A DNA stretch of 64,000 bases from contig NZ_WQMS01000001.1 of the NCBI RefSeq assembly GCF_009753715.1, forward strand, positions 1-64,000, given 5' to 3'. The notes below the pieces were generated by a model, which saw nothing but the letters and a program-made list of their open reading frames with translations, was not told the origin of the DNA and did no database searches. The DNA is from Sphingomonas horti. Lineage in GTDB: Bacteria > Pseudomonadota > Alphaproteobacteria > Sphingomonadales > Sphingomonadaceae. Shown here in pieces: positions 1 to 64,000 of this stretch (its first letter is position 1; each line of letters starts with the position of its first letter). The translations under genes and the position numbers were made by a program.

Positions 1-91
1 CAACAGGCCGGACACAAGACTGCACCCGACTAGCCGCCGACATCAAATCGCCACTTGCAACGCGGGAGCCATCCACACAGGACGTTCGCGA

Positions 92-289
92 TCACCTCAC
101 TAGGTTGAGGATTACGCCAAACAAGCCGACAAGCCCGCTCAGGCCAGACATTGCGGTGAGCGACCAATAGAGTCCGGGGCTAGCGTCACGCTTGATCGGC
201 TCTCCCAGGGTCGTCGGCATTTTACCTGTCGCCAATGCTATTCCGGCATGGCCGCCCCCAATCAGAAGCAGCGCAAAGGCTATCCACAT
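92..289 (-). CDS. Small two-segment membrane protein, unknown function
   Basis: This encodes 65 residues with two hydrophobic stretches, about residues 2-20 (rich in Leu, Ile, Gly and Ala) and 43-62. A short polar loop containing PIKRD lies between them, so it is probably a small inner-membrane protein with both ends on the same side. I took the ATG at 289 because the open frame further upstream runs back through the two tRNA genes and cannot be protein there. It lies just downstream of tRNA-Pro on the same strand. I do not recognise the family. The hydrophobic pattern and loop are real features, but no clear Shine-Dalgarno sequence precedes the ATG. Confidence 0.55.
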
Positions 290-349
290 TGCTATCGATT
301 GCCAGAGGAGATTGATGTCCGCAACGGGTCGCAATCTGCCAAAGGCAGG

Positions 350-427
<78 letters not shown>

Positions 428-523
428 ACGCGGGCGCTCATGGCCCACCCCGCTTTCCGGTGCAAGCGGCATGGCGAAGCCACGCCGTCGGGTCGTCGCT
501 GCAGGCGAGGCCGGCCGGCGGGA

Positions 524-598
524 TGGTGGGCCCGGAGGGATTCGAACCCCCAACCTGGCCGTTATGAGCGGCTGGCTCTACCGTTGAGCTACAGGCCC
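524..598 (-). tRNA. tRNA with CAU anticodon, probably tRNA-Ile2 (lysidine-modified)
   Basis: On the minus strand the acceptor GGGCCTG pairs across to CCGGGCCC-A-CCA, with an encoded CCA. The anticodon stem GCCGC/GCGGC encloses CTCATAA, giving CAT. Such tRNAs are initiator Met, elongator Met or Ile2. The D and T arms are not initiator-like. C4 and C5 of the acceptor stem match the pairs used by TilS to recognise Ile2 in E. coli, so I favour Ile2 over elongator Met. Length is 75 nt with a short D loop. Confidence 0.9.
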
Positions 599-634
599 CG
601 CCCGGCCGGCGGGCGATAGCGGAGCGGCGGGCGG

Positions 635-2293
635 CTAGGCAAGCGGTCCGGCGCCGTTCGCGGCCTGGGTCGCTTCGGCGGGCGCGTGCCGAGCGGCGGC
701 CGCGGGCAAGCGCACATGGAAGCGGTCGGGCGCGATCACCAGCATGCCGCCGCAGCTTTCCGCGACGCCGCGCACCATCCGCAGCGTGAAGCCCAGCCCG
801 AGCAGCGGCGGCGCCCCCTCCTCCTCGCCCGGAACGTCGCAGGCCGCGAACAGCTCCGCTTCGTTCTGGCCGGCAACAAGCGAGGGCCGTTCGACCGACA
901 GCAATGTCTCCGATTTCGCGCCGTCGCCGGGCGAAAGCTCGACCGCGATCCGCTCGCCGGGCCGCGCGAGCCCGATTGCGGCGCTGACCAGACGCATCGT
1001 CATCCGCTCCGCCGCGCCCGGATCGGCCAGAGCGGCCGCGCAATGGGGCGCGATCGCGAGCGCGATCGTCACGTCCTTCTCCGCCGCCAGCGGGCCGAGC
1101 GCGGCCGTCACCCGCGCCAGCAGCATCGCGCAATCGACTTCCTCGGCCGCGTGAGCGGCGGTGCCCCCGTCGAGATGAGCCGCTTCGTCCAGATCGTCGA
1201 GCACGTCCTGCAGCCGCTGAGTCTCCTCCAGGATCGTCGCCGCGCGCTCGCGATAGGCGCGCGGCGCCGGCCCCAGCATCTGGCGCTCGATCATCTCGGC
1301 GAAACCGGCGATCGCGTTCAGCGGCGTGCGGACCTCGTGGGCGAGTTGGCGCAGCGCGTCGCCCGACAGCGCCGAGCCGAGCAGCCCGATCCCCTCGGCC
1401 CGCTCGCCGACGCGCGGCCGGCGCGCCGTCCCGCGATAGCCGGTGAAGCGTCCGGTCGCGGCGTCGAAGATCGGCACGCCCGAAATGCACCAAGCCCCGC
1501 CCGCCTGCCCGACCGCTCCGATCGTCAGCCGGGCGTCGCTGAACGGTGCCCGGCGGCGGAACGCGCCCGCTGCCTGCCCGTCGACGCCGTGCGCCTGGCC
1601 GGGCGCGGCGTCGGCGATCGACACGCCGACGATCGCGCCCCGCTCCGCCATGTCGCACCAGCGGATCATGCCGTCTGCGCCGGTCTCGAAGCGGAATTCG
1701 GTTCGCTCCGCCTGCTCGGCGTGCAGCTGACGCTCTCGGAATGCCTCGATTCGCGCGCGCAGCTCGCGGATATCGGGGGCGGCATAGTGCGCGTGCTCGT
1801 CGGGAGCCGGCGCAGAGTCGGCCTCGAGCTCGGCTTCGCGGTCAGGCGACGCGGGGCCTTCGATCACCAGATCCGCCTGGCCGAACGCCTCCAGCGCCCG
1901 CAGCGCGCCGTTCGGCAGGTCGCGGCGGTGGCGCAGCAGCGCGCGGGCAACAGGGGAGAGGCGCGGGATGAGCTTGCGCCAGACCTTGCCCGGCAGTTCG
2001 AGGCCCGCCAGCAGCGGCGCGAAGACCACGGTTGCGTCGTCGGCGAAAAATTCGATCAGGTCGGTCGGGACCGGCTGGTCGCCGAGCAGCAGCATGGCCG
2101 CGCTCTGGCGTCCGACGATCGGAACCTCCCCGCGCCATTCGCGGAGCCGGTCGAACGCGGCGGCGCGCAGCGGCGAATGCTCGTCATCGTCCTGCCCCAG
2201 CAAGTCGACGAGCTGGCGCCAGATCGCCTGGCGCGCGGCGGAAACCTCCGCCGGCTGGCCGAGCGCCGTTGCAAGCCTGTCGTCGAATCGCAC
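635..2293 (-). CDS. PAS-type sensor histidine kinase with degenerate ATPase domain
   Basis: The protein is 552 residues if the GTG at 2293 is the start. That GTG has GAAGGGAA eight bases upstream, and the longer frame needs a TTG inside the promoter region. The N-terminal ~160 residues are helical and resemble DUF2336-like regions of alphaproteobacterial sensors. A PAS-like segment follows, then a HisKA motif with phospho-acceptor His in LAHEVRTPLNAIAGFAEM. The ATP-binding half is weak: the N-box Asn is replaced (LVSAAIGLA), no DxGxG is visible, and only a G2-like GLGFTLRMV remains. No membrane segment is seen, so it is probably cytosolic. It is divergent from an Lrp-type regulator. A sensor-kinase origin is clear, but catalytic activity is doubtful. 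Confidence 0.8.
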   Translation of the reverse strand: MRFDDRLATALGQPAEVSAARQAIWRQLVDLLGQDDDEHSPLRAAAFDRLREWRGEVPIVGRQSAAMLLLGDQPVPTDLIEFFADDATVVFAPLLAGLELPGKVWRKLIPRLSPVARALLRHRRDLPNGALRALEAFGQADLVIEGPASPDREAELEADSAPAPDEHAHYAAPDIRELRARIEAFRERQLHAEQAERTEFRFETGADGMIRWCDMAERGAIVGVSIADAAPGQAHGVDGQAAGAFRRRAPFSDARLTIGAVGQAGGAWCISGVPIFDAATGRFTGYRGTARRPRVGERAEGIGLLGSALSGDALRQLAHEVRTPLNAIAGFAEMIERQMLGPAPRAYRERAATILEETQRLQDVLDDLDEAAHLDGGTAAHAAEEVDCAMLLARVTAALGPLAAEKDVTIALAIAPHCAAALADPGAAERMTMRLVSAAIGLARPGERIAVELSPGDGAKSETLLSVERPSLVAGQNEAELFAACDVPGEEEGAPPLLGLGFTLRMVRGVAESCGGMLVIAPDRFHVRLPAAAARHAPAEATQAANGAGPLA

Positions 2294-2381
2294 CGGCGCA
2301 GTTCCCTTCCCCGAGCGGCTGAAATAGCGCGCTCGCCGGGTGGCTGACAGACCCGAAAATGTGAACGTAACAAAGTGAGAC

Positions 2382-2401
2382 AATTGCGGGTGTCCGCAAT
2401 T
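2382..2401. promoter_or_regulatory. Perfect inverted repeat, likely operator of the Lrp-type regulator
   Basis: AATTGCGG and CCGCAATT form an 8-bp perfect inverted repeat around GTGT, followed by A+T-rich TATATTATAG. It lies 42 bases before the regulator's ATG and about 90 bases before the divergent kinase start. Lrp/AsnC proteins commonly autoregulate from such sites, so this is a plausible operator. Binding itself is inferred. Confidence 0.5.
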
Positions 2402-2442
2402 ATATTATAGATGTCGGCCGAGTTACTCGCGAGGTGTTGCGC

Positions 2443-2943
2443 ATGCCGGCCCAATCGCTCGACGCGGTCGATCTCGAAATCCTGTCCGCGCTGCAGGAAG
2501 ACGGGCGCATGACGAATGTCGATCTGGCGGCGCGAGTCGGGCTGACCGCCCCGCCCTGCCTGCGCCGCGTCCGCAGCCTGGAGCAAGCCCGGGTCATTCG
2601 CGGCTATCACGCGCGGCTCGACCCGGCCGCGCTCGGCTACAGCATCACGGTCTTCGCGATGGTGAGCCTCAAGAGCCAGGCGGAGCATGAGCTGCGCGCG
2701 TTCGAGGAGCATGTCGCCGGCCTGCCGCAGGTGCGGGAATGCCACATGCTCAATGGCGAGATCGATTTCATCCTGAAGATCGTCGCGCCCGATCTTCAGT
2801 CGTTCCAGCATTTTCTGACGTCGGAGCTGACGACCGCTCCGAATGTGGCGAGCGTGAAGACGTCGCTCACGATCCGCACGTCGAAAGACAGCCCCGGCGT
2901 TCCGATCGCCGGGGCTGCGCCTTCGTTCGATCGCGACGGCTGA
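2443..2943 (+). CDS. Lrp/AsnC family transcriptional regulator
   Basis: This 166-residue protein has an N-terminal winged helix-turn-helix (LDAVDLEILSALQEDGRM, then NVDLAARVGLTAPPCLRRV, about residues 6-50). A C-terminal RAM/AsnC ligand domain follows, containing VRECHMLNGEIDFIL. The ATG at 2443 is preferred over the upstream GTG at 2434 because GAGG (2431-2434) lies at suitable spacing. The last ~19 residues (from KDSPGVPI) extend past the usual end of the family and are encoded by a GC-rich hairpin. The target genes are unknown; the family senses amino acids. It converges with the TPR gene, with the two stop codons adjacent. Confidence 0.9.
   Translation: MPAQSLDAVDLEILSALQEDGRMTNVDLAARVGLTAPPCLRRVRSLEQARVIRGYHARLDPAALGYSITVFAMVSLKSQAEHELRAFEEHVAGLPQVRECHMLNGEIDFILKIVAPDLQSFQHFLTSELTTAPNVASVKTSLTIRTSKDSPGVPIAGAAPSFDRDG
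2890..2916 (+). terminator. Hairpin inside the last codons of the Lrp gene
   Basis: AGCCCCGGCG and CGCCGGGGCT form a perfect 10-bp stem with a 7-base loop, about 27 bases before the stop codon. There is no T-run, so an intrinsic terminator is uncertain. It encodes part of the atypical C-terminal tail. Confidence 0.3.
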
Positions 2944-4221
2944 TCAGCCGGCCGCGCGGGCGTTCTGATCGACCCACAAGGTCCAGAACTGGGCAAGCTC
3001 GGCGCGCGGGCCGGTGACCTGCGCGAAGGCCTGCTTCGCCTCGGCTGTCTGGCCGGCCTTTGCCAGCGCCTCGCCGAGCCGCATGTTCACGGTCGCCGCA
3101 TCGACGCCGCCCTTCTGCAGGGCCAGCTTGTAGAGCTGGGCCGCCTTGGCATAGTCGCCATAGCCGAAATAGGCGTCGGCAGTGCCCAGCGCGGCCTTGC
3201 CGTTCGCCGCTGATGCGGCGCTCTTTTCGGACGCGGCGAGCGATGCCTTGTCCGCAGCGACCTTGGCGCCGGCGGCCGCGCCGATCTCGTTGATCGCCTT
3301 GCTGCTGGCGTCGAACGCGCCCTTGGCCTTGCCCTCGTCGACGACTGCCTTGGCCTCGCCGGGCAGGCCGATCTTGTCGGCGAGCACCGCATATTCATAG
3401 TAATCGCGCTCGCCCGCCAGTGCGCCGGCGAAGCGCTTCAGGCGCAGCAGATCGAGCTGGGTCTGGTCGTCGAAATGGTTGGAATCGCCGAAGATGACGA
3501 GCGCGCTGCGCCAATTCTCGGCGGTCGGATAGGCAGCGACCTGCGCGCGCGTCCACTTGGCGGCCTCCGCCATGTTCTTCGACTGATAGGCGATCGACGC
3601 GGCGCGGCCGTACCAGGACTGGGGCACCTTGCGGCCCGCCGCCGTCTCCTCCTTGATGGCCTGGTCCAGCACCGCCATCCCCTGCGGGATCTGCTTGGTC
3701 TGGAAATAGGATTCGGCCAGCATGATCTCGAAGTTCGAGTCCGGCTGCCCGTTGGCATCCTGCGGATGATAGCCGGCGGTCTTCGCGGCGGTCAGATACT
3801 GGATCGCTGCCGGATAGTCCTTTGCCTGGAACGCGAACTGGCCCGCATACCAGGAGAATTTGCCGCGATCCGGCTCGACGCCGGCCGATCCGGAGTTCAA
3901 CGACTCGAGCACGCCGGCCTGCAGCAACGCCTGGTCCTTCAGGCCCTGGCCCAGCGCGATCTTGAACTGGCCGACATAGAATTTCTCGTCGGGCGTGGTC
4001 GCCGCGGCCTGAACCGCGGGCAACAGCGACTGGGCGGTCGCATAATCCTTTGCCGATAGCGCCTTCTGGAACGGCTGCACGGCGTTGCGGAAGCCCTTGC
4101 TCAGCTCGGGCGTGAATTTCGCGGCTTCGGCGCTTTCCTTCTTGTCCTTCGCAATGGACGGGGCCGCCATGCCGAACCCGGCGGCCAGCGCCAGCCCCAG
4201 TGCCAGTTTAGAAACCTTCAT
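2944..4221 (-). CDS. Secreted TPR-repeat protein
   Basis: The protein has 425 residues. A signal peptide (MKVSKLALGLALAAGFGMAA, cleavage near SIA-KD) is followed by helical repeats of tetratricopeptide type. One clear repeat reads DAYFGYGDYAKAAQLYKLAL, near residues 350-370. The ATG at 4221 has GGAGAG seven bases upstream. The protein should be periplasmic and probably a scaffold. Homologous sphingomonad proteins are usually annotated only as TPR proteins. It is divergent from gyrA, separated by about 300 bases that hold both promoters. The precise function is unknown. Confidence 0.85.
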   Translation of the reverse strand: MKVSKLALGLALAAGFGMAAPSIAKDKKESAEAAKFTPELSKGFRNAVQPFQKALSAKDYATAQSLLPAVQAAATTPDEKFYVGQFKIALGQGLKDQALLQAGVLESLNSGSAGVEPDRGKFSWYAGQFAFQAKDYPAAIQYLTAAKTAGYHPQDANGQPDSNFEIMLAESYFQTKQIPQGMAVLDQAIKEETAAGRKVPQSWYGRAASIAYQSKNMAEAAKWTRAQVAAYPTAENWRSALVIFGDSNHFDDQTQLDLLRLKRFAGALAGERDYYEYAVLADKIGLPGEAKAVVDEGKAKGAFDASSKAINEIGAAAGAKVAADKASLAASEKSAASAANGKAALGTADAYFGYGDYAKAAQLYKLALQKGGVDAATVNMRLGEALAKAGQTAEAKQAFAQVTGPRAELAQFWTLWVDQNARAAG

Positions 4222-4525
4222 TCCAACTCTCTCCTCTCGAAGGGGATCATCTCCGGCGAACGGGGTCGCTGATCGCCCCCTATACTCCGGTCCACCGCCG
4301 GACAAGCGGCGGGATCGGCAAGCGATTTGCCGTTTCGCCACTGAACGTCGGTTGAACCCGCTTTGACGCAATTGGGCCGGCGCAATAGAGGAGCGCCCGG
4401 CGCGGCTTGTCCACAGCTCTCGCGCGCGTGCGCGGGCGCGCGGGGTGGCGTTTCCGGGCCGGGGCAGCTAGGACGATCCGATCCGGCGCGTCCTGCGCCT
4501 CACCAGCAATCACCGGAACCACGCC

Positions 4526-7288
<2,763 letters not shown>

Positions 7289-7361
7289 GGCGCGTACCCG
7301 ATGGCCGCACCCCGGAGGGGCCGACGTGGGCTATCGCAGACCCCTAGGGGCCAGGTGGCGG

Positions 7362-8219
7362 TCAGTTCAGGGAAACGGTCGGATACTTGATCTGGTAGCC
7401 GAAGTCCGCGCAACGCAGATGCCGGCGACGCGCCTCGCCGCACAGCTCCGCCATGCCTGCCAACGCCCGCTTCTTGTCGATCGGAAGCCGCCACTTGATC
7501 AGGGCCGTTTCGTCGGCCAGCTCGCCGGTTCCGCCGGCAAACTCCGCCCGTGCCTTGAGGCTTTCCAGAAAGGCGACCACGGCGTTGCGGTCGGCCGACC
7601 GAACGAGCATCGACGCTTCCGCGTGAGAAGGTTCGCGGCCGGCCATCAACGCGTCCGCTACCTTGCCCAATGTGTCGAGCGCGTCGAATGCGAGTTCAAT
7701 CGGAAAGCGCGCGAAGTCTTCAGGCTGGACGGCCAAGGCAACTTCCGTGCCCGCTTGTGCGCGAACGACCTGGGCATCCGAGCCGGCCGCGCGCACCCGC
7801 GCCTGCCATTCTCCCACCGATCCGATCATGACGGCGCGAACAGCCCTCGGGGAAACCATGACGGTCAGGATATCGGAAGCCTTGGCATGCAATCCGACAG
7901 TTACCGCATTCACATCCTCGGAGGTTGAACGGAGTCCCTCGGTTATCGACTCGGCCTCCTGCGGCGGATTGCGGTCACGCTCGATCGCGACAAGATCGGG
8001 CCAGGGAGCCGCGCCGACGTCGACTCCGACAATAGAAGGAGAGACGAAGAAATAGATCGCGAGCCCATTCGTGGCAGGACGAATGGCGACCTTGAACGTT
8101 TGCTTGATATTGAAGGGTGCCGTACCAACTGCGCGCGAAGGCGGCGGTGCCAACGCCGGCGCGGGCGATGAAGTTGCCGCGGCCAGACCCAGGAACGCGA
8201 TCAGCACGGCGCGTGTCAT
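7362..8219 (-). CDS. Predicted exported protein of unknown function
   Basis: This encodes 285 residues beginning with a signal peptide (MTRAVLIAFLGLAAATSSPA). The mature part is mixed alpha/beta with no motif that I can assign. It contains an Arg/Cys-rich end (ELCGEARRRHLRCADFGY) where two Cys could form a disulfide. Codon use and third-position G+C are less extreme than in its neighbours. Its stop is 73 bases from the gyrA stop, in convergent orientation, and it diverges from the cyclophilin gene. The ATG at 8219 was chosen because it begins the signal peptide. Confidence 0.7.
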   Translation of the reverse strand: MTRAVLIAFLGLAAATSSPAPALAPPPSRAVGTAPFNIKQTFKVAIRPATNGLAIYFFVSPSIVGVDVGAAPWPDLVAIERDRNPPQEAESITEGLRSTSEDVNAVTVGLHAKASDILTVMVSPRAVRAVMIGSVGEWQARVRAAGSDAQVVRAQAGTEVALAVQPEDFARFPIELAFDALDTLGKVADALMAGREPSHAEASMLVRSADRNAVVAFLESLKARAEFAGGTGELADETALIKWRLPIDKKRALAGMAELCGEARRRHLRCADFGYQIKYPTVSLN

Positions 8220-8332
8220 CCGAAATATCCCACGATAGAGTCCTCGCCGGGCTAGGCGGCTCGGGTTAAGCGACGGTGAAGCACGCGCGGCAGAGCATTG
8301 GCCAGCCGGGATGCGGATGCTAGGCAAGACCG

Positions 8333-8911
8333 ATGCGTTCCGTGTTGTTGCTGTTCCTGCTCCCAATCGCACTTCTCTCCACCCCCGCGCTCGCCGCCCC
8401 GCGCGTCGCGATCAAGACGACGCTCGGCACGATCGTCGTGGAGCTTGCGGACAAGCAGGCGCCGGTTACGACGAAGAACTTCCTCCACTATGTCGAGGCG
8501 GGGAAGTTCGACGGCACGACCTTCTACCGCGCCGCCCGCTCGCCGTCCGCGCCGCAATTCGGGCTGATCCAGGGCGGCATCGACCATAATATGCGCCGCG
8601 CCTTCTTCTCGATCGATCACGAGCCGACCAGCAAGACCGGCCTCAAGCATCTCGACGGGACCATCTCGATGGCCCGCAACGCGCCCGGCACCGCAATGGG
8701 CGACTTCTTCATCTGCGTCGGCGCCCAGCCCTCGCTCGACGCGCGCGGCGATTATCCCGGCTACGCTGCCTTCGGCCGCGTCGTCAGCGGCATGAGCGTG
8801 GTGAAGAAGATCCTCGCCGCTCCCACCTGGATCGGTCGCGGCCGCGGCGCGATGAAGAATCAGGTGATCAAGCAGCGCATCCCGATCATCTCGGCCAAGC
8901 GGATCAACTGA
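8333..8911 (+). CDS. Periplasmic peptidyl-prolyl cis-trans isomerase, cyclophilin type
   Basis: The protein has 192 residues: a signal peptide (MRSVLLLFLLPIALLSTPALA) and then a bacterial cyclophilin domain starting VAIKTTLGTIVVEL. Family motifs are FDGTTFYRAA, which includes the catalytic Arg, FGLIQGG, and HLDGTISMAR. The usual FxMQGG is FGLIQGG, with Leu for Met. It should catalyse proline isomerisation during folding of exported proteins, like E. coli PpiA. It is a single gene divergent from the exported protein upstream. Confidence in the family is high; substrates are unknown. Confidence 0.92.
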   Translation: MRSVLLLFLLPIALLSTPALAAPRVAIKTTLGTIVVELADKQAPVTTKNFLHYVEAGKFDGTTFYRAARSPSAPQFGLIQGGIDHNMRRAFFSIDHEPTSKTGLKHLDGTISMARNAPGTAMGDFFICVGAQPSLDARGDYPGYAAFGRVVSGMSVVKKILAAPTWIGRGRGAMKNQVIKQRIPIISAKRIN

Positions 8912-8917
8912 GCTTCG

Positions 8918-9265
8918 CTACTCCGCCCGTGTCGCGATCCAGCTCCCGCACATGAGGGCAACCGCGAGCGGAACATAGCACCACGGACTGTCCAGCATCA
9001 GCAGCCCTGCCGCGGCGCTGGCGGTCAGCGCGACGAGCGCGGCCGTCTTGCCCCGCCTGCTGATCGCCCGGCGCTCGCGCCAGGCCTGGATCGGCGGCCC
9101 GAAACGGGGATGCTCGATCACGCGCCGCTCCCAGGCGGGATTGCTCCGCGCGAAGCAGAACGCCGCCAGCAGCAGGAACGGCACCGTCGGCAGGATCGGC
9201 AGGAAAACGCCGATCGTGCCGAGCGCGACCGCAACAAGTCCCAGCAGCAGATACAGGGTGCGCAT
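8918..9265 (-). CDS. YbaN family (DUF454) inner-membrane protein
   Basis: This 115-residue protein has three or four hydrophobic segments. The DUF454 signature is GTIGVFLPILPTVPFLLLAA, followed by FCFARSNPAWERRVIEHPRFGPPIQAWRERR-type sequence. The ATG at 9265 aligns with the start of E. coli YbaN; the ATG at 9307 would add 14 residues not expected in the family. The role of YbaN is unknown. Its stop lies six bases from the convergent cyclophilin stop. Confidence 0.88.
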   Translation of the reverse strand: MRTLYLLLGLVAVALGTIGVFLPILPTVPFLLLAAFCFARSNPAWERRVIEHPRFGPPIQAWRERRAISRRGKTAALVALTASAAAGLLMLDSPWCYVPLAVALMCGSWIATRAE

Positions 9266-9377
9266 CGCCCCTTCATGTCGAAGCCGGGCCGGCTCGCCAA
9301 GCGTCATTCGCCAGAGCGGCTTTTCTGCGCGCGCGGCCCGTTCTAACGAGCGGCGGCATCAACCAGAGGGGACATTC

Positions 9378-10211
9378 ATGCCGCACAGTCCGTGGGAGCA
9401 TCGCCGCCAGTCCGGCATCGCCGACGACATCGATTTCGAGATCAAGGGCGAGGAGCTGCAGTTCCTGGAGATCGAGCTCGATCCCGGCGAAAGCGCTGTC
9501 GCGGAGGCGGGGGCGATGGTCTGGAAGGACGCGACTATCGAGATGACGACCGTGTTCGGAGACGGCAGCGGCGGCCAGGGCAGCGGCTTCATGGACAAGC
9601 TGCTGGGCGCGGGCAAAAGGCTGGTCACCGGCGAAAGCCTGTTCACCACCGTGTTCACGCACCGCGGCTCCGGCAAGGCCCGCGTCGCTTTCGCCTCGCC
9701 CACGCCGGGCGCGATCCTGCCGTTGAAGCTCGGCAATTATGGCGGCGCGCTGATCTGCCAGAAGGACAGCTTCCTTGCCGCCGCCAAGGGCGTGTCGATC
9801 GGCGTCCATTTCCAGCGCCGCATCCTGACCGGCCTGTTTGGCGGCGAAGGCTTCATCATGCAGCGGCTGGACGGCGATGGCTGGGTATTCGTGCAGATGG
9901 GCGGCACGCTGGTCGAGAGGGAGCTTCGCCCCGGCGAGGAGCTTCACGTCGACACGGGCTGCCTCGCCGCCTACACGCCCGGCGTCGACTTCGACCTCGT
10001 CACCGCCGGAGGCGTGAAGAGCGTGCTGTTCGGCGGCGAAGGCCTGTTCTTCGCGCGACTGACCGGGCCGGGCAAGGTGTGGATCCAGTCGCTGCCCTTC
10101 TCCCGCCTGGCCGGGCGGATGCTGGCTGCGGCGGGCAGTCGCGGCGGCCAGAACCGCGGCGAAGGCTCGGTGCTCGGTGCGCTGGGCGATTTCGTCGGCG
10201 GCAACAACTGA
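9378..10211 (+). CDS. AIM24 family protein (TIGR00266-like)
   Basis: This 277-residue, glycine-rich, all-beta protein matches the AIM24 family. Conserved-looking pieces are EIELDPGESAVAEAGAMVW near the start, VFTHRGSGKARVAFASPTPG, and VFVQMGGTLVERELRPGEEL, ending with GLFFARLTGPGKVWIQSLPF. The ATG at 9378 has AGAGGGG eight bases upstream. Bacterial members have no established biochemical role; the yeast mitochondrial relative supports inner-membrane organisation. It ends in a strong hairpin shared with the convergent PEP-CTERM gene. Confidence 0.88.
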   Translation: MPHSPWEHRRQSGIADDIDFEIKGEELQFLEIELDPGESAVAEAGAMVWKDATIEMTTVFGDGSGGQGSGFMDKLLGAGKRLVTGESLFTTVFTHRGSGKARVAFASPTPGAILPLKLGNYGGALICQKDSFLAAAKGVSIGVHFQRRILTGLFGGEGFIMQRLDGDGWVFVQMGGTLVERELRPGEELHVDTGCLAAYTPGVDFDLVTAGGVKSVLFGGEGLFFARLTGPGKVWIQSLPFSRLAGRMLAAAGSRGGQNRGEGSVLGALGDFVGGNN

Positions 10212-10221
10212 CCGACGGAAA

Positions 10222-10250
10222 AGCGCCGCCGGTTCAGGGCCGGCGGCGCT
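10222..10250. terminator. Bidirectional hairpin between convergent genes
   Basis: AGCGCCGCCGG and CCGGCGGCGCT form a perfect 11-bp stem around TTCAGGG, midway between the AIM24 stop and the PEP-CTERM stop. No long T-run follows on either side. Position and strength suggest a transcription end for both genes. Confidence 0.6.
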
Positions 10251-10272
10251 CCCCTCACCCCCTCGGTGATCT

Positions 10273-10920
10273 TCAGGCGAAGGCGACCGGCTGGCGCTTC
10301 CGCCGCCGCGACACCGCGCCGACCAGGCCAAAGCCGCCGATCATCAGGGCCCAGGCCGCAGGCTCCGGCACCGCCGCGACGGCCAGATTGTCGACCTCGA
10401 ACGAATTCTGCGACGACTGGAACACCGCGCCCACAATCCGGGGCCCGCTCGCGACCGAATAGGTCACGACGCCATTGGTCTCGCCGCTGATCTGGTTTCC
10501 GCTCGGAAAAGTCAGGTCGTTGATGATCTGGCCGCCGATATAGGCCTGGCTGCTGCCATTCTCGTATTTCAGCGTCAGCGTGTTGTAGGTGTCGAGCGAT
10601 CCGAGCACGAACGAGAACGCCTTGGTCGGCGCGAAATCGATGCTGTAGCTGCCTCCGGTCAGCACGGTCGCGAAATTGCCGGTGCTGCCGAACGCGGGCC
10701 GGGCCGACTGGCTGCCGACGCTGCCGCTATAGACATAGGCGTTCGGGCCGATCGCCGCGCCCGGCGTGCCGGCCGCGAACGACTCGAAATCCTGGATGAC
10801 CGCAGCGTTGGCGGGCAGCACGCCCGAGCCGCCGTTGAACGACACCGTCGTGACCGCGACTGCCGGAACCGAGGCGGCCGCTGCCGTGAGGCCGGCCAGC
10901 AAAGCAACAAACTTGTTCAT
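10273..10920 (-). CDS. PEPxxWA-CTERM sorted exported protein
   Basis: This encodes 215 residues: a signal peptide (MNKFVALLAGLTAAAASVPA), a Gly/Ser-rich beta domain with a PEP-CTERM bulk-sequence look (FESFAAGTPGAAIGPNAYVY), and a C-terminal tail VPEPAAWALMIGGFGLVG followed by SRRRKR. The tail is the PEPxxWA form recognised by exosortase-type sorting in sphingomonads. No exosortase gene is visible in this window. The ATG at 10920 has AAGGGGG seven bases upstream. It is probably surface-associated or secreted; its ligand is unknown. Confidence 0.9.
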   Translation of the reverse strand: MNKFVALLAGLTAAAASVPAVAVTTVSFNGGSGVLPANAAVIQDFESFAAGTPGAAIGPNAYVYSGSVGSQSARPAFGSTGNFATVLTGGSYSIDFAPTKAFSFVLGSLDTYNTLTLKYENGSSQAYIGGQIINDLTFPSGNQISGETNGVVTYSVASGPRIVGAVFQSSQNSFEVDNLAVAAVPEPAAWALMIGGFGLVGAVSRRRKRQPVAFA

Positions 10921-11362
10921 ACCCAAACCCCCTTCATACGCACAGTCCAGCTGCTGCCGGCATGATAGTCGAGATCACTGATCTCTACGACCGCGTTAAC
11001 CCTGCTATTTCAGAACGTCTCTTTGGGGGACATTAACTATCCCTGTTGGCAGGCGACATCTGTTTTACTTGACCAAATCTGACACGAAGAGATCCAAGAC
11101 CTCGGCCTCGGCCATCGTGGCGGCGGTCAGCAGGGACCGGTGGCACATTGCCGGATCACGTTCGAAGCAGAGCAAGGCGGGCGGCGTCTCGTCTACCATC
11201 GCGCGCAATGCGGCCACGTGGGCCCGCGCTTCGGGGAGTTCCGGCTGGCCCGCACGGACGCGCTTCAGCGTCGCGCGATCGCATGCGTCTCCTGCCCTTT
11301 GCGCGGGGAAACATCCTGTGCCACAGTCGTTTGCACAACAGGGGAATCGAAGGGAGGACGCT
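10921..11362. other. 442-base gap without a confident gene
   Basis: This holds the promoter region of the PEP-CTERM gene and the shared motif at 10994. From about 11060 several overlapping frames are open, including one from the GTG at 11140 with CGH and CVSC clusters. None has a convincing start, codon bias or family match, so I do not call a gene. Confidence 0.5.
10994..11014 (+). promoter_or_regulatory. Shared intergenic motif CGTTAACCCTG-N3-TTTCAGA, copy 1
   Basis: A 21-base sequence identical at 18 positions to 14873-14893, differing only in a 3-base core. Both copies lie in gaps between divergent genes. TTAACC is a CtrA half-site, but a second half-site is not evident. Function is inferred. 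Confidence 0.35.
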
Positions 11363-11662
11363 TTGGGGAAAGTTCCTGCCGCCAGTCTCGGCTCGGGAGC
11401 CTCCGCATCGGAAGGCGCGGATTTTTCACCACCGCAAGGGCCCTCGGCCTTTCAACGCGAACTCGACCGCGCTCGACGTCATCTCGCCCGGCTCGAAGCC
11501 GAAGACCGCCTCCGCCGCCGGCAGCCGGTGATCCTGGAGCAGCATCCCGGCTTCGACGAATCGCCGACGTTCGTGCGCGTCTGCAATCTGCTGATCTGGG
11601 CGATCGTGCTGCTGCCGGTCGTCCTGGCGGTGCTGGCGCTGGCCCGCCGCGTTGCCGGTTAG
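11363..11662 (+). CDS. Small coiled-coil protein with C-terminal membrane anchor
   Basis: The frame gives 99 residues from a TTG at 11363, which has a clear GGAGG (11353-11357) five bases upstream; no ATG or GTG fits better. A basic helical stretch (FQRELDRARRHLARLEAEDR, about residues 30-49) could form a coiled coil. One membrane segment (LLIWAIVLLPVVLAVLALA, about 75-93) ends the protein. It overlaps the convergent YhhN gene by four bases at the stop. I do not recognise the family. The Shine-Dalgarno plus membrane anchor make a real gene likely. Confidence 0.6.
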   Translation: MGKVPAASLGSGASASEGADFSPPQGPSAFQRELDRARRHLARLEAEDRLRRRQPVILEQHPGFDESPTFVRVCNLLIWAIVLLPVVLAVLALARRVAG

Positions 11663-12261
11663 GCCCGCCGCCGCCCGACGTCCCACGCGATCAGCGCCTG
11701 GCCCAGGAAATAGAGCGACCACACGAGCAGGCTCGGCAGGATCGAGCCCGTGAGCGGACCCAGCCGCGCGAAGATCAGCAGGTCGGATACGGTGAACATC
11801 AGCGCGCCTGCCGCCGCCAGGCGAAAGCGACTCATTGCCGCGCAGGCGGCCATCGCCGCGACGCCGATGCCGTAAAGTGCCATGCCGGGCGCCGCGGCCG
11901 GATCGGCCGGCAGCATGGCCCCGGCGGCGCCGACCACAGGGACGAGCAGCAGCGGCCACCATCCGGCACCGGCCCGCCGGTTGCGCAGATACAGCGCGAT
12001 CGCAACCAGGTGCCCGCACAGGAACACGGCTCCGCCCGGCGTCAGTGCCACTTCCAGCAGAACGTCGCCGGCCGCGCCGAGCGCCAGCACCGCGGTCAGC
12101 AGCCAGCCGTCCGCGCCCCGCGCCCGGCCGGCCGCCCAGAGCGCCAGCAACCCAACGCCGGCGCCTTTCCAGGCCAGCAGCAGCGCAGGATCGATCGCGA
12201 GGTGCGAGGCCGGCCAATAGCTCAGCCCCGCCGCCAGCGCCGCCAGGAATAATGCGTTCAC
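11659..12261 (-). CDS. YhhN/TMEM86 family membrane protein (lysoplasmalogenase-like)
   Basis: This 200-residue protein has seven or eight hydrophobic segments and family-type motifs GAAGDVLLE and [16 protein letters not shown], plus [13 protein letters not shown] near residue 165. Eukaryotic TMEM86 hydrolyses lysoplasmalogen vinyl ethers; the bacterial substrate is not established. The GTG at 12261 is preceded by GGGGAGG with a four-base spacer, a strong ribosome site. It lies back to back with trmFO, 41 bases away. Confidence 0.88.
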
Positions 12262-12302
12262 CTTGCCTCCCCTCGTGCGCGCTCCTAATCGCCGCACGCG
12301 AC

Positions 12303-13709
12303 ATGGCAAGCTACGACATCCACATCATCGGCGGCGGACTGGCCGGTTCGGAGGCTGCTTGGCAGCTGGCGGAAGCGGGGCTTCGCGTGCGCCTGTCGGA
12401 AATGCGCGGCGTCGAGGGGACCCCCGCCCACCAGACCGACGGACTGGCGGAGCTGGTCTGCTCGAACAGCTTCCGCTCCGACGACGCCGACAGCAATGCG
12501 GTCGGCCTGCTGCATGCCGAGATGCGCGCGCTCGGCTCGCTGATCATGCGCGAGGGCGACGCCCACCGCGTGCCCGCCGGCTCCGCGCTCGCGGTCGATC
12601 GCGACGGCTTTTCGTCCGGCGTTACGGCGGCTCTGGCCGCCCACCCGAATGTCGAGATCGTGCGCGAGCGGATCGACGTCCTTCCCGCGTCCGGGCCGGT
12701 AATCGTCGCGACCGGGCCGCTGACGGCGGCGACGCTTGCGGCCTCGATCGGTGCCGCGACCGGGCGCGACAGCCTCGCCTTCTTCGATGCGATCGCGCCG
12801 ATCGTCCACCGGGCCTCGATCGACATGGAGATCGCCTGGTTCCAGTCGCGCTGGGACAAGGGCGATGGCGACGACTACATCAACTGCCCGCTCGATCGGG
12901 ACCAGTATCAGGCGTTCGTCCAGGGCCTGCTCGACGGCGAGAAGACCGAGTTCAAGGACTGGGAGCGCGACACGCCCTATTTCGAAGGCTGTATGCCGAT
13001 CGAAGTCATGGCGTCGCGCGGGCCGGAGACGCTGCGCCACGGCCCGATGAAGCCGTTCGGCCTGCGCGATCCGCGCACCGGCGAGCGCCCTTACGCCGTC
13101 GTCCAGCTCCGCCAGGACAATGCACTCGGCACGCTGTGGAACATCGTAGGCTTCCAGACCAAGCTGAAACATGCCGAGCAGGTTCGGTTGTTCCGCACGA
13201 TCCCCGGCCTCGAACGCGCGGAGTTCGCCCGACTCGGCGGCCTCCACCGCAACACGTTCATCCGCTCGCCCGAGCTGCTGGACGCGCAGCTCCGCCTCAA
13301 GAGCCGGCCGAACGTTCGCTTCGCCGGCCAGATCACCGGCTGCGAAGGCTATGTCGAAAGTGCCGCGATCGGCCTCATTGCCGGCCGCTTCGCCGCGGCG
13401 GAGCTGGCCGGCCACGCGCTGGAGTCGCCGCCGCCGACCACTGCGCTGGGCGCCCTGCTCGGCCACATCACCGGCGGCGCGGCGGCGGACAGCTACCAGC
13501 CGATGAACGTCAATTTCGGCCTGTTCCCGCCGCTGGAGACCGAAGCGAAGAAAGCGGAGCGCAAGCCGGCACTGACCTCGCGCGCGCGGCGGGATTTGGA
13601 GCGGTGGATGGCTAGCGATCAAGGTCCGTTCGCTTCGAGCGAAGTCGAGAAGCGCAGGCTCGACGTCGACAGTTTCTCGACTCCGCTCGAAACGAACGGA
13701 ATACGTTAG
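12303..13709 (+). CDS. trmFO: Methylenetetrahydrofolate-tRNA (uracil-54-C5)-methyltransferase
   Basis: TrmFO makes ribothymidine at position 54 of tRNA using methylene-THF and FADH2. The N-terminal dinucleotide fold [20 protein letters not shown] is followed by the family signature [20 protein letters not shown], with the conserved Cys near residue 53. The C-terminal part contains [16 protein letters not shown] and a glycine-rich [14 protein letters not shown]. The protein is 468 residues. The last ~30 residues (after LERWMAS) come from an inverted repeat that has entered the 3' end and replaced the native stop. The start ATG has no strong Shine-Dalgarno sequence. Confidence 0.95.
13626..13699. 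repeat. Long inverted repeat (family F) forming the 3' end of trmFO
   Basis: Two 28-base arms (13626-13653 and 13672-13699) are inverted copies differing at three positions, all consistent with G-U pairing. Each arm begins CCGTTCG and contains CGAGCG. A single arm recurs at 26051-26077. The element is translated as the trmFO tail. Confidence 0.8.
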
Positions 13710-14167
13710 CCCTCATCCTCCTCCCGCACGGCTGGCGGACAATCCGGCTTCGGCCGAGCCTTGCGCACCACGCGTGTCGTCGCGAACTCCGCGCGCGTCA
13801 GCGTTCTGGACTTGTCCGCGTCCGCGCCGGCGAATTTATCGGTCGTTTTCTTCGCCCATTCCTCGAAGCTCAACCGCCCGTCGCCATTCGCGTCCAGCCG
13901 CGCGAATGCCTTCTTCCGGTTCGCCAGATACTCGTCGGCGCTGACCAGCTCGTCGCGATCCTTGTCGTAGCGGTCGAAGCGCTTCTGCTCGCGGGTTCGC
14001 TCTTCGGCGGCGGGCGGCGGGGCACTCTCGCTGGCGGAGGTCGAGCGCGCGAGCGGCGGCGCAACGGCGGACAGCAGCGGGGCATTCTGTTGACCGCTGC
14101 TCCACCAGACAAAACCCGCGCCCGCCAGCAACAGCGCCGAGGCGACTCCCGCCACAAACCGCCACAT
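13706..14167 (-). CDS. Membrane-anchored EF-hand protein
   Basis: This 153-residue protein has an N-terminal membrane segment ([19 protein letters not shown]) and a Pro/Ser-rich linker. Three EF-hand loops follow: [26 protein letters not shown] and [13 protein letters not shown]. The second is a complete calcium loop; the first and third deviate at coordinating positions. The domain probably faces the periplasm. The ATG at 14167 has GGAGAG seven bases upstream; a longer TTG start is less likely. It overlaps the trmFO stop by four bases, convergent. The calcium role is inferred. Confidence 0.82.
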
Positions 14168-14206
14168 ACCCCCGCTCTCCCCTGTTTCGGCCAAGCTTAG
14201 GAGCGG

Positions 14207-14863
14207 CTAGCGACCGGTCAACCCCGCCAGCAGCGCGCGCGCAACCCGAGCCGGGGAGCCCTGCCGCCTCGGCCTGTCGATCCCACGCCGCGCATCCCGC
14301 CGGGCCAGCGACGCGAGCACTGCAAGCGCCCTGGGCAGCGGCCCCGGCGCATATCTCCGCGCGATCGACAGCGCTCGTTCGGCCGTGGCCCGGTCGCTGA
14401 TCCGGAACGCGAGGTCGACCAGCGACCAGAGCTTGCCCGCGTCTATCGATCCGGCGGGATCGCCGCCGAGCAGGCCGCTCGCCGCCCGGAACAGCGTCCC
14501 GCCGCGCCCTTCCGCGTAGGACAGAAGCTGCTCCTCCTCCAACGGCAGCGGATCGAGCAGCACTTCCCAGCCGTCGATCAGCGGCAGCAATGCTGCCGGA
14601 TCGATCGTTATAGCATCGGCAAGGGCGACCAGCACCGGATCGACCGGCCGCGCCTCGCGCAACGACCGCAACGCATCGTGCCACCAGGTCAGCCGCATTT
14701 GCCCGACTGCCGGGTTCTCGGTCCGGGCGACGATCGCGCCCATTTGCTCGTCGAGTGCCCACAGCGCGGCCAGCCCCGCACGCGCGTGAACGGGCGCGTA
14801 GGCCAGCGCCAGCGCGCGCTCCGGGTCGGCGGGCGCCGGGTCGGGGCTTTCCGCAATCGTCAT
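14207..14863 (-). CDS. Squalene/phytoene synthase family protein, probably divergent
   Basis: The protein has 218 residues. MRLTWWHDALRSLREA resembles the first substrate-binding region of squalene/phytoene synthases and of NDUFAF6-like assembly factors, preceded by the typical ALWALDEQMGAIVA helix. The protein is shorter than true synthases (about 270-300), and the Asp-rich motifs are incomplete: the first is reduced to a single Asp, and I see no second DxxxD. Catalysis is therefore uncertain, and a role like NDUFAF6 in complex I assembly is possible. It is divergent from the Tad operon. Confidence 0.7.
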   Translation of the reverse strand: MTIAESPDPAPADPERALALAYAPVHARAGLAALWALDEQMGAIVARTENPAVGQMRLTWWHDALRSLREARPVDPVLVALADAITIDPAALLPLIDGWEVLLDPLPLEEEQLLSYAEGRGGTLFRAASGLLGGDPAGSIDAGKLWSLVDLAFRISDRATAERALSIARRYAPGPLPRALAVLASLARRDARRGIDRPRRQGSPARVARALLAGLTGR

Positions 14864-14872
14864 GTCACCGGC

Positions 14873-14893
14873 CGTTAACCCTGTCCTTTCAGA
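14873..14893 (+). promoter_or_regulatory. Shared intergenic motif CGTTAACCCTG-N3-TTTCAGA, copy 2
   Basis: Matches 10994-11014 at 18 of 21 positions. It lies 52 bases before the TadG start and 10 bases before the divergent synthase-like start. It may be a regulator site or part of a promoter. Confidence 0.35.
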
Positions 14894-14944
14894 GGCCTTT
14901 AGGCGTGTTGCCGCATAGGTCAGGCAAGTTCGCCCGAGGTGTAC

Positions 14945-16828
14945 ATGTTCGCGACCCGACGCAAATCGAAATCACGCCCTGGCTTCCTCCAGCGGCTGGC
15001 GCGCGACGTCGCCGGCAACACTGCCGCCATCATGGCGGCGGCGCTGCTTCCTCTCGCCGGCTTCACTGGCGCAGCGCTCGATACCGCCCGCCTCTATGTC
15101 GTCAAAGTCCGGTTGCAACAGTCTTGTGACGCGGGCGCCCTTGCCGGCCGCAAGATGATGACCGGGACATCGTTGACCGAAGACAACAAGACCCAGGCCA
15201 AGATCTTCTTCGACAACAATTTCAAGTCCGGCTGGTTCAAGACCAGCGATGTGTCGTTCGCGGCGTCCGACACGGACGACGGCCAGGTCAAGGGCACGGC
15301 TTCGGTCAAGGTGCCGGTGACGCTGATGAGCATCTTCGGCGCCGGGCCGACCACGCTCACCGTCACGTGCGAAGCGCGCAAGGAGATCGGCGACGTTGAC
15401 GTGATGTTCGTGCTCGACACGACCGGATCGATGGTCTGCAACACCTCGGAATCATCGTGCACCCAGACGCCGATCGCGGTCGCGACGCCGGCCGGCACCC
15501 GCTACTATCTGCAGGAAAAGTCGGATTCGAAGATCAAGGCGCTGCGCAAGGCGGTCATGACCTTCTACGACACGCTGGCCGCTGCCGCCGATCCGAACTC
15601 GCGCATCCGATACGGTTTCGTCCCCTATTCCTCCGCGGCCAATGTCGGCCCGCTGCTGCCGGCTAACTACCTGGTCGACTCCGCCGAATACCAGACGCGC
15701 CATGTCGTCGGAGATTCCCCAAGCGGCAGCATCACGACCAACACCTACAACAAGACGGACAAAGCCACCTGTCTCGCCAGGGAGGGCCGCAGCGTCGCCT
15801 ACCCGCAATATCCGGCGACCAAGTCGTGGATGTCCGACTGGCAAAGCGTGACCTCCGGCAGCGACAAGCCGGGCATCTGCACGATCAAGACGCAGGCGCA
15901 GATCCCGGTCTGGCGCTATGAGCCTTGGACGCTGGACGTGAGCCAGTACAAGACCGGCGCCAGCGTCCTTGACCCGACGCGCATCGACGGCACCACCTCG
16001 GCGTGGGACGGCTGCGTGGTCGAACGCAATACGGTGGGCAGCGCGACCTTCACGCAGGGCAATCTTCCGCCCGATCTCGACATCGATCTGCCGCCGACGA
16101 ACAACGCGACCAAATGGCGCCCGGCCTGGATCGACGCGACCTATGACCGCCCGGACGCAGCGGCCGATGACAGCACGTCGGATTATTGGCCGAGCTCCTC
16201 CAGCGTCTTTCGCTCGCGCAATGTCGCCGAGCTGCTGAAGTCCGGCTATTATGTCTGCCCCAAGCGTGCGCAGCGTCTCGCCGAGATGACGCGCACTCAG
16301 GTCAGCAACTATGTGAACGCATCCGATTTCCGGGCGATCGGCGGTACCTACCACGATGCCGGCATGATCTGGGGCGCACGCTTCATCTCGCCCACGGGCA
16401 TGTTTGCCGCCGACACCGACTGCCGCGCGAACCGCACCTGCGGCCGCCACATCATCCTGATGACCGATGGCGCGATGGCGCCCAACCATTGCATCTACGG
16501 CTATCAGGGCTTCGAGCGGCTTGAGGGGCGCGTGATGGGCTATAAGCCGGTCGGCACCTGCACCCGATATAACGACCAGACCTACGTCACCGGCCTGCCG
16601 GGCACCCTGGTCGATCGCCACAACGAGCGGCTGCAGGCGATCTGCACCCAGGCGAAGAACAAGGGCATTACCATCTGGGTCGTCGCCTACGCCCAGGCAC
16701 TGACCGACGATATGAGGGACTGCGCGTCGAGTTCGGACACGGCAATCTATGCGCCGACCGACCAGAAGCTCGAGGACGCGTTCAAGCAGATCGCCGGCAA
16801 GATCGCAGAGCTGAGGATCTCGAAATGA
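14945..16828 (+). CDS. TadG-like pilus assembly protein with von Willebrand A domain
   Basis: This encodes 627 residues. An N-terminal TadE/TadG segment (AGNTAAIMAAALLPLAGFTG) anchors the protein. It is followed by YVVKVRLQQSCDAGALAGRK, typical of Flp-pilus TadG proteins. A VWA domain begins at VDVMFVLDTTGSM, whose MIDAS-like motif is DTTGSM, and continues to IILMTDGAM and GITIWVVAYAQ. Long Cys-containing insertions lie between the MIDAS strand and the rest. The ATG at 14945 has GAGG five bases upstream. It heads a three-gene operon with overlapping stops and starts. The Tad ATPase and prepilin genes are not in the window. Confidence 0.9.
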   Translation: MFATRRKSKSRPGFLQRLARDVAGNTAAIMAAALLPLAGFTGAALDTARLYVVKVRLQQSCDAGALAGRKMMTGTSLTEDNKTQAKIFFDNNFKSGWFKTSDVSFAASDTDDGQVKGTASVKVPVTLMSIFGAGPTTLTVTCEARKEIGDVDVMFVLDTTGSMVCNTSESSCTQTPIAVATPAGTRYYLQEKSDSKIKALRKAVMTFYDTLAAAADPNSRIRYGFVPYSSAANVGPLLPANYLVDSAEYQTRHVVGDSPSGSITTNTYNKTDKATCLAREGRSVAYPQYPATKSWMSDWQSVTSGSDKPGICTIKTQAQIPVWRYEPWTLDVSQYKTGASVLDPTRIDGTTSAWDGCVVERNTVGSATFTQGNLPPDLDIDLPPTNNATKWRPAWIDATYDRPDAAADDSTSDYWPSSSSVFRSRNVAELLKSGYYVCPKRAQRLAEMTRTQVSNYVNASDFRAIGGTYHDAGMIWGARFISPTGMFAADTDCRANRTCGRHIILMTDGAMAPNHCIYGYQGFERLEGRVMGYKPVGTCTRYNDQTYVTGLPGTLVDRHNERLQAICTQAKNKGITIWVVAYAQALTDDMRDCASSSDTAIYAPTDQKLEDAFKQIAGKIAELRISK

Positions 16829-17418
16829 TGGGCCTCTCCCTCCTTGCGCGACTTCGGGATGACCAGCGCGGCTCGCCGATCGCCGAATTCGCCGTCGTCG
16901 CGCCGACGATGATGCTGCTGATCATGGGATCGATGGACCTGGCCTATAGCAGCTACGTCACTTCGGTGCTGGAAGGCGAGATCCAGAAGGCGTCGCGCGA
17001 TTCCGGCATGGAAGGCAACGGCGACAAGCTCGCCGCGATCCAGGCCAGGGCCGAAAACCAGGTCCGCATCATCGTCAAGAACGCGACCTTCTCGCCGCTG
17101 CGCAAGAGCTACACCAGCTATCTTACGGCGAAGCCGGAACGCTTCACCGACACCAACGGCAATGGCCAGCGCGACGCCGGCGAATGCTTCGACGACGTCA
17201 ACGCCAACGGCCAGTGGGATTCCGATCCGGGCAACGATGGCCAGGGCGGCCCGAACGATGTCGCAGCGTACACGATGCAGATGAGTTTCCCGCGGCTGTT
17301 CCCGCTGGCAGGAATGATCGGCCTGTCCTCGACCGAAACGATCACGGTCAAGACCTATCTGCGCAACCAGCCCTACAATGCGCAGAACATCCCGACGGTG
17401 AAGAATATATGCCCATGA
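16825..17418 (+). CDS. TadE-like pilus protein with calcium-binding-type loops
   Basis: This 197-residue protein starts with ATGA overlap to the TadG stop. The TadE signature is GSPIAEFAVVAPTMMLLIMG with a single membrane segment. A striking Asp/Asn/Gly stretch near residues 112-140 contains DTNGNGQRDAGE and DVNANGQWDSD, two loops of dockerin or EF-hand type. The mature part is probably periplasmic and contributes to assembly of Flp-type pili. The start could be 16825 or the next ATG at 16828. Confidence 0.85.
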   Translation: MMGLSLLARLRDDQRGSPIAEFAVVAPTMMLLIMGSMDLAYSSYVTSVLEGEIQKASRDSGMEGNGDKLAAIQARAENQVRIIVKNATFSPLRKSYTSYLTAKPERFTDTNGNGQRDAGECFDDVNANGQWDSDPGNDGQGGPNDVAAYTMQMSFPRLFPLAGMIGLSSTETITVKTYLRNQPYNAQNIPTVKNICP

Positions 17419-18116
17419 TCATGGCTTCGCCCTTCGCCTCGCTCCTGTCGCGCCTTCGGGATGACCTGAGCGGCCTTGCGCTGATCGAGTTCGCCTATGC
17501 CATGCCGGCGGTGATGGGGATGGGCATGTACGGCGTGGAGACGGCGAACCTGGCGCAGACCCATCTGCGCGTCAGCCAGGTCGCGCTGATGCTGGCCGAC
17601 AACGCCTCGCGCGCTGGTGTCGACGCATCGGGGGGCACGATCCAGCAGTTGCGCGAGATCGACATCAATGACGTGATGCAGGGCGTGCGCCTGCAAGGCG
17701 CGCGCGTCGACCTTGCCAACAAGGGCCGGGTGACCCTGTCGAGCCTGGAGACCAATGCCGATGGCGGCCAGTGGATTCACTGGCAGCGCTGCCTGGGCGT
17801 GATGCGCGGCGCCGGTTGGGATTCCAGCTACGGCAAGGAAGGCGACGGCAAGACCGGCACCGGCTTCGCCGGCATGGGTCGCGCGGGCTCCGAAGTGAAG
17901 GCGCCGGAAGGCGAGGCGGTGATCTTCGTCGAGGTCAATTACCAGTACAAGCCGCTGTTCGGCACCTGGCTGATCGGATCGCCCCGCATCCAGTACACGG
18001 CGTCTTATATGGTCCGCGACAAGCGCGACCTGATGGGCAACGCCGGCAAGGGCATCTACGATCCGTCTCCGTCGGTCGGGGCAGCCAAGCTCACCTGCGA
18101 CAAATATACGGCCTAG
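17415..18116 (+). CDS. TadE-like pilus protein
   Basis: This 233-residue protein overlaps the previous stop as ATGA; ATGs at 17409 and 17421 are also possible. The N-terminal motif LALIEFAYAMPAVMGMGMYG is a TadE membrane helix preceded by RLRDDLSG. Downstream ANLAQTHLRVSQVALMLADN is conserved in pseudopilin-like TadE/F proteins. It probably works with the two upstream proteins in Flp pilus biogenesis or a minor-pilin complex. It is followed by an intergenic palindromic repeat and then the convergent pdhB. Confidence 0.85.
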   Translation: MIMASPFASLLSRLRDDLSGLALIEFAYAMPAVMGMGMYGVETANLAQTHLRVSQVALMLADNASRAGVDASGGTIQQLREIDINDVMQGVRLQGARVDLANKGRVTLSSLETNADGGQWIHWQRCLGVMRGAGWDSSYGKEGDGKTGTGFAGMGRAGSEVKAPEGEAVIFVEVNYQYKPLFGTWLIGSPRIQYTASYMVRDKRDLMGNAGKGIYDPSPSVGAAKLTCDKYTA

Positions 18117-18142
18117 AGCGCGCGATGCGGTCAGTCTGACCT

Positions 18143-18218
18143 GTCATTGCGAGCCGAGCGAAGCAATCCACCCATGGCGGCAATGGATTGCTTCGTCGCT
18201 GTCGCTCCTCGCGATGAC
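18143..18218. repeat. Intergenic palindromic repeat (family E)
   Basis: Inverted arms begin GTCATTGCGAG and end CTCGCGATGAC. Inner arms GAAGCAATCCA and TGGATTGCTTC flank CCCATGGCGGCAA. It lies between convergent operons and may act as a terminator. Repeats of this type are scattered in many bacterial genomes. Confidence 0.8.
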
Positions 18219-18228
18219 GCTGTTCCCC

Positions 18229-19635
18229 TTACCGGTAGCACACCTTCTTCGCCGCCTCGACGACCCGCGCGGTGTCGACCAGCGCCGCTTTCTCCAGGTT
18301 CGCCGCATAGGGCAGCGGCACGTCCCGGTTGGTGACGCGCAGCACCGGCGCGTCGAGGTCGTCGAAGCCCTGCTCCATCGCCACTGCCGCGATTTCGCTT
18401 GAGATCGAGCAGATCGGCCAGCCTTCCTCGACCACGACCATGCGGTTGGTCTTGGCCAGGCTTTTCAGCACCGTTTCCGTGTCGAGCGGCCGCAGCGTGC
18501 GCAGGTCGACCACTTCGGCATCGATCCCCTCGCCCGCCAACTGCTCGGCCGCTTCCAGCGCGACGCCGACGCCGATCGAATAGCTGACCAGGGTCACGTC
18601 CTTGCCCGGCTTCATGATCCGCGCCTTGCCGATCGGCAGCACGAAATCATCGAGCTTCGGCACGTCGAAGCTGCGGCCGTACAGCAGCTCGTTTTCCAGG
18701 AACACGACCGGGTCTTCGCTGCGGATCGCCGCCTTCAGCAGGCCTTTCGCGTCCGCCGCGTCGTAGGGCGAGATGACGACCAGCCCCGGCACGCTCGCAT
18801 ACCAGGGGGCGAAATTCTGGCTGTGCTGCGCGGCGACGCGCGACGCCGCGCCGTTCGGGCCGCGGAACACGATCGGGCAGCGCATCTGACCGCCGGACAT
18901 ATAATTGGTCTTCGCGGCCGAGTTGATGATGTGGTCGATCGCCTGCATCGCGAAGTTGAACGTCATGAACTCGACGATCGGACGCAGGCCGCCCATCGCC
19001 GCGCCGGTGCCGACACCGGCAAAGCCATATTCCGTGATCGGCGTATCGATCACCCGCTTCGGCCCGAACTCGTCGAGCAGGCCTTGCGTGACCTTGTAGG
19101 CGCCTTGGTACTCGGCGACTTCCTCGCCCATCACGAAGATGCGCTCGTCCTTGCGCATTTCCTCGGCCATCCCGTCGCGCAGCGCCTCGCGGACCGTCGT
19201 GCGCACCATCTCGGTGCCGGCGGGCACTTCCGCCTCGGCGACGGTCGCGTCATGCGTCGCCGCCTCGAACAGCTTGCGCGCGCCGGTTTCGACCTTCTTC
19301 GGCTCAGGCGTCGGCTCGGTCTTCTGTTCCGCCGGCTCGGCCTTCTCGGACTTGGGCGGCGAAGCCGATGGCGCGCTCTCGCCCTCGCCCTCGCCCTCGC
19401 CGGTCAGCGTCGCGATCACGGTGCCGACCTTCACGCCGTCCGTGCCTTCCGCCACCAGAATTTCCGCGACCGTGCCTTCGTCGACCGCCTCGAACTCCAT
19501 CGTCGCCTTGTCGGTCTCGATCTCGGCCAGGATGTCGCCCGATTTCACGGTGTCGCCCGGCTTCACCAGCCATTTGGCGAGCGTGCCCTCCTCCATGGTC
19601 GGGGAGAGGGCCGGCATTTTCAGTTCGATCGCCAT
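18229..19635 (-). CDS. pdhB: Pyruvate dehydrogenase E1 component, beta subunit with lipoyl domain
   Basis: The protein has 468 residues. An N-terminal lipoyl domain ([16 protein letters not shown], lipoylated Lys in [11 protein letters not shown]) is followed by an acidic Pro/Glu/Lys linker (about 80-125). The E1-beta transketolase-like domain comes next, with [20 protein letters not shown]-type sequence and [21 protein letters not shown] lipoyl domain on E1-beta is characteristic of alphaproteobacteria. With PdhA it decarboxylates pyruvate and reductively acetylates lipoyl groups. The ATG overlaps the pdhA stop (TGATG). Confidence 0.95.
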
Positions 19636-20690
19636 CAGTAGGTTTCCACCAGCACGTCGGTATAGAGTTCGTCGAGCGCGGGCTCGGGCGAGGTTTCGGC
19701 GAAGTCCGCCGACTCGTTGACGATGCGCCGGATGTCCTTGTCGATCTCCTTCAGCTCCGCTTCACCGACGCCCATCTTCTCCAACTCGCGCGCGGCGTGG
19801 TCGATCGGATCGGATTTCTCGCGCACCGCCTGCACTTCCTCGCGGCTGCGATACTTGGCCGGGTCGGACATGGAATGGCCGCGATAGCGATAGGTCTTCA
19901 TCTCCAGGATGATCGGGCCCTTACCCGCGCGCACCCATTCGGCCGCCGTCTCGCCGGCGCCGCGGCAGGCGAGCACGTCCATGCCGTCAACCTGGATGCC
20001 GGGAATGCGGAAGCTCTCGCCGCGGCGGTAGAGCTGGTCCTCGGCGGAGGCACGATTGATGCTGGTGCCCATCGCATACTGGTTGTTTTCGATCACGAAG
20101 ATGATCGGCAGCTTCCAGAGCTCCGCCATGTTGAAGCTCTCATAGACCTGGCCCTGGTTCGCGGCGCCGTCGCCGAAATAGGCCATGCACAGCCCGCCAT
20201 CGTCGGCATATTTGTGCTTGAAGGCGAGGCCGGTGCCCAGGCTCACCTGCGCGCCGACGATGCCGTGGCCGCCATAGAATCGGTGGTCGACCGAGAACAT
20301 GTGCATCGACCCGCCCTTGCCGCGGCTGATGCCGGCCTCGCGGCCCGTCAGCTCGGCCATGATCACGTTCGGGTTTATGCCATAAGCAAGCATATGCCCA
20401 TGGTCGCGATAGCCGGTGATGACGCTGTCGTGACCGCCCTTCAGCGCCGACTGCAGGCCAACCGCGACGGCTTCCTGGCCGATATAAAGATGGCAGAAGC
20501 CGCCGATCAGGCCCAGGCCATATAGCTGCCCCGCCTTCTCCTCGAAGCGGCGGATCAGCAGCATCTGCCGGTACATTTCCAGCAGCTCGTCCTTGCTCGC
20601 CTGATAGCGCTGCGGCTCCGGCGGGCGTTCGCGATTCGGTGTTGCGGGCGGCGCGCTTGCGGGCGCCTTGGGCTTTGCGGCTCGTGCCAA
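19635..20690 (-). CDS. pdhA: Pyruvate dehydrogenase E1 component, alpha subunit
   Basis: The protein has 351 residues. The thiamine-diphosphate motif [19 protein letters not shown] is present, followed by [17 protein letters not shown] and the phosphorylation-loop-type [20 protein letters not shown] Pro/Ala-rich N-terminal 25 residues is usual in the group. The start is TTG at 20690, with AAGGGG eight bases upstream; no ATG precedes the conserved domain. It is cotranscribed with pdhB and lies downstream of ftsB and eno, a classical alphaproteobacterial arrangement. Confidence 0.95.
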
Positions 20691-20794
20691 GGTAATGACC
20701 CCTTGATGGGTGAGGATTTGGGGTGCCTATAGGCCCGGTTCGTCGGGCTTCGCAACCGATGGAAAGCCCCTGCCCCGGCGCGAAGGCCGCGCGC

Positions 20795-21124
20795 CTATCT
20801 GGCCGGGTCGGCCTGGTCCATCGGGATGATGATCTCGTCGGGATGGGCATAGCCCAGCCGCTCGCGGATCAACTCGTCGGCAAGGTCGGGATTGGCCTTG
20901 CGCGGATCGAGCAGGCTGACGCGATTGGCGATCACCTTCTTCTGCGCCTCGAGCCCGGCCAGCTCCGTCTGTTTCCTGTCGAGCTGGTGGCGATAGTCGC
21001 CCCAGGCGATCACGCCATTGGGGCCTGCCAGCGCATAGCCGCCGAAAAAGGCGATCACGAGCAGCGCTGCGGCCGGCCCTGCCGCCCGCTTCACCAGATC
21101 CCAGACTGTGCGGTGCTTCGCCAT
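20795..21124 (-). CDS. ftsB: Septum formation initiator FtsB/DivIC family
   Basis: This 109-residue bitopic protein has a membrane segment (AAALLVIAFFGGYALAG, about residues 16-32) followed by a coiled coil (YRHQLDRKQTELAGLEAQKK) and a short C-terminal domain ending DEIIIP. FtsB joins FtsL and FtsQ in the divisome. Position between eno and pdhA matches ftsB in other alphaproteobacteria. The ATG at 21124 has AAGGA ten bases from the start. Confidence 0.88.
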   Translation of the reverse strand: MAKHRTVWDLVKRAAGPAAALLVIAFFGGYALAGPNGVIAWGDYRHQLDRKQTELAGLEAQKKVIANRVSLLDPRKANPDLADELIRERLGYAHPDEIIIPMDQADPAR

Positions 21125-21177
21125 CAAGGTCCTTGAATCACAGCGGAGTCGCCGGATCAACCCGCTTTTCGCAATTA

Positions 21178-21566
21178 TCACCGGATCAGTTCGACTTTCA
21201 CGTTTGCCGCGTCCGCGATCGAGGCCCAGCTTTGGTCCGCGCTCACAGCGACAAGACCTCGGCGCCGCGCGATGGCCAGGCAGAACCGATCGCCCAGAGA
21301 CAGTTCTGCCATGCGCTGAACCTCTCCAGCAGCCCAGCGGACCGACCATCCACTTCGTCGATCGGCACCACACGGAAATCCTGGCTTTCGAGGGCTGCGT
21401 TGATGATCTCGTCCGAGTGACGGAGGCGAACCAGTCGCCTCACGACTTCAGCGAGATTCACCGACGTGATCCCTGCCCCATCCGTGAACTCGACGACGCG
21501 AGCAGCCCCGGTTTCGTTCAGCAGCGGCACGAGTGCAGCTGAAGCGTCCAGGAGATATTCACTCGT
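21178..21566 (-). pseudogene. VapC-like PIN-domain toxin, start codon lost and frameshifted
   Basis: Reading from 21566, residues SEYLLDASAAL and TSVNLAEVV carry the first Asp and the Glu of a PIN domain. The frame then breaks near GLLERFSA. In the next frame LSLGDRFCLAIARRRGLVAV and SADQSW supply the remaining Asp residues to a stop at 21178. Total length is 389 bases, one short of 130 codons, consistent with a single-base deletion. The expected ATG before SEYLL is ACG. PIN toxins are metal-dependent RNases; this copy should be inactive unless programmed frameshifting occurs. Confidence 0.75.
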
Positions 21567-21762
21567 CGCCCCACATCTGGCGACGCTCTCGCAGGAAACC
21601 ATCGAGCGCCCCAAGATCCCGCGTATTTCCGGAGAGGATGGCGCGTGTCCTGGCCCAACGCTCTGCCGCCGACAGCCTCTGTTCGGGTTCGTACAATGCG
21701 CCGGATGTAAGCGATCCCGCTTCCGCGATCGGAGCTCGACGGGTGCCCTTGGCGCTGCGCAT
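21559..21762 (-). CDS. Small protein upstream of the PIN remnant, possible antitoxin
   Basis: This 67-residue open frame (MRSAKGTRRAPIAEAGSLTS at the start, LDGFLRERRQMWGDE at the end) overlaps the PIN remnant by eight bases, the usual geometry of antitoxin-toxin pairs. I see no recognisable DNA-binding motif such as AbrB, RHH or Phd. The antitoxin role is inferred from position only. Given decay on both sides, it may also be non-functional. Confidence 0.4.
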   Translation of the reverse strand: MRSAKGTRRAPIAEAGSLTSGALYEPEQRLSAAERWARTRAILSGNTRDLGALDGFLRERRQMWGDE

Positions 21763-21768
21763 CGACTT

Positions 21769-21989
21769 TCAACCATAGCGCGGGAGAACTTCCGCCGTCC
21801 AACGGCCAACATGCTGCCGCTCGGGATCGGAAAGATCGAGATTGGCGGCCCTAGATGCCGCTGCAGCGCTTCCACAGGGGGCTTCTGATTGGGTGCCCGC
21901 AGCATTTCGGCCACGACAGCATGGTCGGAGAACAGGTCTTGCACGATCCGGCCCGCACGACTGCGCTTGAATTCGTCGAGGTTCGTCAG
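21769..21989 (-). pseudogene. Decayed small gene between eno and the PIN remnant
   Basis: Two frames join into a plausible protein: TNLDEFKRSRAGRIVQDLF and EMLRAPNQKPPVEALQRHL in one, then AANLDLSDPERQHVGRW in another to a stop at 21769. Length 221 bases is again one short of a codon multiple. The presumed start is CTG preceded by GGAGG, suggesting a mutated ATG. The family is unknown. An alternative is that only fragments are coding. Confidence 0.45.
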
Positions 21990-22037
21990 CCGCCTCCATA
22001 ACGTAGTCGCCTATATACGTTGTGGGGGGGCTAAACA

Positions 22038-23327
<1,290 letters not shown>

Positions 23328-23466
23328 CTACATCGTTTCGGGATCGGAGCCGCCCCTATCGGCGCGAATGCCGGAAGGCAATCGGCGGCCCCGATGCCGT
23401 GGAACCGCGTCGCCGGAGCGATTGTTCTGGAGGCGAACAGGATTGGCGTTTGGAAAGGGATGCGCG

Positions 23467-24024
23467 ATGACCGATGTGAGCCAGGCGAACGACGGCGAGA
23501 CGCGGCAGGGTGGCGCGGGCGATGGCGGCGGCGAAACCACCGCCGAGAAGTTCAAGAGCCAGTTCGCCTCCTTCAAGTCGCAGGCCAGCGACAAGGCGCG
23601 CGACTATGCGGGCCAGGGCGTGAACCGCGCGACCGACGCGCTGGACGAGGCCGCCAGGTTCCTCGAGGACACAGCCCGCTCGGTCGAGGAGAAGCTCGGG
23701 CCGCAATATGGCCGCTATGGCTTCTCCGCCGCGGAGAGCGTGTCCGGCTTCGCGGATCAGTTGCGCGGCAAGGACATTGACGAGCTGACCGAGGACGTGC
23801 GGAGCTTCGTGCGCAAGAGCCCGGCGATCGCGATCGGCGCCGCGGTCGGCGTCGGCTTTGTCCTGGCGCGACTCGCCAAGGCCGGCATGGGCTTCGAGGC
23901 GAACGAAAGCGGCGGCAGTGCCAGGAGCGGGCCTTCGGCCGCCCCGGCCGGTCCGGTCGGCGCGCCCGCAACCAGCCAGGCCGCCAACGAGGACACGGCC
24001 GTCAATCCCACCTTCCCGGCCTGA
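23467..24024 (+). CDS. DUF883/YqjD-like helical protein with C-terminal hydrophobic segment
   Basis: This encodes 185 residues, mostly amphipathic helix (FKSQFASFKSQASDKARDYA, then DALDEAARFLEDTARSVEEK). A glycine-zipper-like membrane segment AIAIGAAVGVGFVLARLAKA lies near residue 122, followed by a low-complexity Ser/Ala/Pro tail. The architecture resembles ElaB/YqjD ribosome-associated inner-membrane proteins, though the tail is longer. The ATG at 23467 has GGAAAGGGA upstream. It leads a tight four-gene set whose order mimics yqjD-yqjE-yqjK. Function is inferred by analogy. Confidence 0.75.
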   Translation: MTDVSQANDGETRQGGAGDGGGETTAEKFKSQFASFKSQASDKARDYAGQGVNRATDALDEAARFLEDTARSVEEKLGPQYGRYGFSAAESVSGFADQLRGKDIDELTEDVRSFVRKSPAIAIGAAVGVGFVLARLAKAGMGFEANESGGSARSGPSAAPAGPVGAPATSQAANEDTAVNPTFPA

Positions 24025-24032
24025 GCGCCGCG

Positions 24033-24353
24033 ATGAACGGGGACGTGCCAATCGGGCAATTGTTCAGCCAGCTTGTCGACGACGGCAAGCGCTATGCGCG
24101 CGCCGAAGTCGAGCTCTACAAGGCAAAGGCCGCCGACAAAGCGCAGCCGGTCAAGCGCGCGGCGATCTATGGCGGCATCGCGCTGACCCTTGCGCTGTCC
24201 GCCGTCACGGCCCTGCTGGTCGGGCTGATCCTGGCGCTCCAGACGCTGGTCGGCCCGCTCGCCGCGACGCTGATCGTCGTGCTGGTGACGCTGATCCTCG
24301 CCGGCGGTCTCGGCTATCTCGCCTACAAGCAGGTGCTGGAGGCGCGGCGATGA
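24033..24353 (+). CDS. Holin-X superfamily / YqjE-like membrane protein
   Basis: This 106-residue protein has an N-terminal amphipathic region (VDDGKRYARAEVELYKAKAA) and two long membrane segments (IALTLALSAVTALLVGLILA and AATLIVVLVTLILAGGLGYL). The pattern matches the phage-holin-related PF07332 family that includes YqjE. Chromosomal members in this context are not lysis proteins. The stop overlaps the next start as ATGA. Confidence 0.8.
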   Translation: MNGDVPIGQLFSQLVDDGKRYARAEVELYKAKAADKAQPVKRAAIYGGIALTLALSAVTALLVGLILALQTLVGPLAATLIVVLVTLILAGGLGYLAYKQVLEARR

Positions 24354-24745
24354 GCAAGGCCGAGATCCACGCCAGGGAGGCCGAGGCCGCCCAAGCGCGC
24401 GACAAGCTGATGGGAACGCTGCACGAGCTGCAGCACCGGCTGAGCCCGAAGACGATCGTCACCGACGTCAAGGAAAAGGCCAAGGAGAAGGCGGAGGGCG
24501 TCAAGACCGCGGCCAAGGAAGGCGCGGTTCAGGCGGCGACCCATCCCTCCACGGTCGCCGCGATTACGGTGCCGATCCTCGTCTATCTCTTCCGCAAGCC
24601 GATTGCGCGCGGGCTGGGAATGCTGCTCGGCCGCGATGCGCGTGACCAGGAGCCACAACCCTATCAGGAAGCGCGGGCACCTGCTCCGCTTCCGCCCGAA
24701 CCGGTCCGGGCCCGCCCCAAGGCCCCGGCAGAACAAGGAGCATGA
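24350..24745 (+). CDS. DUF3618 family protein
   Basis: The protein has 131 residues. The DUF3618 hallmark is an N-terminal AEAAQARDKLMGTLHELQHR followed by LSPKTIV. A charged helix (VKEKAKEKAEGVKTAAKEGA) and a membrane segment (STVAAITVPILVYLFRKPIA) come next. The C-terminus is Pro-rich. It belongs to the four-gene envelope set, where it occupies the place of yqjK. Its biochemical role is unknown. Confidence 0.85.
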   Translation: MSKAEIHAREAEAAQARDKLMGTLHELQHRLSPKTIVTDVKEKAKEKAEGVKTAAKEGAVQAATHPSTVAAITVPILVYLFRKPIARGLGMLLGRDARDQEPQPYQEARAPAPLPPEPVRARPKAPAEQGA

Positions 24746-24747
24746 TG

Positions 24748-25146
24748 ATGGCGAGCCCCAATCAGAACAACCAGAGCACCGCTCGCGCCGGCGGCATCCG
24801 CGGACGCGCGTCCGAAGCCGGCGACCGGATCGGCAGCGGCATCGACACGGCTCCGCTCGCCGCGTTGGCCGCGGGCGTCGTGGCGGGCGCGGTGGCCGGC
24901 GCGCTCCTCCCCCGCACCGAACGCGAAACCGAGGTGCTGGGCCCAATCGGCAGCAGGATCGGCCAGGCCGCCGCCGAAGCCGCGAAGGCCGCGCGCGACG
25001 CCGGCAAGCAGGAGCTCGGGATCCTGACCGACAACAAGTCGCCGATGGAAGCGATCGTCGACAAGGCGATGGACGCGGTCAGCGCCGCCGGGTCCGCGGC
25101 CGGCAGCGCCGCTGCCTCGACGGTCAAGGGCAAGCAGGAAGCCTGA
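24748..25146 (+). CDS. Ala/Gly-rich protein with short membrane-like segment, unknown
   Basis: This encodes 132 residues from the third of three consecutive ATGs. The ATG at 24748 is chosen because AAGGAG sits seven bases before it. The segment PLAALAAGVVAGAVAGALLP is a likely membrane or glycine-zipper element. Amphipathic helices rich in Ala, Lys and Asp follow, ending STVKGKQEA. It is the last member of the four-gene set. I do not recognise a named family. Confidence 0.7.
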   Translation: MASPNQNNQSTARAGGIRGRASEAGDRIGSGIDTAPLAALAAGVVAGAVAGALLPRTERETEVLGPIGSRIGQAAAEAAKAARDAGKQELGILTDNKSPMEAIVDKAMDAVSAAGSAAGSAAASTVKGKQEA

Positions 25147-25188
25147 CCGGCTTGCCCCTGCGGCAGGCGAGGGTTAGGGCCCACGCCC

Positions 25189-25410
25189 ATGAGCAAGATG
25201 CACCTGGTATTCGGAGGCCGCGTGAAGGACCCGCGCGGCCTTGATTTCGTCGACCTGAAGAACATCGACATCGTCGGCATCTATCCCGACTATAAGAGCG
25301 CGGAAACCGCCTGGCGCGGTGCTGCCCAGCGCACCGTCGACGATGCCGAGATGAAATACGTCGTCGTCCATCTCCACCGCCTGCTGGAGCCGGACGTCCC
25401 GCCCGCCTGA
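25189..25410 (+). CDS. DUF4170 family small protein
   Basis: This 73-residue soluble protein has a compact alpha/beta pattern: HLVFGGRVKDPRGLDFVDLK, then VGIYPDYKSAETAWRGAAQ and MKYVVVHLHRLLEP. These pieces match DUF4170, a family nearly confined to alphaproteobacteria. Function is unknown. Its stop is two bases from the convergent rhomboid stop. Confidence 0.88.
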   Translation: MSKMHLVFGGRVKDPRGLDFVDLKNIDIVGIYPDYKSAETAWRGAAQRTVDDAEMKYVVVHLHRLLEPDVPPA

Positions 25411-25412
25411 GC

Positions 25413-26042
25413 TCAGGCCTTTCGGTAGCGCCAGAGCAGCAGCGGGCGCGCCAGCGCCAGGCCCGCGACGAAGCCGCCGATATGGGCGAAGATCGCGACC
25501 TGCACGCCGCCCAGCGCCGCCATCCCGATCAGCGCCTGGACGAAGATCCACGCCGAGGCGAGCCACAGCACGCGCACCGCATAGCCGGACAGCGGACCGA
25601 TGCCGCGCGTGCGGTCGCGCCCGAAGAAGAGGGCATAGGCGCCGAACGTCGCGGAGATCGCGCCGCTCGCACCGACCATCGGCACGGTCGAGGTCGGGTC
25701 CATCGACCAGTGCAGCAGGGCCGCCGCATAGGCGCCGACGATATACAGGATAAGGCTCGCGCCCCCGCCGATGACGCTTTCGACGAAGCGGCCGACGAAC
25801 ACGAACATCAGCAGGTTGAAGCCGATGTGCAGCAGCCCGGCGTGGACGAGAGTCGCGCTGAGCGGGGTCAGCCACACCGGCACCGCGCCGGGGACTTGTA
25901 CCAGTCCTGACACTCGCGCGGGGATGAAGCCCCCCTTCAGCGACGCGACGTCCAGCCAGCCGGCGATCCACAACAGGAAAAATGCCGCCGCGGTCGCGAT
26001 CGCGATCCCTTGCGTCACCTTGCCTTCAGGCAATTCCGGCAT
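25413..26042 (-). CDS. Rhomboid family intramembrane serine protease
   Basis: The protein has 209 residues with six membrane segments. Key motifs are HAGLLHIGFNLLMFVFVG, corresponding to the HxxxN oxyanion region in segment 2, GASGAISATFGAY with the catalytic Ser in segment 4, and IFAHIGGFVAGL with the catalytic His in segment 6. The active site is complete. Substrates cannot be inferred. Its start lies next to a single-arm family F repeat, then greA on the same strand. Confidence 0.92.
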   Translation of the reverse strand: MPELPEGKVTQGIAIATAAAFFLLWIAGWLDVASLKGGFIPARVSGLVQVPGAVPVWLTPLSATLVHAGLLHIGFNLLMFVFVGRFVESVIGGGASLILYIVGAYAAALLHWSMDPTSTVPMVGASGAISATFGAYALFFGRDRTRGIGPLSGYAVRVLWLASAWIFVQALIGMAALGGVQVAIFAHIGGFVAGLALARPLLLWRYRKA

Positions 26043-26050
26043 TCTCTAGC

Positions 26051-26077
26051 CCGTTCGTTTCGAGCGAAGTCGGGAAA
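26051..26077. repeat. Single arm of family F repeat
   Basis: The sequence starting CCGTTCGTTTCGAGCG is nearly identical to the arms at 13626-13699. It fills the gap between the greA stop and the rhomboid start, where it could affect the ribosome site of the rhomboid gene. Confidence 0.7.
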
Positions 26078-26554
26078 TCAGATGAACTCGATCTTGGAGA
26101 CGAGATAATAGCGGTCGCCCGACGGCACCGTCACTTCGACTTCGTCCTCGACCCGCCGGCCGATCAGCGCGCGTCCGAGCGGCGAGTTGTACGAGATCCG
26201 GCCCAGCTTCGCATCGGCCTCGGTCTCGCCGACAATCTGGTAGCGGACCGGCTTGTCGTCCTCATCGAGCAGGGTCACGGTCGCGCCGAACACGACCTTG
26301 TCGCCGGAAAGCTCCTTCGGATCGATGATCTGGGCCCGGCTCATCCGGTCCTCAAGCTGCGCGATCGCCGCTTCGATCTGGCCCTGGCGTTCCTTGGCCG
26401 CGTGATATTCGGCGTTCTCGGACAGGTCGCCATGCGCGCGCGCTTCCTCGATCGCATCGACGATCTGGGGCCGTTCCTCTTTCAGCCGCTTCAGATCCGC
26501 CTGCAGCTTCTGATAGCCCTCGGCCAGCATCGGCATCTTGTCGACGGTCGCCAT
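26078..26554 (-). CDS. greA: Transcription elongation factor GreA
   Basis: The protein has 158 residues. The N-terminal coiled coil ends in [19 protein letters not shown], including the acidic tip that enters the RNA polymerase secondary channel. The C-terminal FKBP-like domain contains [20 protein letters not shown]. It rescues backtracked polymerase by stimulating transcript cleavage. Full length; the start at 26554 has GGTGGA shortly upstream. It follows carB on the same strand by 82 bases. Confidence 0.97.
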
Positions 26555-26636
26555 TCATCCACCCTTCGTCAAAAACCTGGCCGCCCGGCGGCCCATTTTC
26601 GGACCGCCTACCCACTCGATCGGATTGTCGGGAAGG

Positions 26637-29600
26637 TCAGGCGTGCGGCTGTGAATAGTAAGATTGCAGCGATCGCACTTCAAGAGGCCGCGCGCGGAGC
26701 GCCTTGATCGCCTGCGCCGCCGCCGCGCTCGCCGCCGCAGTGGTGAAATAGGGGATTTTCCCGTTCACCGCCGAGGCGCGGATGCTCGCCGAATCCTTCA
26801 ACGACTGCCAGCCTTCGGTCGTGTTGAAGATCAGGTCCACCTTGCCGTCCTTGATCCGGTCGACGATGTGCGGCCGGCCCTGGGCCACCTTGTTGACGCG
26901 CTCCAGCGGAACCCCGGCCGCTTCCAGATAGTCGGCCGTCCCGCCGGTCGCGACCACCGAATAGCCCATCGCGACCAGCTCCTTGACCGGCTCAACGATC
27001 GCCGGCTTGTCGCTGTCCTTGACCGACACGAACAGGCAGCCGCCCTGCGGCAGCGTCATGCCCGCACCGATCTGCGACTTGGCAAAAGCGGTCGCGAAAT
27101 CGCCATCGATCCCCATCACTTCGCCGGTCGACTTCATCTCCGGCGAGAGCACCGGATCGACGCCGGCGAAGCGCGCGAACGGGAACACGGCTTCCTTGAC
27201 CGCGATATGGCCGGTCGGGCGGTTGACCGGCGGCAGGTTCGCCAGCTTCTCGCCCGCCATCACCCGCGCGGCGAGCTTGGCGATCGGCGTGCCGACCGCT
27301 TTAGCGACGAACGGCACGGTGCGGCTGGCGCGGGGGTTGACCTCTATCAGATAGACCTGACCATCCTTGACCGCGAACTGGACGTTCATCAGGCCCTTGA
27401 CCTTAAGCGCCCGGGCCAGCGCCTCGGTCTGCCGCTCGATCTCGGCGACGATCTCCGGCGGCAGCGAATAGGGCGGCAGCGAGCAGGCGCTGTCGCCGGA
27501 ATGGACGCCGGCCTCCTCGATATGCTGCATGACGCCGGTGACGACGACCTGGTCGCCGTCGGCGATCGCGTCGACGTCGACCTCGATCGCGTCGCGCAGA
27601 TAGCGGTCGATCAGCACCGGGCTGTCGCCGGATACCTGCACCGCCGTCGCGATATAGGCGTCGAGCTGCGCTTCGCCGTCGACGATCTCCATCGCCCGCC
27701 CGCCGAGCACATAGGAGGGGCGGATCAGCACGGGGTAGCCGATGCGGTTGGCGACCGCGATAGCTTCCTCGCGGCTGCGCGCGATGCCGTTTTCCGGCTG
27801 CTTGAGGCCGAGCTTGTTGACCAGCTTCGCGAACCGCTCGCGGTCCTCGGCCAGGTCGATCGCGTCGGGGCTGGTGCCGAGAATCGGGATGCCGGCATCC
27901 TCCAGCGCCTGCGCCAGCTTCAAGGGCGTCTGCCCGCCGAACTGGACGATCACGCCGACCAACTCGCCGCGCGATTTCTCGACATGCAGGATCTCCAGCA
28001 CATCCTCGGCGGTCAGCGGCTCGAAATACAGCCGGTCCGACGTGTCATAGTCGGTCGAGACCGTCTCCGGGTTGCAGTTGATCATGATCGTCTCGAACCC
28101 CGCCTCGCGCAGCGCGAAACAGGCATGGACGCAGCAATAGTCGAACTCGATTCCCTGCCCGATCCGGTTGGGCCCGCCGCCAAGGATCACGATCTTCTTG
28201 CGGCCGGAGGGATTGGACTCGTCCTCCGGCGCGCCGAAGCTCGGCGCCTCGTAGGTCGAATACATATACGGCGTCTTCGCCTCGAACTCGGCGGCGCAGG
28301 TGTCGATGCGCTTGAACACCGGCCGGACGCCCAGCCGATGCCGGAGCGCGCGGACGTCGTCCTCGGTCACGCCCCCCGTCATCGCCTTCACCGCTTCGCC
28401 GATAAGCCCGGAACTCTTTCCGAACGCGCGTCGCGTGCCCGGCTGCAGGTTCGCCGATCGCAGCGCCAGGAACGCCAGCCTTTTGTCCGAAAAGCCCATC
28501 GCCTTCAGCCGCCGCATCTCCGCCGCATCGCGCGGCAGCCCGTCGCGGCACACCTGCTCCTCGGCTTCGACGATCTCCGCCAGCCGTTCCAGGAACCAGG
28601 GATCATATTTAGCGACCGCGTGGACCTCGGCGACGCTCAGTCCTTCCCGCAGCGCCTGCGCCGCCACCAGCAGCCGGTCCGGCGTCGGCCGGGCGAGCGC
28701 GGCCAGGATATCCTCCTTCGGCGCGCCTGCCAGCGTGTCGACGATGTTGAGGCCCGAAAGCCCCGTCTCCAGCCCGCGCAGCGCCTTCTGCAGGCTTTCA
28801 TGGAAGTTGCGGCCGATCGCCATCACCTCGCCCACCGACTTCATCATCGTGGAAAGGTGCGGGTCCGACCCCTTGAACTTCTCGAACGCGAAGCGCGGGA
28901 TTTTGGTGACGATATAGTCGATCGTCGGCTCGAAGCTGGCCGGCGTCGCGCCGGTGATGTCGTTGTCGATCTCGTCGAGCGTATAGCCGACCGCCAGCTT
29001 CGCCGCGACCTTGGCGATCGGGAAGCCGGTCGCCTTGGACGCGAGCGCCGACGACCGCGACACACGCGGGTTCATCTCAATCACGACCAGCCGCCCGTCC
29101 TTCGGATTGACCGCGAACTGGACGTTGGAACCGCCTGTTTCGACGCCGATTTCGCGCAGGCAAGCGATGCTCGCGTTGCGCATCACCTGATATTCCTTGT
29201 CGGTCAGCGTCAGCGCCGGCGCGACGGTGATCGAGTCGCCGGTATGGACGCCCATCGGGTCCACATTTTCGATCGAGCAGATGATGATGGCGTTGTCGGC
29301 GCGGTCGCGCACGACTTCCATCTCATATTCCTTCCAGCCGAGCACCGATTCCTCGATCAGCACCTCGGTGGTGGGCGATGCGTCGAGGCCGCCGGTGACG
29401 ATCTCGACGAATTCCTCGCGGTTATAGGCGATGCCGCCGCCGGTGCCGCCCAGCGTGAAGCTCGGCCGGATGATCGCCGGCAGCCCGACAAGCTCCAGCG
29501 CGCCCATCGCTCCCTCGATCGAGTGCGCGATTTGGGATCGCGGCGATTCCAGCCCGATCTTGTCCATCGCCTCGCGGAATTTCAGCCGGTCCTCGGCCTT

Positions 29601-29972
29601 GTCGATCGCGTCGGCATCGGCGCCGATCATCGTCACGCCGAACCGGTCGAGCGTGCCGTCACGGAACAGCGCCAGCGCGGTGTTCAGCGCCGTCTGCCCG
29701 CCCATCGTCGGCAGGATCGCGTCGGGCCGCTCCTTCTCGATGATCTTGGCGACGATCTCCGGGGTGATCGGCTCGATATAGGTCGCGTCTGCAAACTCCG
29801 GATCGGTCATGATCGACGCCGGATTGGAGTTGACCAGCACGATCCGATAGCCCTCGGCCTTCAGCGCCTTGGCCGCCTGTGTCCCCGAATAATCGAACTC
29901 CGCCGCCTGCCCGATGACGATCGGGCCAGCGCCGATGATGAGGATGGAGGAAATGTCGGTGCGTTTGGGCAT
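26637..29972 (-). CDS. carB: Carbamoyl-phosphate synthase, large subunit
   Basis: The protein has 1111 residues with two ATP-grasp halves. The first begins [20 protein letters not shown] and contains GGQTALN and the [12 protein letters not shown] loop. The second begins [20 protein letters not shown] and contains [14 protein letters not shown]. The C-terminal MGS-like allosteric domain holds [15 protein letters not shown]. It uses ammonia from CarA, bicarbonate and two ATP to make carbamoyl phosphate for pyrimidine and arginine synthesis. Length is normal. A small secreted-protein gene separates it from carA. Confidence 0.98.
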
Positions 29973-29974
29973 AA

Positions 29975-30343
29975 TTATCTTGCGTCTCTGGGAGCGACCA
30001 CGAAGCGGACGGTCAGGCAACCAACAAGGCGGCGATCACTGCGCCGAGTGCTGCGCTTCTTTGACTGAATGGTCTGTGAAATGATCTGATTGGCAAAAGG
30101 CGCTGATCGGGCCTTCAGGAACAGAAATCCCGAACAAGGGCCGCTGGCGCACTCGATGATATCGGGTTCATCCTGCTCATCGACGCGAGTCACATGTCGA
30201 TAGCTGAGGCCATTTTCTCGCGCGAACCCGACATTCTGTGAATAGCAGTCACCAGTAGCATAGACGAGGACACCCGGATCGACGGCTTGCGCTTGAGCAC
30301 ATCCTGCCGAAGCAAAGGCGAAGACGCTTAGAACAATCCTCAC
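29975..30343 (-). CDS. Small exported protein between carA and carB
   Basis: This 122-residue frame starts at a GTG overlapping the carA stop (GTGA) and stops three bases before the carB ATG. The signal peptide is [20 protein letters not shown], and the mature region has four Cys ([17 protein letters not shown]) that could form two disulfides. It is less G+C-biased than carA or carB. The C-terminal 30 residues (from [11 protein letters not shown]) look unlike a folded domain. I recognise no family. The insertion inside the car operon is unusual. Confidence 0.55.
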
Positions 30344-31590
30344 CCAAGCATCCCCACGAACTTCTCGAACAAGTAACAGCTATCCTGTGGCCCCGGGCTC
30401 GCCTCCGGGTGATATTGCACGCTGAACGCCGGGTGGTCGGTCAGCTCCAGCCCGCAGTTGCTGCCATCGAACAGCGACACGTGAGTCTCGCGCGCATTTT
30501 CCGGCAGGGTTTCGCGTTCGACCGCGAAGCCGTGGTTCATGCTGGTGATCTCGACGCGGCCGTCCTCCAGCCGCTTGACCGGGTGGTTGGCGCCGCGATG
30601 CCCCTGGAACATCTTGGTCGTCTTCGCCCCGATCGCGAGCGCGAGGAGCTGGTGGCCAAGGCAGATGCCGAACAGTGGCTTGTCAGTTTCCAGCATCTTC
30701 TGGATGACGGGCACCGCGTATTCAGCGGTCGCGGCCGGATCGCCGGGGCCGTTCGACAAAAAGAAGCCGTCCGGGCTTTGCGCCATCACGTCGTCGAACG
30801 TCGCGGTGGCGGGGAGGACGGTGACGCGCGCGCCGGCTTTCACCAGGTTGCGGAAGATGTTGTGTTTGGAGCCATAGTCGATGGCGACGACGTGGGGCAC
30901 GTTCCCCTCCCGCTTGCGGGAGGGGCTAGGGGTGGGAACAGCCTTTAGGTCCGCGCGGGATTCAGGCGCCTGCCCACCCCCGGCCCCTCCCGCAAGCGGG
31001 AGGGGAGAAGTGTACCCGCTCCCCAGCTCCCAAACCCCGCCTTCCCAGCCGTGATGCGCCTCGCAAGACACTTCCTTCGCCAGGTCCATTCCCTCCAGCC
31101 CCGGCCAGGCGCGCGCTTTCGCCAGCAGCGCCTCAACGTCGAACCGGCCGTCGGCGCGATAGGCAATCACCCCGTTCGGCGCCCCGCCTTCGCGAATCCG
31201 ACGCGTCAGCGCGCGCGTGTCCACGCCCGCCAGCCCGATCTTCCCGCGCGCCTTCAGCCAGGAGTCGAACCCCTCGGCCGCGCGGAAATTGGAGGGTGCG
31301 GTCACGTCCTCGCGGACGATGCAGCCCAGCGCATGGGCGTGGTTCGCTTCCACATCCTCATGGTTCGCGCCGACATTGCCGATGTGCGGAAAGGTGAAAG
31401 TGATGATCTGCCCTTCGAACGAAGGGTCGGTCATGATTTCCTGGTAACCGGTGATCGCGGTGTGGAAGCACACTTCGCCCACCGCCTCGCCTTCCGCGCC
31501 GAATCCGCGGCCCCAGATCACATCGCCGGAGGCCAACACCAATACCCCCGTCGCTCCTTCGGGTGCGCGCGTGGGGGTGGCGTCGGCCAT
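30340..31590 (-). CDS. carA: Carbamoyl-phosphate synthase, small (glutaminase) subunit with in-frame repeat insertion
   Basis: The protein has 416 residues. The N-terminal small-subunit domain contains HTAITGYQEIMTDPSFEGQI and GVDTRALTRRIREGG. The class I glutaminase domain has the nucleophile Cys in FGICLGHQLLALAIG, near residue 308, and the His-Glu pair in QYHPEASPGP. Between the domains, about residues 193-230, lies a Gly/Pro/Ser-rich stretch (TSPLPLAGGAGGGQ through PTPSPSRKREGN). It is encoded entirely by an inverted pair of palindromic repeats and is absent from the family pattern. The frame is preserved and all catalytic residues remain, so it is probably active. Confidence 0.96.
   Translation of the reverse strand: MADATPTRAPEGATGVLVLASGDVIWGRGFGAEGEAVGEVCFHTAITGYQEIMTDPSFEGQIITFTFPHIGNVGANHEDVEANHAHALGCIVREDVTAPSNFRAAEGFDSWLKARGKIGLAGVDTRALTRRIREGGAPNGVIAYRADGRFDVEALLAKARAWPGLEGMDLAKEVSCEAHHGWEGGVWELGSGYTSPLPLAGGAGGGQAPESRADLKAVPTPSPSRKREGNVPHVVAIDYGSKHNIFRNLVKAGARVTVLPATATFDDVMAQSPDGFFLSNGPGDPAATAEYAVPVIQKMLETDKPLFGICLGHQLLALAIGAKTTKMFQGHRGANHPVKRLEDGRVEITSMNHGFAVERETLPENARETHVSLFDGSNCGLELTDHPAFSVQYHPEASPGPQDSCYLFEKFVGMLG
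30901..31012. repeat. Inverted pair of family A palindromes inside carA
   Basis: Two ~34-base units (30904-30937 and 30971-31005) face each other. Each has 10-base arms CCCCTCCCGC and GCGGGAGGGG around TT or AA, followed by a G-rich tail of the form GGGGTGGG. A ~33-base linker separates them. The same units bracket the DUF559 gene at 32150-32568. Confidence 0.9.
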
Positions 31591-31685
31591 GATCGGCAGG
31601 CTCCTTTGCAGGGTTGGCAGCGATGTCGCTAAGGCTTGGCAGCTAGGCGTGTGGCCCCGGCCGGTCAACCTGCTAAACGGCGAAA

Positions 31686-32135
31686 ATGATTCGAGACGAC
31701 ATCAAAGCCGCACTGGTCACCGCGATGAAGGGCGGCGACAAACAGACCACCGCCACGATCCGCCTGATCCAGGCCGCGATCAAGAACCGCGACATCGAAG
31801 CCCGCACCGGCAAGGCCCCGGACGACGACGTGCTGGTGTCGGAGGTGCTGCAGAAGATGGTCAAACAGCGCCGCGAATCGATCACGATGTACGAACAAGG
31901 CGGTCGTCCGGAGCTGGCGTCGGCGGAGGCCGGGGAAGTGGCCGTGATCGAACGCTTCCTGCCCAAGATGATGGACGAAGCCGAGACGAAGGCGGCCATC
32001 GAGGCGATCAAGGCGGAAATCGGCGCGTCCAGCGTCAAGGACATGGGCCGCGTCATGGCCGAGCTGAAGACCCGCCACGCGGGCAAGCTGGACATGAGCA
32101 AGGCATCCGGGCTGGTGAAGGGGGCTTTGGCGTAA
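31686..32135 (+). CDS. yqeY: GatB/YqeY domain protein
   Basis: This 149-residue helical protein matches YqeY throughout: MIRDDIKAALVTAMKGGDKQ, then MVKQRRESITMYEQGGRPEL, AVIERFLPKMMDEAE, and SVKDMGRVMAELKTRHAGKL. The domain resembles the tRNA-binding tail of GatB; its own role is not settled. It is divergent from carA by 95 bases. In related genomes it directly precedes dnaG, but here a DUF559 cassette intervenes. Confidence 0.93.
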   Translation: MIRDDIKAALVTAMKGGDKQTTATIRLIQAAIKNRDIEARTGKAPDDDVLVSEVLQKMVKQRRESITMYEQGGRPELASAEAGEVAVIERFLPKMMDEAETKAAIEAIKAEIGASSVKDMGRVMAELKTRHAGKLDMSKASGLVKGALA

Positions 32136-32149
32136 AGCGCATAACGACT

Positions 32150-32182
32150 CCCCTCCCGCTTGCGGGAGGGGCTGGGGGTGGG
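32150..32182 (+). repeat. Family A palindrome, left flank of the DUF559 gene
   Basis: Arms CCCCTCCCGC and GCGGGAGGGG around TT, then CTGGGGGTGGG. Its G-rich tail ends three bases before the DUF559 ATG and supplies the ribosome-binding purines. Confidence 0.9.
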
Positions 32183-32185
32183 ATC

Positions 32186-32575
32186 ATGCCTAAATGGCGC
32201 AGGCGCAATACGGAAAGGGCACGGCAGCTCCGCCGCGAAGCCACCCCGGCTGAACGCCACCTTTGGCAGTACCTCAACAAGAGCCAGCTCGACGGCTTCA
32301 AGTTCAGTCGCCAGATGCAGATTGGCCCCTTCTATTGCGATCTGCTCTGCCGGACGGAGGGCCTGGCGATTGAGCTCGACGGGTTCAGCCACGACATCCA
32401 GCCCGGCAAGGACAAGTGGCGGGACCGCATTCTCGCGGAATATGGGATTCGCGTGCTCCGGTTCACCAACGAGGACGTATTTCAACATACGGAAGGCGCG
32501 CTGATTGAGATCAGGCGCGCTTTAGGCTCGGGCCCGCCCCCGGCCCCTCCCGCAAGCGGGAGGGGAGAAGAGTGA
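32186..32575 (+). CDS. DUF559 family endonuclease-like protein (VSR-like PD-(D/E)XK fold)
   Basis: The protein has 129 residues. The family start is RARQLRREATPAERHLWQYL. The nuclease core includes IGPFYCDLLCRTEGLAIELD, where the Asp and the ExD pair match PD-(D/E)XK metal ligands, then RDRILAEYGIRVLRFTNEDV. DUF559 is related to very-short-patch-repair endonucleases; activity is not established. The last ~15 residues (GPPPAPPASGRGEE) are encoded by the right palindrome. The ATG at 32186 uses the G-rich tail of the left palindrome as its ribosome site. Its stop overlaps the dnaG start (GTGA). Confidence 0.88.
   Translation: MPKWRRRNTERARQLRREATPAERHLWQYLNKSQLDGFKFSRQMQIGPFYCDLLCRTEGLAIELDGFSHDIQPGKDKWRDRILAEYGIRVLRFTNEDVFQHTEGALIEIRRALGSGPPPAPPASGRGEE
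32531..32568 (-). repeat. Family A palindrome, right flank of the DUF559 gene
   Basis: Inverted copy of 32150-32182: a C-rich tail, then arms CCCCTCCCGC and GCGGGAGGGG around AA. The end GGAGGGGAGAAGA lies just before the dnaG GTG and acts as its Shine-Dalgarno sequence. Confidence 0.9.
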
Positions 32576-34410
32576 GCCTCTCCCCCGCCTTCCTCGACGA
32601 GCTCCGCACGCGCACCCTGCTGTCCGCGCTCGTTGCGAAAACCGTGAAGCTTCAGCGCAAGGGGCGCGAGTTCGCGGCCTGCTGCCCGTTCCACAACGAG
32701 AAGACGCCCAGCTTCTACGTCAACGACGAGAAGGGCTTCTACCATTGCTTCGGCTGCGGCGCGCATGGCGATGCGATCCGCTGGATGACGGACCAGCGCG
32801 GCCTGCCCTTCATCGATGCTGTGAAGGAACTCGCTCAGGCGGCCGGCATGGAACTTCCCGCTCCGGACGCCCGCGAGGCGGCACGGGCGGAACGCGCCAG
32901 GTCGTTGCACGACGTGATGGCGGCGGCGGCGGCGTGGTTCGAGGAACAATATAACGGCCTGCCGGGCGCGGCCGCGCGCGCCTATGTCGAAAGGCGCGGC
33001 ATCACCGACGCGACGCGCAAGGCTTTCGCTCTGGGCTATGCGCCGGACTCAAAGACCGGCCTCCGGCGCGCGCTCGCCAAATTCGGCGACGCGATGCTGG
33101 TCGAGGCCGGGCTGCTGATCGAAGTCGAAGGCAAGGAGCCGTACGACCGCTTCCGCGACCGGCTGATGATCCCGATCCGCGATCCCCGCGGCCGCGTGAT
33201 CGCGTTCGGCGGGCGGATCATCGGCCAGGGCGAACCCAAGTACCTCAACTCCCCCGACACCCCGCTCTTCGACAAGGGCCGCACGCTCTACAATCTTGAC
33301 TGCGCCGCGCCGGCCGCGCGCAAGTCCGGGCGGATGATCGTGGTCGAAGGCTATCTCGACGTGATCGCCCTCGCCCAGGCCGGCATCGAGGAAGCCGTTG
33401 CCCCGCTCGGCACCGCGCTCACCGAATTCCAGATCGAGCGGCTGTGGCGGCAGGTCGACGCGCCTTTGCTCTGCTTCGACGGCGACGCCGCCGGGCAGAA
33501 AGCCGCCTTCCGCGCTGCGATCCGCGCCCTGCCCGGCCTCGCCCCTGGCCGGAGCCTCTCCTTCCTGACCCTGCCCTCAGGCCAGGACCCGGACGACCTC
33601 GTCCGCTCCGGCGGCGCGCGCGCGTTCGAAAGCCTCGCCGCTGCGCCCGAGCCTTTGGTCGATCGCCTCTGGAACCACGAGCTCGCCGAGCCGCTCGCCA
33701 CGCCCGAGCAGCGCGCAGGTCTCCGCAAGCGGCTGAACGAGCTGGCCGCGGCGATCGCCGATCCCGATGTCCGCCAGCAATACCAGGCCGAGTTCCGCGA
33801 GCGATTCGACACGCGCTTCCTCCAGCGCCCGGCCTTCCAGCGCGGCCCGCGCCCGCCGTTCCGGCCCGGTACCGGCTGGCAGCCGCCGCGCCCGATCTCG
33901 CCCGAGGCGAAGGGCGTCGGCTCGGCAGGCATCGACCGCCGGCTGCTGAAGGGCGTCGTCGCCGGCCTGCTCCGCTACCCCGACCTGCTCGCCCGCCATG
34001 CCGAGGCCCTGCACGGGCTCCAGGCCAGCGACCCAGCGATCGCGCGCCTCCTAGACGCGCTGGTTGATCTCGCGCTGGAGGAGCAAGCGCTTGATACGGA
34101 GCGGCTTGGCACCATATTGCGCTCCAGCGAGTTCGACGCGTTAGCGAGGGATTTACTGCGGGCCGACAGACTACGCTTCTCGTTCACGAAGAAGGATGCG
34201 GACCCGGAGCGTGCCAGGACCGACCTTGCCGAGGTGATCCAGGCGATGGTCGAGCAACCGGAGATCGAGGCGGCTTTGCGATCGGCCACGGAACGCTTCA
34301 TGCGCACCATGGACGATAACGACCGGCTTGAGCAGCAACGCTTGCGGGAATTGCGCGACGAGAATGCACGGCGGCTTGCAAATCTGATGCAGGACGACGA
34401 AGGCGCTTAA
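32572..34410 (+). CDS. dnaG: DNA primase
   Basis: The protein has 612 residues. The N-terminal zinc ribbon has CCPFHNEKTPSF and YHCFGCG. The TOPRIM core has VVEGYLDVIALAQAG and the metal-binding CFDGDAAG. A C-terminal helicase-interaction region follows a Pro-rich linker (RPPFRPGTGWQPPRP). It synthesises RNA primers at the fork. The start is GTG at 32572, overlapping the DUF559 stop; its ribosome site comes from the right-hand palindrome. An upstream native start cannot be seen, so the cassette appears to have taken over dnaG translation initiation. Confidence 0.97.
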   Translation: MSLSPAFLDELRTRTLLSALVAKTVKLQRKGREFAACCPFHNEKTPSFYVNDEKGFYHCFGCGAHGDAIRWMTDQRGLPFIDAVKELAQAAGMELPAPDAREAARAERARSLHDVMAAAAAWFEEQYNGLPGAAARAYVERRGITDATRKAFALGYAPDSKTGLRRALAKFGDAMLVEAGLLIEVEGKEPYDRFRDRLMIPIRDPRGRVIAFGGRIIGQGEPKYLNSPDTPLFDKGRTLYNLDCAAPAARKSGRMIVVEGYLDVIALAQAGIEEAVAPLGTALTEFQIERLWRQVDAPLLCFDGDAAGQKAAFRAAIRALPGLAPGRSLSFLTLPSGQDPDDLVRSGGARAFESLAAAPEPLVDRLWNHELAEPLATPEQRAGLRKRLNELAAAIADPDVRQQYQAEFRERFDTRFLQRPAFQRGPRPPFRPGTGWQPPRPISPEAKGVGSAGIDRRLLKGVVAGLLRYPDLLARHAEALHGLQASDPAIARLLDALVDLALEEQALDTERLGTILRSSEFDALARDLLRADRLRFSFTKKDADPERARTDLAEVIQAMVEQPEIEAALRSATERFMRTMDDNDRLEQQRLRELRDENARRLANLMQDDEGA

Positions 34411-34433
34411 CTGATTTTAGTTCGGGCAGTTGA

Positions 34434-36470
34434 ATGGCGAAGCAGATTGAAGAACCGGTCGAGAAGGCGGACGGCGGCGACGCGCCCCTGATCGACCTCA
34501 ACGAAGCCTCGATCAAGAAGCTGATCGCCCGCGCCAAAAAGCGTGGCGTGATCACTTATGACGAGCTCAACGAAGCGCTGCCGCAGGACCAGATGTCGTC
34601 CGAGCAGATCGAGGACATCATGTCGGCGCTGAACGACATGGGCGTCCAGATCGTCGAGAACGAGGATTCCGGCGAGGACGGCGAGGCCGAGAAGGAAGCC
34701 GAGGACGACGAGCCCGAGGCCGCTTCCGACGGTAGCGATGGCTTTGCGCCCGTCGTCGAGAAGAAGAAGGAAACGGTCGACCGCACCGATGATCCGGTGC
34801 GCATGTACCTGCGCGAGATGGGCGCGGTCGAGCTGCTCTCGCGCGAGGGCGAGATCGCCATCGCCAAGCGCATCGAGGCCGGCCGTGACACGATGATCCT
34901 GGGCCTGTGCGAATCGCCGATCACTTTCAACGCGATCATCGGCTGGTCCAATGCCTTGAACGAAGGCACGATGCAGCTGCGCGAGATCCTCGACCTGGAC
35001 GCGATGCTGTCCAAGGACCCGGCGCCCGAAAGCCTGACCGATGAAGACGCGGCCGGCGATGGCGAGATTTCGGAAAAGACCGCCGGCCCCAGCTTCAAGG
35101 ACGAGGAAGAGGTCGAGGAAGTCGCCTCCTCCGACGACGAGGATGAGGAGTCGATGACCGAGCGGCGGGCGCCGCGTCCGGTCGACGACGATGATGAGGA
35201 CAACACCCTCTCGCTCGCCGCGATGGAAGAGCTGCTGAAGCCCGCCGCGCTCGAGAAATTCGCGAACATCACGGCGATCTTCAAGAAATTCTCCAAGCTC
35301 CAGGCCGCGCGCCTCGATGCGATGGGCGGCGGCGCCGCATTCGCGCCAGCTGAGGAGAAAAAATACCAGAAGCTGCGCGAGGACCTGACCGCCGAGGTCG
35401 AGAGCGTCCAGTTCCACAACGCGAAGATCGAGTATCTGGTCGACCAGCTCTACAGCTATAACCGGCGCCTGACCGCGCTCGGCGGCCAGATGCTGCGACT
35501 GGCCGAGCGCCACAAGGTGCCGCGCAAGGACTTCCTGGACCGCTATGTCGGCCATGAGCTCGACGAGAGCTGGCTCGACGGCGTCAAGGCGGTCGACAAG
35601 AAGTGGACGGCGTTCGCGGCGAACGAAGCCGATGCCGTAGAACGCATCCGCGCCGAAATCGCCGAGATCGCGCAGGCGACGGGCATGTCGCTGCCGGAGT
35701 TCCGCCGCATCGTGAACATGGTGCAGAAGGGCGAGCGCGAGGCACGGATCGCGAAGAAGGAAATGGTCGAGGCGAACCTGCGCCTCGTCATCTCGATCGC
35801 GAAGAAATACACCAACCGAGGCCTGCAGTTCCTGGACCTGATCCAGGAAGGCAATATCGGCCTGATGAAGGCGGTCGATAAGTTCGAATATCGCCGCGGC
35901 TATAAATTCTCGACCTACGCGACCTGGTGGATCCGGCAGGCGATCACGCGCTCGATCGCCGACCAGGCGCGCACCATCCGAATCCCGGTCCACATGATCG
36001 AGACGATCAACAAGCTGGTCCGCACCTCGCGCCAGTTCCTCCACGAGCAGGGCCGCGAGCCCACGCCCGAGGAAATGGCCGAGCGCCTCTCCATGCCCTT
36101 GGAGAAGGTCCGCAAGGTGATGAAGATCGCCAAGGAGCCGATCTCCCTCGAAACACCCATTGGCGACGAAGAAGACAGCCATCTGGGCGACTTCATAGAA
36201 GACAAGAACGCCGTCATCCCGGTCGATGCCGCGATTCAAGCCAATCTCAAAGAAACGGTGACACGTGTACTTGCCTCCCTCACCCCTCGCGAGGAACGAG
36301 TACTTAGGATGCGGTTCGGAATCGGTATGAATACAGACCATACTCTTGAAGAAGTGGGGCAGCAGTTCAGCGTCACCCGCGAACGCATCCGCCAGATCGA
36401 GGCGAAGGCGCTCAGGAAGCTGAAGCACCCGAGCCGCAGCCGCAAGATGCGGAGCTTCCTCGACCAGTAA
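34434..36470 (+). CDS. rpoD: RNA polymerase primary sigma factor
   Basis: This 678-residue sigma-70 protein has region 1.1 at the N-terminus, an acidic non-conserved region (residues ~75-250, rich in Asp/Glu), and region 1.2 at [20 protein letters not shown]. Regions 2.1-2.4 include [20 protein letters not shown] and [20 protein letters not shown]. The region 4.2 helix-turn-helix is [20 protein letters not shown]. It directs polymerase to housekeeping promoters. It follows dnaG by 23 bases, the classical macromolecular-synthesis order. Confidence 0.98.
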
Positions 36471-36482
36471 CCGGAGGCGGTC

Positions 36483-36730
36483 ATGCCGGGCGAGTCCAGG
36501 GTTACCATCCACATGGTGGCGAGCCTGGACGGGTTCATCGCCCGCGCTGACGGCGGCACCGGCTGGCTGGAGACCGCCGACCGCTTCGAGGGCGGCGAGG
36601 CGCTCGACCCGGCCTATGTTCGCGATTTCCTGGGGCGGCGACGTCGCGCTGCACCTGATGGAAGAAAGCCTATAAGAGCGGCCTCGTCGCGCTTCGCCAC
36701 GAGGTCCGCCGGTTGCAGGAGAACGCCTGA
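36483..36730 (+). pseudogene. Dihydrofolate-reductase-family (RibD C-terminal) gene, internally deleted and frameshifted
   Basis: The first ~51 codons (VTIHMVASLDGFIARADGGT to AYVRDFLG) are the intact N-terminus of a reductase of this family. The next bases jump in another frame to DVALHLMEE, and a third frame ends KSGLVALRHEVRRLQENA with a stop at 36730. Those later pieces match the C-terminus of the same family, so roughly 100 central codons are missing and about two bases are lost near 36662. Its stop overlaps the next start (TGATG). Confidence 0.78.
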
Positions 36731-37107
36731 TGCTCAGCTTCATCGACACGCCTGCCGACACCATCGCGGTCACGATCGAGGGCAAGATCACCGGCGCGGA
36801 CCTCGACGCAGTGATGGACCGGCTCGACCGGACATTCGCGGCGCACGACAAGGTCCATGTCTTCGTCGAGACGCGCGATCTTGACGGCATCGAGCTGTCC
36901 GGCCTCGGCCGCTACACCGCCCGCGCGCTGCCGCTGTTCGGCAAGCTCACCCGCTTCGGCCGCGTCGCCGTCGTCTCGGACCAGGCCTGGATGCGCGCCG
37001 CGACCCGGATCGAAAGCGCAGTGCTGCCGTTCATCAGCTACCGCGTGTTCGAGCCCGCCGAGCGCGACCAGGCGCTCGCTTGGATGAAGGGCGCTCCCGC
37101 CGCCTGA
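36730..37107 (+). CDS. SpoIIAA-like / STAS-related small protein
   Basis: The protein has 125 residues. The SpoIIAA-like fold (DUF3478 group) is suggested by VTIEGKITGADLDAVMDRLD, VHVFVETRDLDGIELSG, GRVAVVSDQAWMRAATRIES and FRVFEPAERDQALAWM-type sequence at the end. Members are soluble and of unknown function. The start overlaps the reductase pseudogene stop, so its translation was probably coupled to that gene; the collapsed gene may still provide a leader. Confidence 0.85.
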   Translation: MLSFIDTPADTIAVTIEGKITGADLDAVMDRLDRTFAAHDKVHVFVETRDLDGIELSGLGRYTARALPLFGKLTRFGRVAVVSDQAWMRAATRIESAVLPFISYRVFEPAERDQALAWMKGAPAA

Positions 37108-37114
37108 CCGGCCG

Positions 37115-37513
37115 TCAGGCGGCCATGTCGCGGATCAGCGCCGTGTCCGCGAACTGGACGAACGAACTGATCTTCCCGTCCGCGTCGAACTCGACCAGAT
37201 CGAACAGGTCGGTCGTCTCCGGCGGCTTGCCGGCCACCGTGACGGTCACGCGGGAACGCACCGCGAGCTTGTTGCCTTCCAGCACCGCGTCGACGATCTG
37301 GTGATCGCTGAACCCGAATTGATCGATCAGCGCGCCGATCGTCTGCATCGCCCCTGCGGTCTTCAGCGGCACCCCGGCCATCCGGTCCGGCTTGCCGACG
37401 ATCTCGAAATGCGCACCGTCCGCCCAGTACCGCGCCAGCGCCTCCCCGTTCCCCGAACAGCGCGCCCGATAGGCGCCGCCCAACGCTTCCAGAGCATCCT
37501 GCCGATTCAGCAT
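37115..37513 (-). CDS. SnoaL/NTF2-like protein
   Basis: The protein has 132 residues. It has an alpha-plus-beta cone fold pattern: ALGGAYRARCSGNGEALARY, WADGAHFEIVGKPDRMAGVP, then strands RSRVTVTVAGKPPETTDLFD and FDADGKISSFVQFADTAL. This is typical of ketosteroid-isomerase-like or limonene-epoxide-hydrolase-like proteins, a fold used for many reactions. Substrate unknown. It converges with the SpoIIAA-like gene. Confidence 0.85.
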   Translation of the reverse strand: MLNRQDALEALGGAYRARCSGNGEALARYWADGAHFEIVGKPDRMAGVPLKTAGAMQTIGALIDQFGFSDHQIVDAVLEGNKLAVRSRVTVTVAGKPPETTDLFDLVEFDADGKISSFVQFADTALIRDMAA

Positions 37514-37711
37514 GGCCGTTCCTCCACTAAGGCGGCCAAGTCTACCTCATCCGGCGCCGGTCTCACAGGCGGAACGCCGCGCCGCCATCGCCGCCGATCC
37601 TCGATGGTCGCGCGGCAAGGCGGTCGGGTACAACCCGGTCGGCCGCTTCGTTCGCGCTGCAAACGAACCTTCGCCTGACCTTTTGATCTTTGACCGCTTG
37701 CGACCCTTAGC

Positions 37712-37848
37712 AGCCCCTCTCCCATAGGGAGAGGGCGACTCGCGCTTCAGCGCGAGCGGGGTGAGGGGACCAGGACTTCGTGGAGAGGTCCAACCCCTCA
37801 CCCGGTCAGCGCAAGCGCTGACTCGACCTCTCCCTAGGGAGAGGTGAT
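37712..37848. repeat. Intergenic palindromic repeat pair (family C)
   Basis: Two inverted units, each of two stem-loops followed by GGGTGAGGGG. Left stems are CCCTCTCCC/GGGAGAGGG and TCGCGC/GCGCGA; right stems are ACCTCTCCC/GGGAGAGGT and TCAGCGC/GCGCTGA. It lies in the 478-base gap between the SnoaL-like gene and the terminase gene; the rest of that gap (37514-37711 and 37849-37991) shows no gene. Confidence 0.85.
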
Positions 37849-37991
37849 TGGTCCGCAAACCACCCCATTCCGGACGAACGCCTCGTATGGCCGGGAAGCG
37901 GGACCTTGGCGCGAGGTCGGGGTTACGAAAACCCACAGCCACCCCGGTCAAGACCGGCGATGAAGATCGGTGGGTGGTCGCGGCGCGCCCG

Positions 37992-39476
37992 TCAGAAGCG
38001 GCGCAGCCGCGGCTCCCCGACCTTTTCGCCCAGCATCAGCTCGGTGAGCGCCCACACCATCGCGTCGGCGCGGTCGGGGCTGGCGCCAGGCCCGCCGGGG
38101 CCGGCCCAGGCCGGGGCTTCGTAGCCGCCGCCGGCGATCAGGCCGCAGAGCTCCGCTTCCAGCTCGGGGAAGCGGCCGTGAAGCACCACCTTGCCGGCTT
38201 CGAACAGGGCGTGGACCGGCTCCGCGCGGGCGGACTTGCCCTGTGCCGCGTGGACCAGCCGGACCGGCAGGCGCGCGTCTGCGGCGCGGAGCACGGCGCG
38301 GACCATCTCTCCGCCCTGGTTACGCTCGGCGACGATGCGGTCGGCCCGGTGCACCTCCGCCGCCGCGGCGACGGCGCGGGCCCAGGCCTCGGGCCGGCGG
38401 CCGGTGACGCTGTGATCGGCCAAGACATGGGCGATGCCGGCCGCGTCGCGTGCGCAGGCGACAATGCCGCAGGTGCCGGCGGAGGCCGGCGGGTCGACGC
38501 CGATGACGGTGCGGACAAACTCAATCCTCTCCTGCTTTTGCAGGGGAGGGGGACCGGCGCAGCCGGTGGAGGGGCCCGGAGCGAAGCGGAGGGTTTGACT
38601 TCGGGCTTCGCCCTCAGCCCCTCCACGATGCTTCGCATGGTCCCCCTCCCCTCGCGTCGCGAGGGGAGGATTTGAGAACCGGCATCGCTCGATCAGCTCC
38701 ATCGTCCACAGCGCGCCTTCGACGTCGGGCAGCAGCTCGCCGTCCAGTTCCTGGCGGCCGAGGCGCGTGCCGGCATATTGGTCGTGCATCGCCGCGATGA
38801 AGGCATCGGGCAAATGCGGGTTGGCGCGGGTGGGACCGCCAGTCAGCACCGTGCCGTTCGCGGCCATGATGCGCTCGAGCGTGCGGCCGGGGCGCGGCGT
38901 GGTGGTGACGAGCGCGCGCGGACGGTCGCCGAGGCGCAGCCCCATCTGCAGCATGTCCCAGGTCGCGCCCGGCTGTCTCCACTTGGCGAGTTCGTCACAC
39001 CAGGCGGCGTGGTGTTCGGGGCCCCGGAGCTGTTCGGGCGAGGCGCCGGAAAAGAGCGTCGCTTCCGCGCCGTTGGCGAAGCGCAGCAGGCGCAGGCTGG
39101 GGTAGAAATTGTCGATCGCGTTGCCGGCAACTGCCAGCAGCCCGCTCGAACCTTCGATCATCACTCGCCGCGCCTCGTCGAGCGAGGCCGCGACCAGCGC
39201 GATGCGGGCGCCGGGAATGTCCCGCGCGACCATCCGCACCCACTCCGCGCCCGCGCGCGTCTTGCCGAACCCGCGCCCGGCCATGATCACCCAGGTGCGC
39301 CAGTCGTTCGGCGGGGCGTGCTGGCCCTTGTGGCCCCAGACCCCCCAGTCCTGCTCTACCGCATCGAGCTCGGGCGGATCGAGCCGGGCGATGAAACGCG
39401 CGCGGTGCAGCGGGCCGAGCGCGGCCATGCGGATGCGGAGCGCCTCATCGTCCGGCAGCGCTTTAGCTTTTGGCAC
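37992..39476 (-). CDS. Phage/gene-transfer-agent-type terminase large subunit with in-frame repeat insertion
   Basis: The protein has 494 residues. The ATPase domain has Walker A AGRGFGKT (residues 66-73) and Walker B CDELAKW. The RNase H-like nuclease domain has Asp in VIGVDPP, VAERNQGGEMV, and Asp in SPDRADAMVWALTEL. The set and size match the terminase of RcGTA-like clusters. Between the domains (about residues 267-319) lies an extra stretch (NPPLATRGEG to PPPLQKQER) encoded by family B repeats. The start is GTG at 39476, overlapping the small subunit by 14 bases. No portal or capsid genes follow. Confidence 0.88.
   Translation of the reverse strand: MPKAKALPDDEALRIRMAALGPLHRARFIARLDPPELDAVEQDWGVWGHKGQHAPPNDWRTWVIMAGRGFGKTRAGAEWVRMVARDIPGARIALVAASLDEARRVMIEGSSGLLAVAGNAIDNFYPSLRLLRFANGAEATLFSGASPEQLRGPEHHAAWCDELAKWRQPGATWDMLQMGLRLGDRPRALVTTTPRPGRTLERIMAANGTVLTGGPTRANPHLPDAFIAAMHDQYAGTRLGRQELDGELLPDVEGALWTMELIERCRFSNPPLATRGEGDHAKHRGGAEGEARSQTLRFAPGPSTGCAGPPPLQKQERIEFVRTVIGVDPPASAGTCGIVACARDAAGIAHVLADHSVTGRRPEAWARAVAAAAEVHRADRIVAERNQGGEMVRAVLRAADARLPVRLVHAAQGKSARAEPVHALFEAGKVVLHGRFPELEAELCGLIAGGGYEAPAWAGPGGPGASPDRADAMVWALTELMLGEKVGEPRLRRF
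38519..38676. repeat. Family B palindromic element inside the terminase gene
   Basis: Two inverted halves, each a stem-loop, then GGGGGACC, then a second small stem, then GGTGGAGGGG or GTGGAGGGG. Ends are near-inverted (CTCAATCCTC and GAGGATTTGAG). The translated piece TLRFAPGPST recurs in CcmH, whose 5' end carries the same element. Confidence 0.88.
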
Positions 39477-39963
39477 CGGCGCGCTCGATCGCTTCCAGCT
39501 TGCGGACGATGCTGGCGCGCACGTCGTCCAGCGACTTCATCTTGCGGTGTCTGTAGGTCTGCGGGCTGCCGCCCTTCACGGCCGCGCGATGAAGGCGCAG
39601 AAGGTTGAGGGCATCGGCAACCGACATGGGCGGGATCGGCATATCGGGATCGGGCGGCAGCCCTTCCATCGTGTCGGCCGCATTGGCGAGCATCACCGCT
39701 TCCAGCCGGGCATAACCCTGGGCAAGCGCCGCGTCCCAGCGCTCGGCAAAGCCGGGCCATTTGCGGCGGCGGCGGTAGACGGCGACGTTGGAAAAGCCGG
39801 CGGCGTCCGCGGAGGCCTGCACGTTGCAGGTGGCGGCCAGGTGGTCGAGGAAGACCTGCTCGGCCTTGTCGGACCAGAAGTAGCGGCCGGAGCTGACGCT
39901 CTGCGGATGGCCGGATTTGCCGATGACGATCCGTTCGCCAACGGGCTTGGGCGCTTTGGGCAT
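39463..39963 (-). CDS. Terminase small-subunit-like DNA-binding protein
   Basis: The protein has 166 residues. A helix-turn-helix segment (FLDHLAATCNVQASADAAGF then SNVAVYRRRRKW) resembles terminase small subunits and gene-transfer-agent ORFg1-like proteins. The C-terminal half contains NLLRLHRAAVKGG and a basic stretch TYRHRKMKSLDDVRASI. It overlaps and precedes the large subunit, supporting a packaging pair. The ATG at 39963 has AAAGGTG upstream. Confidence 0.75.
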   Translation of the reverse strand: MPKAPKPVGERIVIGKSGHPQSVSSGRYFWSDKAEQVFLDHLAATCNVQASADAAGFSNVAVYRRRRKWPGFAERWDAALAQGYARLEAVMLANAADTMEGLPPDPDMPIPPMSVADALNLLRLHRAAVKGGSPQTYRHRKMKSLDDVRASIVRKLEAIERAGAKS

Positions 39964-40002
39964 GGAACACCTTTCAGATCGGGGTGTTCGGACTATGTTC
40001 CA
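39963..40002. promoter_or_regulatory. Nested inverted repeats upstream of the terminase pair
   Basis: TGGAACA (39963-39969) pairs with TGTTCCA (39996-40002), and GAACACC pairs with GGTGTTC (39983-39989). They overlap the start region of the small subunit. They could be an operator or a translation-controlling hairpin. On the minus strand TTGACT lies further upstream. Confidence 0.3.
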
Positions 40003-40089
40003 TATCAGACGCCAAAAGTCAAGATAACTGATCCTATTTGGTTATATCCCATCCCATTTGGGGACGGCGGGGGCAAGGGCCAATCCGTC

Positions 40090-40178
40090 GTCGTCCCGGC
40101 CTTGACCCGGACCTACCCTCTTCCTCTTGGTTCCGAAATGCAGCGAAGCCCCGGCTCAAGGCGGGCCCACGCTGGGAG
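40090..40178. repeat. Degenerate family D repeat
   Basis: CGTCGTCCCGGCCTTGA faces CCCCGGCTCAAGGCGGGCCC, the two arm types of family D. It lies in the 460-base gap between the terminase and isomerase genes, where I see no coding region. Confidence 0.55.
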
Positions 40179-40297
40179 AGCGCACGCGGAAAGCTCAAAT
40201 TGGCTCACGATGAGCACAAAGGCCGCAAAGACGAGTCGCCCCTTCTTCGTGTGAGATCAAAAAGCCGCGACTCGCGGGCTGTGCGAAGAAGAAGGTA

Positions 40298-40381
40298 AAT
40301 CCCGGCTCAAAGCCGGGATGACGGCCCCTGTCCTCACCGGCTGAAGGGAGGTCGGTCCCGGCTCAAGGCCGGGGATGATCG
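40298..40381. repeat. Two direct family D stem-loops
   Basis: TCCCGGCTCAAAGCCGGGA and TCCCGGCTCAAGGCCGGGG, each followed by TGA or ATGAT, repeat in the same orientation 55 bases apart. They lie downstream of the DsbA-fold gene. Confidence 0.75.
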
Positions 40382-40423
40382 TGAAGGCGACGTACGTGCA
40401 GCTGCGCGGACAACGCCGCCGTC

Positions 40424-41074
40424 CTACGTCCGCGCCGCCAGGCCGCGCTGCCGCATGCGCCAGAGCGCGAGGTCGATGCGGTCCTGGCCAAAAAAGGGCT
40501 CGCCTTCGAACACGAGGGTCGGGACGCCCCAATGGCCGGCGGCTTCGAGCGCGATCTGGTTGGCGGCGATCTCCGCGTCGAGCGCGCCGGCGTCGCTTGC
40601 CGCTTCCGCTTCGAGCTCGCCGAAGTCGAGGCCGGCGCGGGCGGCGGCGCCGGCGAGGTGGTCGCCCTCGTTCCAGCCCGGGGTGCCGCCCCAGATCAGC
40701 CGCGACGCCTCGTCGGCAAAGGCGAGACCCCTGCCCCGCCGCGCCGCCGCCTGACCGATCCGGGTCAGGCGGAAGATGTGCGGCTGGTCCTGCGCGATGC
40801 GGCGGGTCGCGATGTCCTGCACGATCGGGTCCGGCCGCGGCGGGGCGAAGGGGATGCCCAGATAGGCCGACAGCCGCATCACGTCGGCGACCGTGTAGCG
40901 CAGCCAATTCGGATGGTTGCGCTCGAAGAAATCGGGCTGGCGGATAGCGAGCGGATAGACCGGGCGCAGGCTGATTTCGAGGTCGTGGCTCTCGCTCAGC
41001 GCGCGGTAGCGGCGTGTGGCGAGGTAGGAATAGGGGCTGCGGAACGACCAGAACAGGTCCGCCGCGAGCCCCAT
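40424..41074 (-). CDS. DsbA-fold protein, 2-hydroxychromene-2-carboxylate isomerase family
   Basis: The protein has 216 residues. FWSFRSPYSYLATRRYRAL at the N-terminus is the kappa-GST/HCCA-isomerase start, with Ser in place of the Cys of thiol oxidoreductases. The C-terminal thioredoxin part reads GHWGVPTLVFEGEPFFGQDR, with cis-Pro in GVPT. It uses glutathione in known relatives. The substrate cannot be inferred. It follows asd on the same strand after four bases, so the two are cotranscribed. Confidence 0.85.
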   Translation of the reverse strand: MGLAADLFWSFRSPYSYLATRRYRALSESHDLEISLRPVYPLAIRQPDFFERNHPNWLRYTVADVMRLSAYLGIPFAPPRPDPIVQDIATRRIAQDQPHIFRLTRIGQAAARRGRGLAFADEASRLIWGGTPGWNEGDHLAGAAARAGLDFGELEAEAASDAGALDAEIAANQIALEAAGHWGVPTLVFEGEPFFGQDRIDLALWRMRQRGLAART

Positions 41075-41078
41075 CGCC

Positions 41079-42107
41079 TCAGGCCGCCTTCTGCAGGTGA
41101 CGGCGGCCGAGCAGCTCCGCGATCTGGACCGCGTTCAAGGCCGCGCCCTTGCGGAGATTGTCGGAGACGACCCAGAGGGCGAGGCCGTTTTCCACGGTCG
41201 GGTCCTCGCGGACGCGGCTGACATAGGTGGCGAACTCACCGACCGCCTCGACCGGGGTCACGTAGCCGCCGTCCTCGCGCTTGTCGACGAGCATCACGCC
41301 GGGGGCCTCGCGCAGCAGGCGCTGGGCCTCGGCGGCGCTGATCTCGTTCTCGAACTCGACATGCACGGCCTCGCTATGGCCGACGAAGACGGGAACGCGG
41401 ACGCAGGTGGCGATCACCTTGATCTTCGGATCGAGTATCTTCTTGGTCTCGACGACCATCTTCCATTCCTCCTTGGTCGATCCGTCGTCGAGGAAGGAGT
41501 CGATGTGCGGGATCACGTTGAACGCGATCTGCTTCGTAAATTTTCTGGGTTCGGCCTGTTCCCCGACGAAGATGTTGCGGCTCTGCTCGAACAGCTCGTC
41601 CATGCCGGTCTTTCCGGCGCCGGAGACGGACTGGTAGGTGGCGACGACGACGCGCGTGATCTTCGCCGCGTCGTGCAGCGGCTTCAGCGCCACCACCATC
41701 TGCGCGGTCGAGCAATTCGGGTTCGCGATGATGTTTTTCCTGCGATACAGGTCGATCGCGTCCGGGTTCACCTCGGGCACGATCAGCGGCACGTCCGGGT
41801 CGATCCGATAGAGCGACGAATTGTCGATCACGGTGCAGCCGGCAGCGGCGAATTTGGGCGCGTAGGTTTTGGTCGCGTCTGAGCCGATCGCGAACAGGGC
41901 GATGTCCCAGCCCTTCGGGTCGAAATGCTCGATATTCTGGATCCTGAGCATGCGGCCGGTCTCACCGAACTCGACCTCGTCGCCCTGGCTGCGCGAGGAA
42001 GCGAGCGCGGCGATGTCGTCGACCGGGAATTCGCGCTCGGCCAGGATATTGAGCATCTCCCGCCCGACATTGCCCGTCGCGCCGGCGACCACGACCCGGT
42101 AACCCAT
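41079..42107 (-). CDS. asd: Aspartate-semialdehyde dehydrogenase
   Basis: This 342-residue protein makes aspartate semialdehyde from aspartyl phosphate for Lys, Thr, Met and cell-wall diaminopimelate. Its N-terminal NADP fold is VVVAGATGNVGREMLNIL. The catalytic Cys132 lies in ANPNCSTAQM, and substrate residues lie in YQSVSGAGKTGMDEL and RVPVFVGHSEAV. The ATG at 42107 has AAGGAG eight bases upstream; a longer open frame upstream lacks support. Full length. Confidence 0.97.
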   Translation of the reverse strand: MGYRVVVAGATGNVGREMLNILAEREFPVDDIAALASSRSQGDEVEFGETGRMLRIQNIEHFDPKGWDIALFAIGSDATKTYAPKFAAAGCTVIDNSSLYRIDPDVPLIVPEVNPDAIDLYRRKNIIANPNCSTAQMVVALKPLHDAAKITRVVVATYQSVSGAGKTGMDELFEQSRNIFVGEQAEPRKFTKQIAFNVIPHIDSFLDDGSTKEEWKMVVETKKILDPKIKVIATCVRVPVFVGHSEAVHVEFENEISAAEAQRLLREAPGVMLVDKREDGGYVTPVEAVGEFATYVSRVREDPTVENGLALWVVSDNLRKGAALNAVQIAELLGRRHLQKAA

Positions 42108-42258
42108 CTCAATCTCCTTCACCGTCCGCTTCCGGACATTCGCGCGTTCGCAAACGGACAGTTCGATTACATCCGTAGTCGAAAACCCGCGGAAATCGGC
42201 GCGCCAACGCTTTGGCCCGTCTTTTGCGTGACCGCCAGATAGAAATCCGGAGGGTATA

Positions 42259-43134
42259 ATGAAACCAGCCTTGCTCATTCTCTTTCTCGCCGCGTTCGGC
42301 GCATCGGCTGACGCGCAGGCGGACGCGCGCGCCGCGGCCGCGGCACGGGCCGGCTACGCGGTCGACGCGCCCTGGACGGCGAGCATCAGCAAGTCCGACC
42401 CAGCGAAGCTGCACGTCAGCATCATCGAGAAAGAGCACGGCATGCTCGGCACGTCCCTGCCGATCGCGGAGCTGGAGGGGCTGACCGCCGACGAACTGAA
42501 AGGCACCGGCCGGCCGGTGACCTTCGTGCTGCGCCGCCAATCGGGGACGATCACGTTCTCCGGCCGGTTCGCCAACGGCACCGGCCAGGGGACGCTGCGT
42601 TATGTCGCCGATCCCGCCTATTTCGCGCGGCTGGCGGCGATCGGCGTTCGCAACGACCTGAGCACGGAACGGGCGAACGTGCTGGCGCTGCCGATGCTGG
42701 ACCTGCGCACGGACTATATCGAGGCGCTCCGCCGCGAAGGCGCGTTCGTCGACCTCAGCGACTATATCGGCATGCGCGCAGTCGGCGTGCGGCCGGAGAT
42801 GGTGCACGAGCTGAAGCCGCTGATCGCCGGGCCGCTCAACGCGCACGACATGATGGCGCTGGCGGCGCTGGGCGTCACGCCCGCTTATGCGCGCGAGATG
42901 CGGGGAGCCTATGCGAGCCTCAGCGCCGGCGATTTGACCGCGATGAAGGCGCTGGGCGTCACGCCCGCCTATGTCGCCGAGATGCGCGCTGCCGGCGCCC
43001 GCATCCGCACGCCGGGCGACGCGCAGAGCTTCCGCGCGCTCGGCATCTCGCCGGCCGCGGTCAGGCGAGCCGTCGCGCACGGCCGGCCCAATCCGTCGGC
43101 ATCGGAGGTGATGGAAGCGACCATGCGGTTCTGA
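42259..43134 (+). CDS. Exported protein with short Gly-Val-Thr-Pro repeats, unknown
   Basis: This encodes 291 residues with a signal peptide (MKPALLILFLAAFGASADAQ). The first half has beta character (PVTFVLRRQSGTITFSGRFA). The second half carries two ~40-residue helical repeats built on MALAALGVTPAYAREMRGA and MKALGVTPAYVAEMRAAG, with weaker copies before and after. Such repeats occur at the ends of some M56/BlaR1-like peptidases, but no protease domain is present here. Function is unknown. It ends at a clear hairpin. Confidence 0.72.
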   Translation: MKPALLILFLAAFGASADAQADARAAAAARAGYAVDAPWTASISKSDPAKLHVSIIEKEHGMLGTSLPIAELEGLTADELKGTGRPVTFVLRRQSGTITFSGRFANGTGQGTLRYVADPAYFARLAAIGVRNDLSTERANVLALPMLDLRTDYIEALRREGAFVDLSDYIGMRAVGVRPEMVHELKPLIAGPLNAHDMMALAALGVTPAYAREMRGAYASLSAGDLTAMKALGVTPAYVAEMRAAGARIRTPGDAQSFRALGISPAAVRRAVAHGRPNPSASEVMEATMRF

Positions 43135-43158
43135 TCCCGCCGCGGCAACGTGACGGGC

Positions 43159-43196
43159 GGGGGCGGCTCTTAAGGGGAGAACCGCCCCCTTCTAAT
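43159..43196. terminator. Hairpin between convergent genes
   Basis: GGGGGCGG (43159-43166) pairs with CCGCCCCC (43182-43189), with extra pairs inside, followed by TTCTAATT. It lies between the exported-repeat protein and the TPR/oxygenase gene. Confidence 0.7.
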
Positions 43197-44994
43197 TCTT
43201 CGGCAGCGCGTCGAAGGCGATGGTGAGGCGCGGCTGGGCGCTCTCGAACGGCGCGGTGCCGTGCCAGAAATAGGAAGGGAAGACGATCAGCCGCCCCACC
43301 TGCGGCGTCTCCACCCGGCGCGCGGGGAGGTTAAGGCCAAGCGCCGCATCCGGAATGCCGAACGCGAGCGCGCCCGCCTCGCCGTCGCACACCTCGGGCG
43401 GCAGGCTGACGTAGAGGGCCGAGCTCATCCAGCCGAATTGGTGGATATGGTTGATGTGGAAGCCGTCGCTGCGCAGCCGCACCGACCAGGAGCCGCCGAA
43501 GTCGATCGCGTCCGCCTTGCGGGACAGGAACGGGTGGGTCGGGTCGTCGGGCAGCTCGCGCAGCCGCCGCTCCACGGCGCTGTGCACCTGCGCGACCAGG
43601 CGACGGATCAGCGGGTCCCGCCGGTCGAACAGATTGCCGCGCGTCTGCGTGCCCCCGCGCAGCGACTGCTCGGCCGGATGGTCGCGCATCACGTGCATCG
43701 CGTTCAGCCGATCGGCGAGCTCGTCGAAAAAACCCGGCGCGGCGTCGAGATCGACCGGCATCACCAGGCGCTCGTAATCGGCCAGCCACGCCTCGCGCGA
43801 ATCGTCCAGCAGCCGCCAGATGACGGTCAGCAGCGCCCAGGGCGCCTGGTCGGTGGGATCGAGCTCGGTCGCGCGCAGCGCATGCGCCTCGGCCGCCTTC
43901 GGATCGCCGGCGGCGATCAGGCAATGCGCAAGATGCTGGTGCACCCGCGCGTGATCGGGGGCGGCGTCGAGCAGCTCGCGCAGCAGGGCTATGGCGCGAT
44001 CGTGGTTGCCCATCCGCGACAACGCCGCCGCCCGCGCGATCCGCACGTCAGGACGCGGGCCGACCAGCGCCTCCGCCTCCTGCCCCCAGGCGGCGAGCTG
44101 GACATAGTCGTGGATCGCGAAGGCGGAGCGCAGCGCCGAGCCCCAGAGCGCGACCGAGCCCGGCCGCGCGCGCAGTGCCGCGCGATAGCCGTCCAGCGCC
44201 TGCGCGCCGAAGCCCAGCTGCGGCAGCAGCAGCGCCAGCGACTCGTGCGCGTCGAGATGCTCGGGAATTCGGGCGAGAATGTCGCGGTATCCGGCGACCG
44301 CCTCCTCGTGCCGCCCGACATCGGCGAGCAGATGGGCGCGCAGCGTCGCCGTCTCAGGCGGCGCCGGACCATGGCGCAGCGCCTCCTCCGCCTCTTCCAG
44401 CGCCTCCTGCGGGCGGTCCTCCTCGCGCAGCAAAGTCGCCAGATTGTGGCGGCTGCGCACGTCGCCGGCGTCGAGATCGATCGCGCGGCGATAGAGCTGC
44501 GCGGCAGTGTCGGTGTTGCCGCGCTGCCGCTCGAGCAGGCCCAGCGCCGCCCAGCCGCGCGCGACTGCCGGCGCCGCCCGGATCGCGCGCGCCAGCGCCG
44601 CCTCCGCGACCTCGAACCTGCCGGCGGCGGTCGCGGCGATGCCAAGATCGATCCAGCCGTCATTATGGTCCGGCCGCAACGCCGTAGCCCGCTGCAGCGC
44701 CTCGACCGCCTTGTCGCCTTCGCCCATGTCGTCGAGCAGATTGCCGTAGCTGAGCCACAGGCCGGGATGATCGGGCGCAAGCTCCAGCGCCGCCTCATAG
44801 CTCTGGCGCGCGTCCGGCAGGCGTCCGAACGCCTGCAGCAGCAGCGCGCGCAGGAACAGGCCGTTCGGATGATCACGGACATGGACCGGCAGCGCGTCGA
44901 ACCGGTCAACCGCGCCGAGCGCGTCGCTCGCCCTGAGCTGGGCCTGGATGGCCTGGAGCGCCTGAAGATCGACGGGCGAGAGCGGGCTCGACAT
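43192..44994 (-). CDS. TPR protein with C-terminal 2-oxoglutarate/Fe(II) oxygenase-like domain
   Basis: The protein has 600 residues. About ten tetratricopeptide repeats fill the first ~390 residues; examples are LWLSYGNLLDDMGEGDKAVE and AVARGWAALGLLERQRGNTD. The last ~200 residues are a putative 2OG-Fe(II) oxygenase: FHINHIHQFGWMSSALYVSL, GRLIVFPSYFWHGTAPF and RLTIAFDALP give the His ligands and the double-stranded beta-helix end. The Asp/Glu of the usual facial triad is not obvious. It might hydroxylate a protein or small molecule. Confidence 0.85.
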   Translation of the reverse strand: MSSPLSPVDLQALQAIQAQLRASDALGAVDRFDALPVHVRDHPNGLFLRALLLQAFGRLPDARQSYEAALELAPDHPGLWLSYGNLLDDMGEGDKAVEALQRATALRPDHNDGWIDLGIAATAAGRFEVAEAALARAIRAAPAVARGWAALGLLERQRGNTDTAAQLYRRAIDLDAGDVRSRHNLATLLREEDRPQEALEEAEEALRHGPAPPETATLRAHLLADVGRHEEAVAGYRDILARIPEHLDAHESLALLLPQLGFGAQALDGYRAALRARPGSVALWGSALRSAFAIHDYVQLAAWGQEAEALVGPRPDVRIARAAALSRMGNHDRAIALLRELLDAAPDHARVHQHLAHCLIAAGDPKAAEAHALRATELDPTDQAPWALLTVIWRLLDDSREAWLADYERLVMPVDLDAAPGFFDELADRLNAMHVMRDHPAEQSLRGGTQTRGNLFDRRDPLIRRLVAQVHSAVERRLRELPDDPTHPFLSRKADAIDFGGSWSVRLRSDGFHINHIHQFGWMSSALYVSLPPEVCDGEAGALAFGIPDAALGLNLPARRVETPQVGRLIVFPSYFWHGTAPFESAQPRLTIAFDALPKN

Positions 44995-45116
44995 GATTCA
45001 GGTTGTGAAATGGCGCGCGCCCGGACGCAAGGCCATTCATTTGGCGTTCAGCTTCGCGCCGCCTTCGCCGCGCGCGGCCCGTTACGGCACGTCGGCAAAA
45101 GGCGCTTGCCTCATGG

Positions 45117-45132
45117 TTAACTATTGGTGAAC
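45117..45132 (+). promoter_or_regulatory. CtrA-like site TTAAC-N6-TGAAC
   Basis: One mismatch from the alphaproteobacterial CtrA consensus TTAA-N7-TTAA. It lies 50 bases before the metalloprotease start in a 187-base gap. Chance occurrence is possible. Confidence 0.3.
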
Positions 45133-45181
45133 CTTGCCAAGCGGCGGAAGGGGTTCTGCCGAGTCGATGAGGGGGTTTCAC

Positions 45182-46504
45182 ATGTCACGTTTGCAACGAG
45201 CGCTCCTTGGCGCTGCCGCAGCGGTGGCGGCCACGCTTCCGACAATGCCGGCTCATGCCCTGAACATCGTGTTCACGGACACGTCCGGTGGCGGCGCGGC
45301 TATCGGGACTCAGGCACGGTTCGGCTTCGATGTCGCGCGCCTCTATTGGCAGTCGGTGCTGAAGGACGACATCACTGTCCGTCTGGACATCGGTTTTGCG
45401 GCTCTTGATCCGGGCGTCATCGCGCAGACCGGCAGCACGACGGTGGGACTTACGGTCGGGCAGACCTATGGCCTGCTCGGCCTGGATGCCAAGACTCAGC
45501 TTGACGCAAGCGCCGTCGCCAATCTCCGACCGCTGACGCCCAGCGGCGTCAATGGCGGAGAACTGGCCCTGACGGCGGTGACCAATAACTTCGTCGACCC
45601 GGCGGCACGCGTCGGCTATCAACACGGCACCGCTCGTCTCGATAACGACGGCAGCGTCAACAACATCGTCCTGGACGTGAATACGTCGGTGGTGAAGTCG
45701 CTGGGCATCACCAGCGGCGTCATCGATGGCGTTGACCTTGCAACGACTGCGGACGGCAGCATCACCTTCAGCAACGAGCTGAACTACGACTTCGACCCAA
45801 GGGATGGGGTGTCCGCGCTGTCGCTCGACTTCATCGCCACGGCCATTCACGAGATCGGACACGCGCTGGGTTTCGTGAGCGGCGTCGACACGTATGACAT
45901 CGTCTCACGCGATAACGGCCCTCTTGCCGGGTTGCTTGAGGCGGGCGCGTTCGGCCCGGAACGCAATCTGGAAGAACGCTTCCGGATCATGAGCGTGCTG
46001 GACCTGTTCCGCTACGGCGAACATAGCGGCGACTATGGTCCGCTTCGCCAGCTCGACTGGACAACCGGCGGCGACAAATATTTCTCGATCGACGGCGGGC
46101 TGAGCGAGCTGTTCGGCTCGGCCGGCTTCTCCACCGGCTCGTTCAATGGCGACGGCAACCAGGCGTCGCACTGGGTCGACAATCAGTATCTGCCGAGAAA
46201 CGGCGGCCCCTGTTCGATCCTCGGTACCACGCCGATCGGCATCATGGACCCGACCTCGGGCTTCTGCGAACTCGGCTCCGTGACGGGCCTCGACCTGGCC
46301 GCATTCGATGCGATGGGCTGGGACCTAGGCTTCAACGTTCTTGCCAACCCGGCTTACAGTTTCAGCACGGCGGATGCTGTCACCGCATTCGGATCGTTGG
46401 CGCCCGTTCCCGAACCGGCCACCTGGGCCATGATGATCGCCGGCTTCGGCGTCGTCGGCGCCGCGGCCCGCCGCCGCGTCCGCAGGTCGGTAAGCTACGC
46501 CTGA
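45182..46504 (+). CDS. PEPxxWA-CTERM zinc metalloprotease (NF038122-type)
   Basis: The protein has 440 residues. It has a signal peptide (RALLGAAAAVAATLPTMPAHA). The zinc site HEIGHALGFVSGVD near residue 223 fits HExxHxxG with a downstream Asp, the metzincin-like pattern. Sequence after it (DLFRYG, GLSELFGSAGFSTGSFNGDG) matches NF038122-type proteases. The tail VPEPATWAMMIAGFGVVG plus basic residues is a PEPxxWA sorting signal. The ATG at 45182 has GAGGGGG six bases upstream. It should be exported and surface processed. Confidence 0.9.
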   Translation: MSRLQRALLGAAAAVAATLPTMPAHALNIVFTDTSGGGAAIGTQARFGFDVARLYWQSVLKDDITVRLDIGFAALDPGVIAQTGSTTVGLTVGQTYGLLGLDAKTQLDASAVANLRPLTPSGVNGGELALTAVTNNFVDPAARVGYQHGTARLDNDGSVNNIVLDVNTSVVKSLGITSGVIDGVDLATTADGSITFSNELNYDFDPRDGVSALSLDFIATAIHEIGHALGFVSGVDTYDIVSRDNGPLAGLLEAGAFGPERNLEERFRIMSVLDLFRYGEHSGDYGPLRQLDWTTGGDKYFSIDGGLSELFGSAGFSTGSFNGDGNQASHWVDNQYLPRNGGPCSILGTTPIGIMDPTSGFCELGSVTGLDLAAFDAMGWDLGFNVLANPAYSFSTADAVTAFGSLAPVPEPATWAMMIAGFGVVGAAARRRVRRSVSYA

Positions 46505-46527
46505 GCAGACCACGCGCCAGCGTAACG

Positions 46528-46565
46528 AGCGCCGTCAGCATCCTTGCTGGCGGCGCTTCCATTTT
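46528..46565 (+). terminator. Intrinsic terminator after the metalloprotease gene
   Basis: AGCGCCGTCAGCA and TGCTGGCGGCGCT form a 13-bp stem with one G-T pair and loop TCCT, followed by TCCATTTT. This is a standard intrinsic terminator. Confidence 0.85.
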
Positions 46566-46610
46566 GGCAGATCCCCGTCCCGACGGCCGGGGGCGAGCGG
46601 CCGCGTCGCG

Positions 46611-47858
46611 TCAGTGGACGGCGCGGGCCTGGTGTTCGGCCTTGGCCGCGAGCGAGAAACGGGGTTCGGGGCGGCTCAGCCGGCCGGTGACGAGCTCGGC
46701 GGCGTAGCGGCCGACTTCGGGGCCGTGCTTGAAGCCGTGGCCGGAGCCGCCGCCGAGCAGCACGACGTTGGCGTGGGTGGGGTGGCGGTCGATCAGGAAG
46801 TCGCCATTGGCGCTGTTCTCATATTGGCAGACCCGCGCCTCGTTGAGCGGACGGCCGGCAATCCCCGGGAAGCGGCGGGCGAGATAGGCGCGCGCGTCGG
46901 CCAAGGCGGCCGCGCTGGGCAGCCGGTCGCCGATGTCGGGATCGGTCGCCGGGCCGTGGACATCGTTGGCGATCTTGAAGCCCCGCGCCTCAAGGTCGGG
47001 CATGCCGTACCAGATCTCGCCCTGGTTGAAGTCGGCCCAGCCGGGGAGCCGCGCCGGCCCGAACCGGTCGTCTCCGGCCGGCGGAGAGAAATAGAAGACC
47101 TCCTGCCGCGTCGGGAAAATGCGCCGCCCGAGAAGATCGGGGAATAATTTGGGGAGCCAGGGGCCCGCCGCGAACACGAACGCGTCCGCTGCGATCGTTT
47201 CGCCTGAGGCAGTGCGCAGCGCCTCCAGCCGCTCCCCGGCGGGCGGCTGGACCTGGGCGTTCAGGTAGCGGCCGCCCGCGCGCAGGAACTCGGCCAGCAG
47301 CGTCTGCACCGCCCGCCGCGCCATCAGCACGCCGAAGCCGGGCTCGAGAAAGCCGATCGCGATGCCGTCGAAGTCGATCGCGGGGAAGCGCGCCGCCATC
47401 TCCGCCCGGCCGAGCACCTCCACCGGCAGCCCGGCCTGGCGGTTCACCGCGATCGAATCGCGAATATAGTCATCCTCGCGGGCGGAGAAGAACAGCACGC
47501 CGGTTTCCGCGAAGATCGGCAGCCCGGCGCGGGCCGACAGCGCCTTCCACTCGGACAGGGAATCGCGGGCCATGCGCGTGTAGATCGCGTCGCGGCCATA
47601 GCCGGCGCGGATCATCCGGCTTTCGCCGCCCGACGAGGCGCGCGCGTTGCCCGGTCCCCAGGCGTCGACCAGCAGGACCTTGCGGCCCATCCGCTGGAGC
47701 ATCGTCGCCGTCCAGACGCCGAAGACGCCGGCGCCGACGATCGCGACATCAGGATGGCCGCCGCCGGTGGCGATGGCGGGAGACGCGGCGCCCAGCAGCA
47801 CCGCCCCTACCCCAAGCCCCAGCGCGGTGCGGCGCGGCACGCCCGGTCCTTCAGTCAT
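46611..47858 (-). CDS. Tat-exported FAD-dependent amine oxidase, sarcosine-oxidase-like
   Basis: The protein has 415 residues. The N-terminus PRRTALGLGVGAVLLGAA is a twin-arginine signal ending near AIA. The FAD fold VAIVGAGVFGVWTATMLQRM follows. The C-terminal GGGSGHGFKHGPEVGRYAAE and RVCQYENSANGDFLIDRHPT align with monomeric sarcosine oxidase. The Cys in RVCQY sits where that enzyme links FAD covalently, near residue 343. A periplasmic, Tat-exported member is unusual; sarcosine oxidases are cytosolic. The substrate is unknown but likely a secondary amine or N-methyl amino acid. Confidence 0.87.
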   Translation of the reverse strand: MTEGPGVPRRTALGLGVGAVLLGAASPAIATGGGHPDVAIVGAGVFGVWTATMLQRMGRKVLLVDAWGPGNARASSGGESRMIRAGYGRDAIYTRMARDSLSEWKALSARAGLPIFAETGVLFFSAREDDYIRDSIAVNRQAGLPVEVLGRAEMAARFPAIDFDGIAIGFLEPGFGVLMARRAVQTLLAEFLRAGGRYLNAQVQPPAGERLEALRTASGETIAADAFVFAAGPWLPKLFPDLLGRRIFPTRQEVFYFSPPAGDDRFGPARLPGWADFNQGEIWYGMPDLEARGFKIANDVHGPATDPDIGDRLPSAAALADARAYLARRFPGIAGRPLNEARVCQYENSANGDFLIDRHPTHANVVLLGGGSGHGFKHGPEVGRYAAELVTGRLSRPEPRFSLAAKAEHQARAVH

Positions 47859-47915
47859 GCCCGCCTTGCCTCCGGCGCCCGAGCCATCGCGGATCGTATC
47901 AGCGCGCGGCGCGGC

Positions 47916-48569
47916 CTAAAAGGGCAGCGGATGGTTCTGCGCCATCTGCTCGAAGCGGCGGGCGCCGCAAGCCCAGGCGTCGTCGCGCTCGACCGCCGCC
48001 AGCAGCGACGCATAATTGGTGGCAAGCCAGGTCGGGAGGCGCGGCGTCACGGCCGGGTCCGCGACCAGCCGGCGGCAGGACTGCACGAACGCATCCGCCT
48101 GCGCGCAGAGCTTCTGATCGATGCTCATCCGACTGTCCGCCGGATAGCGCTGCTGCGCCTTGTAGCGGAACGAGGAGGGCAGCGGCGCGCTCATGTCCCA
48201 GGCCAGCGCCGGCATCGCAACGATCGGATAGTCCGACCCGAAGGCGAGCAGATAGGGCGAAAGATCGATCAGCCGGTCCTCCGCCTCCACCCAATAATGC
48301 GGGTGCGGATCGTGGCTGGACCGGAAGCCCTGCACCGCCAGGCGGCCATGATCAGGCGTCATCACGAACGCCGCGAACTGCCCGCCGACCAACACCGCGT
48401 CGACGCCCGCATCCCGCAGCAGCGCACGGACGGCGAAGGCGGAAAAGGCGCAGCGGCGATGGAAATCGTCCGGGAATGTCTCGCACAGGAGCGCCTCGAC
48501 CACGGCCAGCACCTGTTCCACCAGGGCGGCGTCGAGCGCGCTCATCCAGCGGCCGTAGCTTGCAAGCAT
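47916..48569 (-). CDS. Conserved protein with possible Cys-His-Asp hydrolase core
   Basis: The protein has 217 residues. HRRCAFSAFAVRALLRDAGV, then PHPHYWVEAEDRLIDLSPYL give Cys, His and Asp in the order seen in papain- or transglutaminase-like enzymes and in DUF2026-type proteins. No signal peptide or membrane segment is seen. The start may be 48569 or the ATG at 48545. Neighbours do not suggest a pathway. The hydrolase idea is an inference from residue spacing. Confidence 0.65.
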   Translation of the reverse strand: MLASYGRWMSALDAALVEQVLAVVEALLCETFPDDFHRRCAFSAFAVRALLRDAGVDAVLVGGQFAAFVMTPDHGRLAVQGFRSSHDPHPHYWVEAEDRLIDLSPYLLAFGSDYPIVAMPALAWDMSAPLPSSFRYKAQQRYPADSRMSIDQKLCAQADAFVQSCRRLVADPAVTPRLPTWLATNYASLLAAVERDDAWACGARRFEQMAQNHPLPF

Positions 48570-48774
48570 GGCAGCCGCGCCGCGACCGGCACGCCGTCGT
48601 GAATCATTCCTTCGGAACCCCCCAGCTCCGTTTGCACAGCTAAGCCGGGATTTACTATCCGGTATTGTATAAATTCGACATGATCACGCGGAAGTGACAG
48701 GAATCGAACCACTTTTTGACGAGCAAAATCCTCCAGCCGCACATGAAGCAAACCGGCTAAGAGCTTCGTTTGAT
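48570..48774. other. 205-base A+T-richer gap without a gene
   Basis: Local A+T content is higher than in the surroundings. A minus-strand GGTTCGATTCC recalls a tRNA T arm, but no stem forms around it. No open frame with a ribosome site is convincing. Confidence 0.5.
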
Positions 48775-49209
48775 TCAGGAAAGGTCCGGCGGAACGAAGA
48801 ACAGCCGCGCTTCGACCGAGAACAGCCGCGCGCGCGAATAGAAGCGCAGCGGCCAGTCGCGACGGCCGCGTTCGCTCAGCAGCAGCGCGTTGACCCGGGC
48901 GCATAGCTCCTGCCCCTCCGTCGCACCCATGTGCTCGCGAACGGCGGCCAGGAAAACGCGCGTGATCGTCTCGTGATAGCCTTCGGTGTCGGTGTTACGG
49001 CCGCCGACGCTCTCATTGTAACGGCGGATGATCCCGGGCAGCTCGGCATCGAGATCGATGTCCGGACGCTCGGCCACGAGCCAGGTGGTCGCGGCGAGAT
49101 GCGCTTCGTGCGTCCAGTCAGGCCGTGGGAGCGTGCGCGCGAGCAACCCCTCGCCGAGGCGACGGATCGCGTCGACGCCGGCGAACAGGCGGGGTCGGTG
49201 GTCGGTCAT
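48775..49209 (-). CDS. Conserved hypothetical protein, 144 residues
   Basis: This is a soluble, mostly helical protein. Its central WTHEAHLAATTWLVAERPDI and RRYNESVGGRNTDTEGYHET contain conserved-looking His, Trp and Tyr residues that could form a metal or ligand site. Ends with RARLFSVEARLFFVPPDLS. I know of a widespread uncharacterised family with this WTHxxHL pattern but cannot name it. The gene is upstream of the DUF2026-like gene on the same strand and downstream of pckA. Confidence 0.7.
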   Translation of the reverse strand: MTDHRPRLFAGVDAIRRLGEGLLARTLPRPDWTHEAHLAATTWLVAERPDIDLDAELPGIIRRYNESVGGRNTDTEGYHETITRVFLAAVREHMGATEGQELCARVNALLLSERGRRDWPLRFYSRARLFSVEARLFFVPPDLS

Positions 49210-49257
49210 CGGATCGGGCTTTCTCTTGGGAGCGCCCGATCCGTGGGACCGGGCCAG

Positions 49258-50856
<1,599 letters not shown>

Positions 50857-50984
50857 GAGGATCCTCCCAAAACAAAAGACAAAGGGCGCGCTCCTGAGGA
50901 CCAGGGCGCGCTCCGCACGTCCGCGCGGATTACTCCCGGGGACCCGACGCGTCAAATCAACGAGATGGTGAACGGGTTCCGTCA

Positions 50985-51148
50985 GCCCCCATTCCTGCCC
51001 GAGCCTGCTCGGGGAGGGGACCGCCGAAGGCGGTGAAGGGGCCCGACCCCTGCCTTGAGCCGGAGAGGGTGTTTCCGCCCGCTGCGCGGTCGGCCCTCCA
51101 CCATGCTGCGCATGATCGCCCTCCTCTCAGCGCTGCTGAGGGGGACTG
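50985..51148. repeat. Intergenic family B palindromic element
   Basis: Inverted halves with the family B order: stem (GCCCGAGC/GCTCGGGG), GGGGACC, small stem CCGCC/GGCGG, GTGAAGGGG. The right half mirrors this to CTGAGGGGGACT. It lies between rnpB and pckA; nothing else is seen in 50857-51152. Confidence 0.85.
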
Positions 51149-51152
51149 AAAG

Positions 51153-51544
51153 TGCCAGAGGGTCTGTAAGCCGGGTTCTGTCCTCCCGGACCTGATCCGG
51201 GATGTGCGGCCATTCCTCTCGGGCTGCCGTTGCCGACAGCCTCCAGCAACCAACCCGGGCGACGAGCCGGAACAGGCCCATCTGCCGCCCCTATTCGGTC
51301 TTGCTCCCGGTGGGGTTTGCCGTGCCGTCTCCGTTGCCGGAGCCGCGGTGGGCTCTTGCCCCACCCTTTCGCCCTTGCCCGCCCGAAGGCTTCATCCCGA
51401 GAGATTGGGCGGTCTGCTTTCTGTGGCACTGTCCCTGGCCCCGCTTGCGCAGGACCGCCGGGCGTTACCCGGCACCGTCGTTCCGTGGAGCCCGGACTTT
51501 CCTCGGCGCACCGAAATGCGACGCGGCCGCCCGACCCTCTGGCC
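51153..51544 (-). ncRNA. rnpB: RNase P RNA (type A)
   Basis: On the minus strand the universal P4 region GAGGAAAGTCCGGGCTCCAC begins about 38 bases from the 5' end. P1 is closed by GCCAGAGGGTC (51543-51533) and GACCCTCTGGC (51164-51154). The 3' part contains the P4 partner region ACAGAACCCGGCTTACAG. Length ~392 nt fits alphaproteobacterial RNase P RNA, which matures tRNA 5' ends. The 5' end lies 14 bases after the CcmI-like gene, so it may share readthrough transcription. Confidence 0.95.
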
Positions 51545-51557
51545 GGGGCCATATAGG

Positions 51558-52169
51558 TCAGCCCGGCAGCTGCGCCAAGCGCTGCTCCAGATCAGCCTTC
51601 CACGGCGCGTCGGCGGGGGCGCGGGCGAGCAGTTCGGTCCAGATCGCGCGGGCCTGGGCGAAATGGCCCGACTGGGCAAGCGCCAGCCCCATGAAGAAAG
51701 GCGGGCCCGGATGGTTCGGCGCGATCTCCGCCGCCTTCTGGAACGCGTAGGTCGCGGCCGGCGAGACCATGCCGCCGCTGTGCACGACCAGCGCGTTGCC
51801 GAGCCCGACCCACAGATCCGGATCGCGCGGGTTCTGCTTCAAGCCGGTCTTGATATAGGTGACGGCCGCGCTTGGCAGGCCGGCACGCATCGCGCCATCG
51901 GCCGCCATCAGCCAGGACGGACCGCTGCCGAAGCGCGCCTCGCCCATCTGCTTGCGGATCGCGATGTCCGCTTCCTTGGCCTTGGACAGATCCTCCGGCG
52001 GCTGCACCGGATGGTCGGGCAGGTTCGGGCTGCCCTGCAGCGCATAGCCGGCCAGACCCAGCAGCAGCGCCGCCGCGATCGGCTCGAATGCCGCGCGCGG
52101 CAAATGTCCCCATTTCCACAGCGCGCCGCCGGTGATCGCCACCAGCGCGAGAACGACCAGCCAGCCCAT
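51558..52169 (-). CDS. ccmI: Cytochrome c biogenesis TPR protein, CcmI/CycH type
   Basis: The protein has 203 residues. It has two membrane segments (WLVVLALVAITGGALWKW and FEPIAAALLLGLAGYALQ) followed by a TPR domain (WVGLGNALVVHSGGMVSPAA, PPFFMGLALAQSGHFAQARA). CcmI holds apocytochrome c for haem ligation with CcmF and CcmH. It is shorter than Rhodobacter CcmI but in the standard place after ccmH. The start overlaps the ccmH stop (TGATG). Confidence 0.85.
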   Translation of the reverse strand: MGWLVVLALVAITGGALWKWGHLPRAAFEPIAAALLLGLAGYALQGSPNLPDHPVQPPEDLSKAKEADIAIRKQMGEARFGSGPSWLMAADGAMRAGLPSAAVTYIKTGLKQNPRDPDLWVGLGNALVVHSGGMVSPAATYAFQKAAEIAPNHPGPPFFMGLALAQSGHFAQARAIWTELLARAPADAPWKADLEQRLAQLPG

Positions 52170-52708
52170 CAGCGGTGCCTCCGGAATCGGCCGCGGGCGA
52201 GAAAGGCGCCGAGCCCGAGCAGCACCAGGGGCGCCAGCCAGAGCGGCCATGTCATCGGCTCGACCAGCGGCTTGTAGCTGACCCATTGGCCGTAGCGCTC
52301 GATCAGCCATTGGCGGATCGCTTCCGGCTTCTCGCCGGCGGCGATGCGAGTGCGCACCATCGCCCGCATGTCGCCGGCCAGCTCGGCGTCGGAATCGGCG
52401 ATCGACTGGCCCTGGCAGACGATGCAGCGCAGGGTGAGCATCAGTGTCCTGGCCTCGGCCTCCTGGCGCGGGTCGGGCAGCTGCTCGTTCGCCCACTTCG
52501 CAGCGGGAAGGTTGGAATCGGCGAGCGCGGGGGTGGCGACGAGCGCGAGGGCGAAGGCCAAAATCCTCGCCAAGCCTTGCTTGGGGATGGTGGAGGGGCC
52601 CGGAGCGAAGCGGAGGGTATTTCCTCCGCCCGCTGCGCGGTCGCCGCACTTCGTGCGATCCCCCTCCCCGAGCAAGTTCCGAGAGGGTTTTAAGACGAAG
52701 CCCTTCAC
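52169..52708 (-). CDS. ccmH: Cytochrome c maturation thiol reductase CcmH/CycL with repeat-derived N-terminus
   Basis: This frame encodes 179 residues. The active site LRCIVCQGQSIADSDAELA reduces apocytochrome Cys pairs. A signal segment (ARILAFALALVATPALA) precedes it and a C-terminal membrane helix (WPLWLAPLVLLGLGAFLA) follows. The GTG at 52708 overlaps the ccmG stop (GTGA), but residues ~8-45 before the signal segment come from a family B repeat. Translation may instead begin at a TTG just before ARILAFA. The true start is uncertain. The enzyme core is intact. Confidence 0.92.
   Translation of the reverse strand: MKGFVLKPSRNLLGEGDRTKCGDRAAGGGNTLRFAPGPSTIPKQGLARILAFALALVATPALADSNLPAAKWANEQLPDPRQEAEARTLMLTLRCIVCQGQSIADSDAELAGDMRAMVRTRIAAGEKPEAIRQWLIERYGQWVSYKPLVEPMTWPLWLAPLVLLGLGAFLARGRFRRHR
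52562..52694. repeat. Family B palindromic element at the 5' end of ccmH
   Basis: Same pattern as 38519-38676: end sequence AAAATCCTC, stem, GGTGGAGGGGCCCGGAGCG, then a mirrored half to GAGGGTTTTAAG. It separates the ccmG-coupled start codon from the signal-peptide codons of ccmH. Confidence 0.88.
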
Positions 52709-53232
52709 CTCGCCTTCTCCAGCTGCGCGAGGATTTCCGGCACGTCCTCCGGCCTTATGTCGCCGATATGCTGGTGGCGGATCACGCCTTTCGCATCAAT
52801 GACGAACGTCTCCGGCACGCCCGACGAGCCCATCGCCAGCTGCACGCGCGAGGCGGTGTCGGAGCCGATCTTGTCGTACGGGTCGCCGTTGCGGGCAAGG
52901 AAGGTGGCGACGTCCTCGGGCCGGTCGCGGATCGCGATCGCGTCGATCGTCACGCCCTGGTTCTTCAGCTGCATCAGCACGGGTGCCTCGGCGATGCAGG
53001 GCACGCACCAGCTGGCGAAGACGTTCAGGAGCCGCGGGCCTTCCCCCTGAAGGTCCTTGCTGGAAAAGCCGGTGCGGCCCGGCGCCCCGGCCGGCAAGTC
53101 GAAGGCGGGTAGCGGCTTGCCGACCATCTGCGACGCGATCTGGCGATTGTCCGGCCGGATCAGGCCGAACGCGACCACGCCGAAGAAGATGACGAAGCCG
53201 GCCAGCGGCGCCCAGAGCCAGAAGCGCTTCAT
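52705..53232 (-). CDS. ccmG: Thiol:disulfide oxidoreductase CcmG/DsbE
   Basis: The protein has 175 residues. An N-terminal membrane anchor (FWLWAPLAGFVIFFGVVAFG) is followed by a periplasmic thioredoxin fold with WCVPC and cis-Pro in SGVPETFVIDAKG. It keeps apocytochrome haem-binding Cys reduced. The ATG overlaps the ccmF stop (ATGA). The start chosen gives the usual length. Confidence 0.96.
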   Translation of the reverse strand: MKRFWLWAPLAGFVIFFGVVAFGLIRPDNRQIASQMVGKPLPAFDLPAGAPGRTGFSSKDLQGEGPRLLNVFASWCVPCIAEAPVLMQLKNQGVTIDAIAIRDRPEDVATFLARNGDPYDKIGSDTASRVQLAMGSSGVPETFVIDAKGVIRHQHIGDIRPEDVPEILAQLEKAR

Positions 53233-55154
53233 GCGTAGGCGATCCGGTCGTGATAGCGGCGCTCGCGGCGGACGCGGCCGAACAGCGATAGCGCGCCGCC
53301 CAGCGCGATCATCCCGCCGCCCAGCCAGATCAAGGTTACGAACGGCTTCCACCACAGGCGGAGCTGCCAGCGCCCGTCCTCGTCCTGCTTGCCGAGCACG
53401 GTGTAGAGCTGGCCGTCCCACCGGGTCGAGATCGCGGATTCGCTGGTCTCGGTAGGCGGGTTCGGCCAGCTGCGCGATTGCGGCTTCAGAACGAACGCGG
53501 TGCCGCCGTTTCGGGAAGCGGTCAGCGTCGCTTCCAGCGCGGTCCAGTTCGGGCCGGCGACCGGCTCGACATCGTCAAGACGCACGCTGAACGGCCCGAC
53601 CTGCTTGGTCTCGCCGATCTTCGCGGCGACCAGCGTCTCCTTCGTGAACGCGCTTTCGCAGGCCATGCCGGCCAGGCTGACGGCGATGCCGAGGTGCGCG
53701 ACCACCATGCCCCAGGTGAAAAGCGGCGTGCGGCGGAGATTGCGGCCCCAGAGCGGCGCGACGCTGCCGATGCCGACGCCGACCGCAAGGATCAGGCCCA
53801 GCGTCGGCAGCACGCCGATCGGCGGCGCGAAGACTACGACCAGCAGCAGCACGACCGCGGTGCCGAGGATCGGCAGCGCCATGCGGTTCAGCACCGTCTT
53901 CAGCCTGTCGCGGCGCCAGCGCATCAGCGGGCCGGCCGCCATCAGCGCGACCAGCAGCAGCGCGAGCGGGCCGGCGGCGCTGTTGAAATAAGGGGGGCCG
54001 ACCGACAGCTTCTCGCCCGACAGGGCCTCGACGAACAGCGGATACAGCGTGCCGACGAAGACGATGCCGAGAATCGCCGTCAGCAGCAGATTGTTGACGA
54101 CCAGCGCCCCTTCGCGGCTGACGGCCTCGAACTGCGCGCCTTCCTTGACCGTCGAGACGCGCAAGGCAAACAGCGCCAGCGCGCCGCCGATATAGAGGGC
54201 GAGCAGCGCGAGGATGAAGCTGCCTCGCTCCGGATCGACCGCGAAGGCGTGGACCGAAGTCAGGATGCCCGAGCGGACCAGGAACGTGCCGACCATCGAC
54301 ATCGAGAAGGCGACTACCGCCAGCATCACGGTCCAGGCGCGCAGGGAATCGCGCGTCGCGAGCACGGTCACGGAATGGAGCAGAGCGGTGGCCGCCAGCC
54401 ACGGCATCAGCGAGGCGTTCTCGACCGGGTCCCAGAACCACCAGCCGCCCCAGCCGAGCTCATAATAGGCCCAGTAGCTGCCGGCGGTGATGCCGATCGT
54501 CAGCAGGATCCATGCCGCCAGCACCCAGGGCCGCATCGCCCGGGCGAAGGCGGCGTTCACTTCGCGCGTGACCAGCGCGCCGACCGCGAAGGAGAAAGCC
54601 ACCGACAGGCCGACATAGCCGAGGTAGAGCGTGGGCGGGTGGAAAGCGAGGCCGGGGTCCTGCAGCAGCGGGTTCAGCCCCTGCCCATCCGCCGCCGGGA
54701 TCGGCAGCCGCTCGAACGGGTTGGACGAGAACAGCAGGAATGCGAAGAAGCCGAGGCCGATCGCCGCCTGCGCCGCGAGCGTTGCGATCAGCATCCGGTT
54801 CGACACCCGGTGCTCGAAGATCGCCACGGCGGCGCCGGCGAGCCCCAGGATCGTCACCCACATCAGCATCGAGCCTTCGTGGTTCCCCCAGGTGCCCGCG
54901 AATTTGTAGAGCAAAGGCTTCATCGAGCTGCTGTTCGCCGCGACGAGCTTCACCGACATGTCGGACATGACGAAAACCGCGATCAGCGCCGCGAAGGCGA
55001 GCAGCGTCAGCAGCCCCTGCACGATCGCGACCGGGCGCACCATGGCGCCCGCTTCCTCGCGGCCGGGCGTCAGCGCGACGGCGCCCATGATCAGCTGCAG
55101 CAGCGAAAGCGCGGCCGCGAGCCACAGAGCGGCGAGCCCCCCTTCGGCGATCAT
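53229..55154 (-). CDS. ccmF: Haem lyase subunit CcmF
   Basis: This 641-residue integral membrane protein has about 15 membrane segments. The tryptophan-rich haem-handling WWD motif is ELGWGGWWFWDPVENASLMP near residue 236, preceded by FHPPTLYLGYVGL. With CcmH and CcmI it attaches haem to apocytochrome c. Length is normal. It overlaps ccmE and ccmG by ATGA junctions. Confidence 0.98.
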   Translation of the reverse strand: MIAEGGLAALWLAAALSLLQLIMGAVALTPGREEAGAMVRPVAIVQGLLTLLAFAALIAVFVMSDMSVKLVAANSSSMKPLLYKFAGTWGNHEGSMLMWVTILGLAGAAVAIFEHRVSNRMLIATLAAQAAIGLGFFAFLLFSSNPFERLPIPAADGQGLNPLLQDPGLAFHPPTLYLGYVGLSVAFSFAVGALVTREVNAAFARAMRPWVLAAWILLTIGITAGSYWAYYELGWGGWWFWDPVENASLMPWLAATALLHSVTVLATRDSLRAWTVMLAVVAFSMSMVGTFLVRSGILTSVHAFAVDPERGSFILALLALYIGGALALFALRVSTVKEGAQFEAVSREGALVVNNLLLTAILGIVFVGTLYPLFVEALSGEKLSVGPPYFNSAAGPLALLLVALMAAGPLMRWRRDRLKTVLNRMALPILGTAVVLLLVVVFAPPIGVLPTLGLILAVGVGIGSVAPLWGRNLRRTPLFTWGMVVAHLGIAVSLAGMACESAFTKETLVAAKIGETKQVGPFSVRLDDVEPVAGPNWTALEATLTASRNGGTAFVLKPQSRSWPNPPTETSESAISTRWDGQLYTVLGKQDEDGRWQLRLWWKPFVTLIWLGGGMIALGGALSLFGRVRRERRYHDRIAYA

Positions 55155-55597
55155 TGCTCCAGCGTCTCCGTCCTGTGCTCGACCTGGCCGTCCTTGCGGG
55201 TCAGCTCGGGCGGCATGTAGCGCTCGTCATGCTTGGCCAGGATCGTGTCGGCGACGAACACGCCGCTCCTGTCGAACGCGCCCTCGGCGACGACGCCGCT
55301 ATTCTCCTTGAACAGATCGGGCGGGATGCCGCGGAAGCGCACCGGAGTCTTGGCGCCGCCGTCTTCCACGACGAAGTCGATGGTCACGCCATCGGCGAGG
55401 CGCTTGATCGACTTGTCCTCCACCATGCCGCCCAGGCGGATATGCTTGCCGGCGGCCACCGGGTTCTTCTGGAGATCGGCGGGCGAATAGAAATAGGCGG
55501 CCTCGTCGCGCAGCGCCGAAGCGGCGAGCAATGCCGCGCCGATCAGCGCCGCCAGCGCGAGCAGCGCCAGCGTCAGGCGTTGATGCTTGGCTTTCAT
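55151..55597 (-). CDS. ccmE: Haem chaperone CcmE
   Basis: The protein has 148 residues. An N-terminal membrane anchor (TLALLALAALIGAALLAASA) is followed by an OB-fold domain. The haem-binding His lies in ILAKHDERYMPPEL near the C-terminus, with the conserved Tyr. It receives haem from CcmC and passes it to CcmF. The ATG at 55597 overlaps the ccmD stop. Confidence 0.97.
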   Translation of the reverse strand: MKAKHQRLTLALLALAALIGAALLAASALRDEAAYFYSPADLQKNPVAAGKHIRLGGMVEDKSIKRLADGVTIDFVVEDGGAKTPVRFRGIPPDLFKENSGVVAEGAFDRSGVFVADTILAKHDERYMPPELTRKDGQVEHRTETLEQ

Positions 55598-55758
55598 GGT
55601 TGTTGAGCCACCCTGCCCCCGCGCACATCGAGCGGCTTCGAGAGTGCACCGGCCTGCCGCTCGGCCCTGCGCATGCGCAGCCAGCTCCACAGCGCCAGGC
55701 CGGCCATGCCGCCGATCGTCAGCACATAGGATGCGATGATATAGGGCCAGTGACTCAT
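55594..55758 (-). CDS. ccmD: CcmD, small subunit of the haem export complex
   Basis: This 54-residue protein has one membrane segment (YIIASYVLTIGGMAGLALWS) followed by a basic stretch RMRRAERQ, the standard CcmD layout. CcmD helps release holo-CcmE from CcmABC. The gene is short and easily missed; its ATGA overlaps with ccmC and ccmE support it. Confidence 0.9.
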   Translation of the reverse strand: MSHWPYIIASYVLTIGGMAGLALWSWLRMRRAERQAGALSKPLDVRGGRVAQQP

Positions 55759-56471
55759 GCGCCGGCGAGCCTTCGCAGGCGCGCCTCGACCTTGGCGGTG
55801 GCGAGCACGGTACGCATGCGCATCAGCACGATCGCGGCGAACATGAGCGTGAAGCCCAGGGTCGTGAAGGCGAGCGGCCAAAGGATTTCAGGGGCGATCG
55901 TCGAGCCCCTCAGCGTGATGCTGGGGCCCTGGTGGAGCGAGTTCCACCACACCACCGAGCGGTTGATGATCGGCAGGTTCACCGCGCCGATCAGGCCGAA
56001 GATCGCGGTCGCCTTCGAGACGCCGACCTTCTCGTCGCCCGCGTTCGCCAGCGCGATATAGCCGAAATAAAGGAACAGCAGCACCAGCATCGAGGTCATC
56101 CGCCCGTCCCATTGCCACCAGGTGCCCCAGGTGCGGCTGCCCCAGATGGAGCCGGTGACAAGGCAGATCGCGGTGAACAGCGCGCCCGGCGCGGCGATCG
56201 CGCGCGCGGCGACGCCGGCCAGCGGATGGCGCCAGACCAGCTGCGTCAGGCTCGCCACCGCGAGCCCGGTCCAGCCGCCCATGCCGAGCCACGCGGCAGG
56301 CACGTGCACGTACATGATCCGTACGCTTTCGCCCTGCAGATAGTCGGGCGGCGTGAGGAACAGGCCGGCATAGAAGCCATAGGCCGACAGCAAGGCGCCA
56401 AGCCATAGCAGCCACGGCGTCAGCGGCCGGGCAAGCGACAGGAATCGGGCAGGGTTGGCGAACGCGTGCAT
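55755..56471 (-). CDS. ccmC: Haem transporter/handling protein CcmC
   Basis: The protein has 238 residues with six membrane segments. Its WWD domain reads GTWWQWDGRMTSMLVLLFLY, and periplasmic His residues lie in MYVHVPAAWLG and LHQGPSI. It loads haem onto CcmE. It is the first gene of the visible ccm operon; the ABC subunits CcmA and CcmB are not adjacent and must lie elsewhere. Confidence 0.97.
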   Translation of the reverse strand: MHAFANPARFLSLARPLTPWLLWLGALLSAYGFYAGLFLTPPDYLQGESVRIMYVHVPAAWLGMGGWTGLAVASLTQLVWRHPLAGVAARAIAAPGALFTAICLVTGSIWGSRTWGTWWQWDGRMTSMLVLLFLYFGYIALANAGDEKVGVSKATAIFGLIGAVNLPIINRSVVWWNSLHQGPSITLRGSTIAPEILWPLAFTTLGFTLMFAAIVLMRMRTVLATAKVEARLRRLAGA

Positions 56472-56577
56472 GGAACCCGGGCTATGTAGCGACGGCGGAC
56501 GCCAAGCGGAAGCTAGGGAATAGTCCTTAGTCGCCCTTCGACTGCGCCAGGCTCCGCGCGGGCCAAGCGGCTGGGCG

Positions 56578-57624
56578 TCACCCCCGCCCGATCAGCCGTT
56601 GGGCGATGCGGTCCGCAACGCGGGCGGCGGGGTCGCCGGTCTCCGCGCTCTCGGTCCAGACCTGCTCCAGCCGGTCCGGAATCAGGCGGATGCGCGAGCG
56701 GACTTCCGCCTCGTCGCCGCGGCCGAGATATTCGAGGCCGACATTGATGATGCCGCCGGCGTTGATCACGTAATCGGGCGCGAACAGGATGCCGCGCGCG
56801 TGGATGCGGTCGCCGTCCTCCGGCGTCGCAAGCTGGTTGTTCGCGCCGCCCGCCACCACCGGCGCCTTCAGCGCGGCGATGCTCTGCTCGGTCAGCACGG
56901 CGCCCAGCGCGTTCGGGCTGATCACGTCCGCCTCGACGCCCAGGATCTCGTCCGCCTCGACCGCGCTGGCGCCGAGCTCCTTCGCCAGCGCCGCCGCACG
57001 GGCGCCGTTGACGTCCGCCAGCGTCAGCTTCGCGCCTTCCTCTGCCAGGAAGCGCGCCAGCCGACCGCCGACGCTGCCCAGCCCCTGCACCGCGACATGG
57101 ACGCCGCTGACGCTGTCCTTGCCGAGGCCGCGCTTGACCGCGGCCTTCACGCCCAGGAACACGCCATAGGCAGTGAACGGCCCCGGATCGCCGCCGGCGC
57201 TGCCCTCCGCGACCGGAAGGCCGGAAACGAACTTGGTCGCCTTCGATATCGCGACCATGTCGTCGGTCGAGATGCCGACGTCCTCCGCGGTCACGTAGCG
57301 GCCGCCCAGCGAATCCACGGCCTTGCCGAACGCCTGCAGTAGCGAGGCCGTCTTGGTGCCGGCGGCGTCGGCCAGGATCACGCCCTTGCCGCCGCCAAGC
57401 GGAAGGCCCGCCATCGCGTTCTTGTAGCTCATGCCACGCGACAGGCGCAGCGCGTCGGTCAGCGCGTCGACGCGGTTCGGATAGTGCCAGAAGCGCACGC
57501 CGCCCATCGCGGGCCCAAGCACCGTCGAATGGACCGCGACGATCGCGGTCAGGCCGCTCGCGCGGTCGCGGAACAGGTGTACGCCTTCATGGTCGTCGAA
57601 ATCGGGAAGGTCCCAGGCTGTCAC
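56578..57624 (-). CDS. Leu/Phe/Val-type amino-acid dehydrogenase
   Basis: The protein has 348 residues. The catalytic core KNAMAGLPLGGGKGVILADA, with the active-site Lys in GGGKG, and the NAD fold VAVQGLGSVGGRLARFLAEE place it among Glu/Leu/Phe/Val dehydrogenases; the size fits leucine dehydrogenase rather than glutamate dehydrogenase. It deaminates branched-chain or aromatic amino acids. The GTG at 57624 has AGGGG seven bases upstream. The frame stays open into tRNA-His, which excludes a longer start. Confidence 0.92.
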   Translation of the reverse strand: MTAWDLPDFDDHEGVHLFRDRASGLTAIVAVHSTVLGPAMGGVRFWHYPNRVDALTDALRLSRGMSYKNAMAGLPLGGGKGVILADAAGTKTASLLQAFGKAVDSLGGRYVTAEDVGISTDDMVAISKATKFVSGLPVAEGSAGGDPGPFTAYGVFLGVKAAVKRGLGKDSVSGVHVAVQGLGSVGGRLARFLAEEGAKLTLADVNGARAAALAKELGASAVEADEILGVEADVISPNALGAVLTEQSIAALKAPVVAGGANNQLATPEDGDRIHARGILFAPDYVINAGGIINVGLEYLGRGDEAEVRSRIRLIPDRLEQVWTESAETGDPAARVADRIAQRLIGRG

Positions 57625-57652
57625 GGAGAAACCCCTGAACTTGCTACAAAAA

Positions 57653-57730
57653 TGGGGCGATCGACGGGGATTGAACCCGCAACCTCTGGTACCACAAACC
57701 AGCGCTCTAACCAATTGAGCTACGATCGCC
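57653..57730 (-). tRNA. tRNA-His (anticodon GUG)
   Basis: On the minus strand acceptor GGCGATCG pairs with CGATCGCC, including the extra G-1 opposite C73 that marks tRNA-His; CCA is encoded. The anticodon stem CTGGT/ACCAG encloses TTGTGGT, giving GTG. Length 78 nt. Confidence 0.95.
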
Positions 57731-57812
57731 GTGACGGCGGAAACCGCGGCCGCGCACATAGGGGCGCGGGTGCCGGGGCGTCAACCTGTATTCCCTGCGC
57801 GCCGACGGGACG

Positions 57813-58418
57813 TCAGCGCCGGCTGGTACCGACCTGCCAGCGGCCGTCGCCGAAGATGCGCAGCTCGATCCGCGCTCCCGCCGGCGCGACGACGAACGGC
57901 AGCAGCGCCGCGCCCCGATCGCAGCGCAGGGCGGCGGACACGCTGGCCGGGAAGCCGGCGCCCCCGGCCAGGTTCGCCCGCACCATCCCCTCCGCCCGAT
58001 CGCACTGGCCGTCCCGGAAGCGCAGCGTCACGTCGGTCAGCTCGACCGATGTCGCCGGAAGGGCATCAAGCGACACCTCGAGCGGGATCAGGCCGGTCGC
58101 GCCTTCGATCGCGCGGCGGTTGCGGGACAGGATCAGCGTGCCCGACAACCGGTCCGCGGCTGCAGTCGGGCGGGACAATTCAAGGTGGAGGCCGCCGGTC
58201 AACAGCGGCAGCGGCAGCACGCGCGCCCCAACGTCGCCGATCAGGGCGGGGCCGATCCGCGCTTCCCTGAGCGTGCCGGACCAGATGCTGCCAGTCGCTT
58301 CGCGCGCGGCGATGCCGCTTCCCGCCAGCACCAGCCGCAGCGGCAGGAAAACGACCAGCGCCACCACGAACAGGGCTGCGAACAGCACCACGCGGCGCAT
58401 CGGCAGGCGCACGCGCAT
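57813..58418 (-). CDS. gspN: Type II secretion system protein N
   Basis: The protein has 201 residues. An N-terminal membrane helix (RVVLFAALFVVALVVFLPLR) is followed by a beta-rich periplasmic domain beginning SGIAAREATGSIWSGTL, the GspN signature region (xGTxWxG). Its role in secretion is accessory. It is last in the operon and overlaps the gspM stop (TGATG). Confidence 0.85.
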   Translation of the reverse strand: MRVRLPMRRVVLFAALFVVALVVFLPLRLVLAGSGIAAREATGSIWSGTLREARIGPALIGDVGARVLPLPLLTGGLHLELSRPTAAADRLSGTLILSRNRRAIEGATGLIPLEVSLDALPATSVELTDVTLRFRDGQCDRAEGMVRANLAGGAGFPASVSAALRCDRGAALLPFVVAPAGARIELRIFGDGRWQVGTSRR

Positions 58419-58885
58419 CAGCGCCCTTCCGCCAGCGTCGCGTCGACCGCGAGCGTCGGATCGGCGTTGGCGCGCGCGGACAATTGCTCGACGGCGATGC
58501 CGCGCGCTTCAAGCGCCGCGATCCAGGCGAAGACCGGCGCCGGGCGCGCCGAGGCGATCGACACCGCCACCCGACGATCGCCACGCGATGTCACGATCGC
58601 GTTCGCGAAGCCCGCATCGGCGGCGGATCGGGTGACGACGCTCGCCAGCGGCGCGGACAGAGACAGGACCGGGGCTCGCTTGAAAGCCGCCGCCGCGACG
58701 CGGGCCTCGGCGAGGCGCACCACCGCCTGCTGATGCCGGTCGCGGGCGCGCGAGCGGGCATCCTCGATCGGGCGATAGAGGCCGAGCCAGAGGATCGTGA
58801 CTGCGAGGAGCGCGAACATGACCAGCAGCAGCCGCTGCTCGCGGACGGAACGCTGGCGCCACCAGTCGAGGAACTGCGCCTTCAT
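58418..58885 (-). CDS. gspM: Type II secretion system protein M
   Basis: The protein has 155 residues. A short cytoplasmic start (FLDWWRQRSVREQRLLL), one membrane segment (VMFALLAVTILWLGLY), a coiled coil and a ferredoxin-like periplasmic domain match GspM. It forms the inner-membrane platform with GspL. It overlaps gspL by ATGA. Confidence 0.9.
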   Translation of the reverse strand: MKAQFLDWWRQRSVREQRLLLVMFALLAVTILWLGLYRPIEDARSRARDRHQQAVVRLAEARVAAAAFKRAPVLSLSAPLASVVTRSAADAGFANAIVTSRGDRRVAVSIASARPAPVFAWIAALEARGIAVEQLSARANADPTLAVDATLAEGR

Positions 58886-59913
58886 CGCCCGCCGATCCTG
58901 AATTCGCCGCGGATACGCCCGTTCTCACCGGTGAAAGGCGTCGCCTCAACGGTCAGGCCGGACGCGCGGATTCGGTTCCGCAGCGCCTCCGCCTCGGCCG
59001 CGCCGGGCGCCAGCACGGTCGCGCGGAGCAGCCCATCGCTGTCGTAGGTCAGGCTCGCCAGCTCGACGTTGGGCACGGCCTGCACCGCCGCGACCAGGGC
59101 GCCGGCCGCCGCGCTGAAGCCGGCGCCGTGCGGTCCAAGGCGTGCGGGTCCGGCGGCGGGGGCGAGCGTCTGCGCCTCGGCATCAAGACGGTCGGCGGCG
59201 AAGCCGTAACGGACGGTCTGGACGATCCCGGTCAGCAGCGTCACAGCGACGATCGCGCCGGCCAGCAGCGCCAGTCGCCGGGCCAGCGACCAATCGAGCT
59301 GGAAGCGCCGCCGCCTGGCGAAAGCGCCCTGGCGCAGGTCCAGCTCCGGCGCGTCCAGCGCGGCCAGCACCAGCGGCTCGGCATCGAAATCCTCGACCGC
59401 CGCGTCGCCGACCAGCAGCTCGGTCAGCCCGGCTTCCTCTGCGAAAGCGGCGCTCCTGCCGCGGAGCACCGTCTCCGCCCCGATTCGCGTCCGCGCGAAG
59501 CCGCTGTCCGGGCGCGGCAGCAGCAAGGCGGCGGGCAGGATCGCGTCGGGATCGACGCCATGCGCCTGGAGGGATTCGAGCCAGGCGGCGATCCGGCCAT
59601 TGCCGATGATGGCGACGGTGCGGTCCACCCCGTCCGGCCGGCCGACCGCAACGTGCTGGGTCTCGATCGGCGCGACGCTGGTTTCGGCCGCCAGCAGGCG
59701 CGCGGCGGTGCGCGCCTGCGCGGTCGCAAGACTGCCGAGCTCCGCGACGTGGATCGTCATCGCCTCCGCCGGCGCGATCGCGACGATCCGGTCGGGAAGG
59801 TCCGGCGGCAGCGGCGTCTCGGCATTGGCGCGCGACGTCACGCCGCCATCGTCCGCGATCCACCAGCCGGCGAGCCGGTCATCCGGGGCGATGAAGAGGA
59901 TCAGCGTGCTCAC
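58882..59913 (-). CDS. gspL: Type II secretion system protein L
   Basis: The protein has 343 residues. The cytoplasmic actin-like domain begins STLILFIAPDDRLAGWWIAD, then a membrane segment (LALLAGAIVAVTLLTGIVQ) and a periplasmic domain. GspL couples the ATPase GspE to the platform. The start is GTG at 59913, overlapping the gspK stop (GTGA). Confidence 0.92.
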   Translation of the reverse strand: MSTLILFIAPDDRLAGWWIADDGGVTSRANAETPLPPDLPDRIVAIAPAEAMTIHVAELGSLATAQARTAARLLAAETSVAPIETQHVAVGRPDGVDRTVAIIGNGRIAAWLESLQAHGVDPDAILPAALLLPRPDSGFARTRIGAETVLRGRSAAFAEEAGLTELLVGDAAVEDFDAEPLVLAALDAPELDLRQGAFARRRRFQLDWSLARRLALLAGAIVAVTLLTGIVQTVRYGFAADRLDAEAQTLAPAAGPARLGPHGAGFSAAAGALVAAVQAVPNVELASLTYDSDGLLRATVLAPGAAEAEALRNRIRASGLTVEATPFTGENGRIRGEFRIGGR

Positions 59914-60881
59914 ATCCCCCCTCCCCAGCTTCGCCGCACCAGCCGCGCCGGCGGTACGCTCGCATCGATCAGCGCGGTTTCCACGACCTCGCTATCGCCC
60001 AGCCGGACGCGAAGATCGAGCGCGAACCAGCGCGTGCGCACGCCCGTCTGCGCCTCTATGTCGCCGCCCGGCGCGATACCGGCAAGCGAGGAGGTGCGCC
60101 AGAAGGCATAGCCGCTGTCATAGCCTGCGGCCGGGCGGCCGATCATCAGCGCGCGGGCGCGGTCCGGCGAGAGCTTGTCGGGCAGCAGCATGGACAAGAG
60201 GGGCGCCTGCTCCGGCGTGAGCGTGTTGACGTTGATCGGCGAGAGCTCGGTCGTTGGAAGCGCGCAGATCCAAGGCTTCAGCCGTTCGTAGATAGCGGGC
60301 GTGACGCCGGCAACGGCGCGCAACTCGCTTGCGTCCGCGACCAGGGTGTTGGCGGTCTTGTACGGCACCGGGCCGCCCGCATAGGCGGCGTCCTCCGCGC
60401 CCTGCGGGAGGGGAAAGCCGTCGCTGTCGATCCAGTCGGCGAGCGAGGCGGCCACGCGTACCGCCTCACCCTCGCCGATGCCGAGGATCCGCATCAGCGC
60501 CTCGAACTGGGCGATGCCGGCGGGCCGGGCCATCAGCCGCTGCCCCGCCTGGCCGGTCACCACGCTGTTGAGGTTGAAGCAATTGCCGCCGTCGCGGACG
60601 GTCACGCTCGCCGCGCCGCCGGGGAGCGGCAGCCCGGTCTCGCGCCCCGCCCAGCCGAGCGGCGTGCGGGCCGGATCGGATTCGACCAGCGTCGTGATCC
60701 GGTTGGCGGCGATCTCTTCGGCAGCGAGCGCATAGGCGCGCGCCTGGTCGATGGCGCCGGCATTGGCGGCGATGCGCGTCGACAGCCTCAGCCGCTCCAG
60801 CGCCGCGGCCGACAGCACCGCCATCACCGAGACGAGCATCAGCACCGTCAGCAGCGCGGCTCCCTGCTCGCCCCGCTTCAT
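59910..60881 (-). CDS. gspK: Type II secretion system minor pseudopilin K
   Basis: The protein has 323 residues. The prepilin leader MKRGEQG precedes AALLTVLMLVSVMAVLSAAA; Glu at +5 is absent, as is usual for GspK. A large helical domain follows with NCFNLNSVV, SLADWIDSDGFP and INVNTLTPEQAP. It caps the pseudopilus with GspI and GspJ. It overlaps the gspJ stop as ATGA. Confidence 0.93.
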   Translation of the reverse strand: MKRGEQGAALLTVLMLVSVMAVLSAAALERLRLSTRIAANAGAIDQARAYALAAEEIAANRITTLVESDPARTPLGWAGRETGLPLPGGAASVTVRDGGNCFNLNSVVTGQAGQRLMARPAGIAQFEALMRILGIGEGEAVRVAASLADWIDSDGFPLPQGAEDAAYAGGPVPYKTANTLVADASELRAVAGVTPAIYERLKPWICALPTTELSPINVNTLTPEQAPLLSMLLPDKLSPDRARALMIGRPAAGYDSGYAFWRTSSLAGIAPGGDIEAQTGVRTRWFALDLRVRLGDSEVVETALIDASVPPARLVRRSWGGGM

Positions 60882-61534
60882 GCCCCCGGTCCCACCAGGA
60901 AGACGTAGCGCATCGCGGGACCGCGGATCGGCTGCACGATCATCTCGATGGCGCGCGGCAGCAGGTCGGGGCGGATCGGGTCCCACACGTCGCGCCAGCC
61001 GTCCTTCGAGCGATATCGGAGCGTGACCGAGGCGATGCCATCCACCAGGGTTGCGGGCGGATCGGGCGCGGCACCGTCAAGCATCGGCCAGGTCCGGCGG
61101 GTCAGCCGCCCCCCTTCGACCGCGTAGGCGACTTTCTGCAGCGACGCGCGCGTGCTGTCCTCAAGCGGATCGACGCCGGCGCGCACCAGCGTGAAGCCGG
61201 CGGGAGAGCCGTCGAACGCCTGGACCGGGTCGCCCGCCGGGTTGCGCGTCGTCCGCGGCACCGCCTGGGCGGCATCGGCGGCAATCAGCGCCTCGACCCG
61301 CCGTTCGGACGCCATCGCCTCCAGCCGGGTCCTGGTCGCGTCCTGCGCATCGACGCTGAAGCGCAGCAGCCCGACGCCGGCCGCCGCGATCATGCCGAAG
61401 ATCAGCAGCGCGACGAGCATTTCGACGAGGGTGAATCCGTTCCCCCAGAGGCGATCCTGTGCTCCGGCGAAGGCCGGAGCCCCGTGTGGCAAGGCTCCGG
61501 CCTCCGTCGGCGCACGGGGCGTCATACGCCTCAT
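60878..61534 (-). CDS. gspJ: Type II secretion minor pseudopilin J with repeat-derived leader
   Basis: The protein has 218 residues. The pilin helix GFTLVEMLVALLIFGMIAAA has the prepilin-peptidase site after Gly33 and Glu at +5. The 33-residue leader (TPRAPTEAGALPHGAPAFAG region) is encoded by a family D repeat and is far longer than usual leaders of about 6-10 residues. After processing, the mature protein should be normal. The ATG at 61534 overlaps the gspI stop (ATGA). Confidence 0.92.
   Translation of the reverse strand: MRRMTPRAPTEAGALPHGAPAFAGAQDRLWGNGFTLVEMLVALLIFGMIAAAGVGLLRFSVDAQDATRTRLEAMASERRVEALIAADAAQAVPRTTRNPAGDPVQAFDGSPAGFTLVRAGVDPLEDSTRASLQKVAYAVEGGRLTRRTWPMLDGAAPDPPATLVDGIASVTLRYRSKDGWRDVWDPIRPDLLPRAIEMIVQPIRGPAMRYVFLVGPGA
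61455..61523. repeat. Family D repeat encoding the GspJ leader
   Basis: GCTCCGGCGAAGGCCGGAGC is followed by CCCGTGTGGCAA and GGCTCCGGCCTCCGTCGGCG, a pair of related stem-loops. It ends seven codons before the pilin helix. Confidence 0.85.
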
Positions 61535-61890
61535 GTCGCGGGCCGCACGATCGTCAGCGTGGACGGCGCGCGACTGGTCGCCACGCTGATGTCGATCCGC
61601 ACCAGCCGCTCGTCGGGCGTGCGGCTGGTCACGCGCGACCAGCGCCACGTCCGGCCGCCGTTCACCGCCTCGCCGCTGGCGGCGCCGACCGGCGGCGGGG
61701 CGGGATCGGACAGAGTCTCGGCGGCGAGGTTGCGCGCAACGAGCTGGGCGAGCATGCGCTCGTCGAGCTCGCCGGTCTGGCGCACCGTCGCCCCTTCGAG
61801 CCGCAGCAAGGCCAGCGCGGCGAGGCTGAACACCGCGAGCGCGACGAGCATCTCCAGCAGCGTGAAGCCGCGCTCGTCACGTGCCGACAC
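61531..61890 (-). CDS. gspI: Type II secretion minor pseudopilin I
   Basis: This 119-residue protein has a short leader SARDERG before FTLLEMLVALAVFSLAALAL, with Glu at +5. The GTG at 61890 has GGAGG five bases upstream; the ATG at 61902 is possible but has no ribosome site. It is the only class I-type minor pseudopilin here with a leader of ordinary length and no repeat. The gene overlaps gspH by about 14 bases. Confidence 0.9.
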   Translation of the reverse strand: MSARDERGFTLLEMLVALAVFSLAALALLRLEGATVRQTGELDERMLAQLVARNLAAETLSDPAPPPVGAASGEAVNGGRTWRWSRVTSRTPDERLVRIDISVATSRAPSTLTIVRPAT

Positions 61891-62413
61891 GGACGCCTCC
61901 ATCCACCGCGATCGCGACGCGGACCCGCTCGCCGCCCCGCGTCAGCGTGATCGAGGCCGGCGCGCTCGGCTGGCCCGTGGCATCGAAGGCGGTGCGGATC
62001 GTTCCGCCCTGTCCGACCAGTGCCGTCGTGCCGCGGCTCCAGGGCCGGGAACGGAATTCGCTGTCCGGAATCGGCGCCCAGGCACCGCCTTTGCGCTGAT
62101 CGAACGCATAGCCCTGCGCCGTCACCCGGACCGCGACCGGCAGTCCCTGAAGAATGGCGAGATCGCGCGCGGCGACGGTGCGCGCGGCAAACCGCTCCGC
62201 CTCATGCGACAGGCGGCCGCGCGGGTCCGGCATCGCGACGATCACCCCCGTCGCGACCAGCCCCATGATCGCGAGCACGATCATCAGCTCGATCAGGGTG
62301 AAGCCATTTTCGCGCGGGCGCGAAATTGCCCCGGCGGAGGCCGGATCTCTGGACGCTGCGCTCCGGCCTTGGCCGGAGCACTCGGTCCTACTGCCAATTG
62401 CCGATATCGGCAT
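61877..62413 (-). CDS. gspH: Type II secretion minor pseudopilin H with repeat-derived leader
   Basis: The protein has 178 residues. The pilin helix GFTLIELMIVLAIMGLVATG begins at residue 37. The 37-residue leader (ECSGQGRSAASRDPASAGAI region) comes from a family D repeat. No ATG, GTG or TTG lies in frame between the gspG stop and the helix, so the ATG at 62413, 26 bases inside gspG, is the only ordinary start. The C-terminal domain ends with VAIAVDGGVRVGT, typical of GspH. Confidence 0.88.
   Translation of the reverse strand: MPISAIGSRTECSGQGRSAASRDPASAGAISRPRENGFTLIELMIVLAIMGLVATGVIVAMPDPRGRLSHEAERFAARTVAARDLAILQGLPVAVRVTAQGYAFDQRKGGAWAPIPDSEFRSRPWSRGTTALVGQGGTIRTAFDATGQPSAPASITLTRGGERVRVAIAVDGGVRVGT
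62325..62390. repeat. Family D repeat encoding the GspH leader
   Basis: GCCCCGGCGGAGGCCGGATC faces GCTCCGGCCTTGGCCGGAGC around TCTGGACGCT. It begins right at the gspG stop codon and ends about ten codons before the pilin helix. Confidence 0.85.
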
Positions 62414-62897
62414 TCTCGCCCTCGCCGCCTTCCTTGTCATCGGCGCCGTAGGAGAAGACGTCGAACGCGCCGTGCTGGCCGGGATAGATGTAGCGGTACG
62501 GGTGCCCCCAGGGATCGTTGGGCAGCCGCTTGACATAGCCGCCCTGGTGGTAGCGCTGCGGCTGGGCGGTCCCCGGCGGCGGCGCGACCAGCGCCTGCAG
62601 CCCCTCGGTGGTCGACGGATAGGTGAGGTTGTCGAGCCGGTACATCTCCAGCGCCTGTTCCAGCGTCGCGATATCGGTCTTCGCCTTGGCCGCATTGCCC
62701 TTGCCGAGCGCGGGCAGCACGTTGATCGCGACAATCGTCGCGAGCAGGCCGAGGATGACGATCACGACCATCAGCTCGACAAGGGTGAAGCCCTCCTCGA
62801 CACCCCGACGAAGGCCGGGGCCCACCTTCTGATCGTCGGCAAAAGGGGGAGAAGGTAGGGCCCGGCTTTCGCCGGGATGACGGAAGAATCTGAACAT
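62388..62897 (-). CDS. gspG: Type II secretion major pseudopilin G with repeat-derived leader
   Basis: The protein has 169 residues. The pilin helix GFTLVELMVVIVILGLLATI has cleavage after Gly36. The C-terminal domain has YRLDNLTYPSTTEGLQALV and the calcium-loop region DVFSYGADDKEGGEGENADI, diagnostic for GspG. The 36-residue leader (FRHPGESRALPSPPFADDQK and VGPGLRRG) is translated from a family D inverted repeat; normal leaders are about 6-10 residues. The ATG overlaps the gspF stop (TGATG) with GGCAGG upstream. Confidence 0.96.
   Translation of the reverse strand: MFRFFRHPGESRALPSPPFADDQKVGPGLRRGVEEGFTLVELMVVIVILGLLATIVAINVLPALGKGNAAKAKTDIATLEQALEMYRLDNLTYPSTTEGLQALVAPPPGTAQPQRYHQGGYVKRLPNDPWGHPYRYIYPGQHGAFDVFSYGADDKEGGEGENADIGNWQ
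62801..62884. repeat. Family D inverted repeat encoding the GspG leader
   Basis: CACCCCGACGAAGGCCGGGG...CCCACCTTCT faces the mirrored AGAAGGTAGGGC...CGGCTTTCGCCGGGATGAC around a 19-base centre. It occupies the leader codons between the gspG ATG and the pilin helix. Confidence 0.9.
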
Positions 62898-64000
62898 CAC
62901 GCGCCTGCCAGGGTTTCGAGCTGAAGGATGGGGAGAAGAATCGAGAGCACGATGGTCGCGACCAGGCCGCCCATCACGACGATGATCGCCGGCTCCAGCA
63001 GCGACAGCGCGGCAGCGGTGAAGCTGTCGAACTCGCGCTCTAGATAGTCGGCGGCGCGCTCCAGCATCGCGTCGAGCCGCCCGGACGCCTCGCCGCTGGC
63101 GGCCAGATAGACGAGCAAGGGCGGGAACACGCCCGCGCGGCGGAGCGCGGCGGACAGGCTGCCGCCGCCGCGGATTGCGTCGACGATGTCCTCGGACGCG
63201 GCGCGGAGCGCGCGGTTGCGGATCGTCGCGGTGGTCAGCGCGACGCCTTCGAGCAGCGGCAGGCGGGACGAGACCATCGTCGCCAGCGTCCGCGCCATGC
63301 GCGCGGCGTGGAGATCGCGGACCAGCCGCCCGACCAGGGGCCAGCGCAGCAGCCAGGCGTCGAAGCGCAGCCGCGCCTTTGGGTCCTGCAGCGCGCGCCA
63401 GGTGGCCAGCCCGATGGCCGTCACCGCGATTAGCATCGCCCACCACCAATGGACCAGCAGGCCGGAGACGCCGATGACGAGGCGAGTGAGCAGCGGCAAT
63501 TGCTGGCCGACCGTCTCGAATTGCTCGACCACCTTCGGCACCACGAACATCATCAACGCGGCGACAACGAACAGCGCGACCAGCGCCAGCACCGCCGGAT
63601 AGGCCATCGCCGTCAGCACCTTGGCGCGCACCTGGGCCTGGCGCTCCAGCAGGTCGGCGAGACGCCCGAGGATCACCGGCAGCGTGCCCGAACTTTCGCC
63701 GGCGCTGACCATCGCGCGATAGAGGGCGGGAAAGCTTTTCGGCTCGCGCGCCATCGCCTCCGACATGCGGCGGCCTTCCAGCACGCCGGCATGGACCGCG
63801 CCGGTGATCGCGCGCACGTGCGGCTTTTCGGTCTGGCGGGAGATGGTGCGGAGCGCTTCCTCGATCGGGGTGACCTGCACCAGAGTGGCAAGCTGGCGGG
63901 TGAAAAGCGTCAGCTCCTTCGCCGTCAGCTTGCGCGGGCCGAAGGCGAGCAGGGATTTCGCCGACGCCGGCGCGCCCGATCCCGGCTCGATCCGGACGAC
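62897..64000 (-). CDS. gspF: Type II secretion inner-membrane platform protein F (5' end outside window)
   Basis: This is 367 codons of a protein expected to be about 400 residues; the N-terminus is cut by the window end. Visible family parts are KLTAKELTLFTRQLATLV, SFPALYRAMVSAGESSGTLP and ASGEASGRLDAMLERAADYL, with three membrane segments including VLALVALFVVAALMMFVVP and AIIVVMGGLVATIVLSILLP. GspF is the platform for pseudopilus assembly. gspC, D and E are probably beyond the window. Confidence 0.96.
   Translation of the reverse strand, partial: VVRIEPGSGAPASAKSLLAFGPRKLTAKELTLFTRQLATLVQVTPIEEALRTISRQTEKPHVRAITGAVHAGVLEGRRMSEAMAREPKSFPALYRAMVSAGESSGTLPVILGRLADLLERQAQVRAKVLTAMAYPAVLALVALFVVAALMMFVVPKVVEQFETVGQQLPLLTRLVIGVSGLLVHWWWAMLIAVTAIGLATWRALQDPKARLRFDAWLLRWPLVGRLVRDLHAARMARTLATMVSSRLPLLEGVALTTATIRNRALRAASEDIVDAIRGGGSLSAALRRAGVFPPLLVYLAASGEASGRLDAMLERAADYLEREFDSFTAAALSLLEPAIIVVMGGLVATIVLSILLPILQLETLAGA

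Follow-up and report, generated by a model that had tools for sequence, protein, structure and literature searches.

Association of a DUF559 gene, a predicted nuclease, with inverted REP palindromes in Sphingomonas horti and its relatives

Why does a small DUF559 gene stand between two inverted palindromes at the yqeY-dnaG junction of Sphingomonas horti, and has its product anything to do with the palindromes around it? The locus lies in a window of 64,000 nucleotides (the whole stretch of DNA that was analysed) from this genome, here called G000. The gene order is carA (minus strand), yqeY (31686-32135, plus strand, from the ORF list and its translation), DUF559 and dnaG. (The gene names were taken from translations; yqeY and dnaG also served as search queries.) The DUF559 gene (PF04480; 32186-32575, plus strand, 129 aa) was defined by the ORF list, a profile match and an alignment. 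It is flanked by two units of a palindrome type designated family A, and a DUF559 gene between such units is referred to as a family-A cassette. The left REP unit (32150-32182, plus strand) consists of the palindrome CCCCTCCCGCTTGCGGGAGGGG (32150-32171) and the inward tail CTGGGGGTGGG (32172-32182). The right unit (32533-32565, minus strand) is inverted, with the palindrome at 32544-32565 and the inward tail, GGGGGCGGG on the minus strand, at 32533-32543. Both units were identified from sequence and folding. The ATG of the gene at 32186 is three bases beyond the left unit. The right palindrome precedes the end of the stop codon (32575) by ten bases, thus the C-terminus of the protein is translated from the repeat. 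The original prediction had claimed the packaging between inverted palindromes with these two spacings and the translation of the last residues from the right repeat, and both claims held. The dnaG ORF (32572-34410, plus strand) has its listed GTG start at 32572, overlapping the DUF559 stop codon. The end of the right repeat (32560-32575 region) reads GAGGGGAGAAGA directly before this GTG, so the cassette may possibly supply the ribosome-binding site of dnaG.

The window unit, ACTCCCCTCCCGCTTGCGGGAGGGGCTGGGGGTGGG, folds into a 9-bp stem with a 4-nt loop. Compared with shuffled sequences, hairpin folding gave z -2.3 for the left and z -1.5 for the right unit. Inspection of sequence and folding revealed no unpaired GTAG tag beside the palindrome of the window unit. 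Similarly, an unpaired CGTC (or TGTC, CCTC) tag followed by a short CCA-like tail was absent from the folded window units, which carry an 11-nt G-rich tail there. A feature not included in the original prediction is a gene-less inverted pair (REPIN) at 30904-31005 (no strand assigned; sequence, translation and folding), which shares the ends of the cassette and lies in frame inside carA, where it is translated as SPLPLAGGAGGG...TPSPSRKREG. Folded single-stranded, the whole pair makes one long hairpin (z -8.3 compared with shuffled sequences). Judging from translations, seven genomes (G000, G001, G120, G004, G020, G023 and G090) carry REP pairs, belonging to two families, in frame in one loop of CarA; the DNA was examined for G000, G001 and G004.

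The window protein matched the PF04480 profile with an E value of 2.3e-30 (105.1 bits against a curated cut-off of 20.6; positions 2-108 of 109). In an alignment of eight DUF559 members including the window protein E17, D46, E57, D59 and H63 were invariant, giving the pattern E, D, E-x-D, H (residue numbers are domain positions counted from base 32204). By analogy these are the putative catalytic residues, and in this form the earlier claim that PD-(D/E)XK residues are retained held. The structure closest to the domain model (pLDDT 87.9) was 3hrl, an endonuclease-like DUF559 protein of Neisseria (Z 16.1), followed by I-Bth0305I (3r3p; Z 11.6, rmsd 2.6 over 89 residues). The corresponding E values in sequence profile searches (hmmsearch) were 4e-37 for 3hrl and 7.7e-4 for 3r3p. 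Vsr (1cw0) matched with Z 9.5 (rmsd 2.4 over 94 residues). This score is level with those of Toxoplasma mitoribosomal chains (Z 9.6 and 9.3), indicating that the shared fold alone proves no function. From fold and residues together the DUF559 protein is likely to be a nuclease; this is a model-based prediction and the activity is inferred.

To assess how general the arrangement is, flanking was scored as the best local match between the 300 bases upstream of a gene and the reverse complement of the 300 bases downstream. The threshold (a score of at least 34) was picked after the controls had been seen. The controls were shifted positions, 900 bases away, and other ORFs (naive calls, at least 100 aa) in the same loci; the shifted positions lie mostly in coding DNA, an objection which the other-ORF control answers in part. 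In Sphingomonadaceae 136 of 161 DUF559 domains reached the threshold and 25 did not, compared with 0/316 shifted positions and 4/172 other ORFs. The comparison with other genes had been set beforehand as a test of the original prediction, and the outcome that would have refuted it was not met. In an earlier subset of the family 99 of 112 DUF559 loci were flanked, against 0/222 shifted positions. Because the units are palindromes, a direct (non-inverted) comparison also gave scores of at least 34 in 64 of these 112 loci. Mismatched loci share units, the 75th percentile of their score being 33. DUF559 was present in 103 of the 119 family genomes, with up to ten matches within one genome, and a draw of 192 genomes from the class contained it in 63. 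Outside the family 17 of the 28 best alphaproteobacterial loci were flanked (0/56 shifted). A draw from the phylum added 11 alphaproteobacterial loci, of which 4 were flanked, and 15 non-alpha loci, of which 7 were (0/52 shifted), and 63 of 75 named GTDB loci were positive (1/277 shifted), including loci of Nostoc, a Chloroflexota MAG and a Geobacter MAG. Loci were chosen mostly by best score first. Contig ends led to the exclusion of 5/166 loci in the family set, 2/30 in the class set and 5/80 in the named GTDB set. The class, phylum and GTDB loci partly overlap earlier ones (for instance, L296 is the same locus as L034), therefore these tallies are not independent.

In the usual cassette the outer part is a C-rich palindrome and the inner part a G-rich stretch, and the distance to the gene is small and typical of the clade. 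As in the window, 113 of the 132 assessable DUF559 ORFs end within or past the right repeat. A G4-type motif with four runs of G was detected on the inward strand upstream in 68, downstream in 73 and on both sides in 60 of the 136 flanked cassettes; the controls gave 0/540 windows and 5% of shuffles, and for GIY-YIG cassettes (see below) the values were 0 and 1 of 27. Since half of the cassettes lack the motif, the G-quadruplex potential remains a mere observation.

Each of the five DUF559 genes of S. horti lies between inverted palindromic units (scores 60-92), and the unit sequences differ. Across 99 loci from 51 genomes repeat similarity tracked protein similarity with a rho of 0.28 (permutations: mean 0.00, sd 0.05, maximum 0.16). 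When each gene was compared with its closest DUF559 relative in another genome, the REP similarity was 0.548, as opposed to 0.336 with paralogues shuffled within each genome (300 permutations, sd 0.027, maximum 0.427; 26 genomes, 74 loci). As the shuffled values fall below the observed one, genome composition does not explain the specificity. The repeats are thus specific to the gene that they flank: protein clade matches repeat type, paralogues included. The exception is the tail letter of most repeats sampled in S. horti.

The family-A palindrome occurs at 59 places in the 3.35-Mb S. horti genome when up to two mismatches are allowed, compared with 0 for the pattern read backwards, and the listed copies are mostly arranged in inverted pairs. 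Within the genus 41 and 44 palindromes were counted in the genomes with the cassette (G000 and G001), against 0, 0, 2 and 1 in those without it (G002, G003, G004 and G005; G003 is 80% complete). In the 119 family genomes the median number of extra palindromes was 12 for the 14 genomes with a family-A cassette and 0 for the 16 DUF559-less genomes (p=3e-5). The remaining 89 genomes, which may include unread family-A cassettes, had a median of 1 (p 5e-5 against the cassette genomes). No phylogenetic correction was applied in these tests. Eight of the 25 family genomes with at least 10 palindromes, and five of the seven with at least 26, have a known family-A cassette. A renewed search of the DUF559 genes in 17 palindrome-rich genomes revealed a single family-A cassette (G115, counted among the eight). 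None was found in the other 16, including G110 (45 palindromes) and G094 (34), which have one DUF559 gene each; the renewed search left out a few loci that scored weakly or lay at contig ends. Such genomes may have lost their cassettes, their palindromes may be used by a related DUF559 enzyme, or there may be another mover; all three remain possibilities. Within the genus, repeat number follows the cassette cleanly; at family level it does so only loosely. A profile search of the S. horti genome gave no match to PF01797 (Y1_Tnp). Matches to PF01797 were found in 22 of the 119 family genomes. Ten of the 14 family-A cassette genomes fall outside these 22, one of them being G102, in which 81 palindromes were counted.

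Forty repeat regions of G000 and G001 yielded 45 units, among them 35 pairs whose palindromes are 61-84 bases apart. Mean pair identity was 0.85 for left units and 0.34 for spacers (0.30 when shuffled), one orthologous pair being an exception. There was no sign of target duplication, as direct repeats of 3 bp or longer were absent from the assumed edges of the 35 REPINs. The four bases adjoining the units at these 35 sites had no word in common. Copying of the spacer from its own flanks was also considered; the mean score was 10.4 with own flanks and 10.0 with another locus, giving no sign of it.

Only three of 20 sampled G000 repeat regions had a counterpart among the G001 repeat regions (L394/L409, L400/L408 and L404/L034; a few units at contig ends were omitted from this comparison). 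At four orthologous G000/G001 sites, with aligned flanks ~86-96% identical, three G001 REPINs face no family-A unit in G000, and at the fourth site one G000 unit faces a different palindrome type in G001. No clean empty site was found among the four. A family-A unit in one genome with a different palindrome at the orthologous place of the other was seen for the first unit of L424 and for L395/L429. The repeats have been turned over between these two close species. The tails also differ: the variable letter was A in 26, T in 7 and other in 3 of 36 G000 tails, and A in 3 and T in 31 of 34 G001 tails. The commonest sampled G000 tail is GGGGAGGG (26/36), as opposed to GGGGTGGG/GGGGCGGG in its own cassette. 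With T in the left and C in the right cassette tail, most sampled G000 repeats do not match the cassette of their own genome, and the original prediction is corrected in this respect. A lost second cassette could possibly account for the mismatch, which is otherwise unexplained.

The claim that the cassette splits the yqeY-dnaG junction also held but calls for a correction. Among the 38 distinct junctions in the loci compared (classes were assigned by reading the sequences) 11 are occupied by a DUF559 cassette and 7 by a GIY-YIG gene with other palindromes on either side, and 11 measure only 3-113 bp; the rest comprises one gene-less pair (L092), one decayed-looking DUF559 end (L071) and 7 with other longer sequence. 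Junctions without the cassette thus exist, and the second refuting outcome, all relatives being alike, was not met. In L071 (G116:C11:45119-48565) the 260-bp junction carries the apparent decayed C-terminal end ILRFPNGAGLRNVEGVVAEIEQ, and in G036, which has the same genus code as G116, the junction is only 3 bp. In L087, L089, L090 and L091 a junction of ~790 bp looks like conserved coding sequence unrelated to the cassettes. A single origin of the junction cassettes was rejected: the 12 junction DUF559 genes require 6 label changes, compared with 11.7 in shuffles. The tree is poorly resolved, and at least 2 of the changes are forced by starred branches. The junction is a recurrent site, in which the DUF559 genes are clustered without forming one clade, and several arrivals are likely.

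For all seven genomes with a junction GIY-YIG gene (G004, G023, G051, G113, G028, G072 and G121) the PF01541 places beside yqeY agreed with this assignment. The seven cassettes (L069 at G004:C25:139246-142692, L077, L078, L080, L083, L094 and L097) have inverted CGTC-like palindromes. Inverted flanks were detected in 22 of 30 fetched GIY-YIG loci; for the combined set the count was 27 of 37, compared with 1/67 shifted positions. The units of 19 of the 22 flanked loci were like TCCGTTCGTCCTGAGCTTGTCGAAGGACG, resembling the CGTC class, and those of the other three like GTCATTCCCGCGAAGGCGGGAAT (types assigned by reading of the sequences).

Linkage, specificity, the copy-number tie, turnover and the lack of a Y1 transposase match in G000 are shown. 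The explanation that we favour, with moderate confidence, is a single unit made up of the DUF559 gene and its pair of inverted repeats, in which a REP-associated nuclease drives or licenses dispersal of the repeats; the causal step is inferred. The DUF559 enzyme, a PD-(D/E)XK protein that has the fold of Vsr and I-Bth0305I and is unrelated to RAYTs, would do for its REPs what RAYT transposases do for GTAG REPs. It would recognise its own REP with hairpin and G-rich tail, possibly in single-stranded form, and nick or cut beside it or at new sites, whereupon repair or replication would put REP ends at the new site. The near-constant spacing, the unrelated spacers and the lack of target duplication point, by inference, to a repair-type reaction laying down two ends and not to DDE-type insertion of a fixed element; placement of the ends by repair or template switching would fit better than insertion of a constant element. 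Fast decay of spacers between homogenised ends might also have produced the pattern. The analogy to REP-associated tyrosine transposases, proposed in the original prediction, held up; spreading of the repeats by the enzyme itself is still an inference. It counts against this explanation that neither movement nor cleavage has been observed. Further points against it are the 25 of 161 family DUF559 genes below the threshold, the lower share of flanked loci in the phylum draw, the palindrome-rich genomes without a family-A cassette, the tails of the G000 repeats, the lack of phylogenetic correction in the count tests, and the experiments on Caulobacter VsrA described below. The recount of palindrome-rich genomes lowered our confidence in it and raised that in the passenger model described below.

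According to the passenger model another activity (Y1/RAYT, an IS transposase, slippage or recombination) moves the palindromes, and DUF559 genes were merely caught between REPs. In its support, no family-A cassette was seen in the loci read from 17 of the 25 palindrome-rich family genomes, some Y1 transposase is present in 22/119 genomes, and the commonest sampled G000 tail is unlike the cassette tail. However, G000 lacks PF01797, as do most of the family-A cassette genomes (10/14, including the palindrome-rich G102), and a matching repeat in clade after clade would not be expected. We consider this model unlikely. The same verdict applies to a homing-type drive, in which the nuclease would cut repeat-less sites, repair would copy in the cassette or REP, and occupied sites would be immune. 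The REPs would then be the footprint of target protection and not a transposed element, and the association with the cassette would be kept. In its favour, the homing endonuclease I-Bth0305I is the best structural match after the DUF559 protein 3hrl. Two places have been struck more than once: of 38 yqeY-dnaG junctions 11 have DUF559 and 7 have GIY-YIG cassettes, and carA, as read from translations, holds REP pairs from two families in seven genomes. On the other hand, no common four-base word adjoins the units at the 35 REPIN sites, and spread to dozens of sites is unlike classical homing.

Two further explanations carry still less weight. DUF559 could be a Vsr-type mismatch-repair enzyme with incidental or structural palindromes, as suggested by the Vsr fold (Z 9.5) and by Caulobacter VsrA, which belongs to DUF559 and has an SOS effect linked to a cytosine methyltransferase (PMC12907096). 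This would leave the flanking in 136/161 cases, the clade-matched repeats, the up to ten DUF559 matches per genome and the repeat number in the genus unexplained, and it is very improbable. Less probable still is a role of the palindromes as immobile terminators or insulators next to small genes. The units do form hairpins (z -2.3 and -1.5, and -8.3 for the carA pair), but the pattern occurs in just 4/172 other ORFs, units are also found in frame inside carA, and neither the clade-matched sequence nor the copy-number link would be accounted for.

REPINs have been called one of the commonest bacterial repeat families (PMC8049555). The system described here resembles REPIN-RAYT systems in that a gene lies between inverted REPs, several repeat types in one genome each have their own gene, and gene-less inverted pairs are dispersed, with copies inside genes (PMC3733652, PMC8049555). 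It differs in the enzyme, which is DUF559 with a PD-(D/E)XK-type fold and not Y1 (HUH), in the absence of a GTAG tag, in the G-rich inward tail and in the sampled spacers, which are unrelated between copies. With the CGTC REP super-family (PMC3733652) the repeats share the palindromic structure, the arrangement mostly in inverted pairs, the mainly alphaproteobacterial distribution and the occasional location inside genes; stem and loop of the window unit are within the CGTC range (8-9 bp, 4-5 nt), whereas the CGTC tag is missing. Di Nocera 2013 (PMC3733652) stated that CGTC repeats have no association with transposase genes and tied only the GTAG class to a mover (RAYT); here CGTC-like units flank GIY-YIG genes. 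I-Bth0305I belongs to the class named EDxHD. It has a homologous catalytic domain and fold (Z 11.6, E 7.7e-4), but the window gene is free-standing between REPs and not in an intron or intein, as judged from the ORF layout. Vsr and Caulobacter VsrA are similar in fold (Z 9.5) and, for VsrA, in having a DUF559 domain; the neighbours of the window gene, in contrast, are carA, yqeY and dnaG. The 2026 VsrA paper (PMC12907096) connected the protein by experiment with SOS induction in a methyltransferase mutant and interpreted this as mismatch repair; a term check (leaving out the word 'REP') found no mention of palindromes, inverted repeats or transposition in it. In Legionella repeated recombining segments carry a transposase and a DUF559 gene, and flanking repeats are not described in the relevant passages (PMC12308824). 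A keyword check of the RepRanger paper gave no match. An association of DUF559 or GIY-YIG genes with REPs was not found in the open-licence literature searched. The association is of the REP-plus-enzyme kind, with a different enzyme, is undescribed in that literature, and makes a case for a wider class.

A bolder reading is that bacteria have a general class of REP-associated nucleases with at least two unrelated folds: DUF559, whose C-rich palindromes carry a G-rich tail, and GIY-YIG, whose REPs are CGTC-like. Both kinds would make and spread their own palindromes by repair without a transposase. The recount weakened this reading too, and on balance we are inclined slightly to doubt it; if true, it would account for REP families reported without a transposase. 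As a caution, fold alone is insufficient to call DUF559 genes mismatch-repair genes. DUF559, a widespread family whose function is unknown, is now tied to its own REP families and gains a testable function, and orphan REPs gain a candidate mover.
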